IMG/VR virus record: IMGVR_UViG_3300042868_002352
Location: 1-38,022 of that record
DNA from: a virus
Strand: one strand, 5' to 3'
Length of the DNA: 38,022 nt
This document shows positions 1-38,022 of the stretch, in pieces. Positions within the stretch are counted from its first letter, which is position 1. Every line of letters begins with the position of its first letter. The notes below the pieces were generated by a model, which had not been told where the DNA came from, made no database searches, and saw only the letters and a list, made by a program, of their open reading frames with translations. A program made the translations under genes and the position numbers.

Positions 1-126
1 GTTGGCTTGATCAATATATCCTATAATACCAATGTTGGCTGCAGTAATAGCTAGGTTAGCGGCTCCTACCTGACCTGATTGTATAGTGTTGGCTTGATCA
101 ATATATCCTATAATACCAATGTTGGC
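1..126 (-). repeat. In-frame 87-bp (29-codon) repeat in fibre gene
   Basis: Bases 1-39 and 88-126 are identical over 39 bp, and their starts are 87 bp apart. A diverged third unit follows near 127-175. The period is a multiple of three, so the repeat is a protein repeat inside the fibre gene. Confidence 0.85.
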
Positions 127-687
127 CGTTGATACAGCCTCATCAACATACCCTTTAATACCAGTATTAGCAGTTGCTATCTGAGCTGATTGTATGGTAT
201 TAGCTAGACTTACTGCTGAATTAACTGCTGAAATCTGTCCATCAACATAGACTTTTAATGCGGCATTGGCCACAGTGATATTATTATTTGTGTTGGCGAT
301 ACTGTTGGTTATTGATGTGCTATAACTAGCATCGTTGGCTAGTGCTGTGGCTATTTCATTTAATGTGTTTAATGCACCGGGGGCACCACCAACTAATGCT
401 GAAATATTAGCTGCGATTGCCGCATCTACATAATTGCGTGTGGCTGTATTGGCCACAGTGAGATTAGCTTGGCTTACATAAGCTGTGGTTGAATATCCTA
501 CTATGTCATTTACTGTTAAAATAACGTTGCCAGTACGACCAGCCACGCTAGTAACTGAATTAGTCAGAGAATTTACGTTGTTTTTGAGGATTTGAAAATT
601 GTTATTAACAATGCCAAAAGCTGTGCGTATCGGATCTCCATTACCTGCTGATGGGCCCGTGCCTATGTTGACGTTGGATAAATTCAT
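1..687 (-). CDS. Tail-fibre-like structural protein, 3' end outside window
   Basis: The frame is open from an ATG at 687 to base 1, giving 229 visible codons; the stop lies beyond the window. The N-terminus (MNLSNVNIGTG...) is followed by low-complexity sequence rich in Ala, Asn, Thr, Ile and Val. It contains repeated units built around GIIGYIDQAN and similar YVD segments. Such repetitive, cysteine-free sequence next to other virion-type genes is typical of phage tail or neck fibre shafts. AAGG lies 8 nt upstream of the ATG. Fibre identity is inferred from composition, repeats and neighbours; no receptor-binding domain is visible here. Confidence 0.7.
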   Translation of the reverse strand, partial: MNLSNVNIGTGPSAGNGDPIRTAFGIVNNNFQILKNNVNSLTNSVTSVAGRTGNVILTVNDIVGYSTTAYVSQANLTVANTATRNYVDAAIAANISALVGGAPGALNTLNEIATALANDASYSTSITNSIANTNNNITVANAALKVYVDGQISAVNSAVSLANTIQSAQIATANTGIKGYVDEAVSTANIGIIGYIDQANTIQSGQVGAANLAITAANIGIIGYIDQAN

Positions 688-698
688 GTGCTAAACCT

Positions 699-720
699 TG
701 TTTATATTTTTATATTTATC
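699..720 (-). promoter_or_regulatory. Possible T4-type late promoter of the fibre gene
   Basis: The minus strand carries overlapping near-matches to TATAAATA upstream of the ATG at 687: GATAAATA (720-713), TATAAAAA (714-707) and TATAAACA (706-699). None is exact, and which one works is unknown. The ribosome-binding AAGG at 697-694 argues for one of the two upstream boxes. Confidence 0.3.
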
Positions 721-776
721 GGTTTCGCAGAATAAAAATTTGTTAGATTTTGATTACTACAAGCAGTTTTGGTATA

Positions 777-1589
777 TTATGCCGCTGATGTTACTTGTTT
801 CCAAGTTGGTGAAGCTTTAGTTCCACCATTGATGTATAATTTAGCATTGGTTATGTCAATACACAGTGATCCAGGACCTGCAAAATTAGCACCAGTGGTA
901 CCGTTGGTTGGAACACCAGCACCTGTCAGGAATACTACATCATTCGACACACGCCACTCAGCTTTCTTATAAGGTTTAACATAGCCTGCGCCAATGGAAA
1001 CCATGTTCAAATCCATACCATAGTCAAATCCACTGCCTGCTGTGGTATTCTGCATGGTGATACCAAAGCCAGCACCTGCTGATGTAATTCCACCATCACC
1101 ATCGAGATATGCCATAACTGCTGCATCTGCTGTTGTTGTAGTATCTGCGATAAATCCCACAACACCTGCCTTGGGGAATGTGCTGGCATTAGTGCCTGTG
1201 ATATTATATGCACCAACTACACCTGCAAGATAATTACTGGTCCTAGTTAAACTACTGCCAGAGACGATGCCAAGTGTGCCATATCCAGAAGCTGGAGATG
1301 TAGATGTACTACTACCGTAGTCAGCACCTAATGTAGCTGTAGCACGAACAGTAGCGTTTGAGCCACTCGTACCTGTTAATGTCCTGCTTAACCTAATAGA
1401 GCCTGCTGTGACATTTCCTAGCTCTCCACTGAGTCTTGGAGTTATATATCCACCCGCTGTTGCACCATCATGCACACGCAGTTGATAGGTCGTAGTATCA
1501 AGGGTTAGTTCACCGATCGGACCGGTATAAGTTGAGCTAGCTGTGGTATTACCACGTTTAAGCAATATCTGTACATTAGCTACGGTCAT
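777..1589 (-). CDS. Putative tail-fibre or virion structural protein
   Basis: A 270-aa protein. Near the N-terminus it has a GELTLDTTTYQLRVHDG segment followed by AGG, the motif seen in N-terminal domains of many phage fibre and hyaluronidase-like proteins. The middle is Gly/Thr/Ala-rich and repetitive. The C-terminus (about 230-270) has a GSLCIDITNAKLYINGG segment of the kind that ends fibre heads. It lies between two other structural-type genes; its ATG overlaps the upstream stop as TAATG. I see no enzyme motif. Exact role (fibre, whisker or baseplate spike) cannot be decided from sequence. Confidence 0.65.
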   Translation of the reverse strand: MTVANVQILLKRGNTTASSTYTGPIGELTLDTTTYQLRVHDGATAGGYITPRLSGELGNVTAGSIRLSRTLTGTSGSNATVRATATLGADYGSSTSTSPASGYGTLGIVSGSSLTRTSNYLAGVVGAYNITGTNASTFPKAGVVGFIADTTTTADAAVMAYLDGDGGITSAGAGFGITMQNTTAGSGFDYGMDLNMVSIGAGYVKPYKKAEWRVSNDVVFLTGAGVPTNGTTGANFAGPGSLCIDITNAKLYINGGTKASPTWKQVTSAA

Positions 1590-2080
1590 TATATAGTTCC
1601 TCCGTCATAGACGATGTTAGCCGCAAACGGCTCAGCATTGTAGTATGCTGGTAATACTTCTAGATCTAAGGACACACCGTAGTTGTCATCTGCGTATAAT
1701 GGGCGTTCTGTGTTATCTGAAGTTTTGTTAGTTTTGAATGTTAGTTTATAAATCCTATTTTCTAAGTTGCTGACTGTGATAGCATCAAAGGTAAATGCTC
1801 CTCGACCGTTGGCAACATTAGCAAACGTCACAGCATAGGTATTGATCGTAGCAACATTATCAGGATCCTGTATGCTGGCCTGCACTGTATATCCAGTGAG
1901 ATTTACCAGTTTCTGATCTTGATTCTTAAATTCTACTATCACAGGATTATCGATACCTTGATAGACTTTTATAGGACGTGTATACACAGGTCTGTTCCTC
2001 GTTTTAATTGTGGGATCAGAATAGTCCAAAATTTGAACAGTGAACTTATTATCATATAAATAACTTGTGATTAGGGGCAC
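1589..2080 (-). CDS. Putative baseplate or fibre-attachment protein
   Basis: A 163-aa protein starting at GTG 2080; no nearby ATG exists in frame. The central part (about 35-145) reads as a beta-rich domain: an IKVYQGIDNPVIVEFKNQD strand pair, then LTGYTVQASI and later IYKLTF. This resembles the N-terminal domain of BppU-type baseplate proteins, in which a linear polynomial-like 'input' strand pattern precedes the fibre. The similarity is my reading of the pattern, not a search result. It is cotranscribed with the two fibre-like genes downstream. A late promoter for the opposite strand lies inside its first codons. Confidence 0.5.
   Translation of the reverse strand: MPLITSYLYDNKFTVQILDYSDPTIKTRNRPVYTRPIKVYQGIDNPVIVEFKNQDQKLVNLTGYTVQASIQDPDNVATINTYAVTFANVANGRGAFTFDAITVSNLENRIYKLTFKTNKTSDNTERPLYADDNYGVSLDLEVLPAYYNAEPFAANIVYDGGTI
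2055..2062 (+). promoter_or_regulatory. T4-type late promoter (exact TATAAATA), plus strand
   Basis: An exact TATAAATA box sits on the plus strand within the first codons of the minus-strand gene that starts at 2080. It is correctly placed to drive the plus-strand gene whose ATG is at 2121, with initiation expected near 2068-2072. This implies late expression by the gp55/gp33-type system. Confidence 0.7.
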
Positions 2081-2120
2081 TTTTAGTCTCGATCCTTATA
2101 AGGTATTTATCGTATACTCC

Positions 2121-2495
2121 ATGGAAGATAGTTATAAGAAATTATTAGATCAATACCCGTTTATCAGCTTCCTGACCTATGGCGGTAATGACTATATAGG
2201 GATCATACAGAACAGTGATGAAATCATCACAACTATCTATGATTTTGCGGCTCTGCGTACCCTATCACAGAAGACACGCTTCTTAGAACTAGCAGATCAA
2301 TGGTGGTGGGAAAGTAATAGACTAGTGCCCATTAACGTGTTTCTAAAGCAGGATTGGATAGAATTTAGAGTTTGTTTGAAAACATTCAACAGCAAGGACG
2401 TGAATATACAGCATGGTCCTTATATCAGTCTTAGAGAAATAGCTAATAAACGCAGTAAACGTAGAAGTATTACACTTGTTCGCAAAGTAAGTTAA
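2121..2495 (+). CDS. Conserved hypothetical protein, late-expressed
   Basis: One of only two plus-strand genes. A GTG at 2067 would lengthen it by 18 codons, but it lies at or before the expected start of the late transcript, so I prefer ATG 2121 (124 aa). The sequence has a DFAALRTLSQKTRFLE helix, an unusual WWWESNR cluster near the middle and a basic C-terminus (KRSKRRS). I recall similar WWWESNR-type proteins in T4-like marine phages but know no function. Its last 26 bases overlap the 3' end of the minus-strand gene at 2470. The late promoter suggests a morphogenesis or virion role (inference). Confidence 0.65.
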   Translation: MEDSYKKLLDQYPFISFLTYGGNDYIGIIQNSDEIITTIYDFAALRTLSQKTRFLELADQWWWESNRLVPINVFLKQDWIEFRVCLKTFNSKDVNIQHGPYISLREIANKRSKRRSITLVRKVS

Positions 2496-3042
2496 GATTT
2501 ACCACAACCAAAGTAGCATAAGCGATCGCGTGTGCTTTCTTAAAACTGTATTCACCCTCAACTCGATCCCATACAGTAGCCGCAACATCCTTCCAACTTT
2601 TACCTATTAGGTGACGTTTGCCTGGACGGATCACTGCTAGGAACATGGCCAGTCTAGGGATAGTATCCACAGGCTCCGGCATTTTAAGCAAGGTATCATA
2701 GTGATTGTTGACGTGTATTAACTGCGCACATATTGAACTATCATATAACTTGGTCCAATCAGGTTCTTGCATGAGACTAACTAAGTGTTCTTCACTCTTA
2801 ACCTGTTTATAAACATGGACATTTAATAAGTCTAGCTTCATATACCCACGAGCTTCTGCATCGTTGTAGTCTAAACTAGCTGATCCTACAAAAGGATCTA
2901 CGGGTATATCTGTAGCATACACACCTGTATTATGTTTAACTAGTTTACCATCACGTATGATACTAGCAGGCGTGACGTTTAACAAGTCTAATACCTGTTG
3001 ACGATCAGCAAAGTCTATGTCAATGTCTGACTGGAATTTCAT
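2470..3042 (-). CDS. Miniature DnaE-like protein (DNA polymerase III alpha core motifs)
   Basis: A 190-aa protein. In order it shows SDIDIDF (5-11), like the DnaE palm PDIDIDF with two catalytic Asp; KHNTGVYATDIPV (36-48), like the DnaE HAGGVVI region; GYMKLDLLNV (66-75), like GLVKFDFLGL with the third catalytic Asp (here D71); AMFLAVIRPGK (132-142), like ALFRPGP; and FKKAHAIAYATLVV (167-180), like FNKSHSAAYA. All three palm Asp are kept, in DnaE order, yet the protein is less than a fifth of the usual DnaE length; PHP, HhH, OB and tau-binding parts are absent. The ATG overlaps the upstream stop as ATGA. Function is unknown; it may be a non-polymerase derivative. Confidence 0.6.
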   Translation of the reverse strand: MKFQSDIDIDFADRQQVLDLLNVTPASIIRDGKLVKHNTGVYATDIPVDPFVGSASLDYNDAEARGYMKLDLLNVHVYKQVKSEEHLVSLMQEPDWTKLYDSSICAQLIHVNNHYDTLLKMPEPVDTIPRLAMFLAVIRPGKRHLIGKSWKDVAATVWDRVEGEYSFKKAHAIAYATLVVVNLNLLCEQV

Positions 3043-3284
3043 AGATATTCTGGTGGTATAAAATCTGGGCCAGGTGTATTGGGTGCGATCCCAATACTTT
3101 CTTGTGATTGTTGGGGTATAGATACTTCAATTCGATCTAGTTGCTCACGTATTTTTGTGATGTCGTAGCCTAGCAGTAATAATTCATTACGTACTAGTGT
3201 GATATCACTTTTAATATCATCAAATAATGCTCTTAGTTCATCAGCGATCACAGCTTCGCCTCCTTCAATATACTCTTTATCCAT
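3039..3284 (-). CDS. Small hypothetical protein with coiled-coil segment
   Basis: An 81-aa acidic protein. Residues 14-55 look helical with heptad-like hydrophobic spacing (LRALFDDIKSDITLVRNELL...IREQLDRIEV). The C-terminal 25 residues are Pro/Gly-rich (NTPGPDFIPPEYL). It overlaps the upstream gene by 37 bp and the downstream DnaE-like gene by 4 bp (ATGA), so the three are probably translationally coupled. A partner role for the DnaE-like protein is conceivable but unsupported beyond adjacency. Confidence 0.6.
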   Translation of the reverse strand: MDKEYIEGGEAVIADELRALFDDIKSDITLVRNELLLLGYDITKIREQLDRIEVSIPQQSQESIGIAPNTPGPDFIPPEYL

Positions 3285-3949
3285 TCAGTGTCCGCCACAT
3301 AATCTTGAAATTTCCTTTGCCAATATTCTGGATCTATCCAAGGAAGAACAACAGTAAGTTGATCATCATTGAGAGTATCCAAGAAGTCAATGCCAGAATC
3401 ACAATTATAAACAATCCAAGGACTAATCCTACCATTAGCGATGTGATGACATACGCGATTAGGATTACCAAACCTAAAATAATCACTAAATCCATTCTTA
3501 AATTCTCCATGTTCATCTGCATAGTCTTGCATTTCCTTAAAAGCACGCTCAAGGGCATCTTGCGTTGCTTCCTTGCGCATATATCCTCTAAGATATTCTA
3601 AATAAACCTTTTCATGTGTCCAATGATCAAGTTTTTTATTTTCTTTAATCACATAGTCAATAAACATCTTTGGATTGACAGCACGTATACCCACCATGTG
3701 ACGACCAAATTTAACAAAGGCACGATAATAGGGACTAGCAACAAAGTCTGTGTATGACTTCATCTTTGCTGATCCCTGTGTTAGCTCATAGAATCGTAGG
3801 TATGCCTGAAGACCAAACTGTACACCAATTTCTTTTTCTTCTTGCCAGCGTCGTTTTTCTTCGCAAAGGTGCACAGCAAGGCTTGATTCCTTGCGGAACT
3901 CCTTACTACAATATTTGCACTTATAGCTCGGCTTTAATTGATTTGTCAT
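3248..3949 (-). CDS. Zinc-finger-containing conserved hypothetical protein
   Basis: From ATG 3949 the protein has 233 aa. An in-frame ATG at 3994 is possible but would deepen the overlap with the upstream gene to 74 bp. Residues 8-31 form a C2H2-like zinc finger (CKYCSKEFRKESSLAVHLC, with C11, C14, H27 and C29 as candidate ligands). The rest is helical and rich in aromatic residues (YLRFYELTQ, YRAFVKFGRH, DYFRFGNPNR, LPWIDPEYWQRKF). No catalytic motif is recognised. The finger suggests nucleic-acid or protein binding. It sits just downstream of the clamp-loader-like gene. Confidence 0.65.
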   Translation of the reverse strand: MTNQLKPSYKCKYCSKEFRKESSLAVHLCEEKRRWQEEKEIGVQFGLQAYLRFYELTQGSAKMKSYTDFVASPYYRAFVKFGRHMVGIRAVNPKMFIDYVIKENKKLDHWTHEKVYLEYLRGYMRKEATQDALERAFKEMQDYADEHGEFKNGFSDYFRFGNPNRVCHHIANGRISPWIVYNCDSGIDFLDTLNDDQLTVVLPWIDPEYWQRKFQDYVADTEWIKSILKEAKL

Positions 3950-4385
3950 CAAGTCCGAGGTTTCGTGCCATGTCTGCAATATCTCGTTTATCATTGATTT
4001 TTGCCAGTAATTCTATTTCATCTTGTTTCATGGTAGGAAATAACTTAGCAAGGAATTTCGTTGCTTTGCTATTACCCTCTTTTTTCTTAGTACCTTGCCA
4101 ATAGTGAAATTGCTTGCCCATGTTTGGACTTACAGTTGTACAACTTAACCACTGTAGTTTTGGATGCTTGTTTAGGTCAAAGAAGTTTTTATTTACACGC
4201 TCATTAGTAGCCATTAGATAATAGGCTTGTAAGTCTTGACTTCCACCTACACTAGCACCATAGCGTAACATTAGATATGTACTAAATGCCTTGCGTTGTT
4301 CATCAGTGAACTTGTCATAGTAAGCACGATCTTTACGATCATATGCGGCCATTTCATTGCCGATGTATAATGGATCACTGCTCAC
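3921..4385 (-). CDS. 62: Probable sliding-clamp loader small subunit (gp62-like)
   Basis: A 154-aa protein. The pattern KAFSTYLMLRYGASV...YYLMATNERVNKNFFDL...HPKLQWL, followed by a basic KQFHYWQGTKKK and a helical C-terminus (DEIELLAKINDKRDIADMARNLG), matches what I remember of the bacteriophage clamp-loader A subunit family (T4 gp62 counterpart). In T4, gp62 forms one subunit of the gp44/62 loader that places the gp45 clamp. No gp44 or gp45 gene is visible in this window, so context gives little support. The assignment rests on family memory, not on alignment to T4 gp62, to which similarity is low. Confidence 0.5.
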   Translation of the reverse strand: MSSDPLYIGNEMAAYDRKDRAYYDKFTDEQRKAFSTYLMLRYGASVGGSQDLQAYYLMATNERVNKNFFDLNKHPKLQWLSCTTVSPNMGKQFHYWQGTKKKEGNSKATKFLAKLFPTMKQDEIELLAKINDKRDIADMARNLGLDDKSIKAEL

Positions 4386-4618
4386 TTTTTATTCACCATA
4401 CTATGTAAGCGTTCAATTACACTGGCCATGTATCTGACCTTGTTTTCTAAACTATGTATCAAACCACTTTGTTGTTCAACTGTGCTGTGTAATTGTTCCA
4501 CTGATGCTTGTTGTTCACGCAGTTTCTTGTCTTGACTAAGCAAGTTTGGTCTTGGTGGCGCATTTGGATCAATTGCACGCTTTTTCTTTTGCTTAAATTG
4601 TTTTGGGTTAAATGCCAT
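4382..4618 (-). CDS. Small basic coiled-coil protein
   Basis: A 78-aa protein with a basic, proline-containing N-terminus (FKQKKKRAIDPNAPPRPN) and a C-terminal helix with heptad spacing (LREQQASVEQLHSTVEQQ...MASVIERLHSMV). It is probably an oligomerising or adaptor protein. It overlaps the gp62-like gene by 4 bp (ATGA-type) and the upstream gene by 11 bp. Function unknown. Confidence 0.6.
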   Translation of the reverse strand: MAFNPKQFKQKKKRAIDPNAPPRPNLLSQDKKLREQQASVEQLHSTVEQQSGLIHSLENKVRYMASVIERLHSMVNKK

Positions 4619-4859
4619 CTTTATAATCCTCTGAGAGCTTATATATAATTATACATTCTTCCACCGAGCGTTGTAAAGCAATATTTCGATTTCTGTGCTT
4701 GTAGATATCCGCCCACATGCGCTGTTCAACCAATTCTTTGGCTTCCCAACTTTGCCCAATCATTACTCGTTCTGTAGTACCTTCTAGTCGGGCATAGGTA
4801 GTGAGCCCACCATCCGGACTTTCATATATATAAGTTGCACCTGGTACTAGCTTACCCAT
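4608..4859 (-). CDS. Conserved hypothetical protein
   Basis: An 83-aa protein beginning MGKLVPGATYIYESPDGG, a start I recall in small proteins of T4-like marine phages. The first half looks like a small beta fold (TTYARLEGT, RVMIG); the second is helical (WEAKELVEQRMWADIYK). It overlaps the 51-aa membrane protein upstream by 8 bp. No function is known to me. Confidence 0.6.
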   Translation of the reverse strand: MGKLVPGATYIYESPDGGLTTYARLEGTTERVMIGQSWEAKELVEQRMWADIYKHRNRNIALQRSVEECIIIYKLSEDYKDGI

Positions 4860-5007
4860 TCCAATGCCTCAATATACCTGCTATGATAAACAAGTTGGTA
4901 ACGATATATAATGCTACTATCGCTGTTCTAATTGCTGCCACAACATCAGCTTCACTGTCTGTGATGCCTTCTTTTTGTCCAAGGGCCTTGGCCCAAAGTC
5001 TCCACAT
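4852..5007 (-). CDS. Small single-span membrane protein, 51 aa
   Basis: Frame ATG 5007 to TAA 4852 gives a 51-aa product. It starts MWRLWAKALGQ and ends in one hydrophobic span (TAIVALYIVTNLFIIAGIL, residues 28-46) followed by RHWNG. AAGG lies 9 nt before this ATG; an upstream in-frame ATG at 5028 is less likely. The stop overlaps the next start (ATGGGTAA). Similar MWRLWAKALG proteins recur in T4-like marine phages as I recall; function unknown, inner-membrane location inferred. Confidence 0.7.
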   Translation of the reverse strand: MWRLWAKALGQKEGITDSEADVVAAIRTAIVALYIVTNLFIIAGILRHWNG

Positions 5008-5021
5008 CGTCAATACCTTTC

Positions 5022-5522
5022 TTACCATATTTTACCGTAGTCCACTACTTCACTTTGTCGTGATATATCTTTTACAAAATAAGCACACAATGGTCGTTCG
5101 CCTTCTGTGATAGGTACTGCTAACATCTGTCCAGGTTTGAGTTTTGGAAAGTACCATTTAACATCTTGATAAATGTCTACGATCTCAATAGGTTCAAATA
5201 CAGGTTTGAAACTATCCAAGGGATTAAATGTAAACACACTAAAGCCACGATCGTTGATACTGGTCAATGGTATGACCTCTAGATCACCAAAGTCTGGTTC
5301 ACCAATCAACACCTGCCAATCCACAGGCATCTTAACCAAATTGCCACCAATGTTTAATACCAGGGCTGGGCTATTAAACGATTCCAAAAAGATCAATGGA
5401 ATAAAGAAATAGTCAGGATTCTTTGGATCGCTATTATCTAATATAGCAAAACGAAGATCCTCAACTTCATCCGGAATCTCATTCATCTCATATGCTTGGT
5501 TTTCTAATGTTAATATATACAT
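5022..5522 (-). CDS. Conserved hypothetical protein
   Basis: A 166-aa protein, acidic, mostly beta by pattern (FAILDN, FFIPLIFLE, ALVLNIGGN, VIPLTSIN, FSVFTF). A conserved-looking C-terminal part, VKWYFPKLKPGQMLAVPI followed by ERPLCAYFVKDI, resembles uncharacterised proteins of T4-like cyanophages in my memory. It has no signal peptide or catalytic motif. Its stop lies just upstream of the 51-aa membrane-protein start. Function not assigned. Confidence 0.6.
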   Translation of the reverse strand: MYILTLENQAYEMNEIPDEVEDLRFAILDNSDPKNPDYFFIPLIFLESFNSPALVLNIGGNLVKMPVDWQVLIGEPDFGDLEVIPLTSINDRGFSVFTFNPLDSFKPVFEPIEIVDIYQDVKWYFPKLKPGQMLAVPITEGERPLCAYFVKDISRQSEVVDYGKIW

Positions 5523-6034
5523 TAATTATTTTTCCTTGTTATAATATATCTTCCTGTATCTCTATCTTTGAATCCTTCTATTACTGTTCTATGTAATGGA
5601 AACTGGTCTAAATCCAATGGTGTGGTTACATATTCATCTGTGTAGTTGAACGTGCTGGCAAAATAAACCTTTGGTACATCTATTTTGTTAGCCACAGTGT
5701 TGACAAACTTATGATGTATGTGTCCGTAGTCCCCATCTTCAAAATGTGTTAGAATCAAATCAGCATCAACTACCTGCTTGATCGCAGATTCTGCTAGTTC
5801 CGCTGAAAAACTTAGTTCGTTATTTTCTATATCTCTATAGTCATCTATAAATCCTAAGAACTTGGTTGGTATGTTTCTACTATTCCAATATCCAGATATC
5901 TCCATGGATCTGATATCATCATAGTCATAGGTCAGATAAACGATTGACCATTCATAATCAGGGTGTGCATCAACAAATGGCCGGGCAAATATCACACAGT
6001 CATCTGGATGAGCAACTAGGACCTGAGCTTTCAT
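5522..6034 (-). CDS. PIG-L/LmbE-family deacetylase
   Basis: A 170-aa protein with the family signature AHPDD (8-12), whose His and Asp bind Zn and act in catalysis, and a second metal motif HIHH (105-108). The family removes N-acetyl groups from sugars such as GlcNAc linked to inositol, cysteine-thiol precursors or glycan intermediates. The protein is shorter than many members (about 220-250 aa), so the C-terminal part is reduced. It overlaps the PRMT-like gene by one base. With the adjacent SGNH hydrolase and the glycan cassettes, an amino-sugar substrate is the simplest guess; the actual substrate is unknown. Confidence 0.75.
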   Translation of the reverse strand: MKAQVLVAHPDDCVIFARPFVDAHPDYEWSIVYLTYDYDDIRSMEISGYWNSRNIPTKFLGFIDDYRDIENNELSFSAELAESAIKQVVDADLILTHFEDGDYGHIHHKFVNTVANKIDVPKVYFASTFNYTDEYVTTPLDLDQFPLHRTVIEGFKDRDTGRYIITRKNN

Positions 6035-6942
6035 TAGAAACTAAATCTCCAATCAATAATACTATGATCATACCATGTTACTATATCCTGATCTTTTCTG
6101 CATCTAGACAAAATAACCTTACTTGGATTCCCCCACCAAGTGTCTTTAACATTCATTGAAATATTTTCATGTTTGGCAGTCCAAAATATCACTGCACAGA
6201 TCTCCTGCCCAGCAACTGCATCTTTAGGGATAGTTAGTCTAATATCGTCAATGTTGACCTGCTGATTTAGATCAACGATTATTGGTTCTGTTTCATAGAT
6301 CTTTTCTAATTTAAGATCAGTGAATCTAGGTAGCATGGTAAATAATTTCTGTATACAATTTGCTTTATAAAGTGTATTTTCTAATTTGTGCTGTTGTTGG
6401 AATCCATCGTTTACCAGGGTTTCAAATGTTGTATCAATTTCAATATCAGGTTGAAACTCAAATGCATCTGATCCTGTTTGTACTATTGGGAATATTGGAT
6501 GATTTTTATATACTTCAACTTTAATCTCAAACTCACCAGGTATAAATTTGCCACCATGTTTTCTTGCATGCTCACTGATAGCAATGATGTTTTCATTGAA
6601 TATCTGACTGCCAATGGTTTCACTGACATAGATGTCTGCGGGTATATCTGTGGTTAAAAAATCTGCATTAATAACTTCAATAACTGAATCTAGTCCAACT
6701 TGTTTAATAACATGTTTGGCATAGTCTGCACGACCAGGATCCATTTCAATAGCATAGACTTTTTTAGCGCCAGCTTTTGCAGCCAGAACGCTTAAAAATC
6801 CAGTACCTGTGCCAATATCAACTACAACCTTGTCTTGGACAGATTGTTCGATGGCATTTTTATAAAATACATTACGACCAGTGTCGTTGATCATTGGCAT
6901 GAATATACCGTTGTCTGCAAACCAATTGAAATTTTCTGTCAT
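6034..6942 (-). CDS. PRMT-like class I SAM-dependent methyltransferase
   Basis: From ATG 6942 (overlapping the upstream stop as ATGA) the product is 302 aa; a GTG at 6951 is also in frame. Motif I is VVDIGTGTGFL (39-50), followed by VYAIE with the ribose-binding acidic residue E66. The segment SETIGSQIFNE (107-117) matches the PRMT 'double-E loop' with both Glu at the right spacing of nine (E108, E117). The C-terminal half reads as the beta-barrel of this family, but I see no clear THW loop. PRMTs methylate arginine; here the substrate could be protein or a small guanidino compound. Arginine specificity is not proven. Confidence 0.65.
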   Translation of the reverse strand: MTENFNWFADNGIFMPMINDTGRNVFYKNAIEQSVQDKVVVDIGTGTGFLSVLAAKAGAKKVYAIEMDPGRADYAKHVIKQVGLDSVIEVINADFLTTDIPADIYVSETIGSQIFNENIIAISEHARKHGGKFIPGEFEIKVEVYKNHPIFPIVQTGSDAFEFQPDIEIDTTFETLVNDGFQQQHKLENTLYKANCIQKLFTMLPRFTDLKLEKIYETEPIIVDLNQQVNIDDIRLTIPKDAVAGQEICAVIFWTAKHENISMNVKDTWWGNPSKVILSRCRKDQDIVTWYDHSIIDWRFSF

Positions 6943-7733
6943 AGTCCCCACGTGTCCTTGATAATATTGTAATAGACATTAGCCAAATACTCTTGGCTCT
7001 TAGGATCACCGTGGTAACCAGGATCCTTGTCTACAAATGGATATTCATTAGTAGCATACGCAGGAGTCTGCGCATAGTCTAAAGTTAGATAACCGTCACT
7101 GACTACCTTAGGTATTGCCGCACGTACAGTGTCGCTGGTCCAGAGATTGTTTGCTACCAGTAAAAATGGTATACCACTGTAGTATAACTGCATGATGCCG
7201 TCACGTATGATCCATTCATCCTGTTGACGTTTCCAGTTGCTGTCATATAAAAAGTTTACATATTGTTTAACTGCGGCTTGTGTGTGCTTGTCAATCTTAC
7301 CACTGCGATAAGGATGGTCATAGTTTTCTGCTAGACTAAAAATAGTTTCGCAGATCATGCGATAAGGATTGTTACCATAGTTTACATTATCGATACCAGC
7401 ATTGACGTCGTAGCCATTTAGCAATGACTGATCTTGTAGATGTTGTTGTAAAGGTGTGTTCCAGGCTTTAGGTTCAATGGTCCAATCATATGGTGCGGCA
7501 CTTGCTGGTATTTCCATACGATCGTAGAATGTTGGTGCTATGATAGCAAAGGTTGGTTGTTGACGAATAACTTCATCAATTTGTATTCGTATGCCACCAT
7601 TGCTACATCCTTGACGTGCCAAATTTTCTAATTCCCAATCTAGTTTATCTGCTAGGACTTCTCCGTAGCTAGTACCCGGCAAATCCTTGCTAGGTGCAGA
7701 GTAACTACAACCACAGATCATTAATTTTGCCAA
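6939..7733 (-). CDS. SGNH/GDSL-like hydrolase
   Basis: A 264-aa protein. Block I is MICGCSYS (5-12), with the nucleophile candidate S10; then LARQGCSNGGI provides the Gly/Asn block. DPGYHGDPKSQEYLA (from about 237) gives a C-terminal Asp/His pair at the expected place, followed by a terminal helix. SGNH enzymes hydrolyse or transfer acyl esters, often on glycans. Many phage members with GCSYS act near structural or glycan genes. It overlaps uvsW by 13 bp and the methyltransferase by 4 bp. Substrate unknown; O-acetyl groups on a surface or virion glycan are a guess. Confidence 0.65.
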   Translation of the reverse strand: MAKLMICGCSYSAPSKDLPGTSYGEVLADKLDWELENLARQGCSNGGIRIQIDEVIRQQPTFAIIAPTFYDRMEIPASAAPYDWTIEPKAWNTPLQQHLQDQSLLNGYDVNAGIDNVNYGNNPYRMICETIFSLAENYDHPYRSGKIDKHTQAAVKQYVNFLYDSNWKRQQDEWIIRDGIMQLYYSGIPFLLVANNLWTSDTVRAAIPKVVSDGYLTLDYAQTPAYATNEYPFVDKDPGYHGDPKSQEYLANVYYNIIKDTWGL

Positions 7734-9181
7734 TCTGTTTTCTCCACGATAAAAGGATAGTTAGCGTCTTTATAAAACTGTTTGCGTTTGGTTAAATGCC
7801 TTTTGGCAAACTTACATGTACTTGTTATGTCCCAGATTTGGACGAAGTCTTTGTCTTCCGCTTTACGGATACCACGCCCGATACTTTGGATGACCCTAAC
7901 AAAGCTCTTACCGGGCTCAATAAGCACAAGGTTAAAAACACGAGGAATGTTGATGCCAACAGCAGCAACCCCATAAGTGGCGACAATAACCTTATCGTCC
8001 ATAGTCGCAATGTCGTCATATTGTTCTTTTCTATCATCTGCTTTAGTGCCTCCAGACACGAATACAGCATCTTTAATTTTTTCTATTAGAGCACGTCCTG
8101 GAGCAATACGATCTACTAGTACAAGTGTATTACCTGTCTTACGTATCGACTCTACAAGTTTAGCGATATACTCTAATCTTGCTTCTGTTTCAAGTAAGTA
8201 TCGCAACTCACTTTGATAATCTTTATATTCTACGTGATCGACTAACTGTAGTACGTTTACATGACAGTTAGCTAGTACGCCCTGCTCTTGTAGTTCACTG
8301 GCACTTAACCGTCCAATAACGTCACCTATACTGCACTTTAGGCTGACAAATTCGTAGTCTTCTTTAGGTATTGTGCCAGTTAATCCCCAGCGTATAGGTA
8401 TATGTGCCATTACACCAGTGAGCAGTGTTTTAAGCGCATCTGCCTTGGCCATGTGTACTTCGTCAACCATAACGCAGACCACATCCTGTAAGAACTCACC
8501 GATAGTGATATCCACTTCGTGATTGCGTGATCCTTTTAATAAGATGTTCAAACTCTGCCAAGTACATATAGTATGTGTCTTGCCAAACTCTTTACGGTCT
8601 CCAAAGTAAACTCCAACATCTAATCCCATGTTCTTATAGTCTGCTTCTGTTTGTGTGACCAAACTCTTGTTTGGAACGATGACTATAGTACGTCCATGTG
8701 GTTCACAGCAATAACTTAATGCGGCTGTGATTAGGGTCTTACCTGCGCCTGTGGCAATTTCTTGTAAGCACTGTGGATTCTCAAGGAACTTGTTGATGAT
8801 CTCAACTTGATAATCTCTTAACACGATTGGTTGCCCTGCCATTGGATGTTTGTCAGGCCACATAATATGTTTGAATGTATCTTCTGTTACTTCTTCAAAG
8901 TCATATTGTGTTTTGTAATCACGTAGATCTTCTAGCTCTAGATGATATCCTTGACTATCTAGATAAGGAATGATCTCTGGTAATAGATTAACATAGGTAC
9001 TACCGCCCATTTGGAAGAATGCTATCTTACCATCCCATCTGCCTAGACGGACTGCGGGCAGATAACGTGCACCAGGTATCTCATACTTGAACATATTAGA
9101 TAGTTCTTTGCGTTCATGTAAGTCTAAGCCTTCTATCTTTACATTAACTTCATCTTTAATTATTAGTCGGGCCAAGGCCAT
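7721..9181 (-). CDS. uvsW: UvsW-like superfamily 2 DNA helicase
   Basis: A 486-aa protein, near the length of T4 UvsW (about 500). After an N-terminal DNA-binding region (1-115) come the Q-type motif LRDYQ (121-125), Walker A ATGAGKT (143-149), DEVH (240-243), motif III GLTGT (266-270), and motif VI QSIGRGIRK (432-440). UvsW unwinds R-loops and Holliday junctions and regresses stalled forks; it shifts T4 from origin-dependent to recombination-dependent replication. It overlaps the upstream HARP-like gene by one base (TAATG). Confidence is high from motif set, length and phage context. Confidence 0.92.
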   Translation of the reverse strand: MALARLIIKDEVNVKIEGLDLHERKELSNMFKYEIPGARYLPAVRLGRWDGKIAFFQMGGSTYVNLLPEIIPYLDSQGYHLELEDLRDYKTQYDFEEVTEDTFKHIMWPDKHPMAGQPIVLRDYQVEIINKFLENPQCLQEIATGAGKTLITAALSYCCEPHGRTIVIVPNKSLVTQTEADYKNMGLDVGVYFGDRKEFGKTHTICTWQSLNILLKGSRNHEVDITIGEFLQDVVCVMVDEVHMAKADALKTLLTGVMAHIPIRWGLTGTIPKEDYEFVSLKCSIGDVIGRLSASELQEQGVLANCHVNVLQLVDHVEYKDYQSELRYLLETEARLEYIAKLVESIRKTGNTLVLVDRIAPGRALIEKIKDAVFVSGGTKADDRKEQYDDIATMDDKVIVATYGVAAVGINIPRVFNLVLIEPGKSFVRVIQSIGRGIRKAEDKDFVQIWDITSTCKFAKRHLTKRKQFYKDANYPFIVEKTDWQN

Positions 9182-10311
9182 TAGTATTGTTCTCTTATTT
9201 GTGTTGTGCCGTAGTAGATGATCTTTTCTGCACGGCGGGTCCAGTCCATCTTACGTCCGCCAAACATCATCTCAAATGTTGTAACCATTAACGGCACAGG
9301 AAAGTCCCAGGTTGACGGTATCTTTCCAGCATATACTACTTTAACACGATACGGATCATAATCGCTAGTCTTAGTCTTACCGTTTCTGTCAAAACGCACT
9401 ATCTCTTCTTCTTCAAAGCGACTTAGGTCTATTTCAAACAGGGTAGGATTATAAATGCAAATGGGATAACGATCTGTTATTTCAGCATAGTCAAATATCA
9501 TGTTCAAGTTCTCTGGACTAGGCTGCAGATGTACAGCATGTTTGCCACCAATGTATCTAAGAGCCAGGCCATGATTTTCTAAAGCAGTTAAACTAATCGC
9601 ATCATCTATTTCATATCCACATAGACCAGCAAGGTCAATTAATCTAACTAGATTATCTGCGCCAAATCCGCCACGAGATTCTATATATTCAATTAAACTA
9701 TCTGTGGCATTGGTTATTTTATAACCCTTATTATCTTGGACCAGTTTAATCTCAAAAGGTTGCCGCTCACATTCAAGTATCTGAGCAAATAATTCCTGCA
9801 CATGATGATCAACTTCAAACCCGTTGTTATTCCCCCAGGGTATGATCCAATTGACATTGTATTCTGTGATAGCCAAGTTCCATAGTTTTTTATCACGATC
9901 ATACCAGGCTCGGCCCTGGCTAGCTTCTCTAAAATTCTGTAGCTCTTTGATCAAGTCATTGTCATAGGGGAACTTGACTACTATATTCTCACCATCTAAC
10001 CAAACAGCCTTGGTGCGATCCATCTTGCGTGGAGCCAAACGGAACACAGGATTCTCCGCTGGTGCAACATCTATCCCTAGTTTAGCAAACTGACGACGGT
10101 ACTTTAATACAAGTTTAACAGCTAGTTCTGCTTGCTTATCTGTAAGTGCTGTGCCAAACACCGTCGTTGATGCCATGCTATTTACTATGGCTATGTCATA
10201 GCGAGCTAGGCTTATTCTGTTAATACTCTGTGGTGTAAGCAAGGCTGTAACGCCTACTTCATAGCCACCGAGGTATTCCAAATAGTCTTCGACGTGCGGA
10301 TAGGTTAACAT
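9181..10311 (-). CDS. Conserved protein with HARP-like segment, paired with UvsW
   Basis: A 376-aa protein. Residues 108-156 (ENIVVKFPYDNDLIKEL...WYDRDKKLWNLAITEYN) resemble the HARP domain of SMARCAL1: a short strand, a helix, then a YD....W....L..Y pattern. The C-terminal part has VPLMVTTFEMMFGGRKMDW, reminiscent of a helicase-like strand-helix unit, but no Walker motifs are present. It directly precedes uvsW and overlaps its start, so the two are translationally coupled. An accessory role in annealing or fork regression with UvsW is my inference. A sigma-70-like promoter ends 6 nt before its ATG and no Shine-Dalgarno is seen. Confidence 0.6.
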   Translation of the reverse strand: MLTYPHVEDYLEYLGGYEVGVTALLTPQSINRISLARYDIAIVNSMASTTVFGTALTDKQAELAVKLVLKYRRQFAKLGIDVAPAENPVFRLAPRKMDRTKAVWLDGENIVVKFPYDNDLIKELQNFREASQGRAWYDRDKKLWNLAITEYNVNWIIPWGNNNGFEVDHHVQELFAQILECERQPFEIKLVQDNKGYKITNATDSLIEYIESRGGFGADNLVRLIDLAGLCGYEIDDAISLTALENHGLALRYIGGKHAVHLQPSPENLNMIFDYAEITDRYPICIYNPTLFEIDLSRFEEEEIVRFDRNGKTKTSDYDPYRVKVVYAGKIPSTWDFPVPLMVTTFEMMFGGRKMDWTRRAEKIIYYGTTQIREQY

Positions 10312-10317
10312 ACTATT

Positions 10318-10346
10318 ATTATACCTTCAATGGAATTGGAATGCAA
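10318..10346 (-). promoter_or_regulatory. Sigma-70-like promoter TTGCAT-17-TATAAT
   Basis: On the minus strand the -35 TTGCAT (10346-10341) and exact -10 TATAAT (10323-10318) are separated by 17 bp. The ATG at 10311 begins six bases after the -10 box, so the transcript would be leaderless or nearly so. The -35 matches consensus in only three positions. Confidence 0.55.
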
Positions 10347-10349
10347 CCT

Positions 10350-10380
10350 AAAAAGAAGCCCGGGTATTTCTACCTGGGCT
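10350..10380 (-). terminator. Rho-independent terminator, minus strand
   Basis: An 8-bp stem (10357-10364 with 10373-10380, one G-U pair) encloses an 8-nt loop. On the minus strand it is followed by TTCTTTTT. It closes the transcript of the AAA ATPase and the 56-aa membrane protein, and insulates the HARP-like/uvsW promoter. Confidence 0.8.
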
Positions 10381-10387
10381 TTGAGGT

Positions 10388-10424
10388 CATCGCACTAGGA
10401 GCTAGACAATAGATAAGTGCGATG
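10388..10424. other. 9-bp inverted repeat
   Basis: CATCGCACT at 10388-10396 pairs perfectly with AGTGCGATG at 10416-10424 across a 19-nt loop. No T-run follows on either strand. It lies in the gene-free stretch 10381-10478 between the terminator and the 56-aa gene stop, where I see nothing else. It might stabilise the mRNA 3' end. Confidence 0.5.
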
Positions 10425-10478
10425 AAAACTGTTACTAATATTTAATAGATGCGTTATACATATCACGCATTTTTGATA

Positions 10479-10649
10479 TTAAATCTTTCTTAATAGATAG
10501 TTAATCCAAGCTAGGCCAAAGTTAATGGCTGCGCCAATCAAATTACCCGTACCTAGTGCGTCAATTCCAAAGGCTGTAAACAAGCCTATTAGGAACCAAG
10601 TAACCTGCACTGAGTTTATAACCATCCATATTCTAAAATTATCCCACAT
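10479..10649 (-). CDS. Small membrane protein, 56 aa
   Basis: ATG 10649 to TAA 10479. A strong ribosome site, AAGGAG, lies upstream of the ATG. The product starts MWDNFRIWMVINSVQ and has two hydrophobic stretches (about 11-28 and 33-50) separated by a short ALGTGN turn, ending NYLLRKI. This fits a small inner-membrane hairpin protein. It follows the AAA ATPase by 10 bp and is terminated by the hairpin at 10350-10380. Function unknown. Confidence 0.75.
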   Translation of the reverse strand: MWDNFRIWMVINSVQVTWFLIGLFTAFGIDALGTGNLIGAAINFGLAWINYLLRKI

Positions 10650-10659
10650 ATATTTCTCC

Positions 10660-11658
10660 TTATGCTGATTTCATACAAGTTGTTTTTGCCAAAGCTACCC
10701 ATTTCAATGGAAAGCTCTTTTTAAGTTGTGCTATCTTGATAGCCATACGTAGCGATACTTCACGTAAACGTGCTTGGTTATCGGTCATGAAGTCAATGAT
10801 TAGATCTTGATCTAACTGATCAAATTCAAAGTCTGCAAACAGTTCACCTGTACGTGCAATCTGCTTAATACGCAAGATCTTATCGTGCATGGTATCAAGT
10901 GTTAAGTCCAAATAATGACAGCGTGATTGGATAGCATCCAAGTGATCACGTGTTTTTTGCGATTTCATTTGATCAAACTTAAGGTTGGTAATAAAGATCA
11001 CACCACCTTTGAAGTCAAATTGATCGGGTATACCTTCGTTGCGTAGGCTGTGCGAATCTGCTAACCAAGAAATCCTACGTTTCTTTCCTGAGTCAAGTGC
11101 GCCTTTAAGCAGGTTAAGACATACTTCATCAAGCAAGATGCTGTCACAGTCATCGAACACGATAACTGAGTTTTCATCACTATACTTGTACAATGCCTTA
11201 TACATACCTAGTGCGGATGCCGTACCTTTGATCATTTCTGATTTAACTCTACGGCCTGAGATTTGATCAAACAAGTTAGCACGTTCAAGCTCACCTTCGA
11301 TCCCATATGACTTACCAACACCCGGAGGGCCTGCTACGATCATAGCACGGATATCTCCGTTCAATACTGCCTTGGTCATTTCATTTAAGATGTCAAAACG
11401 TTCAGCTATTTCGCTCATACGTTGTTCGTCATCTGCTGGGTTGGTTGCTTGAACAGTTGCTGGTGCTTCTACTAGTTCATAGTCTGTGAGGCTAGATACA
11501 TTTACACGGATTTTATCCTTGCCAAAACGACCAGTGCCGTCTACTGTGATATAACCACCTTTACTACCTAATTGGAATTGTTTGATGAGTGGAAACACTT
11601 CATCTCGAACTTCTTGATTACGGTAAGTACCGCTTTTAATTTTTACGAATGCCTGCAT
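10660..11658 (-). CDS. AAA-family ATPase
   Basis: A 332-aa protein. Residues 1-65 form a small beta-rich N-terminal domain. The ATPase part has Walker A GPPGVGKS (110-117), Walker B VIVFDDCD (165-172), a sensor-like VIFITNL strand-Asn and helical lid with ARLREVSLRM. It lacks the SRC motif of clamp-loader subunits in a clear form, though IQSRCHYLDL is present and could serve as an arginine-finger-like SRC. It is therefore a AAA+ machine of unknown partner; gp44 identity seems unlikely because of the N-terminal domain and sequence. Driven by a perfect sigma-70 promoter. Confidence 0.75.
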   Translation of the reverse strand: MQAFVKIKSGTYRNQEVRDEVFPLIKQFQLGSKGGYITVDGTGRFGKDKIRVNVSSLTDYELVEAPATVQATNPADDEQRMSEIAERFDILNEMTKAVLNGDIRAMIVAGPPGVGKSYGIEGELERANLFDQISGRRVKSEMIKGTASALGMYKALYKYSDENSVIVFDDCDSILLDEVCLNLLKGALDSGKKRRISWLADSHSLRNEGIPDQFDFKGGVIFITNLKFDQMKSQKTRDHLDAIQSRCHYLDLTLDTMHDKILRIKQIARTGELFADFEFDQLDQDLIIDFMTDNQARLREVSLRMAIKIAQLKKSFPLKWVALAKTTCMKSA

Positions 11659-11720
11659 TTGTCTAGTCCTTTATATTAGTTAAATTATGAAACAGTTGTC
11701 TGTTTTCTTATTATAGTAAT

Positions 11721-11749
11721 ATTATAACACCAATTTGGTCATTTGTCAA
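11721..11749 (-). promoter_or_regulatory. Consensus sigma-70 promoter (TTGACA-17-TATAAT)
   Basis: Both hexamers match consensus exactly on the minus strand (11749-11744 and 11726-11721) with a 17-bp spacer. It is placed to drive the AAA ATPase at 11658 with a leader of about 55 nt. This is a typical early phage promoter used by unmodified host polymerase. Confidence 0.9.
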
Positions 11750-11764
11750 CCAATTTCTATTAGA

Positions 11765-12035
11765 AATAGTGCTAGGTTCTCGCGGAGTAAAGACTCAGTG
11801 CACCTAGCGAACAATCGTCTTGCGGCGATTTTATAGCTCTCTTTTTAAGTCATCAGCTAAAGGACGCGACGCCCTGGGGATGTTGACTATTTGGTGGGTT
11901 TTGATGTTTGGCTTGCGGTTAATTCAACATCAAATTCTGGGTATTTAATCCGGTAAACTAGTATGCTACCACTAGGGCCTGTGTCTTAGTCTGCATTTAG
12001 TTCTGACACAGTTTACTGCATAATAACCGGTCTGG
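11765..12035. ncRNA. Candidate structured non-coding RNA or complex leader
   Basis: The gene-free stretch 11750-12056 is dense with inverted repeats: 11771-11777/11802-11808 enclosing 11785-11788/11793-11796; 11812-11816/11826-11830; 11879-11886/11924-11931 (8 bp); 11979-11985/12005-12011 (7 bp); 11953-11959/12010-12016 (7 bp, slightly overlapping the former); and 11950-11954/12026-12030. The last three nest as a multi-branched fold. No open frame with a good start is seen, and GC is locally higher than nearby intergenic DNA. It lies downstream of the 83-aa gene on the minus strand and ends just upstream of the ATPase promoter. I recognise no known RNA family. Strand is uncertain; minus is more likely because all neighbours read that way. 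Confidence 0.45.
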
Positions 12036-12056
12036 CCATAACCCGACCCATTAACC

Positions 12057-12308
12057 TTATAACTTGAAGCCTAGTTCTCGTGCTTCTAACTTGATTGCTT
12101 CGTTACCTTCTGGTGTTTTGAAAGTGTGATTTAATAACTGGTCGATAATATCTTCCTTAGGAAGAGCTTCTTTTAACACTACCAACTCTACATTGGTATG
12201 ACCATTTTTAGTTAATACATTAGCACGCGATTTACTGTTGGCGTAACGTACTTTATACTTGCCATTATGTAAACTAATACCTGCTACTTTATATGTTTTT
12301 ACTGTCAT
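12057..12308 (-). CDS. Small hypothetical early protein
   Basis: An 83-aa basic protein. The N-terminal half reads as beta strands (TYKVAGISLHNGKYKVRYA), the C-terminal half as helices (KEDIIDQLLNHTF, NEAIKLEARELGF). It has its own sigma-70 promoter at 12340-12368 and AGGAGC before the ATG. Basic charge and early expression are compatible with a host-takeover or nucleic-acid-binding role, which is not shown. The candidate structured RNA begins about 25 nt past its stop. Confidence 0.6.
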   Translation of the reverse strand: MTVKTYKVAGISLHNGKYKVRYANSKSRANVLTKNGHTNVELVVLKEALPKEDIIDQLLNHTFKTPEGNEAIKLEARELGFKL

Positions 12309-12339
12309 TTACTGCTCCTTTTTCTTATTGTATGTAAAC

Positions 12340-12368
12340 ATTATACAGTCATTTTACCAAAAAGTCAA
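12340..12368 (-). promoter_or_regulatory. Sigma-70 promoter (TTGACT-17-TATAAT)
   Basis: Minus-strand -35 TTGACT (12368-12363) and exact -10 (12345-12340), spacer 17 bp. It drives the 83-aa gene at 12308. Confidence 0.85.
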
Positions 12369-12401
12369 CCATTATTTTGGTCTTGTAAGTCATTGATTTT
12401 G

Positions 12402-12611
12402 TTATACAAAATCGTAGGCAAATTCGCCTGTATCACCAATTGGGCTAACTTCAACTTTACCTAAGCCCAAGCTCTTGCTTAGTGCATGGAACACTGAACG
12501 GGCTTGATCTTCAGTGATAGTGCTGACAAACAGGGTACCATTATAAAACTCCGTAGTCACGGGCTTGTTTAGGGTAATTGTTACTAATTGTTTTACGCAA
12601 GTTTCAAACAT
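12402..12611 (-). CDS. Small hypothetical early protein
   Basis: A 69-aa protein with alternating strand and helix pattern (VKQLVTITLNKPV, FYNGTLFVSTI, DQARSVFHALSKSLGL, KVEVSPI), as in a small alpha/beta domain. It has its own promoter at 12645-12673 and AAGGAA before the ATG. No family recognised. Confidence 0.6.
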   Translation of the reverse strand: MFETCVKQLVTITLNKPVTTEFYNGTLFVSTITEDQARSVFHALSKSLGLGKVEVSPIGDTGEFAYDFV

Positions 12612-12644
12612 TGTTTAATTCCTTTTTTATTGTCTATGTGTAAC

Positions 12645-12673
12645 ATTATACACTCAAACAACCAAAATGTCAA
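12645..12673 (-). promoter_or_regulatory. Sigma-70 promoter (TTGACA-17-TATAAT)
   Basis: Exact -35 (12673-12668) and -10 (12650-12645) on the minus strand, spacer 17 bp. The -35 box overlaps the last codons of the zinc-ribbon gene. Drives the 69-aa gene at 12611. Confidence 0.9.
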
Positions 12674-12900
12674 CCAAAATCTTCAGGATTTTCCAGATAT
12701 TGTTGGGCCATGTCAATTATACCAGCTAGACAGGTAGGACAAAAAGCCACGGGCAATATGCCAATATAACCCACAGTGCCGCCTTCATCTTCTGTATAAT
12801 CACATGAGCATACGGAACACACGTGGTTTTCTTCTAAGTATTTTTGATGTTCTAATTCCTGTTGATGTGCTTCTGCGCTAGTCAATTTGACCACCTTCAC
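12670..12900 (-). CDS. Small zinc-ribbon protein
   Basis: A 76-aa protein with a CSVCSC cluster (C28, C31, C33) and CPTC (C54, C57), consistent with a four-cysteine Zn ribbon around a GTVGYIGILPVAF strand. The N-terminus is helical (AEAHQQELEHQKYLEENH). It overlaps the upstream gene by 23 bp. Such small ribbons in phage early regions often bind polymerase or other proteins; nothing here identifies the partner. Confidence 0.65.
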   Translation of the reverse strand: MKVVKLTSAEAHQQELEHQKYLEENHVCSVCSCDYTEDEGGTVGYIGILPVAFCPTCLAGIIDMAQQYLENPEDFG

Positions 12901-13090
12901 TTTCTACAACCGCTTTTTGTAATTCGCGATTAACCATCCTATAGGCCGCACGTTCCATGCCGTCCAAATCATCCCAATTTTCTTCCATGCTGTTTAGGGC
13001 ACCAAAGAGATTGCGATGTCCATATTCTTCACCGTGCCACTGCACGATACTATATGCTTCTTCTATTTCCATATATACAGGTGTGCTCAT
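12878..13090 (-). CDS. Small acidic hypothetical protein
   Basis: A 70-aa acidic protein, mainly helical (MEIEEAYSIVQWHGEEYG, MERAAYRMVNRELQKAVV). Its ATG overlaps the stop of the 58-aa gene upstream as TAATG. It belongs to the four-gene early operon running from the promoter at 13524-13552. No family recognised. Confidence 0.6.
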   Translation of the reverse strand: MSTPVYMEIEEAYSIVQWHGEEYGHRNLFGALNSMEENWDDLDGMERAAYRMVNRELQKAVVESEGGQID

Positions 13091-13266
13091 TATTGTTCTC
13101 CAAGTTGGTATTTTTTAAGATATTCTTTGGCTTCAGTTAAATCAGTTACAGGTTCCACTGTATCTAGTAGCATAACATGTCTGGACAATATTAAAATTTG
13201 TTGGGCACGATAAAGACGTTCGTATCGGCTTTCGCCCGGATAAGGTTGAGTCCAAGAATGTTTCAT
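13090..13266 (-). CDS. Small hypothetical protein, 58 aa
   Basis: ATG 13266 to TAA 13090. It starts MKHSWTQPYPGESRYERL and has a helical middle (YRAQQILILSRHVMLL) and C-terminus (LTEAKEYLKKYQLGEQ). The start overlaps the upstream stop (ATGA) and the stop overlaps the next start (TAATG), so it is translationally coupled on both sides. That coupling is the main evidence that it is real. Confidence 0.65.
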   Translation of the reverse strand: MKHSWTQPYPGESRYERLYRAQQILILSRHVMLLDTVEPVTDLTEAKEYLKKYQLGEQ

Positions 13267-13496
13267 TTAGTTTCCTCAATGATAGATGATTTGAAATCAG
13301 TGTCCCAAGCAGGCTCAATTGTAGTGGGCACAGGGCCGTGCATGATTTCCTCTAAGGTTTTACCCTGAGATGTTTGATGATGTATTACAGTGGGTACTTT
13401 GGTATCTACACTAAAGGCCACAACAGCTAGTGTGGCTATTCCAAAGAATAGCAGTACAGGTTTGGCTCTATGTAGTTTAATGTCAAAATCAATCAT
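13263..13496 (-). CDS. Small single-span membrane protein
   Basis: A 77-aa protein with one hydrophobic segment (PVLLFFGIATLAVVAFSV, 13-30) behind a basic start (IKLHRAK), so an N-in, C-out topology is expected. The C-terminal 45 residues would lie in the periplasm. First gene after the promoter at 13524-13552. Function unknown; membrane-targeted early proteins can act in superinfection exclusion, but nothing specific is seen. Confidence 0.6.
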   Translation of the reverse strand: MIDFDIKLHRAKPVLLFFGIATLAVVAFSVDTKVPTVIHHQTSQGKTLEEIMHGPVPTTIEPAWDTDFKSSIIEETK

Positions 13497-13523
13497 CTAG
13501 TGATTCCTTAATTGTTAATAAGG

Positions 13524-13552
13524 ATTATACACTCAAATTATTGATTTGTCAA
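13524..13552 (-). promoter_or_regulatory. Consensus sigma-70 promoter (TTGACA-17-TATAAT)
   Basis: Exact -35 (13552-13547) and -10 (13529-13524) on the minus strand, spacer 17 bp. It drives the operon 13496 to 12670. Confidence 0.9.
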
Positions 13553-13574
13553 GTGAAATATAACTATTTGAATA

Positions 13575-13730
13575 TTAACAGCAATCGCTTAAACTATCAA
13601 TCCAACGTCTATTACACACTGTGTCTTTTTCGGCACATGGTGTTTCTGCTTGTGGTTGAACTGGTTTAGCAGGAATGCTTGCGACCATAGCTTCTGTGGC
13701 TAAGTCGGATAGGTCCGCTTGTTTAGTCAT
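13575..13730 (-). CDS. Small cysteine-containing protein, 51 aa
   Basis: ATG 13730 to TAA 13575, with AGGAAG placed well upstream. It starts MTKQADLSDLATEAMVA and has a proline-rich middle (PAKPVQPQAETP). The last third has four cysteines (C32, C39, C50, C51), ending SLSDCC. The terminal CC and paired cysteines might bind metal. No family recognised. Confidence 0.6.
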   Translation of the reverse strand: MTKQADLSDLATEAMVASIPAKPVQPQAETPCAEKDTVCNRRWIDSLSDCC

Positions 13731-13760
13731 TTTACTTCCTTTCGCCTTTTGGGCATGGTT

Positions 13761-13785
13761 AAAATATAGCGATTGTGTCGCTATA
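13761..13785 (-). terminator. Probable rho-independent terminator
   Basis: TATAGCGA (13765-13772) pairs with TCGCTATA (13778-13785) around a 5-nt loop, followed on the minus strand by TTTT. It lies 15 nt past the stop of the gene ending at 13800. The stem is AU-rich at its base, so efficiency may be modest. Confidence 0.6.
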
Positions 13786-13799
13786 CAATTATTTAGTTG

Positions 13800-14123
13800 T
13801 TATGGTAGTTTAGGTGCGCCTAATGCGTCTAATAAGCTGTCCACACTAGCATACCAGTTTTCTGTAATGTTAATGCCATAGAATATTACTCCGCGGGCTG
13901 TGTCACTGAATCCGCCAAGTATGAGGATAAATGCGATGACCCAAAAGATAGTCCAGACACTGACTTTAGTTTCCATGCCGTCATGAAACATTGGGCGATC
14001 TTTGTGAGGATTTGTCCACGATCTTGTGTTTAATTGATTTAACTCACGAGGGGTGTTAGACCAATCAGTTCTATTTGGATTACCGTGCTTGCCCCAATTT
14101 GGATCTTGATATCTATCACTCAT
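13800..14123 (-). CDS. Single-span membrane protein with long polar N-terminus
   Basis: From ATG 14123 the product has 107 aa. Residues 1-50 are polar and Asn/Trp/Pro-rich (DPNWGKHGNPNRTDWSNT). A hydrophobic span, VWTIFWVIAFILILGGF, follows at about 55-71, then a 35-residue tail. A GTG at 14150 lies upstream of the predicted transcription start and is rejected. The sigma-70 -10 box ends six bases before this ATG, so the mRNA is probably leaderless. Function unknown. Confidence 0.6.
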   Translation of the reverse strand: MSDRYQDPNWGKHGNPNRTDWSNTPRELNQLNTRSWTNPHKDRPMFHDGMETKVSVWTIFWVIAFILILGGFSDTARGVIFYGINITENWYASVDSLLDALGAPKLP

Positions 14124-14129
14124 GCATGT

Positions 14130-14158
14130 ATTATACACGAGTGATAGCAAAAGGTCAA
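14130..14158 (-). promoter_or_regulatory. Sigma-70 promoter (TTGACC-17-TATAAT)
   Basis: Minus-strand -35 TTGACC (14158-14153) and exact -10 (14135-14130), spacer 17 bp. Initiation is expected at or beside the A of the ATG at 14123. Confidence 0.8.
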
Positions 14159-14159
14159 G

Positions 14160-14711
14160 TTATTTTTGGCGTTTGTAAAACACGTGATTACCAATTTCTG
14201 CGGCAACCTTGTGTGGCCAACGTGGGTTGACTTTGATGTCTGCGGCATGGAACCACATAACATCTCGATCAATATTGGCTACTTTTTTGCCTTCTAAGAA
14301 AACACTCTTAGCGGCAATGTAGCTGGGATTGTTTTTGTCAATAATTTTATTTTTATTGATGCGACTATCACACATCCAACTAAATTGGCAAATGCGATCT
14401 CCATCAATAGTTGTTGACTGTGCGACCACTGCACATAAATCATTTGGGAACAATCCGCTCCGAGCACGATTGATTGTTACCTGAGCTACAGCCATCTTGC
14501 CTTTCAATGGCTCGCTACCTGCTTCATAAAATACATTACGAGCCAGGCAGGACAATTGGCGTGCCACCTTTGCTTCTTCTTTTTTAATTACTCTGAAACC
14601 AAAATCTGTAGCTTCGTTACCCATGGCCTGTGGTAATGTTAGCATTGTTAAAACTGTTGTGGACATTATTGTCCAGGTTAGTATTTTTTTGAGTCGTGAA
14701 ATCTCGCTCAT
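14160..14711 (-). CDS. SleB-like cell wall hydrolase, probable endolysin
   Basis: A 183-aa protein. Residues 1-31 are a basic start and a hydrophobic segment (LTWTIMSTTVLTMLTLPQAMG), that is a signal peptide or signal anchor. The rest follows the SleB/CwlJ 'Hydrolase_2' pattern: LARNVFYEAGSEPLKGKMAV (E63 as catalytic candidate), QVTINRARSG, QFSWMCD, MWFHAADI and a terminal IGNHVFYK. The family cleaves peptidoglycan, as a lytic transglycosylase where tested. The N-terminal segment would allow Sec export without a holin (SAR type) or periplasmic release. No holin gene is obvious beside it. Its upstream gene is the 69-aa cysteine protein. Confidence 0.8.
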   Translation of the reverse strand: MSEISRLKKILTWTIMSTTVLTMLTLPQAMGNEATDFGFRVIKKEEAKVARQLSCLARNVFYEAGSEPLKGKMAVAQVTINRARSGLFPNDLCAVVAQSTTIDGDRICQFSWMCDSRINKNKIIDKNNPSYIAAKSVFLEGKKVANIDRDVMWFHAADIKVNPRWPHKVAAEIGNHVFYKRQK

Positions 14712-14746
14712 ATCTTTCCCTCCTGTTAGTATTTGTCTTTAGGCGA

Positions 14747-14956
14747 TTACCTAGTTGAGTTTACACCGGTCGCGACATTGCGATCAATGTAGTATGGACA
14801 TGCACTGGTTGTGTGCAATCGTAGTTTAATTAAATCATAATCATAAAAGTCTGCGTCATTTACATGAACGCTTGATGTGTGTCTGTGACAACTTTCTCTC
14901 ATTGTGCAATATCTCCCTGCGCAATAGTATATTGATTCGGTTTCGTCATTACTCAT
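14747..14956 (-). CDS. Small cysteine/histidine-rich protein
   Basis: A 69-aa protein with C12, C17, C23 and C53 plus a CHRHTSSVH run, so a small metal-binding fold is possible. It contains several Tyr (IYYCAGRYC, DFYDYD, CPYYID). A strong ribosome site CGGAGG precedes the ATG and is paired in a predicted 5' hairpin (14964-15026). It may be cotranscribed with the SleB-like gene downstream. No family recognised. Confidence 0.6.
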   Translation of the reverse strand: MSNDETESIYYCAGRYCTMRESCHRHTSSVHVNDADFYDYDLIKLRLHTTSACPYYIDRNVATGVNSTR

Positions 14957-14963
14957 TCTTAAT

Positions 14964-15026
14964 CCTCCGAACGTAGTATTATGTAGTCATATGAATCCTG
15001 ACTTTTATACGTAGTTTATTCGGAGG
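14964..15026 (-). promoter_or_regulatory. 5' hairpin that hides the ribosome-binding site
   Basis: On the minus-strand transcript CCTCCGAA (15026-15019) pairs perfectly with TTCGGAGG (14971-14964), which contains the Shine-Dalgarno of the gene starting at 14956. A second helix inside (15012-15008 with 14975-14971) shares one base with the outer stem. Such pairing would block initiation until it melts or is remodelled. Confidence 0.5.
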
Positions 15027-15038
15027 TAATTGAGATAA

Positions 15039-15872
15039 CTATTCCAACCCTAAAATATTAGGATGTTGTTGTAGTAGCTTGTGTCTGTAGAAATTCCAGA
15101 TGTCATATAAATTGTCACTTGCGTGCTGATTTATAGCCACTTTTAAGTCACTTAATGCCATAATATCGTCAGCATATGGCTGATATTTCATTGGTAACGT
15201 ATCCGGTGTATGCTTGAATCCAACGCTCTTCATTTGTTCTAATTCAATGAACGTTGGAATTAATCTTTCAATTAAAAATGTAAAGTTTGGTAATGATTTG
15301 TCGTGTGCATAGTTGCTTAGACCTTCGCCAAATACCTGATGTTTGAATTCTAGATCTTTTTCTGCTTCAGAAAATAGCTTGCGACTGAACTCCATAAACT
15401 TGGCCCAGAAATGACGACTACCTACAATGTAATTTGCAAACACTGTGGTATTACGATCTAGTACCATGGCCTTGACGTCTACCTCACCGTAGCCAACTTT
15501 CTTAAGAAAAGTCTGACCAATCTCGCTGATGTTGGGGTGATGTAAATCACCTTGCTCCCATGAGTTGACAAAACATGCTTCGTTGATAATACATGGATTT
15601 AACAAGTAAACATCTTGACCAGGATAGGCGTTGATAAAGTCAAACACACGCTGTCCTGTCAGGCCAGTTTTCTCTCTGAACTTCCAACTAACAAATCCCC
15701 AATAATCTAAATCTTGTGCTAGAATATTTTCGTACTCTCTATCCCATACGTCCCATTCACGTAGATCCGGTCTTGGATTCTCAGTATTGTCTAAAGGGGT
15801 AAAGTGTGGATCACAATGTGCTTTTAATTCTGGCTTAAAGTATATTTGAAAGATCTTTATGTTTGGTAACAT
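15039..15872 (-). CDS. Glycan-cassette protein, possible glycosyltransferase
   Basis: A 277-aa soluble protein. It starts NIKIFQIYFKPELKAHCDPHFTPLDNTEN, has a WGFVSWKFREKTG block (about 58-70) and YPGQDVYLLNP (about 83-93), then a long helical C-terminus. This layout resembles uncharacterised glycosyltransferase-like proteins found in polysaccharide loci. I see no certain DxD motif. It overlaps the GT2-like gene upstream by 38 bp. A sugar-transfer role is inferred from context and the general pattern. Confidence 0.5.
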   Translation of the reverse strand: MLPNIKIFQIYFKPELKAHCDPHFTPLDNTENPRPDLREWDVWDREYENILAQDLDYWGFVSWKFREKTGLTGQRVFDFINAYPGQDVYLLNPCIINEACFVNSWEQGDLHHPNISEIGQTFLKKVGYGEVDVKAMVLDRNTTVFANYIVGSRHFWAKFMEFSRKLFSEAEKDLEFKHQVFGEGLSNYAHDKSLPNFTFLIERLIPTFIELEQMKSVGFKHTPDTLPMKYQPYADDIMALSDLKVAINQHASDNLYDIWNFYRHKLLQQHPNILGLE

Positions 15873-16623
15873 ATTGTTGTATTTCCTCTGTTAAGTCTCT
15901 ACTTCTAGGCATAAACTCATTTTCTAGTCTGTAGGTCAATGTTTCTTTATTTGTTATATGATGGAATCCCCAGCCACGCTGGCGATCAATCAAAGGTATT
16001 TGTGTCTGTATCTGTAGCTTACGGGCAATGCCGCCTTGATCAAACGGACACCAACCATAATATAATATAACTAACTTGTCTGTATTGTAGTTATGATAGT
16101 GTCGTCCTGGACCCATGCATTCTGGTGTATTTGTTGGGGGATAGTATACAGGAACATTATGGATACTGCGAGCACGACGCTCTAAGAAATCTCGTTGACT
16201 ATCTCTAAAACTAAAGCCATTGAATTTTTGTTCGTACAATGGACGCTCATGTGAAACTAAATTTTCTCTATCAGTGTCTACCATAAACAGCGTAGGCAAT
16301 AATAATTGCGTAGGTTCAGTGATACTATCTAATAGACTATAATCACCAATCATCTGCTCTGTAACATTAAGTGCAATCCGCCATCCATCAAGGTCTCGTT
16401 CAATATCCATGACTTCAGTGTCAATATTATCTGCTTGGAAATCTATGTTACGACTTGTTATGATATCCCAAGTTGGACATATTTCACGTATGATTTCCAC
16501 ACTGCGATCAGTGCTGTGATAGTCAATCATCACACCATGATCAAATATCTGCTTGTGGTGATTGAGGAACCATGGCAACATGTATTCCTCATTGTAGAAA
16601 TGACTGATTATAGTTTTTTTCAT
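15835..16623 (-). CDS. Glycosyltransferase family 2-like protein
   Basis: A 262-aa protein. The N-terminus ISHFYNEEYMLPWFLNHHKQ, then FDHGVMIDYHSTDRSVEII, is the classic start of 'Glyco_tranf_2_4' type GT-A enzymes; Asp/His in DYHSTD correspond to the nucleotide-binding area. MVDTDREN (about 113-120) may hold the DxD metal motif. No membrane span is seen, so it should act in the cytoplasm on nucleotide sugars. The stop is 39 bases inside the next gene; the start abuts the C-methyltransferase. Confidence 0.7.
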   Translation of the reverse strand: MKKTIISHFYNEEYMLPWFLNHHKQIFDHGVMIDYHSTDRSVEIIREICPTWDIITSRNIDFQADNIDTEVMDIERDLDGWRIALNVTEQMIGDYSLLDSITEPTQLLLPTLFMVDTDRENLVSHERPLYEQKFNGFSFRDSQRDFLERRARSIHNVPVYYPPTNTPECMGPGRHYHNYNTDKLVILYYGWCPFDQGGIARKLQIQTQIPLIDRQRGWGFHHITNKETLTYRLENEFMPRSRDLTEEIQQYVTKHKDLSNIL

Positions 16624-17831
16624 TACTCTATGCTGATAGTTGGAAAGTATTTAATAAACACATCACCTTCACGGTCACGTTTGTTTTTAATATTCTTACG
16701 AATTTCTGTAAAGAAGTTCCACGCCAATGGTACAAATGCTACCTTGGTATTGGTGTAGTCATCTAATTTACCAATTGGCACTACAGGAGTACTCATACCA
16801 GGACTATACAATCCTTGTTTAAGTGGGTTGTCATCAATGATATAATCTAAATGAACTTCACCAAAGTTTAACAATGTGTTGCCTTTGGCGGCCGCGCCAT
16901 AGCCTACAATTAGGTAGTCTAACATTCGATAGTGTATGATTGTTTGTTTAAGATCTTCAACAATAGTACTAGCACGATCAGCATAGGCCAGATATGTATT
17001 CATATCTTGTAGGCCTAGAGCACGTTCTTCTGCTAATACTGCATCAACCTTACTAGTATCTTCAGCTAGTTTCTTAAACACAAACATATAGCTGTTGCCA
17101 TGAATAGGTGTTTTACGAATATCAATTAGATATAAGCCGGCACGCTTGGCCAATGCGCTCATACTGCTGGCATTAAAGAAACTTAGATGTTCATGATAGA
17201 TAGTGTCAAACTCATTGTTACGGATCATGTCTGCTTGACTAGTCTGTATAAACAATACACTAGTGTCACTCATAATCTCTTTACACTGTTGTAAGAACTC
17301 TAATGGATAACTGTTATGAGCAAATACATTCTGCGCTGTGATGATATCTAAGTTTTTATTCTTGTAATGATAATTGTACTTGTCTGTAAAGTAATCACAT
17401 ACTACTTCATGATTAGCATTGCTTAATGGATGTAGGTTCTCAGCAGGGTCAACACCAAATGTCTTTAAGCCTAGAGCTTTGAAACTGTTAAGTTGACTAC
17501 CATCATTGCAGGCAATGTCTAATACTGTTTTAGCATCTGGTGCATAGGTTAATGTTTCTTTAGCAAACCAATCAAAGTAATCACGTAAGGTCTGGCTAGT
17601 GCCACTTACATATAGATAATTCTTAAATAACAAGTCTGGATTAACTGCATGACTTAATTGTAAGTGTGTACAGTCTTCACAGATGTTTAATCGTAATGGG
17701 AATGTTGGTTCATCTTCCTCTGCTGTTTTCTTAAAACTATTGGCCAGTGGTTGCTCGTTTAAGTCTAGGACTAATTTAAGTTTCTCACTGCCACAGCATA
17801 AGCATTCATTAAGTTGTTTAGCGTCTTCCAT
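16623..17831 (-). CDS. Sugar C-methyltransferase (NovU/TylC3 type)
   Basis: A 402-aa protein with the three-part layout of this family. The N-terminal Zn domain has C10, C12/C13, C51 and C54. The SAM domain has motif I VLDIACNDGSQ (103-113). A characteristic HEHLSFF stretch with neighbouring Tyr/His follows, then a C-terminal Rossmann-like domain starting VGYGAAAKGNTLLN. Members methylate a sugar ring carbon of NDP-4-keto-6-deoxy sugars, as in mycarose or tetronitrose synthesis. That substrate could come from the RmlB-like dehydratase two genes upstream. The ATG overlaps the epimerase gene by 14 bp. Family confidence is high; substrate inferred. Confidence 0.85.
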   Translation of the reverse strand: MEDAKQLNECLCCGSEKLKLVLDLNEQPLANSFKKTAEEDEPTFPLRLNICEDCTHLQLSHAVNPDLLFKNYLYVSGTSQTLRDYFDWFAKETLTYAPDAKTVLDIACNDGSQLNSFKALGLKTFGVDPAENLHPLSNANHEVVCDYFTDKYNYHYKNKNLDIITAQNVFAHNSYPLEFLQQCKEIMSDTSVLFIQTSQADMIRNNEFDTIYHEHLSFFNASSMSALAKRAGLYLIDIRKTPIHGNSYMFVFKKLAEDTSKVDAVLAEERALGLQDMNTYLAYADRASTIVEDLKQTIIHYRMLDYLIVGYGAAAKGNTLLNFGEVHLDYIIDDNPLKQGLYSPGMSTPVVPIGKLDDYTNTKVAFVPLAWNFFTEIRKNIKNKRDREGDVFIKYFPTISIE

Positions 17832-18744
17832 AATCTTCTCGTTCCCAATTATAAATTATATATTTGTCTCTCCACTGCGGGGTGGATTGTTCATAACTTT
17901 CTATTAAACTATCTACTATTGTAGCAGGAGTTTCAATAAACGTAAAGTCAAACGTTTGTTCAAATAGTCTGGTATCTAATGCAAAGTCATAGGCATTAGC
18001 AGTAGCACCTCGATCAATGATATCAGCACCAAGTTTCCTACTAACTGCTTCAGCTATCTCGCCAACTGTAGCATTGAAACTAGCAAGATTATAAATGCCC
18101 GGCACTGGTTGCTCAATACAGCGATTTACAGCACGACACAGATCTTCTATACCCAACATAGCACGGCTAATCTGCTTGTTCATTACCTGTATGCCTGTGC
18201 CCATTTGCACACTATGGTACATACTGTTAATCATAACATCAACCCGTAGGTTAGGTGCCCAACCGTTGACTGTACCAAAGCGCAGACCAATTACACGTTT
18301 ACCTTTAAGGTTAGCTATACTCGCCTGTTGGTCTAAGGCATACTTGGTAACATCATAGTTGTTAACCGGAGTGAAGTGTGTATTGGTTTCTTTGTGCTGT
18401 TCACCAGGTGCGCTGTTACCGTAGACACTTGCTGAACTAGCATAGATAACCAATTGGTCATCTAATTTTTCTAACAAGTCTGTAAAGTTAGTAACATTGT
18501 TTAACCACGGACCTGGCAGTGCACCAACACAACTAGGAACACTACTGTGACCAGCTAAGACCACAACTACTTCAAACTCACTTAGTTCTTCACGAGTAAG
18601 TTTATGATAGTCTCTGCGGTCACTGGTTTCATCATGGGCGAACCAACAGATGTCATTTGATTTTACAAAGTGGTGTTCACCTAAGACCTGACGTAGCCTA
18701 GATCCAATGTATCCATTGCCACCTAGAATTAATACTTTCTTCAT
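17818..18744 (-). CDS. NAD-dependent sugar epimerase/dehydratase (extended SDR)
   Basis: A 308-aa protein with GGNGYIGS (8-15) for NAD(P) binding, SSASVYGN (103-110) with the catalytic Ser/Thr position, and YDVTK (130-134) with the Tyr/Lys pair. Length and motifs fit UDP/dTDP-sugar epimerases, reductases and dehydratases. The C-terminal part lacks features that would fix the reaction. In the cassette it probably acts after the dehydratase and C-methyltransferase, for instance as a 4-ketoreductase; that order is inferred. Confidence 0.85.
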   Translation of the reverse strand: MKKVLILGGNGYIGSRLRQVLGEHHFVKSNDICWFAHDETSDRRDYHKLTREELSEFEVVVVLAGHSSVPSCVGALPGPWLNNVTNFTDLLEKLDDQLVIYASSASVYGNSAPGEQHKETNTHFTPVNNYDVTKYALDQQASIANLKGKRVIGLRFGTVNGWAPNLRVDVMINSMYHSVQMGTGIQVMNKQISRAMLGIEDLCRAVNRCIEQPVPGIYNLASFNATVGEIAEAVSRKLGADIIDRGATANAYDFALDTRLFEQTFDFTFIETPATIVDSLIESYEQSTPQWRDKYIIYNWEREDYGRR

Positions 18745-19490
18745 TAGTCAATGATCATCATGCCGTTAGGTGCAATGTTACCCATCAGGCCCACTGTTTC
18801 TAATTCTACAATCTTATCTGCTGGTAAAAACTTAACCATTGAATGCTCAACATCAATATATGCATTCTGATTAAATGTGTTGAACATATTTTGAATAATA
18901 TTATTCAAAACATACAATGTCTCAACTAACATACTAGGAGTAAACGAGTACAGTCTTGTTTGTAGTAAACTAGTAACTCCCGTTACCTGCGGGTTACACC
19001 AACCAGGCTGACGTGTCTTAAAGACATATTTGTCTTTGGTATTTGCATTGTCAAATGCAGTGATGTCAAACTTATCAGTGAGTTGATAACGACCACTTAG
19101 TTTGAAAATACGTGATGTTGCGTTTACTTCTTTCAACAAGTCTTCAGTGTTGTTGATATAAGTCAATGCTTTGATAAGACCCAATACTTCCATTGAGTTC
19201 TTACCAATGTCATAGTTAGTAACATTATTGTGGAAGTGTTGAATGTCTGCATCATCACTGTTGTCAATATAATAGTCAACTGTGTCAATCAACTCTTCAA
19301 ACTCTGCACTGGTATCATTCTGTACATCAACTTTACTGTTGTCTACTAGAATAATCAATGCATCAGGAAGATATTTTCTTGCACTCTTAGCTGTGTCTAA
19401 AGTCTGTTTAATACGATCCTGTGGAGTGTAAATTCCATAGTTGCTGTAAACTGCTGACGTTAATAGTATTGTGTGTTTTTTACTCATCAT
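18744..19490 (-). CDS. Glycan-cassette protein, possible glycosyltransferase
   Basis: A 248-aa protein starting KKHTILLTSAVYS followed by a TP(Q)DRIKQTLDTAKSA helix and LIILVDNSK, as in GT-A nucleotide-binding folds. IFKLSGRYQLTDKFD (about 128-142) is a block I associate with WavE-like and related phage glycosyltransferase proteins. No definite DxD. It lies between the RmlB-like and epimerase genes, with AGGACAA before the ATG. Function is inferred from pattern and context. Confidence 0.5.
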   Translation of the reverse strand: MMSKKHTILLTSAVYSNYGIYTPQDRIKQTLDTAKSARKYLPDALIILVDNSKVDVQNDTSAEFEELIDTVDYYIDNSDDADIQHFHNNVTNYDIGKNSMEVLGLIKALTYINNTEDLLKEVNATSRIFKLSGRYQLTDKFDITAFDNANTKDKYVFKTRQPGWCNPQVTGVTSLLQTRLYSFTPSMLVETLYVLNNIIQNMFNTFNQNAYIDVEHSMVKFLPADKIVELETVGLMGNIAPNGMMIID

Positions 19491-19496
19491 TTGTCC

Positions 19497-20528
19497 TTAT
19501 TCGCAACGTAACCAACGGTCGTTTTTCAACGTCCATTCAACCACTTCACCGATACGTTCTGTTAAACTAACCTTAGGTTCCCAACCTAAACTGCGCATGT
19601 AGTCACCGCTTAGTGCATAACGCAAGTCATGTCCTGGGCGTGAGCTATGGAAGTCAACCATTTCGTACTTCAATTCTTTTCCTTGCGCATCAGCGATAAT
19701 CTGTGCTAGTTGTAAATTGTTAATTTCTTGTTTGCCTACTAGATTGAACTTAGGACAACGTGCATCACCATAGTCTGCTTCTAATTTAGTTGCATCTAAT
19801 CCCAGCAAGAACATCATAGCATCAGCTACATCTGCCGCGTGGATATAGAAACGACTGCCTGGAATAGTTCTAGTAGCATCACTGTGGATAGTAATAGCAT
19901 CACCATCGTTTACCTTACGGATACACATAGGAATAAACTTTTCTGGGTGTTGGCGTTGACCAAACACGTTCATGGTATGTGTGATATAGATAGGTAACTT
20001 GTAGGTATTTTCAAATGCCACTGCTAGTTCTTCACCGCCAGCTTTGGTAGCTGAATATGGGTTTGAACTATTGTAACGATCACGTTCAGCATAGTTAACA
20101 CCATTAGGTGCTGGACCAAATACTTCATCAGTTGAGAAGTAGATAAAACGTTCTAGATTTTTTAGTTTACGGCTAAACTCTAAAATATGACCTGTACCAA
20201 CTACGTTGTCCCAGACAAACTCCATTGGGAATTCGATACTGCGATCAACATGGCTACCTGCGGCCAAGTGTAGAACATAGTTCACATCACCAATGTCACG
20301 TACCACCATTGGATTTAATTCTGCACGTAGATCATGGAATACGATCTTAACACGCTTACGTGTTTCTGTATCAAAATCAGCCATCATATCTGATAGACGA
20401 TTTAGATTACCCGAGAAGTCTAGTCTGTCTAAGCTGACTACGTTCCAATCGGTATTTCTTAAAATATTTTCAATAACGTGGTGTGCGATAAAACCCGCAC
20501 CGCCAGTCACTAAGACGGTTTTTGACAT
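19497..20528 (-). CDS. dTDP-glucose 4,6-dehydratase-like enzyme
   Basis: A 343-aa protein close to RmlB length. It has TGGAGFIAHH (8-17), LAAGSHVDRSI (88-98), the catalytic STDEVFG (132-138; Thr, Asp, Glu), YSATK (158-162; Tyr, Lys) and a C-terminal SSRPGHDLRYAL block typical of RmlB. These enzymes convert NDP-glucose to the 4-keto-6-deoxy sugar, first step to rhamnose and many deoxysugars. No rmlA/C/D is seen beside it, so the host may supply dTDP-glucose. A GGAGA ribosome site precedes the ATG. Confidence 0.85.
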   Translation of the reverse strand: MSKTVLVTGGAGFIAHHVIENILRNTDWNVVSLDRLDFSGNLNRLSDMMADFDTETRKRVKIVFHDLRAELNPMVVRDIGDVNYVLHLAAGSHVDRSIEFPMEFVWDNVVGTGHILEFSRKLKNLERFIYFSTDEVFGPAPNGVNYAERDRYNSSNPYSATKAGGEELAVAFENTYKLPIYITHTMNVFGQRQHPEKFIPMCIRKVNDGDAITIHSDATRTIPGSRFYIHAADVADAMMFLLGLDATKLEADYGDARCPKFNLVGKQEINNLQLAQIIADAQGKELKYEMVDFHSSRPGHDLRYALSGDYMRSLGWEPKVSLTERIGEVVEWTLKNDRWLRCE

Positions 20529-20597
20529 TGATTTCTCCAGTTTTCGTTGAATTTTACTGCTTTCTAGTATTTATTTTACTAAAATGAGGCAGAAAAA

Positions 20598-20759
20598 TTA
20601 TGCTACGGTGTTAGCTACTTTAGCTTCTACGTATTCTTTAATGAACTTGATAGCTTTACGACTGGTATCAAAAACATACTCTTTGGTATCTTCATCAGGT
20701 GTAGTTAAAATTACCACGAACCCATTTGTTACTTTACGAATTTCAATTGAATCAAACAT
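20598..20759 (-). CDS. Small conserved-looking protein, 53 aa
   Basis: ATG 20759 to TAA 20598, with AGAGGA upstream. The product (MFDSIEIRKVTNGFVVILTT...) has two strand-like blocks and a helix (SRKAIKFIKEYVEAKVAN). It has its own promoter at 20793-20821, and may be read together with the glycan genes downstream. I recall similar MFDSIEIRK proteins in T4-like cyanophages; function unknown. Confidence 0.7.
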   Translation of the reverse strand: MFDSIEIRKVTNGFVVILTTPDEDTKEYVFDTSRKAIKFIKEYVEAKVANTVA

Positions 20760-20792
20760 TTTTGTTTCCTCTTATAAGATTATTACCTTATT

Positions 20793-20821
20793 ATAATAAC
20801 ACGTCTAAAAAATAAAGTCAA
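20793..20821 (-). promoter_or_regulatory. Probable sigma-70 promoter (TTGACT-17-TATTAT)
   Basis: Minus-strand -35 TTGACT (20821-20816) and -10 TATTAT (20798-20793), spacer 17 bp. It starts right after the terminator at 20823-20850 and would drive the 53-aa gene and probably the first glycan cassette. Confidence 0.65.
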
Positions 20822-20822
20822 G

Positions 20823-20850
20823 AAAAAAGGCTATCGAAATAGCCTTTTTT
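20823..20850. terminator. Strong bidirectional terminator
   Basis: A perfect 12-bp stem (20823-20834 with 20839-20850) with a CGAA tetraloop has six A on one side and six T on the other, so it would stop transcription from either strand. On the minus strand it ends the outer-membrane protein transcript. A second 8-bp inverted repeat (20855-20862/20886-20893) lies between it and that gene's stop. Confidence 0.92.
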
Positions 20851-20897
20851 GGATACTAATAAAGGTTGCGCATTGTTAAGAGGCGTTATTAGTTTGA

Positions 20898-21488
20898 TTA
20901 GAACTTGATCATGTAACCTGCATTGTAACCAATGAAGTCACTAGCGCCATAGCTACGATCAATTCCTAGTGTTAATGCTTGATCTTTAGCAAGAGCGTAT
21001 TCAGCACCAAATCGCACTGTGTTTGTTTTTTCATTGTACGAGTCATTGAACGCATCACGGAAACGGTATCCTGCTTTAACTGCTAATGCATCTGTTAAAG
21101 AGTATTTGATACCCGGTTCAACTGAATAGTATGTATAGTCTTGATTTGAAGTAAACTTCTGGCCTAGACCACCACGTGTGTATAATGACACAGCTGGAAG
21201 TAGATTGTATGAGTATGTAGCACCTGCTTCTAAACGTGTTGTGTTTACACCAGCATCATTGTTTAGACGTTCAGTACGGAATTGTTCACCTAAGTCAATT
21301 GTTAGGTTATCTAACACTTTGCGGCCAATTGTAAAGTTAACACCTTGTCTATTAGGTGCAGCTTTGTCATCAGAAACTGTGTCTCGGAATGTGTATTGAA
21401 TGTGAGCAAAGTTTTTGCCATCTTCAGCCATTGCTACTGTGCCAAATGATAGGCCAGCGATAAGTGTTGCGATTAAAGTTTTTTTCAT
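20898..21488 (-). CDS. Outer-membrane beta-barrel protein (porin-like)
   Basis: A 196-aa protein with a textbook signal peptide (1-21, MKKTLIATLI...TVAMA, cut before EDG). The mature part is made of alternating amphipathic strands (FAHIQYTFR, VNFTIGRKV, LTIDLGEQF, YSYNLLPAVSLYTRGGL, YSVEPGIKYSL, AVKAGYRFRD, TVRFGAEYAL, ALTLGIDRSY, IGYNAGYMIKF), about ten in number. It ends in Phe, the outer-membrane assembly signal. It is monocistronic: late promoter upstream, strong terminator downstream. The barrel may change receptor exposure, block superinfection or aid release; which is unknown. The match to bacterial OMPs suggests acquisition from a host. Confidence 0.85.
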   Translation of the reverse strand: MKKTLIATLIAGLSFGTVAMAEDGKNFAHIQYTFRDTVSDDKAAPNRQGVNFTIGRKVLDNLTIDLGEQFRTERLNNDAGVNTTRLEAGATYSYNLLPAVSLYTRGGLGQKFTSNQDYTYYSVEPGIKYSLTDALAVKAGYRFRDAFNDSYNEKTNTVRFGAEYALAKDQALTLGIDRSYGASDFIGYNAGYMIKF

Positions 21489-21560
21489 TGTGTTTCCTCG
21501 GTTATAAATTGTTGCTAAAAAGCCACAGAATAAAATTTTGTTGCCTTTTAGCCACGTTTT

Positions 21561-21568
21561 TATTTATA
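21561..21568 (-). promoter_or_regulatory. T4-type late promoter (exact TATAAATA), minus strand
   Basis: TATAAATA on the minus strand lies 73 bp before the outer-membrane protein ATG at 21488. The intervening leader contains GAGGAAA as ribosome site. It predicts late synthesis of the barrel protein. Confidence 0.75.
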
Positions 21569-21606
21569 TACAGAACCCGTAGGTTAAAATATTACTTAAT
21601 GATCAA

Positions 21607-22893
21607 TTAATAACGATAACTATCAGGTTTATATGGGCCTGCGACCGCAACGCCAATGTATGTGGCTTGATCAGTGGTTAACTCTGTTAGTTCTGCACCA
21701 ACTTTAGCTAGATGTAATTGAGCAACCTTCTCATCCAAATGTTTAGGTAATAGATATAAATGTCCAATCTGATAATCTTCAGTGTTGGTGAACATTTCAA
21801 TCTGTGCTAGAACTTGGTTAGTAAATGAATTACTCATTACATAACTTGGATGTCCTGTAGCACAACCTAGGTTAACTAGTCTGCCTTTAGCAAGGATAAT
21901 GATCTTATTACCGTTTGGTAATGTAACATGATCTACTTGTGGCTTGATTTCGTCCCAGGCTAGATCTTGTATACCGGCGATGTCGATCTCACTGTCAAAG
22001 TGTCCAATGTTACATACGATACTGTTGTGCTTCATCTTGACCATATGGTCACGAGTGATAACATCAATATTACCTGTGGCTGTTACGAAGATGTCTGCCT
22101 TATCTGCGGCATAGTCCATGGTAACAACTCGATAACCTTCCATAGCCGCCTGTAGTGCGCAGATAGGATCAATCTCAGTTACCCATACCTGTGCTGACAA
22201 GGCGCGAAGTGCGGCAGCTGATCCTTTACCTACATCACCAAAGCCTGCTACCACTGCTACTTTACCAGCAATCATAACATCAGTGGCACGTTTAATGCCG
22301 TCAACTAATGATTCACGGCATCCATACAAGTTATCAAACTTGGCTTTGGTTACGCTGTCATTAACATTAATAGCACGTAACTTAAATTCACCTTTGGCAA
22401 TCGCTTCGTTGATCTTATGAATACCTGTGGTTGTTTCTTCTGTTACACCGCGGATGCCTTCTAATAGGCCTGGGTGATGTTTGTGTACATAATAAGTTAA
22501 ATCATGTCCATCATCAAGTAACATATTTGGCCGCCAGTCATTAGGACCACTCAGTGTGCGTTCAATACAATCCCAATATTCTTCTTCTGTTTCACCTTTC
22601 CAGGCGAATACAGGAATACCCAGATCAGCAAGTGCGGCGGCAGCGTGATCCTGTGTTGAAAATATGTTACATGAACTCCAACGTACTTCAGCACCAAGAG
22701 CAACTAGTGTTTCAACCAATACTGCTGTTTGAATAGTCATGTGTAATGACCCAGAGATACGTGCACCTTTAAGTGGTTGAGCTTCTTTGAACTCATCTCT
22801 AATGGCTATTAGCCCTGGCATTTCTGTTTCAGCGATGGCTATTTCTTTATGCCCCCAAGCCGCCAAACTTATATCTTTTATTTTATAATCCAT
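21607..22893 (-). CDS. ahcY: S-adenosyl-L-homocysteine hydrolase
   Basis: A full-length 428-aa protein. It has the substrate domain blocks [12 protein letters not shown] (48-59) and [15 protein letters not shown] (74-88), [14 protein letters not shown] (178-191), the NAD motif GFGDVGKG (217-224), [10 protein letters not shown], and the usual C-terminus with KPDSYRY. AhcY splits S-adenosylhomocysteine to adenosine and homocysteine, removing the product that inhibits methyltransferases. At least three methyltransferases are encoded in this window. It is preceded within 2 bp by the QueF-like gene, so they share a transcript. No missing key block is seen; activity is expected. Confidence 0.95.
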
Positions 22894-22894
22894 G

Positions 22895-23299
22895 TTAGTC
22901 CTTGTGATGTTGCCAAATTTGATCAGTGCCGCCTAGATGGCCCCAGTCACTGTCTACTGTCATTCTACTGCTAATGCCGCCTCTAGGGCGATATTCAATT
23001 TCTATACGAATACGATCTGGTTCGTATACTGCTTTAAGATCTTTATACATAACATCCAATGCACGTTCGTAACTTAATCTAGTGTCACGGTATTGGAATA
23101 GGTATTGCTTGAGACTTTTTAATTCAATAGTCTTAGCATTACCATAAAACCAAATAGTAACATCACCAAAGTCTGGTTGATTTGCGCCACCTAGAAATGT
23201 AAACTCAGGTACGCTAATACGCTGTTCATATCCCTTGGCCGCGTTGGGTAGACTTTTTAGCATGCTACCGTCTATACTATCCCAAAGTTTCTTTTCCAT
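22895..23299 (-). CDS. QueF-like protein lacking the catalytic cysteine
   Basis: A 134-aa protein aligned by eye with type I QueF (preQ0 reductase): [14 protein letters not shown] (31-44) versus [28 protein letters not shown] (59-71) versus ESKSLKLYLFSFR; and RPRGGIS (104-110). The Asp (D43) and the Glu/Lys region are kept. The cysteine that forms the thioimide with preQ0 is replaced by Gly37/Gly38 with a one-residue gap, and the FHE motif reads SYE (76-78). Nitrile reduction is therefore not expected. The tunnel fold may bind a deazaguanine or do something else. No queC/D/E or dpdA is visible here. Confidence 0.75.
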
Positions 23300-23508
23300 T
23301 ATGCTTGTGGTTCTGTAGGTTGTGGACGGTTTCCACCTTTTTGTGCTTGTGCTGGATCACTGAACTTACGATTTTTTGCGGCTACCAATGCTGCTTCAGC
23401 ATCAATCATCATCTTTTTATAAAGATTACGTGCTACTGGATCAGTGTAACCAGCTAGTTTGTATTTTGTTACTCTTGACATATTGAAACTTGCATTAGTT
23501 TTAGCCAT
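23299..23508 (-). CDS. Small basic hypothetical protein
   Basis: A 69-aa basic protein. The N-terminal 45 residues look helical (ARNLYKKMMIDAEAALVAAK); the C-terminus is disordered and Pro/Gln-rich (GGNRPQPTEPQA). It overlaps the QueF-like gene by one base and follows the tRNA-Leu by about 22 nt. Function unknown. Confidence 0.6.
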   Translation of the reverse strand: MAKTNASFNMSRVTKYKLAGYTDPVARNLYKKMMIDAEAALVAAKNRKFSDPAQAQKGGNRPQPTEPQA

Positions 23509-23530
23509 TATATTTTCCTTTTATGTTATT

Positions 23531-23615
23531 TGGTGCCCAAGGAGAGACTCGAACTCTCACGCCTTTCGACACCGGCTTCTAAGACCGGGGTGTCTACCAA
23601 TTCCACCACCTGGGC
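23531..23615 (-). tRNA. tRNA-Leu (anticodon UAG)
   Basis: An 85-nt class II tRNA with encoded CCA. The acceptor GCCCAGG pairs with the 3' strand with one G-U, the anticodon loop is CTTAGAA, a long variable arm is present, and the T loop is TTCGAGT. It sits alone between the second glycan cassette and the QueF-like operon. Confidence 0.93.
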
Positions 23616-23621
23616 AATATC

Positions 23622-24710
23622 TTACAGTTTAGCAGTTAATAAATGTTTTGTAAACCACTCTTTTGGTGCTGGGTTTTCGTGTGTGAATATGATATCAAAA
23701 CACTTCATTGGTACACGTGTTGCGGCTAAAAATGCAGCATCTCGTGCTTGGTACATTAGTTCTTTGTTAAAATCTGGTGCAAATTCTACATTCTCAACGC
23801 GGTCTTGCCAAAATAACGGAATGTCTTCTGACAACCAACGATAGTCAGTACCAGCAGGATTAAAATTGTAAAGCCATTCACTGATAGGATTAAAATTAGT
23901 GTAGTCATTGCGACGGTCAGTGTAACCAATACGTATGTGCATGTCGCCTTCAAAGAAGCCCGGAGGTACAAATAACGGGGGAGATATATTTGCTACATAA
24001 CTACCTACGTGACTGTAACCTTCATAGTGTCGTACTAGTTCTCTAGTTGGAGCATAGATTGGACCAGGACACACATACCCGTGATGCGCACCTAGATAAT
24101 CTACTTTGAACATTAATGTATCGCCGTAGTCACGTTCCCAATACTTGCTTAGTCTACCTGCTTTGAGCATCATGATGCCATCGTAGGTTTCCCAATTATA
24201 CTTGATAAAGTTACCATCTGAGGTAAGTTCACCTTTGAAATGACGACTTACACGCATTTGTTCTGGCCAATGGCTGTAATACATCACAGCATTTGGATCA
24301 GTGTCTGCTTTAAGAGTATCGATAGCACTAGCTACCATGTCAATACTATTATCGATAAAGATGTGATCATCATTACAGGCCAACCAAACTATTTCATTGG
24401 GGTCTATTAGTACACGATCACAGGTCTTGCGCCAATCGCTACCGTAGTCATTGCGTGCCCAGGTTAGATCTAATTTGTCGGAAGGAAACAGTCCATGTAT
24501 GTATTCATCTAGTTCAGCTTGTCTGTGTGCTAGCTCAGGGGCTAGCGTGATACAAAATACAAACTTACTGACCAAGGGTTCTAACACTGCTGTACTGGCG
24601 AGGCAATACTTAAAGATATCAAAGCGTTCAGGATTTGGCATCCAGACGCCGCGGGTATAAGGAAAACCCATACGGACATCAGTGATCTTTACATTGAATA
24701 AAACAATCAT
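23622..24710 (-). CDS. Putative glycosyltransferase
   Basis: A 362-aa protein. The first 140 residues look like a GT-A fold: IFKYCLAST, KFVFCITLAPEL, then EIVWLACNDDHIFID (about 106-120), where NDDH stands at the DxD position. A WETYDGIMMLKAG block and a YLGAHHGYVCPGPIY block follow. The fold resembles phage and bacterial proteins that transfer sugars in surface-glycan loci. No membrane span. It overlaps the aldolase-like gene by one base (TAATG). Family assignment is tentative. Confidence 0.55.
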   Translation of the reverse strand: MIVLFNVKITDVRMGFPYTRGVWMPNPERFDIFKYCLASTAVLEPLVSKFVFCITLAPELAHRQAELDEYIHGLFPSDKLDLTWARNDYGSDWRKTCDRVLIDPNEIVWLACNDDHIFIDNSIDMVASAIDTLKADTDPNAVMYYSHWPEQMRVSRHFKGELTSDGNFIKYNWETYDGIMMLKAGRLSKYWERDYGDTLMFKVDYLGAHHGYVCPGPIYAPTRELVRHYEGYSHVGSYVANISPPLFVPPGFFEGDMHIRIGYTDRRNDYTNFNPISEWLYNFNPAGTDYRWLSEDIPLFWQDRVENVEFAPDFNKELMYQARDAAFLAATRVPMKCFDIIFTHENPAPKEWFTKHLLTAKL

Positions 24711-25690
24711 TATAGTAGATTTTCTGTGTAGTTATCCAAGACTGCGTACATTTCGTCAACTAATGCCGCGTTCCAATCTGTTTCGTTGATAGCATTGATC
24801 AATGTACGATATTCAGGACTGGTAAAGCAGTAATGTCCAGCAACAACGATCTTTTGATCATTTTCATCGCTGTTGGTCCATTTCTTCCAACGCCCACTGT
24901 TAAGAACAACTTGACCAAACGCTTGCCATTCTTTAGTTAGATTGTATTTGCCTGATAGCATTCTTAATAACTTAGTTTGTACTACACCTAGTTGTGGAGC
25001 AATATTAAGAGCATGTACCCCCGTAGCTTTACGCAATTGGATTTGTTCTGCGGTCAGATAATCGGCATTATGTTCTTTCATCTTAACACCATTGGCGTTT
25101 GCTACTGCTACTAGTTCTTTAACTGTTTCAGTTTCAAACCCACCAGCCTGATGATCTTCATAACATAGGCTACCTGTTTGTGCTACAACAAATTGAATGT
25201 TATGAATATTTTTAGCAAATGCTACATCATTTTTATATTTGACAGCACCTGCCGCAACACCTACATTTTCTTCAGTGCCAAATTCAAAGTTAATCTTTGG
25301 ATTAAGTTCTAGACAGAAGTTAAATAACTCTTCTGCAATACCGTAGGTATCATCAACACGGCTAGTATCAATATGGATCAAGTTAAAGCCTTGTTCAATG
25401 TCATAAGCGATAGTTTTCTTAGTCGCTTCTACAGCATCACGTAAACTTAAATTCTTTTCAGCATCTAAGAAATATGGACCACAATGATCACGACACATCC
25501 AAAGATAATCTGTAGGTAGTGTGGATAATTGTTTACGAATCTCAGGTGTGGTCATCACATAACCACTTTCAGCATCAACTTGATTGCGACTAGCAATGAT
25601 CATCAATGGTCGTTGTTTATCGTGGCTATAATTTGCTAATATATTAATAACTTCGCGGCTCATTGGCCCAAAACCTAGTCTAAAATCCAT
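24710..25690 (-). CDS. GatZ/KbaZ-like TIM-barrel aldolase-family protein
   Basis: A 326-aa protein. Blocks PLMIIASRNQVDAESGYVMTT (28-48), CRDHCGPYFLD (66-76), DIEQGFNLIHIDTSR (97-111) and FEFGTEENVG (134-143) follow the order of class II tagatose-bisphosphate aldolase family proteins: ATSNQVN..GGYTGMTP, GGDHLGP, AGF.KIHLD and EVGTE. His and Asp residues in CRDH and HID would be metal or substrate ligands. Beside it are a KdsC-like phosphatase and a nucleotidyltransferase-kinase, so it may build the carbon skeleton of an activated sugar acid. It overlaps the phosphatase gene by 11 bp. The exact reaction is unknown. Confidence 0.65.
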   Translation of the reverse strand: MDFRLGFGPMSREVINILANYSHDKQRPLMIIASRNQVDAESGYVMTTPEIRKQLSTLPTDYLWMCRDHCGPYFLDAEKNLSLRDAVEATKKTIAYDIEQGFNLIHIDTSRVDDTYGIAEELFNFCLELNPKINFEFGTEENVGVAAGAVKYKNDVAFAKNIHNIQFVVAQTGSLCYEDHQAGGFETETVKELVAVANANGVKMKEHNADYLTAEQIQLRKATGVHALNIAPQLGVVQTKLLRMLSGKYNLTKEWQAFGQVVLNSGRWKKWTNSDENDQKIVVAGHYCFTSPEYRTLINAINETDWNAALVDEMYAVLDNYTENLL

Positions 25691-26150
25691 GTTCTATTCC
25701 CATTTTATCCATAATAATAATACAAGCGTCCATAACAGCACCCTTGCCACCTTCACGTTCTGTAACATAGGTTGCGGCTTCTTTTGCTGTTCTCCAGGCC
25801 TGTGCCGGAGCAAAACTTAATCCTACATGTGGCATGATCTTAGCATCAAAAGGGCCATCACCCATGAAAATTGTTTCTGCTGGGTTGCCCTTGCCTAAGA
25901 CAAAGTTTAAGCGATCCTTTTCTTTAACCATGGTCAAAGGAAACTTCATGTGTTCATAGATACGATTATACGTAATACCAAATCCATTTTCGTCAGCTGA
26001 GACAAACTCAATGTCTAGATGACTGCGTAGGAGTTTTAATCCGTCGTGGTCATAATTACCAAAGGCCTTGAATGGTTTCCCATCAACACCCCAATAGAGC
26101 ATGCCATCATTTAATACACCATCTACATCCATGATAAAACGTTTATACAT
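25680..26150 (-). CDS. HAD-family sugar phosphate phosphatase (KdsC-like)
   Basis: A 156-aa protein of KdsC size without a cap domain. It has motif I DVDGVLNDG (8-16), the motif III lysine region KEKDRL (76-81) and motif IV GDGPFD (97-102). KdsC removes phosphate from KDO-8-phosphate; relatives serve sialic and other nonulosonic acids. Here it sits between an aldolase-like protein and a nucleotidyltransferase, the order expected for condensation, dephosphorylation and activation. The start overlaps the upstream stop as TAATG. The sugar is not identified. Confidence 0.8.
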   Translation of the reverse strand: MYKRFIMDVDGVLNDGMLYWGVDGKPFKAFGNYDHDGLKLLRSHLDIEFVSADENGFGITYNRIYEHMKFPLTMVKEKDRLNFVLGKGNPAETIFMGDGPFDAKIMPHVGLSFAPAQAWRTAKEAATYVTEREGGKGAVMDACIIIMDKMGIEHGF

Positions 26151-27754
26151 TATCCAAGCACCTTGTTAAAGTGTAACTGTGCTAGAGCTATCAAAAACTT
26201 GTCAAATGGTGCTTCATGTAAAGGACTCATGTTCAAGTAGATGATTGGTACTAAGGTCTTAACTTTCTTCCATTCTAATCCTTGTTTAACCACCCAACGT
26301 TGTAGTATATCTTCATATACTTGTACATCTTTTACACTAGGAATTTCTAGTGTAGCATAATCGTTGCGTTCTGTATAGCTATAACGTTCATGTTTGATAT
26401 CTTTATAACTCAAATGTAAGCCACCTAGCATCTTAGCTAGATCATAATACTGGTCACCATATAGTGCACCACCAAAGTCAGTGCGCCAATCGATAGCAGT
26501 AAACTTGTCTTTATATGTTTCTTTGTCTTGTTGGTATAGGTCCAATGAACCTAGGTATTGCCCATGTTGGTAAATGGTATTGTCAAAGTGTAGGTCACCG
26601 TGGATGAACTTCCATGACGTTTCTGTTGTTAACCAAGTAAAGTCAATCTTGCTTAGGTATGTGTCAATAGTATCTACTTCAACTCCATTGACCACACACG
26701 GCTCTGACCAGTTAGCATATTTGGCGCGGAACATTTCTACACGTTCTATGGTCTTTTCGTAGTAGAACTTGTTACAGATAGTAAGATGATCGATATCAGC
26801 ATCGTTTTCAGATGGAGCAGGTTTCCATAATGTTGACTCACACCATTCAAGCATTTTTTCAAACACTTCTGGTGAGTATTGATTATAAACAATATCACCC
26901 TTGGCAAAGTCATGTATCAAGAAGTTGCCTGATTGTTCTACGTTACTGGGCATGGCCTCTGGATTACAATTAGCACGCTTGACACGCATTTCTGCCTGCT
27001 TAGGATTAGTCCAAAACTTAATAATCTTCTTGTTATCGTTGTAGAACAGTTCATCTGGTTTAGGAAAACTTACATCTGTAAATTCACTTGATAGTTCTTC
27101 CCATTTTTCATAAGTGCCAAAGTCTTTCCAACCGCGCACTGTGTGTGCTTTCAACCCTAATCCGCTAAATCCTTCAGGAGTTTCTTTGGCTTTCTGAGCG
27201 ATTAGATTGTTAAGATATCTATCATCGCAGGCATACATCAACCCAATAAACGCATCAACTGCGGTCTTGCTAGGCAGTTTATTCTTTACACTGATAATCT
27301 TATCAGCTTCACGTTCAATCCAACAGTAATCTTGTGCAATGGCACTGTCTACTGGATGTACTCCAATCCAGTTGTGATCAAGTTTATCTCTGTATTCAAA
27401 GTCAAATAATGTGTCACAGGCTAACCACATAAATCCGCCATGTAGGTATTTGGCACAGGCCTGTATACTAGTTGCTGGCCCTGTATCACCTTCTGCATAG
27501 TTAGGAATGTCTACGAATACTACATCTTTATCACTGTGTACTACCCCTACGTAATCTTTAATATACTGCCCCATGTGGCCGCAGGCAACAACAAAACGTG
27601 TGCCTTGATCAAACTTTTCCATGATGTGACTGATCAAAGGTTTGTTGTCATAGGGAATAAGTGCTTTAGGTACCATACGACTAAATGGACCCATTCTGCG
27701 TCCATAGCCCGCAGCTAAAATTAGTACTGTGAGTTTATTGTTGGTGTTCGGCAT
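26150..27754 (-). CDS. Nucleotidyltransferase-kinase fusion
   Basis: From ATG 27754 (GGAAG at good distance) 534 aa; the frame extends to 27805 but that lies deeper in the preceding gene. Residues 7-230 are a sugar-1-phosphate nucleotidyltransferase: LILAAGYGRRMG (11-22) and K30. Residues about 235-534 are an aminoglycoside/choline-kinase-type domain with HGDLHFDN (385-392) and AIDWRTDFG (420-428). The two-domain layout recalls LicC/LicA-like or Campylobacter capsule proteins. It could phosphorylate a sugar or alcohol and couple it to a nucleotide in one polypeptide. Substrate unknown; domain calls are firm. Confidence 0.8.
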   Translation of the reverse strand: MPNTNNKLTVLILAAGYGRRMGPFSRMVPKALIPYDNKPLISHIMEKFDQGTRFVVACGHMGQYIKDYVGVVHSDKDVVFVDIPNYAEGDTGPATSIQACAKYLHGGFMWLACDTLFDFEYRDKLDHNWIGVHPVDSAIAQDYCWIEREADKIISVKNKLPSKTAVDAFIGLMYACDDRYLNNLIAQKAKETPEGFSGLGLKAHTVRGWKDFGTYEKWEELSSEFTDVSFPKPDELFYNDNKKIIKFWTNPKQAEMRVKRANCNPEAMPSNVEQSGNFLIHDFAKGDIVYNQYSPEVFEKMLEWCESTLWKPAPSENDADIDHLTICNKFYYEKTIERVEMFRAKYANWSEPCVVNGVEVDTIDTYLSKIDFTWLTTETSWKFIHGDLHFDNTIYQHGQYLGSLDLYQQDKETYKDKFTAIDWRTDFGGALYGDQYYDLAKMLGGLHLSYKDIKHERYSYTERNDYATLEIPSVKDVQVYEDILQRWVVKQGLEWKKVKTLVPIIYLNMSPLHEAPFDKFLIALAQLHFNKVLG

Positions 27755-28205
27755 CGATTCTTCCATGTCCTCTGTTAGCAGAGTCTTCAAGACGTATAAC
27801 GTCATCTAATTGAGTAGTGCTGGCTTCTGTATAATGCAAATCTGTATAAGCAATCATACGATGAATAGTTCTTGGAGGTGTATGGAATACAGCACCTGGG
27901 CCTAAGGGTTGAATTATTAGTTCACTTTTAATTTTATCAATTTCTTCTGTGGTGTATCCACCAGCAAGGTAACGTTCACAGTCAAATGGTTCTGGATGAT
28001 ATGCCAATGCACCATTACCAATGTGTAAATGAATACTTTCTGATTTGAATTGATGTACTTGTAAGCTGGTTACGAACCCTGCTTTTAGTATTAATTCTTT
28101 AAGCGCAAATGGATAAACATCTGAACCACCCTGTAACCAAGTTTCAATACCCCAGGGTTTATGTACTACGTGACAATCTTCAATATTACGGAATTCTACA
28201 GTCAT
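27735..28205 (-). CDS. Cupin-domain protein, sugar-isomerase-like
   Basis: A 156-aa single-cupin protein. VVHKPWGIETWL (13-24), LQVHQFKSESIHLHIG (48-63), then GPGAVFHTPPRTIHRMIA (102-119) and TEASTTQLDDVIRLEDSANR follow the pattern of type II mannose-6-phosphate isomerase C-terminal domains and related cupins. His/Glu in the second block and H115 are metal-ligand candidates. It has its own promoter-like element (28226-28254) and a 20-base overlap with the next gene. Isomerase or epimerase activity is possible. Confidence 0.7.
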   Translation of the reverse strand: MTVEFRNIEDCHVVHKPWGIETWLQGGSDVYPFALKELILKAGFVTSLQVHQFKSESIHLHIGNGALAYHPEPFDCERYLAGGYTTEEIDKIKSELIIQPLGPGAVFHTPPRTIHRMIAYTDLHYTEASTTQLDDVIRLEDSANRGHGRIDAEHQQ

Positions 28206-28225
28206 AGCGGCCTCTTATGTAGATA

Positions 28226-28254
28226 ATTATATACTACTATTTAACTTTATGCAA
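28226..28254 (-). promoter_or_regulatory. Possible sigma-70 promoter (TTGCAT-17-TATAAT)
   Basis: Minus-strand -35 TTGCAT (28254-28249) and exact -10 TATAAT (28231-28226), spacer 17 bp, before the cupin gene at 28205. It shares the TTGCAT -35 with the promoter at 10318-10346. It would allow separate expression of the second glycan cassette. Confidence 0.5.
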
Positions 28255-29047
28255 CATCACGTAAAAATTTTATCACGTGTTTTGCCTGATTTATATCCAT
28301 ATTTTTTAACGGTGGAGCATGGAATTTCACCGAATGATACTGCGACCAATCTATCGCAAAAAACTCCTCCCAGGTTTCAACTTTTGGTTGGCTAGGATTA
28401 CTAAAATACTGCCAACCCGTTTGATTTGTTTTCCAAATACCTAATAATTCATACTCACTGAACCAACTTGTACTATCAAATTCTTGTGTATTTGCTATGG
28501 CATCTAAAAAATTACAGCCGTGTCGTTGTTCTATATATGATTTTAACTCAAGCCAATCTTGTTTGGTATAGGGCATTAATTCATTGACTAGACTAACAGA
28601 GTGTTTGCGTGATATACCTAGGATTTTTTCAATCATAGTGCCATATAAATGCTGATACTCATTCCAAAGATCTTCAGCTTTGAAGTTTAATTCTCCACTG
28701 ACTATCATGCTATAAGATTTAAGTAAAATTAAATCACAGTCTTGTATTAAAAAATATTCACTGCTAAAATGATCTAGTGCGCAGAGTTTGAATGCTTGTT
28801 GTTTATACCAATTATTATGTGACCAACGACTTAGATCATAATGTTTACCAAAGTACTCATCATCTAAAAAAGTAAAGTTGGTGATGTTTAGATTAAATTC
28901 TAAGAATAGCTCTTGAAATTGCAGTTGGCTATAAGGACTGATGATAATCGTGCGATCGCACTGTGGAAATATCCTGTGGTCAAAACTTAATGTAGCCATG
29001 GCTTCATTGATTCTACCCGGACCTACACACATGATACGTGTGATCAT
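28247..29047 (-). CDS. Putative glycosyltransferase (DUF6492-like)
   Basis: From ATG 29047 (ATGA overlap with the upstream stop) the product is 266 aa; the open frame runs to 29143 but that part overlaps the acyltransferase in another frame. The block HNNWYKQQAFKL (76-87) followed by SEYFLIQDCDLILL (95-108, with DCD as DxD metal motif) is typical of a GT-A-like family often labelled DUF6492. The C-terminus holds a conserved FHAPPLKNMD. It probably adds a sugar in the same pathway as its neighbours. Confidence 0.65.
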   Translation of the reverse strand: MITRIMCVGPGRINEAMATLSFDHRIFPQCDRTIIISPYSQLQFQELFLEFNLNITNFTFLDDEYFGKHYDLSRWSHNNWYKQQAFKLCALDHFSSEYFLIQDCDLILLKSYSMIVSGELNFKAEDLWNEYQHLYGTMIEKILGISRKHSVSLVNELMPYTKQDWLELKSYIEQRHGCNFLDAIANTQEFDSTSWFSEYELLGIWKTNQTGWQYFSNPSQPKVETWEEFFAIDWSQYHSVKFHAPPLKNMDINQAKHVIKFLRDVA

Positions 29048-29757
29048 TCTACGTCTGTTCTTTTTAGAATACGACCGTTGTAGACGGCTGTGGTACCCGG
29101 TTCCATGTCTTTGGAAACTGTAGCAGTAGCATGTATTTTGCAATCATCACCAATGGTTACATGTGACTGTTTGCTACTGTGTCCATTAAACACTGTGGCT
29201 CTAGTACCAACATAAACATTGTTACCAAGTATGACGTTGCTCATTAGATAAACACCTGCACTGAGTACACAGTTGTCACCAAGGGTAACATCATTAGCAA
29301 ATCCACTGGCGTCAGTGATTGTACAATGTCGTCCAATCCTAGCACCTGCACGTATGTTTACCTGGCGCCCAATATAAGTCCCAGCACCAACTTCTATGTT
29401 TTTGCTTAACATACTGCGAGGATCTATTAGTGTATAGCAGTCAAGTTTGTTATCATCAATGAATTTAATACGATTTAAGCGTAGTTGATATCCGCTGAGT
29501 ACATCAGTTTCAATGTTACTGTTGCCATCCCAGAAACTGCCTACAAAAAACTTGGCATCACCAAACTTTTTAGGATTATCAACAAGATCTAACTCACTGC
29601 CCAAACAAGCCAGTCCGTTTAATTCTTCAACCCGGCCCGCATAATACTGATCAACAAAGCCCAATACCGGAATATTTAATTGTTCGCAGGTATCTGTAAT
29701 AAAGTCCCAGGTCTGCCTAGCGCCTATTATTACCAATGGTTGATTAAAGTTTGACAT
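29044..29757 (-). CDS. NeuD/PglD-like acyltransferase
   Basis: A 237-aa protein. An N-terminal Rossmann-like half (PLVIIGARQTWDFI; VLGFVD) is followed by a left-handed beta-helix of hexapeptide repeats from about 110 (VGAGTYIGRQVNIRAGARIG...LGDNCVLSAGVYL...LGNNVYVG). This is the layout of sialic-acid O- or bacillosamine N-acetyltransferases that use acetyl-CoA. The usual catalytic His may be in GRHCTITD or NGHSSKQSH. Its ATG (29757) lies back to back with an ATG on the other strand. The acyl acceptor is probably a sugar of this cassette. Confidence 0.75.
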   Translation of the reverse strand: MSNFNQPLVIIGARQTWDFITDTCEQLNIPVLGFVDQYYAGRVEELNGLACLGSELDLVDNPKKFGDAKFFVGSFWDGNSNIETDVLSGYQLRLNRIKFIDDNKLDCYTLIDPRSMLSKNIEVGAGTYIGRQVNIRAGARIGRHCTITDASGFANDVTLGDNCVLSAGVYLMSNVILGNNVYVGTRATVFNGHSSKQSHVTIGDDCKIHATATVSKDMEPGTTAVYNGRILKRTDVE

Positions 29758-29771
29758 ATGGTTCCGTTTAA

Positions 29772-29779
29772 CGTAAATA
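29772..29779 (+). promoter_or_regulatory. Possible late promoter (CGTAAATA), plus strand
   Basis: CGTAAATA matches the T4 late box in 6 of 8 positions and lies exactly 5 nt before ATG 29785. The other desaturase shows the same 5-nt gap behind an exact TATAAATA. A TTGACA at 29751-29756 on plus has no good -10 partner. Confidence 0.4.
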
Positions 29780-29784
29780 TAGTT

Positions 29785-30555
29785 ATGCTTACATTATACA
29801 GAACTATTAAAAATTCGTCAACATATTCACAGGTTTTATTTGTACAATCTGTCATGCACGCCCTAGTTATCGCAGGACTAATTGTTGCATTTGATTGGAG
29901 TTTGTTATTTTCTGGACTAGCCGTTAGTTGGTTATTATTCTGCGTTGGTGGTAGTGTGAGTCTACACCGTTGGACTTGTCATCGTAGCTTTGAACCAAAA
30001 AATCGTGTGATTAAATGGATATTGTTATGGTTGGGTGTACAATGCACCTTGGGTAGTGTACCTGGATTTGCCTCTGCACATCGACAACATCACGTACACA
30101 GCGACACTGATCAGGATCCGTTCAAACTGACTGATAATTTCTGGCACAATTTCAAATTGTTTTGGTATCATTTCCCTAAGATGAGTGCCAGCCCTAAGAT
30201 GATCGTAGACATTCTCAGAGATGAGGACATGAGATTAAGTCATGACCACTATTGGAAGATATGGGCAGTATATCCTGCACTAGTTTTACTTCTAGGCGGT
30301 CCTGTGTATTTTGTTTATTTTGTTGCCTTACCAATAACTTATATGGTGTTAGGTATGAGTTGGGTAACTGTAATAGCACACAGCGGGCCAATAGATCCTG
30401 TTACCAACGATCGTAGTTGGGATAGTAGACTTTTTACAGTATTATTTGCTGGGGAAGGATTACATAACAGCCATCACGCACATCCAGGTCAGTGTGACTT
30501 CAATGCAACTAAATTTGATCCTACAGGATTAGTTATTAAATTTCTTAAACACTGA
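29785..30555 (+). CDS. Fatty acid desaturase (delta-9 type membrane family)
   Basis: From ATG 29785 256 aa; an ATG at 29758 is possible but lies upstream of the late-type box. The three histidine boxes of membrane di-iron desaturases are present: HRWTCH (61-66), HRQHH (99-103) and HNSHH (227-231). Hydrophobic spans lie at about 20-55, 73-90 and 160-195. Such enzymes insert a double bond into acyl chains using oxygen and an electron donor; the phage must borrow the donor from the host. It converges on the second desaturase; their ends overlap by 27 bp. Chain position unknown. Confidence 0.88.
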   Translation: MLTLYRTIKNSSTYSQVLFVQSVMHALVIAGLIVAFDWSLLFSGLAVSWLLFCVGGSVSLHRWTCHRSFEPKNRVIKWILLWLGVQCTLGSVPGFASAHRQHHVHSDTDQDPFKLTDNFWHNFKLFWYHFPKMSASPKMIVDILRDEDMRLSHDHYWKIWAVYPALVLLLGGPVYFVYFVALPITYMVLGMSWVTVIAHSGPIDPVTNDRSWDSRLFTVLFAGEGLHNSHHAHPGQCDFNATKFDPTGLVIKFLKH

Positions 30556-31341
30556 TTGATCAGGCACACGCCCAATTAGTCGAATAAACCAATAACCAGT
30601 ATCCCAATCACCCGGTTTCAAACTGTTAGTTGCTGCACCTGCACAACCATGATGATTGTTATGATTACCATCACATGGACAGAATATTGCCGCTACCTTG
30701 CTGTTGAAACTTTTATCATCAGTGTTGAAATTACGATAGCCAAATTTAGCCAACCAAGTATTGTGTGCCAAAACTGTGATATAACTAGTTGCTTGGAATC
30801 CATATACCACTGGCACAAAGTACAAATAACATACCGCTTTTATGCCAAATAATGACAATAAAACAATGTAAATGGCCACAATTTTGAAGTAATTCTTATG
30901 GAAAAATTTATGTATAGGATCTACACTAAGGTCTTTAACTATACGTGGATTAACATGATATGTTGGGAAGTAATAGAACCACAACTTGATACTGCGCCAG
31001 AACCCACCACCACTGGTATTTGGACTGTGTGGATCATCTAATTTATCGCTGGTTTGATGATGTTTACGATGTGTGCTAGACCAAGCAATACTACTGCCTA
31101 GACTCATAACTGTAGCATAGAACAACATCAGTATCTTAAATGCTACATGCTTTTCTTTGAAGTTACCGTGCGCACTGTATTTGTGTAAGCCACAACTAAC
31201 CCCTACCAGAGTCATTAACCAACCAATGATAAAGAAGCTGATTAAAAATAAGGTTAGATCAAACTGATATGCTAGTGTGTAGACGAATCCCACATAGACA
31301 AATGCTTGTAATAGTTTTACTCTGGTATCTAGGCTTGGCAT
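30529..31341 (-). CDS. Fatty acid desaturase, second copy
   Basis: From ATG 31341 270 aa (MPSLDTRV...). Histidine boxes HKYSAH (53-58), HRKHH (91-95) and HNNHH (227-231), with hydrophobic spans around 12-48, 68-84 and 155-182. The first and third boxes sit at almost the same residues as in the neighbouring desaturase, but the sequences differ strongly elsewhere, so they are not a recent duplication. In-frame starts at 31347 and 31368 overlap or precede the late promoter and are less likely. It is read toward the other desaturase. A different double-bond position from its partner is plausible. Confidence 0.87.
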   Translation of the reverse strand: MPSLDTRVKLLQAFVYVGFVYTLAYQFDLTLFLISFFIIGWLMTLVGVSCGLHKYSAHGNFKEKHVAFKILMLFYATVMSLGSSIAWSSTHRKHHQTSDKLDDPHSPNTSGGGFWRSIKLWFYYFPTYHVNPRIVKDLSVDPIHKFFHKNYFKIVAIYIVLLSLFGIKAVCYLYFVPVVYGFQATSYITVLAHNTWLAKFGYRNFNTDDKSFNSKVAAIFCPCDGNHNNHHGCAGAATNSLKPGDWDTGYWFIRLIGRVPDQSVFKKFNN

Positions 31342-31346
31342 ATTCA

Positions 31347-31354
31347 TATTTATA
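31347..31354 (-). promoter_or_regulatory. T4-type late promoter (exact TATAAATA), minus strand
   Basis: An exact late box on the minus strand lies 5 nt before the ATG at 31341 and 2 nt from the end of tRNA-Glu. The transcript would begin at or next to the start codon. Confidence 0.6.
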
Positions 31355-31356
31355 AT

Positions 31357-31432
31357 TGGTACTCCCAACGAGATTCGAACTCGTGTTACCTGCGTGAAAG
31401 GCGGGTGTCCTAGGCCTCTAGACGATGGGAGC
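31357..31432 (-). tRNA. tRNA-Glu (anticodon UUC)
   Basis: A 76-nt cloverleaf with encoded CCA. The acceptor GCTCCCA pairs with its 3' strand, the anticodon loop is CTTTCAC, and the T loop is TTCGAAT. One C-A mismatch is present in the anticodon stem (third pair). Confidence 0.92.
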
Positions 31433-31441
31433 AGTAATCTA

Positions 31442-31615
31442 TTATTTTTCTTTTTTCTTAGGTCGTCCCCAGGCAGCCTGAGGACTTCCTTCTTCTACAC
31501 CGCTGACTCCTCGGGCAATTTGTTGTACGACGCCACCATTTGCTAAAAACTTTTTCATAGCAAGATCTATTGCCTGTGATTCTTCTAACTCTTGTTGTTT
31601 GGTGTCTTTTGACAT
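31442..31615 (-). CDS. Small hypothetical protein within the tRNA array, 57 aa
   Basis: ATG 31615 to TAA 31442. The product has a helical N-terminal half (QQELEESQAIDLAMKKFLANGG) and a basic tail (WGRPKKKEK). The start lies 30 nt from tRNA-Arg and the stop 10 nt from tRNA-Glu, so it fills the gap exactly. An upstream AGGA supports translation. Function unknown; the tail could bind nucleic acid. Confidence 0.65.
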   Translation of the reverse strand: MSKDTKQQELEESQAIDLAMKKFLANGGVVQQIARGVSGVEEGSPQAAWGRPKKKEK

Positions 31616-31644
31616 TTATTATTCCTATTGTTATTAATTCTTAC

Positions 31645-31719
31645 TGGTCCGGCGTAAAGGAATCGAACCTCTATCTAGGGAGTAGAAATCCCCTGTTTTA
31701 TCCATTAAACTAACACCGG
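31645..31719 (-). tRNA. tRNA-Arg (anticodon UCU)
   Basis: A 75-nt cloverleaf with encoded CCA. The acceptor CCGGTGT pairs with ACGCCGG (one G-U), the anticodon loop is TTTCTAC and the T loop is TTCGATT. It reads AGA, a codon common in AT-rich phage genes. Confidence 0.9.
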
Positions 31720-31726
31720 ACTGTTC

Positions 31727-31801
31727 TGGCTACGATGCACGGACTCGAACCGCGACCAAGGGTTTTGGAAACCCGTGTGCTACCATTAACACTACACCGT
31801 A
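31727..31801 (-). tRNA. tRNA-Trp (anticodon CCA)
   Basis: A 75-nt cloverleaf with encoded CCA and discriminator G. The acceptor TACGGTG pairs with CATCGTA, the anticodon loop is TTCCAAA. The outer pair of the anticodon stem is a C-U mismatch. A Gly(UCC) reading would need a 5-nt loop and was rejected. Confidence 0.82.
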
Positions 31802-31803
31802 CC

Positions 31804-31878
31804 TGGTGCGCCTTGATAGAATTGAACTATCACTCCTCCGATTATGAGTCGGACGCTTTACCATTAAGCTAAAGGCGC
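31804..31878 (-). tRNA. tRNA with CAU anticodon (Met, or Ile2 if lysidine-modified)
   Basis: A 75-nt cloverleaf with encoded CCA. The acceptor GCGCCTT pairs perfectly with AAGGCGC, the loop is CTCATAA. It has a fully paired first acceptor base, so it is not an initiator. Elongator Met and Ile2 (AUA) cannot be separated by eye. Confidence 0.88.
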
Positions 31879-31888
31879 AACTTAAAAA

Positions 31889-31976
31889 TGGCGGAAACGG
31901 AGAGATTCGAACTCTCGAAACCTTTCGGTTTGCTTCGTTAGCAGTGAAGTGCCTTCGACCACTCGGCCACGTTTCC
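31889..31976 (-). tRNA. tRNA-Ser (anticodon GCU)
   Basis: An 88-nt class II tRNA with encoded CCA and discriminator G. The acceptor GGAAACG pairs with its 3' strand, the anticodon loop is CTGCTAA, and the variable arm is long. It reads AGC/AGU. Confidence 0.92.
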
Positions 31977-31982
31977 TTGTTC

Positions 31983-32139
31983 ATTAGTATAGAGTTCTCG
32001 TGCTACAGTTGCAACCGTAGCATATGACCCATCGGAAGCTAGCTATCTAGAATTAGTCCGCATATATCATAATATTGATTGGCTGAGAACCCTATACTAA
32101 TAATCCCGCTTACTCTATACGGGGACATTCCGGAATGTC
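31983..32139 (-). ncRNA. Candidate structured RNA in the tRNA array
   Basis: Between tRNA-Ser and the HNH gene lies about 170 nt without an open frame. A 17-bp helix with one mismatch joins 31983-31999 and 32085-32101. It encloses a perfect hairpin (32001-32006/32017-32022). A CCCG/CGGG hairpin (32105-32108/32120-32123) carries in its loop 32112-32119, which is complementary to 31988-31995 and so competes with the long helix or forms a pseudoknot. A 16-bp perfect palindrome follows (32124-32139). It is on the path of the tRNA transcript, so minus strand is likely. No known family recognised; phage tRNA arrays are known to carry such RNAs. Confidence 0.5.
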
Positions 32140-32147
32140 AGCGACTC

Positions 32148-32783
32148 TTAAAAGTTAAGTCTACTTAATATCTCATTTGCGGCTTTTATACGTTTTGGGC
32201 TGTTTGCTAATCCCATAGCACGTAACGCAGGCGTTGCATACTTATGTATCCTTAACATTTCTTCTAACAACTCTAAATTTAATTCTCTTCTATTGATCTT
32301 AATATTCTTAGCTCTATATGTGTGCGTTTGACTGTGGCAATTAGGGCAAAGTATTCTTAAATTTTTTCTATTATTATTAAATGGATCACCATCTATGTGA
32401 TCTATTTCTAAAGTTATAGGTTTGTCTTGCCAATCACTTATACCACACATTTCACATTTGTAATTACTTTCGTGCAATATCCTTTTCTTTAGAGCCTCTC
32501 GGCTCATTTCTTCATATGGTCTATCCCAGGATTTCTTTATCTTAGTTTCCTTAGCTCGACGTTGCATATCATCATAATCATATTTGCTTTTAGCTACTTC
32601 AAACTTGTCTCGTTTTTCTTGTGGTGTTAGGCTGTCGTTATACTTCTGCAAAGTTGCGCTGGTTTTTTCTCGTGATTCTTTACTAAACGTTCTACTGTTT
32701 CCACAACTCCTAGAGCAAAATTTCTTTTCACCCCATTTGCTATAGGCATCAAATTCTTTACCGCATTTTGTACATATTTTCAT
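32148..32783 (-). CDS. HNH endonuclease, free-standing, in tRNA array
   Basis: A 211-aa protein. The N-terminus is a Zn ribbon (C4, C7, C23, C27) of the type seen in homing endonucleases. Next comes a basic helical linker. The HNH core has CEMC (110-113), LEIDHIDGDPFNNNRKNL (125-142) and CPNCH (146-150), with D128/H129, the Asn cluster and H150 as catalytic candidates. The C-terminal part (PALRAMGLAN...) looks like a helix-turn-helix of the NUMOD type. It lies between tRNA-Thr and the structured RNA, so it is a probable mobile gene that invaded the tRNA array. Confidence 0.85.
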   Translation of the reverse strand: MKICTKCGKEFDAYSKWGEKKFCSRSCGNSRTFSKESREKTSATLQKYNDSLTPQEKRDKFEVAKSKYDYDDMQRRAKETKIKKSWDRPYEEMSREALKKRILHESNYKCEMCGISDWQDKPITLEIDHIDGDPFNNNRKNLRILCPNCHSQTHTYRAKNIKINRRELNLELLEEMLRIHKYATPALRAMGLANSPKRIKAANEILSRLNF

Positions 32784-32789
32784 AATATT

Positions 32790-32874
32790 TGGTGCCGGCT
32801 GAGTGAATCGAACACTCTCTATCTTACGAAGCCTGATTACAAGTCAGGTGCAATCCCACTCTGCGCAAGCCGGC
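32790..32874 (-). tRNA. tRNA, anticodon UGU (Thr) with class II-like variable region
   Basis: An 85-nt tRNA with encoded CCA. The acceptor GCCGGCT pairs perfectly with AGCCGGC, the anticodon stem CCTGA/TCAGG is perfect, the loop is CTTGTAA (UGU) and the T stem GAGTG/CACTC is perfect. Fourteen nt lie between anticodon and T stems (with a CTT/AAG mini-stem), where Thr tRNAs normally have 4-5. The D loop GAGTGGGAT also looks class II. Reading the anticodon as GUA (Tyr) would break the stem. Confidence 0.8.
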
Positions 32875-32893
32875 AATTTTTTACTTATGATTA

Positions 32894-32922
32894 ATTATAA
32901 CAGACTTTTGGAAAGATGTCAA
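32894..32922 (-). promoter_or_regulatory. Consensus sigma-70 promoter of the tRNA array
   Basis: Exact TTGACA (32922-32917) and TATAAT (32899-32894) on the minus strand, spacer 17 bp, directly upstream of the UGU tRNA. It predicts one early transcript through the HNH gene, the structured RNA and the other tRNAs. Confidence 0.9.
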
Positions 32923-34314
32923 CTATTTACTGACGCGGAAACTTACCGTTCCTTTAACTGGGTTACTGGCACTACCTTTACTTTCTACGCTTACTACGCC
33001 ATCAACTTTAGCTGGCCATAATACGTAGGTTTCAAGTGTGCCTTGCTTAGTACCTTGTGTATATATTTGGACAAAGTTTTCACTCAGGACTTCTAATACG
33101 CAGGCTTGGAAATTTTTAATAGCACCGGTATTGACAATCCGCATAACTTCTTTAATCGTAACGTAATGTAATACACCGCCTGGTGTTGTTTCGTCTGCCA
33201 GTTTGCGTTTGAATACAAAGCCATTAACAAATTTCTGCATCTTGGCTGGTAATGGTTTGCGTTCCCTGCGGCTGGCATTCACTGCATTTACTGTAGCCGT
33301 AATATCCCATGGTAACATTTTTATAAATTTTTCGTCGATAGCATTTGGATATTTTTGTGCTATATAATTCATTAAATAGAATGGTTGTTCGATAGCACCT
33401 GTGTTTTGACATAGCAAGATAAATTCTACAGCATCTTTGTATTGACGACGTTTTTTTAGCTCTTCTGGGATTTTAAGTCCGCTGATTGCTGGAGCTGCGC
33501 CGCCTGCTGATCCTTTGCTACTCATGTATATAGTATGACCCGTTTCACTGTCTTGGATAGCAAAGCTGTCTGCCAATGGAGTGTTACTTTTACTTGGAAA
33601 GTATAAGGTGCTTGTACCTAGATCATTACCGATGAATTTTAGGAATGCTTCGCGTTTAGGAAAATCTGCTGTTCCTTTGTACATAGCAAGGATACCTAAA
33701 TACTCCCCAGCATAGTCTACTAGAGCACGCATCTGCGGGCTAGTGAGGCCTTCTGGAACTTTAGGATCTTTACCTGAATTAATTTGTTTAGCACAACTGA
33801 TGATCGCTTGACCATATGTGCCTAATGCGTTTAACTGTTCACTGGTAGATATTTTGTTATACAAATCTTTTACCTTAAATGCGCCAGCACGTTGTAGGTC
33901 TTTAGCTGTGGCTAGGTTAATGTCTTTAATATCTGTAGTTTGGAATACCTGTGGTGGTTTAACTGGTAAGCCTTCTTTACCTGCGGTTTGGCTTACATCA
34001 ACGTTTTGTCCTTGTGCTTGGGTAGGGCTACTTTGTCCCCCAAATTCGCCGGTTTTTACTAGTTTACTAGTGCTAATTAGTTCTTTACCGTCTGTACTAC
34101 GCACCAACAGTTGACCTTTAGTATCAGGATCTAATAAGAACTTTTTTAATTCTGGAAGTTGTTTACGGTCAACAACAAAATCTCTACCATCTGTTGTTAC
34201 AAAGGGACTTCCTGCCTGTACTTTATGTATAAAGGCAGCGATTCTACTTTGATATTTTTTAATCTCGCCTGTAGCAAGGTTGCCGGCTTCTATTAGGAAT
34301 TCATTTGCACGCAT
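32923..34314 (-). CDS. Phage protein with probable capsid-targeting N-terminus
   Basis: A 463-aa protein starting MRANEFLIEAGN. This resembles the capsid-targeting peptide of T4 internal proteins (MKTYQEFIAEA), which the prohead protease cuts after (L/I)xE; here LIE before AG fits. After a low-complexity linker (about 95-125, SSPTQAQGQNVDVSQ) comes a globular domain with KRRQYKDAVEFILLCQ and a C-terminal beta region (FQACVLEVLSENFVQIY...VLWPAKVDGVV...GTVSFRV). That last part, with spaced Glu/Gln/Lys residues, might be nuclease-like, but I cannot show it. Its stop abuts the tRNA promoter. Confidence 0.6.
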   Translation of the reverse strand: MRANEFLIEAGNLATGEIKKYQSRIAAFIHKVQAGSPFVTTDGRDFVVDRKQLPELKKFLLDPDTKGQLLVRSTDGKELISTSKLVKTGEFGGQSSPTQAQGQNVDVSQTAGKEGLPVKPPQVFQTTDIKDINLATAKDLQRAGAFKVKDLYNKISTSEQLNALGTYGQAIISCAKQINSGKDPKVPEGLTSPQMRALVDYAGEYLGILAMYKGTADFPKREAFLKFIGNDLGTSTLYFPSKSNTPLADSFAIQDSETGHTIYMSSKGSAGGAAPAISGLKIPEELKKRRQYKDAVEFILLCQNTGAIEQPFYLMNYIAQKYPNAIDEKFIKMLPWDITATVNAVNASRRERKPLPAKMQKFVNGFVFKRKLADETTPGGVLHYVTIKEVMRIVNTGAIKNFQACVLEVLSENFVQIYTQGTKQGTLETYVLWPAKVDGVVSVESKGSASNPVKGTVSFRVSK

Positions 34315-34324
34315 GATGTAGTAT

Positions 34325-34759
34325 TTATCTTTGTGTAGATTTCCAGCGTTTCAATAATTCACTGCTGGAATTTAGCTTAAAATCGCCACCTACACCAAAT
34401 ACAAATTCTACATTGGGTTCTGACATTTCTGGAATATTTGTCGCTGTACGATCGCCGCCATTAGCAAAGACTATTTTACTGTTAGGATACATCATTTTAA
34501 CATTACGTATGGCTTCTACCGCTGAATCATTATTGTCGTCAAATAATATACAATGATCTACCATACGAAGACTTTCAATGATTGTTACACGATCTTTGAT
34601 GGGCATGAATGCCTGCCCTTTTTTGCGAATTAACCATGCATCACTGTTAACTCCAACTACCAGCATAGTTCCTAACTGCCTGGCGGCACGGAAGTATTCT
34701 ATGTGTCCTGAGTGTAGTGGATCAAATCCACCTGTTACCAGAACCACTCTATTTAACAT
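34325..34759 (-). CDS. Cytidylyltransferase-like nucleotidyltransferase (RfaE/GCT type)
   Basis: A 144-aa protein with TGGFDPLHSGHIEYF (9-23), including the HxGH catalytic motif (16-19). A KDRVTIIESLRMVD helix and FANGGDRT segment follow, matching the ISSSKR-region position by order. The family couples a sugar- or polyol-phosphate to CTP or ATP (heptose-1-P, glycerol-3-P). It overlaps the methyltransferase gene by 11 bp. It may supply one more activated precursor for the glycan cassettes, though it lies apart from them. Confidence 0.8.
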   Translation of the reverse strand: MLNRVVLVTGGFDPLHSGHIEYFRAARQLGTMLVVGVNSDAWLIRKKGQAFMPIKDRVTIIESLRMVDHCILFDDNNDSAVEAIRNVKMMYPNSKIVFANGGDRTATNIPEMSEPNVEFVFGVGGDFKLNSSSELLKRWKSTQR

Positions 34760-35654
34760 ACCTACCTTTAGGAACTCGCATAACTCCGGTTGGAGTTAAT
34801 AGATCAGTACCTTTGATTTTTGCTGTTGCTTGTTCAACAGTGGTCGTTGTACTCGCTTCAGATTTATTAAAAACACCATCTATAATAGGGTCGCCAGCTT
34901 CCATTGGAATTTCTGTTTGTTGTCTAATCCAATCAACAAAATAGTTTTCTTTATCTAACCAAGGGTATACAATTTCTTCTTGGCGTACATGTCCATTCTT
35001 TAATATAGAATTAACCACACTGTGATTTAATAATCCTGTGTCTATTAGATGTTCCCATTTGGTTTTAGCAGGGTCCATTGGAGCAATATTAGACTTATAA
35101 ACAGCAATGTCAATCCATGGATCGTTATATTTCTTCAATAGGTATGCATCATTACAGTCAAATCCATTGACTGCTAGCATGTAAATTAAGTTAACGGGTG
35201 TGTAGTCAAAGAAACTTCCGCTATAACTTCTACTGTAGTATTTGTTATATTGAACCCCACTGTTTTGTTGTACGCTCAATACCAGCATGCCATTCACTGA
35301 CATCTGATCGTTCCAAAACTTTAATGTTTCCAATGGATTTATACTGTAATGTAAACAGTCATGAGCAAACATTAAATCTATATTTGTAGGAAGGATATTA
35401 GGTTTGGTAAAGTCACGTTCAAGTTTAGTGATATTAATAAGGTCCGGAACTTGTGCTAGTTTTGACCCGTCAATGTCTACAGCAAAACATTTGTAGTTAT
35501 ATGGTTCCGGATTATCATCTCTACTTGCTAGAGTGGCCCACCACGTCATATCTTGGCCAGTACCGCAGCCCATGTCTGCGATTGTGCGTAGACTTTCTAA
35601 GAAACTATCATATTCTCTTAATTGTCCTAATACTGATTCTGAGTGACTAGCCAA
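34749..35654 (-). CDS. Class I SAM-dependent methyltransferase
   Basis: A 301-aa protein with motif I IADMGCGTGQD (25-35), an acidic CFAVDIDGSKL as motif II and MFAHDCLHYSINP (about 94-106) as motif IV region, as in Methyltransf_11/25 proteins. Residues from about 205 onward form an additional helical segment with low-complexity ASTTTTVEQ. The substrate is not indicated. It lies between uvsY and the nucleotidyltransferase, with short overlaps on both sides. A small molecule or sugar substrate is as likely as protein. Confidence 0.75.
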   Translation of the reverse strand: MASHSESVLGQLREYDSFLESLRTIADMGCGTGQDMTWWATLASRDDNPEPYNYKCFAVDIDGSKLAQVPDLINITKLERDFTKPNILPTNIDLMFAHDCLHYSINPLETLKFWNDQMSVNGMLVLSVQQNSGVQYNKYYSRSYSGSFFDYTPVNLIYMLAVNGFDCNDAYLLKKYNDPWIDIAVYKSNIAPMDPAKTKWEHLIDTGLLNHSVVNSILKNGHVRQEEIVYPWLDKENYFVDWIRQQTEIPMEAGDPIIDGVFNKSEASTTTTVEQATAKIKGTDLLTPTGVMRVPKGRYVK

Positions 35655-36102
35655 TTGATGCGTCCTCCATGCCTGCTGTACGTAAGCGTGTTACATGTCC
35701 TAACATGAAGTTCTTAGATTCTAAGCCTTTCATGATACCCAACCAACGATTACGCAGTAAGGCTACTTCGTTGATAATTGTTTCAAAGTCAATGACTTCA
35801 TCTTCACCGTCTACGTATTTTTCTACATCACGACTTGTTAGGGCACGTTGATAGTTTTCTAAGTATTTCTTAAAGTGTTTAGTGCGTATCTTGCGTAGTT
35901 GAATATTTAGATAGTTGAGAACCGCTTCAATCTCTTGTAGTTGATTAAAGCGTCGTTCTGTAATACCGGGCAGGCCAGCAAGATTCTTTTCTATGTTACC
36001 ATAGACCCCAACTTCTGTTTTAGCACTATCCAGTTCTTTTTCATAGTGATCTATGAAATCAGGAATACTGCCCAAACTTGCAACTACACGACTATACCAC
36101 AT
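35647..36102 (-). CDS. uvsY: UvsY-like recombination mediator
   Basis: A 151-aa, highly charged, mostly helical protein. LNIQLRKIRTKHFKKYLENYQRALTSRDVEKYV (65-97) and the C-terminal NRWLGIMKGLESKNFMLGHVTRLRTAG correspond to the UvsY pattern in T4-like phages (T4 UvsY is 137 aa). UvsY loads UvsX on gp32-covered single-stranded DNA. The gene is one small gene away from uvsX, the usual neighbourhood. Call rests on length, pattern and synteny. Confidence 0.8.
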   Translation of the reverse strand: MWYSRVVASLGSIPDFIDHYEKELDSAKTEVGVYGNIEKNLAGLPGITERRFNQLQEIEAVLNYLNIQLRKIRTKHFKKYLENYQRALTSRDVEKYVDGEDEVIDFETIINEVALLRNRWLGIMKGLESKNFMLGHVTRLRTAGMEDASIG

Positions 36103-36347
36103 TAATAGTCGTCACCGTCATCTTCTTCATCAGCGATCGCTTGATCTTCTTCATCGCCAAGATACTCCTTAACAGCACGACCTAGATAAGCATCAGTACC
36201 ACCAAAGGTTTTAAGCTCACTTTCAGTGATGTTGTGATCTGCAGCAACACTGATCACGTGATCTGCGGCCGCTTGACGATCCTTAGGATTGATATACTCT
36301 TTACAAGTAAGCCAAACTTCACTGGCGATATCTAATTCAATGCTCAT
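36102..36347 (-). CDS. Small acidic protein between uvsX and uvsY
   Basis: An 81-aa protein. The first 60 residues are helical (IASEVWLTCKEYINPKDRQAAADHVI, ESELKTFGGTDAYLGRAVKEYLG); the last 20 are almost all acidic (DEEDQAIADEEDDGDDY). It overlaps uvsX by 4 bp and uvsY by 1 bp. I recall the same gene in this place in other marine T4-like phages. The acidic tail may mimic DNA or contact gp32/UvsY; not shown. Confidence 0.7.
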   Translation of the reverse strand: MSIELDIASEVWLTCKEYINPKDRQAAADHVISVAADHNITESELKTFGGTDAYLGRAVKEYLGDEEDQAIADEEDDGDDY

Positions 36348-37423
36348 TCTGCTGTCTCCTCTTCTGTTTCTTCGACTACTTTTGATTCAGTACTTAGCAG
36401 ATTTACATTAGAACTAAGTTCTTTCATAACCTTATCTAAGCAACCATCTTCATTGCGTTCCCAGGCTTTGCGGAATTGTTTAATAGTTGTTTTATCAGCA
36501 AATGTATAAACTAAACTATTGCCTTCTTTCTTAAGCAAGTTTTTAGCTTCTAACATGTCTGTTAATCCTGAGTAAGGACTCATACCTGTTTCATATGGAA
36601 TCTCTACTTGGACTGATTCAAACGGTTTAGCGTAACGTGTTTTCATAATCTTACATGCCGCACGTATACCATTAACTGTTGTAGTCTTGTTGCCGTCTGC
36701 ATCTGTTTTAAGTTTAAGTTTGCGCATAGCTACAACGATACTTGACGCATAGATAAAGCCTTGACCACCACTAATCTTATCATCTGGATCAAACATATCC
36801 TGGCTCGCATAAGTATGATTCGTACAAACCAATCCTAAGTTCAGTGTACCAAACATGTTTACGCAGTTACGTACAAGTGCTGTAAGTGCTTTAGGTTTAC
36901 GACCCATATCGCCCTTCATTTCACCTGCTTCAAACTGGTTAACGTCTGTTGGAGTTAACATCATACCTAATGAATCTAATACGAATAGGACCTTTGGACG
37001 GTCTTCTTCTGGTAAGGTGCGATACTCTTTAACAAAGTCACTGATAACTTTGGCTACATCATCGATCATAGCCATGTTAAGTTTCAGTAATTTGTCTTCT
37101 GTGGTGTCTACACCAAGTGCGTGTAACCAAGCTTCATCAAGTGCGTTTTCTGTATCGATCAAGATAACATAAATGCCTTGTTCTTGTGCGTGTCTAACAA
37201 TATTACCTGAACAGATAAATGATTTACCTGCGCCTGATTCTCCTGCAAATACAGTTACTTTACCCATTGGAATACCTCTTTCAAAGTTACCGGATAGTAA
37301 GTAGTTTAATGTGTAGTTGCCAGTGCTGATCCAATCTGTTGGATCGTTAAAGCCAATACCCAAGCCGTCAATGCTTTTGGTAATCGACTTTCTAAATTTT
37401 GATATATCGAATGGTTTTGCCAT
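36344..37423 (-). CDS. uvsX: UvsX RecA-like recombinase
   Basis: A 359-aa protein. Walker A GESGAGKS (61-68), catalytic Glu in IDTENALD, Walker B VLFVLDSLG (145-153), loop L1/L2 segments (MKGDMGRKPKALT; NHTYASQDMFDPDDKISGG) and an acidic C-terminus (VVEETEEETAE). UvsX forms filaments on single-stranded DNA and drives strand exchange and recombination-dependent replication. Upstream are a hairpin and the gp32 gene. Confidence is high from motifs and neighbours. Confidence 0.95.
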   Translation of the reverse strand: MAKPFDISKFRKSITKSIDGLGIGFNDPTDWISTGNYTLNYLLSGNFERGIPMGKVTVFAGESGAGKSFICSGNIVRHAQEQGIYVILIDTENALDEAWLHALGVDTTEDKLLKLNMAMIDDVAKVISDFVKEYRTLPEEDRPKVLFVLDSLGMMLTPTDVNQFEAGEMKGDMGRKPKALTALVRNCVNMFGTLNLGLVCTNHTYASQDMFDPDDKISGGQGFIYASSIVVAMRKLKLKTDADGNKTTTVNGIRAACKIMKTRYAKPFESVQVEIPYETGMSPYSGLTDMLEAKNLLKKEGNSLVYTFADKTTIKQFRKAWERNEDGCLDKVMKELSSNVNLLSTESKVVEETEEETAE

Positions 37424-37446
37424 AATGTGTCCTCGTTGAAATAACT

Positions 37447-37468
37447 GGGTAGAACCTAGGCTCTACCC
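37447..37468 (-). terminator. Intercistronic hairpin between gp32 and uvsX
   Basis: GGGTAGA (37447-37453) pairs with TCTACCC (37462-37468) over an 8-nt loop. The following minus-strand sequence lacks a good T-run, so it is more likely a partial terminator or a 3'-end stabiliser that sets gp32 above uvsX. Confidence 0.5.
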
Positions 37469-37482
37469 GTTACCTTTACTTA

Positions 37483-38022
37483 TTAAGAAGTTTTTTGTCT
37501 ATTACGAATCATCGCTAAGATGTCTTCAGCACGTGCTGTTCCACCTGCTGGAGGTGTTGCAACTGGTGCTGTAGGAGCCGCCGGTGCAGCCTCTGTAACT
37601 ACTGGAGCAGCCACAGCCGGTGCAGTTTCAAATTCTTCATCTGCCACTGCTGGTGTTGCTGTTTGTGCTACAGGTGTAGCTGATTCAGCTGAGACGATTG
37701 TTACGCCTCTTGGTTTGTAATAGTTACCCCAACGTTCTGCATCATATGCTTGACCATCTACACTTGCTTCAAACATTTCTTTCATGACTTTAAGTTCAAC
37801 TTCGCTAGGTTTCTTAGGTAAGAAATCTTTCAAGTTGTATAAGCCATGAGTTTCAATAGCTGCAGCTTCTTCTGCTGTTAATGCAGATTCTTTGCGTGAC
37901 CATTTTGAAGTTGAGTAGTCAGCATAACCACCTTTTGATGTTTTAGTAACTGTAAAGTCTAAACCACCTTGGTAGTCTGTTGGTAAGTTTTCTAACTCTG
38001 GATCAAGTAATGCTGATTTGAT
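37483..38022 (-). CDS. 32: gp32 single-stranded DNA-binding protein, C-terminal part
   Basis: The frame is open from the window end to the stop at 37483 (179 codons visible); the N-terminus and Zn/OB core lie outside. The visible part includes GGLDFTVTKTSKGGYADYSTSKWSRKES, the end of the OB core, then an Ala/Pro/Val-rich flexible linker (about 105-160 of the visible part) and a short helix (AEDILAMIRNRQKTS). In T4, the gp32 C-terminal tail recruits replication and recombination proteins. The tail here is alanine/proline-rich and less acidic than in T4. The apparent start at 37833 is an internal TTG. Confidence 0.8.
   Translation of the reverse strand: MKSALLDPELENLPTDYQGGLDFTVTKTSKGGYADYSTSKWSRKESALTAEEAAAIETHGLYNLKDFLPKKPSEVELKVMKEMFEASVDGQAYDAERWGNYYKPRGVTIVSAESATPVAQTATPAVADEEFETAPAVAAPVVTEAAPAAPTAPVATPPAGGTARAEDILAMIRNRQKTS

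Follow-up and report, generated by a model that had tools for sequence, protein, structure and literature searches.

Does a viral gene that keeps the catalytic motifs of the bacterial replicative polymerase DnaE, at a small fraction of its length, encode a polymerase, a part of one, or a protein that only resembles it? We examined this question for a gene in IMG/VR virus record IMGVR_UViG_3300042868_002352, of which positions 1 to 38,022 were analysed (hereafter the window). The likely answer is a part of one: the gene would encode the C-terminal half of a minimal nucleotidyltransferase of the C family (Pol III alpha) that is built from two chains and serves as an accessory polymerase in a T4-related, probably jumbo-type phage.

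A short gene with the DnaE active-site motifs

The gene is a minus-strand open reading frame with an ATG start and 190 codons (Table 1). The palm and fingers motifs of DnaE that a first-pass annotation had picked out, with no strand given, were all found on this frame in the order claimed, and its estimate of under a fifth of the normal length was accurate, the encoded protein (hereafter the C half) having 16% of the length of E. coli DnaE (190 versus 1160 aa). The C half resembles bacterial DnaE in motif order, in the catalytic Asp residues, in the counterparts of K553 and H511, in the RPGP and FNKSH motifs, and in its predicted fold. In contrast to DnaE, it is missing the PHP domain, the N-terminal palm with GxGRGS, the thumb, most of the fingers, and the beta-binding, OB and tau-binding parts, and so does not have the make-up of a complete single-chain DnaE (PHP, full palm, thumb and full fingers). 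The GRGS, YQEQ and LRRAMGKK motifs of complete DnaE or Pol III alpha proteins are likewise absent from its 190 residues. The reported removal of accessory domains was therefore correct, but the loss of the N-terminal palm had been overlooked: the reading frame begins at approximately DnaE position 400, just before D401, and hence the initial part of the palm, including GxGRGS, is missing.

Table 1. Positions of the gene under study, its motifs, and other features of the window, with conservation among related loci where recorded.
Feature	Positions	Strand	Remarks
Convergent 142-aa gene, PHROG 11637	2067–2495	+	Overlaps 3' end of C-half gene; opposite strand in 151/154 loci with room
C unit: likely C-terminal half of a minimal, split DNA polymerase III alpha	2470–3042	−	Palm strands with three catalytic Asp and shortened fingers module
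FKKAHAIAYA, residues 167–176	2515–2544	−	DnaE FNKSHSAAYA; H171 and Y175 invariant
I138-R-P-G-K142	2617–2631	−	DnaE RPGP; I138, R139, P140 and K142 invariant
K69-L-D71	2830–2838	−	E. coli K553-F-D555; D71 is third catalytic Asp, invariant
KHNTGV, residues 36–41	2920–2937	−	H37 and G40 correspond to E. coli H511 and G514; invariant
SDIDIDF, residues 5–11	3010–3030	−	D6 and D8 correspond to E. coli D401 and D403
81-aa gene directly upstream	3039–3284	−	4-bp overlap with C-half start; poorly conserved sequence, 35/168 loci (tblastn)
248-aa gene, PHROG 11058	3248–3994	−	C2H2-like zinc finger below Pfam's cut-off; upstream on same strand in 162/165 loci with room
154-aa gene, PHROG 11758	3921–4385	−	Kept in block, 156/163
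166-aa gene, PHROG 11279	5022–5522	−	Kept in block, 128/133
PIG-L type deacetylase and PrmA-like methyltransferase	5522–6951	−	Between PHROG 11279 and UvsW, inside replication block
UvsW-like DNA helicase	7721–9181	−	Upstream end of block, 32/33
Two genes matching PHROG named nucleotide-sugar epimerase	17818–20528	−	
GTP cyclohydrolase-like gene	22895–23299		
tRNA gene cluster	31357–32874		

Homology, conservation and selection

A chance motif match is ruled out by the similarity of the C half to PHROG 11778, annotated as "DNA polymerase", at E 1.1e-60 over residues 2–189 of 190. Three full DnaE/PolC-type PHROGs gave weaker matches. Searched with the sequence by itself, Pfam, NCBIfam and PDB returned nothing useful (none in Pfam, a marginal DnaE match in NCBIfam), and a C-half profile reached DnaE in the PDB at E 0.038 only. 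In the profile-profile match to DnaE, H37, K69-x-D71 and R139-P140 fall on the equivalent DnaE residues.

Homologues covering at least 80% of the C half were detected by tblastn in 90 phage records, all at below 60% identity, mostly from jumbo myoviruses related to 121Q, RaK2, GAP32, CBB, PA5oct/Paride, Atu_ph07 and Phosso, and also from two 141-kb Alishewanella phages; identity to the counterparts in cultured phages is 33–51%. IMG/VR contributed at least several hundred further intact homologues. Among 148 unique sequences, counting those that cover each site, the residues proposed at first pass as the catalytic aspartates are kept in every case (D6 147/147, D8 147/147, D71 148/148), and they align with E. 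coli D401, D403 and D555. Because some loci were found with a DIDID pattern, the figures for D6 and D8 partly reflect the choice of matches, whereas D71 lies outside every IMG/VR search pattern. Also invariant are H37, G40, P47, K69, L73, W96, I138, R139, P140, K142, H171 and Y175; in E. coli DnaE, invariant residues of the C half align with D401/D403/D405, H511, G514, K553, D555, R639, P640, H760 and Y764. Comparison of the window gene with 14 near relatives with measurable dS gave dN/dS values of approximately 0.04–0.13. The gene is clearly widespread and under strong purifying selection.

Predicted fold of the C half

Structure prediction, suggested at first pass as a check for a Pol-beta-like palm, gave a confident AlphaFold2 model (mean pLDDT 93.5, pTM 0.85) from an alignment of 96 homologues built from the window and IMG/VR loci only. 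The best eleven PDB matches of this model are all DnaE (Pol III alpha) chains, from entries 4iqj, 7pu7, 2hpi, 3e0d, 5fkw, 2hnh, 5fku and 5fkv (E 0.0099–0.44, probability 0.51–1.00), and unrelated proteins follow only from E 1.6 upwards; matches in BFVD are to DnaE-type phage polymerases. In the model, D6/D8 and D71 lie on or beside strands 7–11 and 69–74, respectively. By this prediction, the C half has a Pol-beta-like nucleotidyltransferase palm as in solved Pol III alpha structures.

A second gene carries the missing part of the palm

The portion of the palm missing from the C half is encoded by a separate gene in related phages. When four complete phages with a C half were searched with PF07733, one such gene was identified in each (4/4), encoding 169 to 180 aa with G[VL]GRGS and ending in LDxxEFL[KR] or similar, at a distance of 31 to more than 180 kb from the C half. 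Profile searches found this N half (around 172 aa, with the motif GxGRGSSVAS) in all seven other named phages examined (7/7), such that all 11 named phages carrying a C half also carry an N half, the two genes being 11 to more than 180 kb apart. In IMG/VR, where a single-sequence query found nothing and a four-sequence alignment succeeded, GxGRGS is present in all 79 unique N halves. The N-half profile matches E. coli DnaE residues 321–395, and the N-half model (pLDDT 93.5) has only Pol III alpha or PolC chains among its best 16 PDB matches.

The two proteins abut at a single position of DnaE. Exactly at FL[KR], aligned to the FERFLN of DnaE, 71 of the 79 N halves stop; DnaE itself runs within a few residues from FERFLN to PDFDVDF, where the C half (PDIDIDF) starts. 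The chain is thus interrupted, in nearly all cases, in the loop that precedes the catalytic strand. Of 78 N halves scored, 77 have Glu at the position of the DnaE-invariant R390, a near-fixed charge reversal right at the split point.

Co-occurrence was also assessed on long environmental contigs; C-half contigs too short to span the distance from one half to the other are uninformative in this respect and were left out of absence counts. Seven of the eight N-half contigs longer than 200 kb also carry a C half. The eighth, a linear 359-kb record, has neither a C half nor its usual neighbour PHROG 11058, and the C-half region is therefore probably missing from the record. Conversely, an N half was found on one of two C-half contigs longer than 200 kb. 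PF07733 and profile searches found no N half in the window, as is to be expected at 38 kb, nor was one present on a 94-kb contig from a relative with 74% identity; for the phage represented by the window, the N half is thus presumed from the pairing seen in its relatives.

Alishewanella phage Slicko01, whose 141-kb genome is well below jumbo size, possesses both halves approximately 11 kb apart, with a clamp loader near the C half, and the split enzyme is thus not restricted to jumbo genomes. In 121Q, Paride and one IMG/VR contig, the N-half gene precedes a gp44/RFC clamp loader by a few genes; in 121Q and on the contig, a gene for a GroES-like co-chaperonin intervenes.

Gene neighbourhood

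Around the C half, a strongly conserved block of genes extends from UvsW to PHROG 11637; it is common to the window, 121Q, Atu_ph07, Paride and IMG/VR loci (Table 1), and is followed in named phages by a primase and a DnaB-type helicase. In nearly every relative PHROG 11637 overlaps the end of the C half or comes to within a few bases of it, neighbouring genes otherwise being co-directional. The protein of PHROG 11058, with its single C2H2-like zinc finger, is a candidate partner subunit of the C half. On one 277-kb contig, PHROG 11058 is still present some 170 kb from the C half. We rejected the possibility that the gene is a full dnaE broken up by misassembly or a frame error, since the window holds no PF07733 match or further DnaE part, and the same 190-aa gene recurs with the same neighbours in hundreds of contigs. 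The first-pass expectation that the phage would encode its own family B polymerase is borne out in relatives, with such an enzyme in all 14 related genomes checked.

A probable split polymerase and its alternatives

Homology, the conserved active site, the fold, purifying selection, the split point and co-occurrence are established and support the reading of the gene as one half of a split polymerase. As to mechanism, the GxGRGSSVAS loop-helix of the palm would come from the N half, whose gene would lie in another part of the genome, and the strands bearing D6/D8 and K69-x-D71, together with a short helical stub of the fingers, from the C half; the two would physically assemble to rebuild one palm of approximately 360 aa. 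D6, D8 and D71 would bind two Mg2+ ions, and nucleotides would be added to a DNA 3' end. With YQEQ and LRRAMGKK lost, no thumb, and Glu in place of R390, catalysis may be altered or weak. In vivo, the enzyme might act in repair, gap filling or second-strand synthesis, a role that fits alongside the family B enzyme of the phage.

The loss of the fingers motifs and thumb, the reversed charge at R390 and the constant presence of a family B polymerase are also what might be expected of a non-catalytic structural or regulatory subunit, in which the DnaE-like fold would serve as a DNA- or protein-binding replisome module, or as a mimic of the kind raised at first pass that binds host clamp, tau or DNA, without polymerisation. 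We regard this as unlikely, given that the three metal-binding Asp residues, K69 and the GRGS of the N half show little or no variation, although a mere mimic would have no use for them. Furthermore, the clamp- and tau-binding parts of DnaE are exactly those that are missing, leaving no obvious basis for competition for host DnaN or tau.

The Pol-beta-type "GS" motif holds the incoming triphosphate and defines Pol-beta-type nucleotidyltransferases. Its location in the N half argues against the C half alone being a minimal nucleotidyltransferase with a separate job for the N half, as do the exact abutment of the two proteins and their co-occurrence in every named phage. We consider such a stand-alone enzyme highly improbable, despite the confident fold predicted for the C half by itself and the large distances between the genes. 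The "minimal nucleotidyltransferase" of the first-pass annotation was accordingly right as to DnaE homology and the catalytic triad but incomplete, half of the palm residing in a second gene. Finally, its other suggestion, a decaying relic (here of a host-acquired dnaE), accords with the short length and many missing domains but is effectively refuted by the low dN/dS, and further opposed by the invariant catalytic residues, the hundreds of intact homologues in a conserved block, and the lack of a truncated full-length dnaE beside the C half.

Returning to the split polymerase, a more specific proposal, which we put forward as possible though doubtful, is that the pair makes up the smallest C-family polymerase known (approximately 360 aa in two chains, with no thumb, almost no fingers and Glu at R390), with altered chemistry (gap filling, terminal transfer or primer extension), working with the phage clamp loader and subunits from the conserved block such as the PHROG 11058 protein. 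The clamp loader is included because the N half adjoins it.

Relation to known phage polymerases

A split minimal Pol III alpha was described by Iyer et al. 2021 (PMC7824862) in "group 2.2" jumbo phages, with a suggested role in repair, gap filling or second-strand synthesis beside the family B enzyme; enzymes of this kind are therefore already known, and a C-family gene is not as unexpected as had first been thought. The gene studied here agrees with that description in gene family, size, motifs and, in relatives, the accompanying family B polymerase, and differs in that the window is a 38-kb environmental fragment with the C half only. Earlier papers noted one Pol III alpha-like gene each and not the complementary one: a truncated Pol III alpha of 172 aa in phage CBB (CBB_328; PMC5259590) and gp316 of Atu_ph07 (PMC6102473). 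Both are probably N halves, CBB_328 fitting in size and in its "Pol III alpha" label. A marine survey found PF07733 in approximately half of one jumbo-phage cluster. C-family polymerases are also encoded by group 3.2 phages (for example Bacillus phage G) and by phages such as nickie, FADO and Izzy, but these are full-length single-chain DnaE proteins of about 1,100 aa, unlike the split two-gene enzyme. No activity test of the split enzyme was found in the literature searched, which excluded most subscription journals. New in the present study are the split point, the near-invariant residues, the co-occurrence counts, the conserved block around the C half, and the placement of the N half by the clamp loader in three genomes.

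The pairing of a stripped, two-gene polymerase of bacterial type with a family B polymerase of archaeo-eukaryotic type bears on the origin of the C family, and on the kind of second polymerase that large phages require. Every catalytic residue is retained across hundreds of environmental homologues, and two small proteins are thus enough to test directly what makes up the minimal active core of a C-family polymerase.
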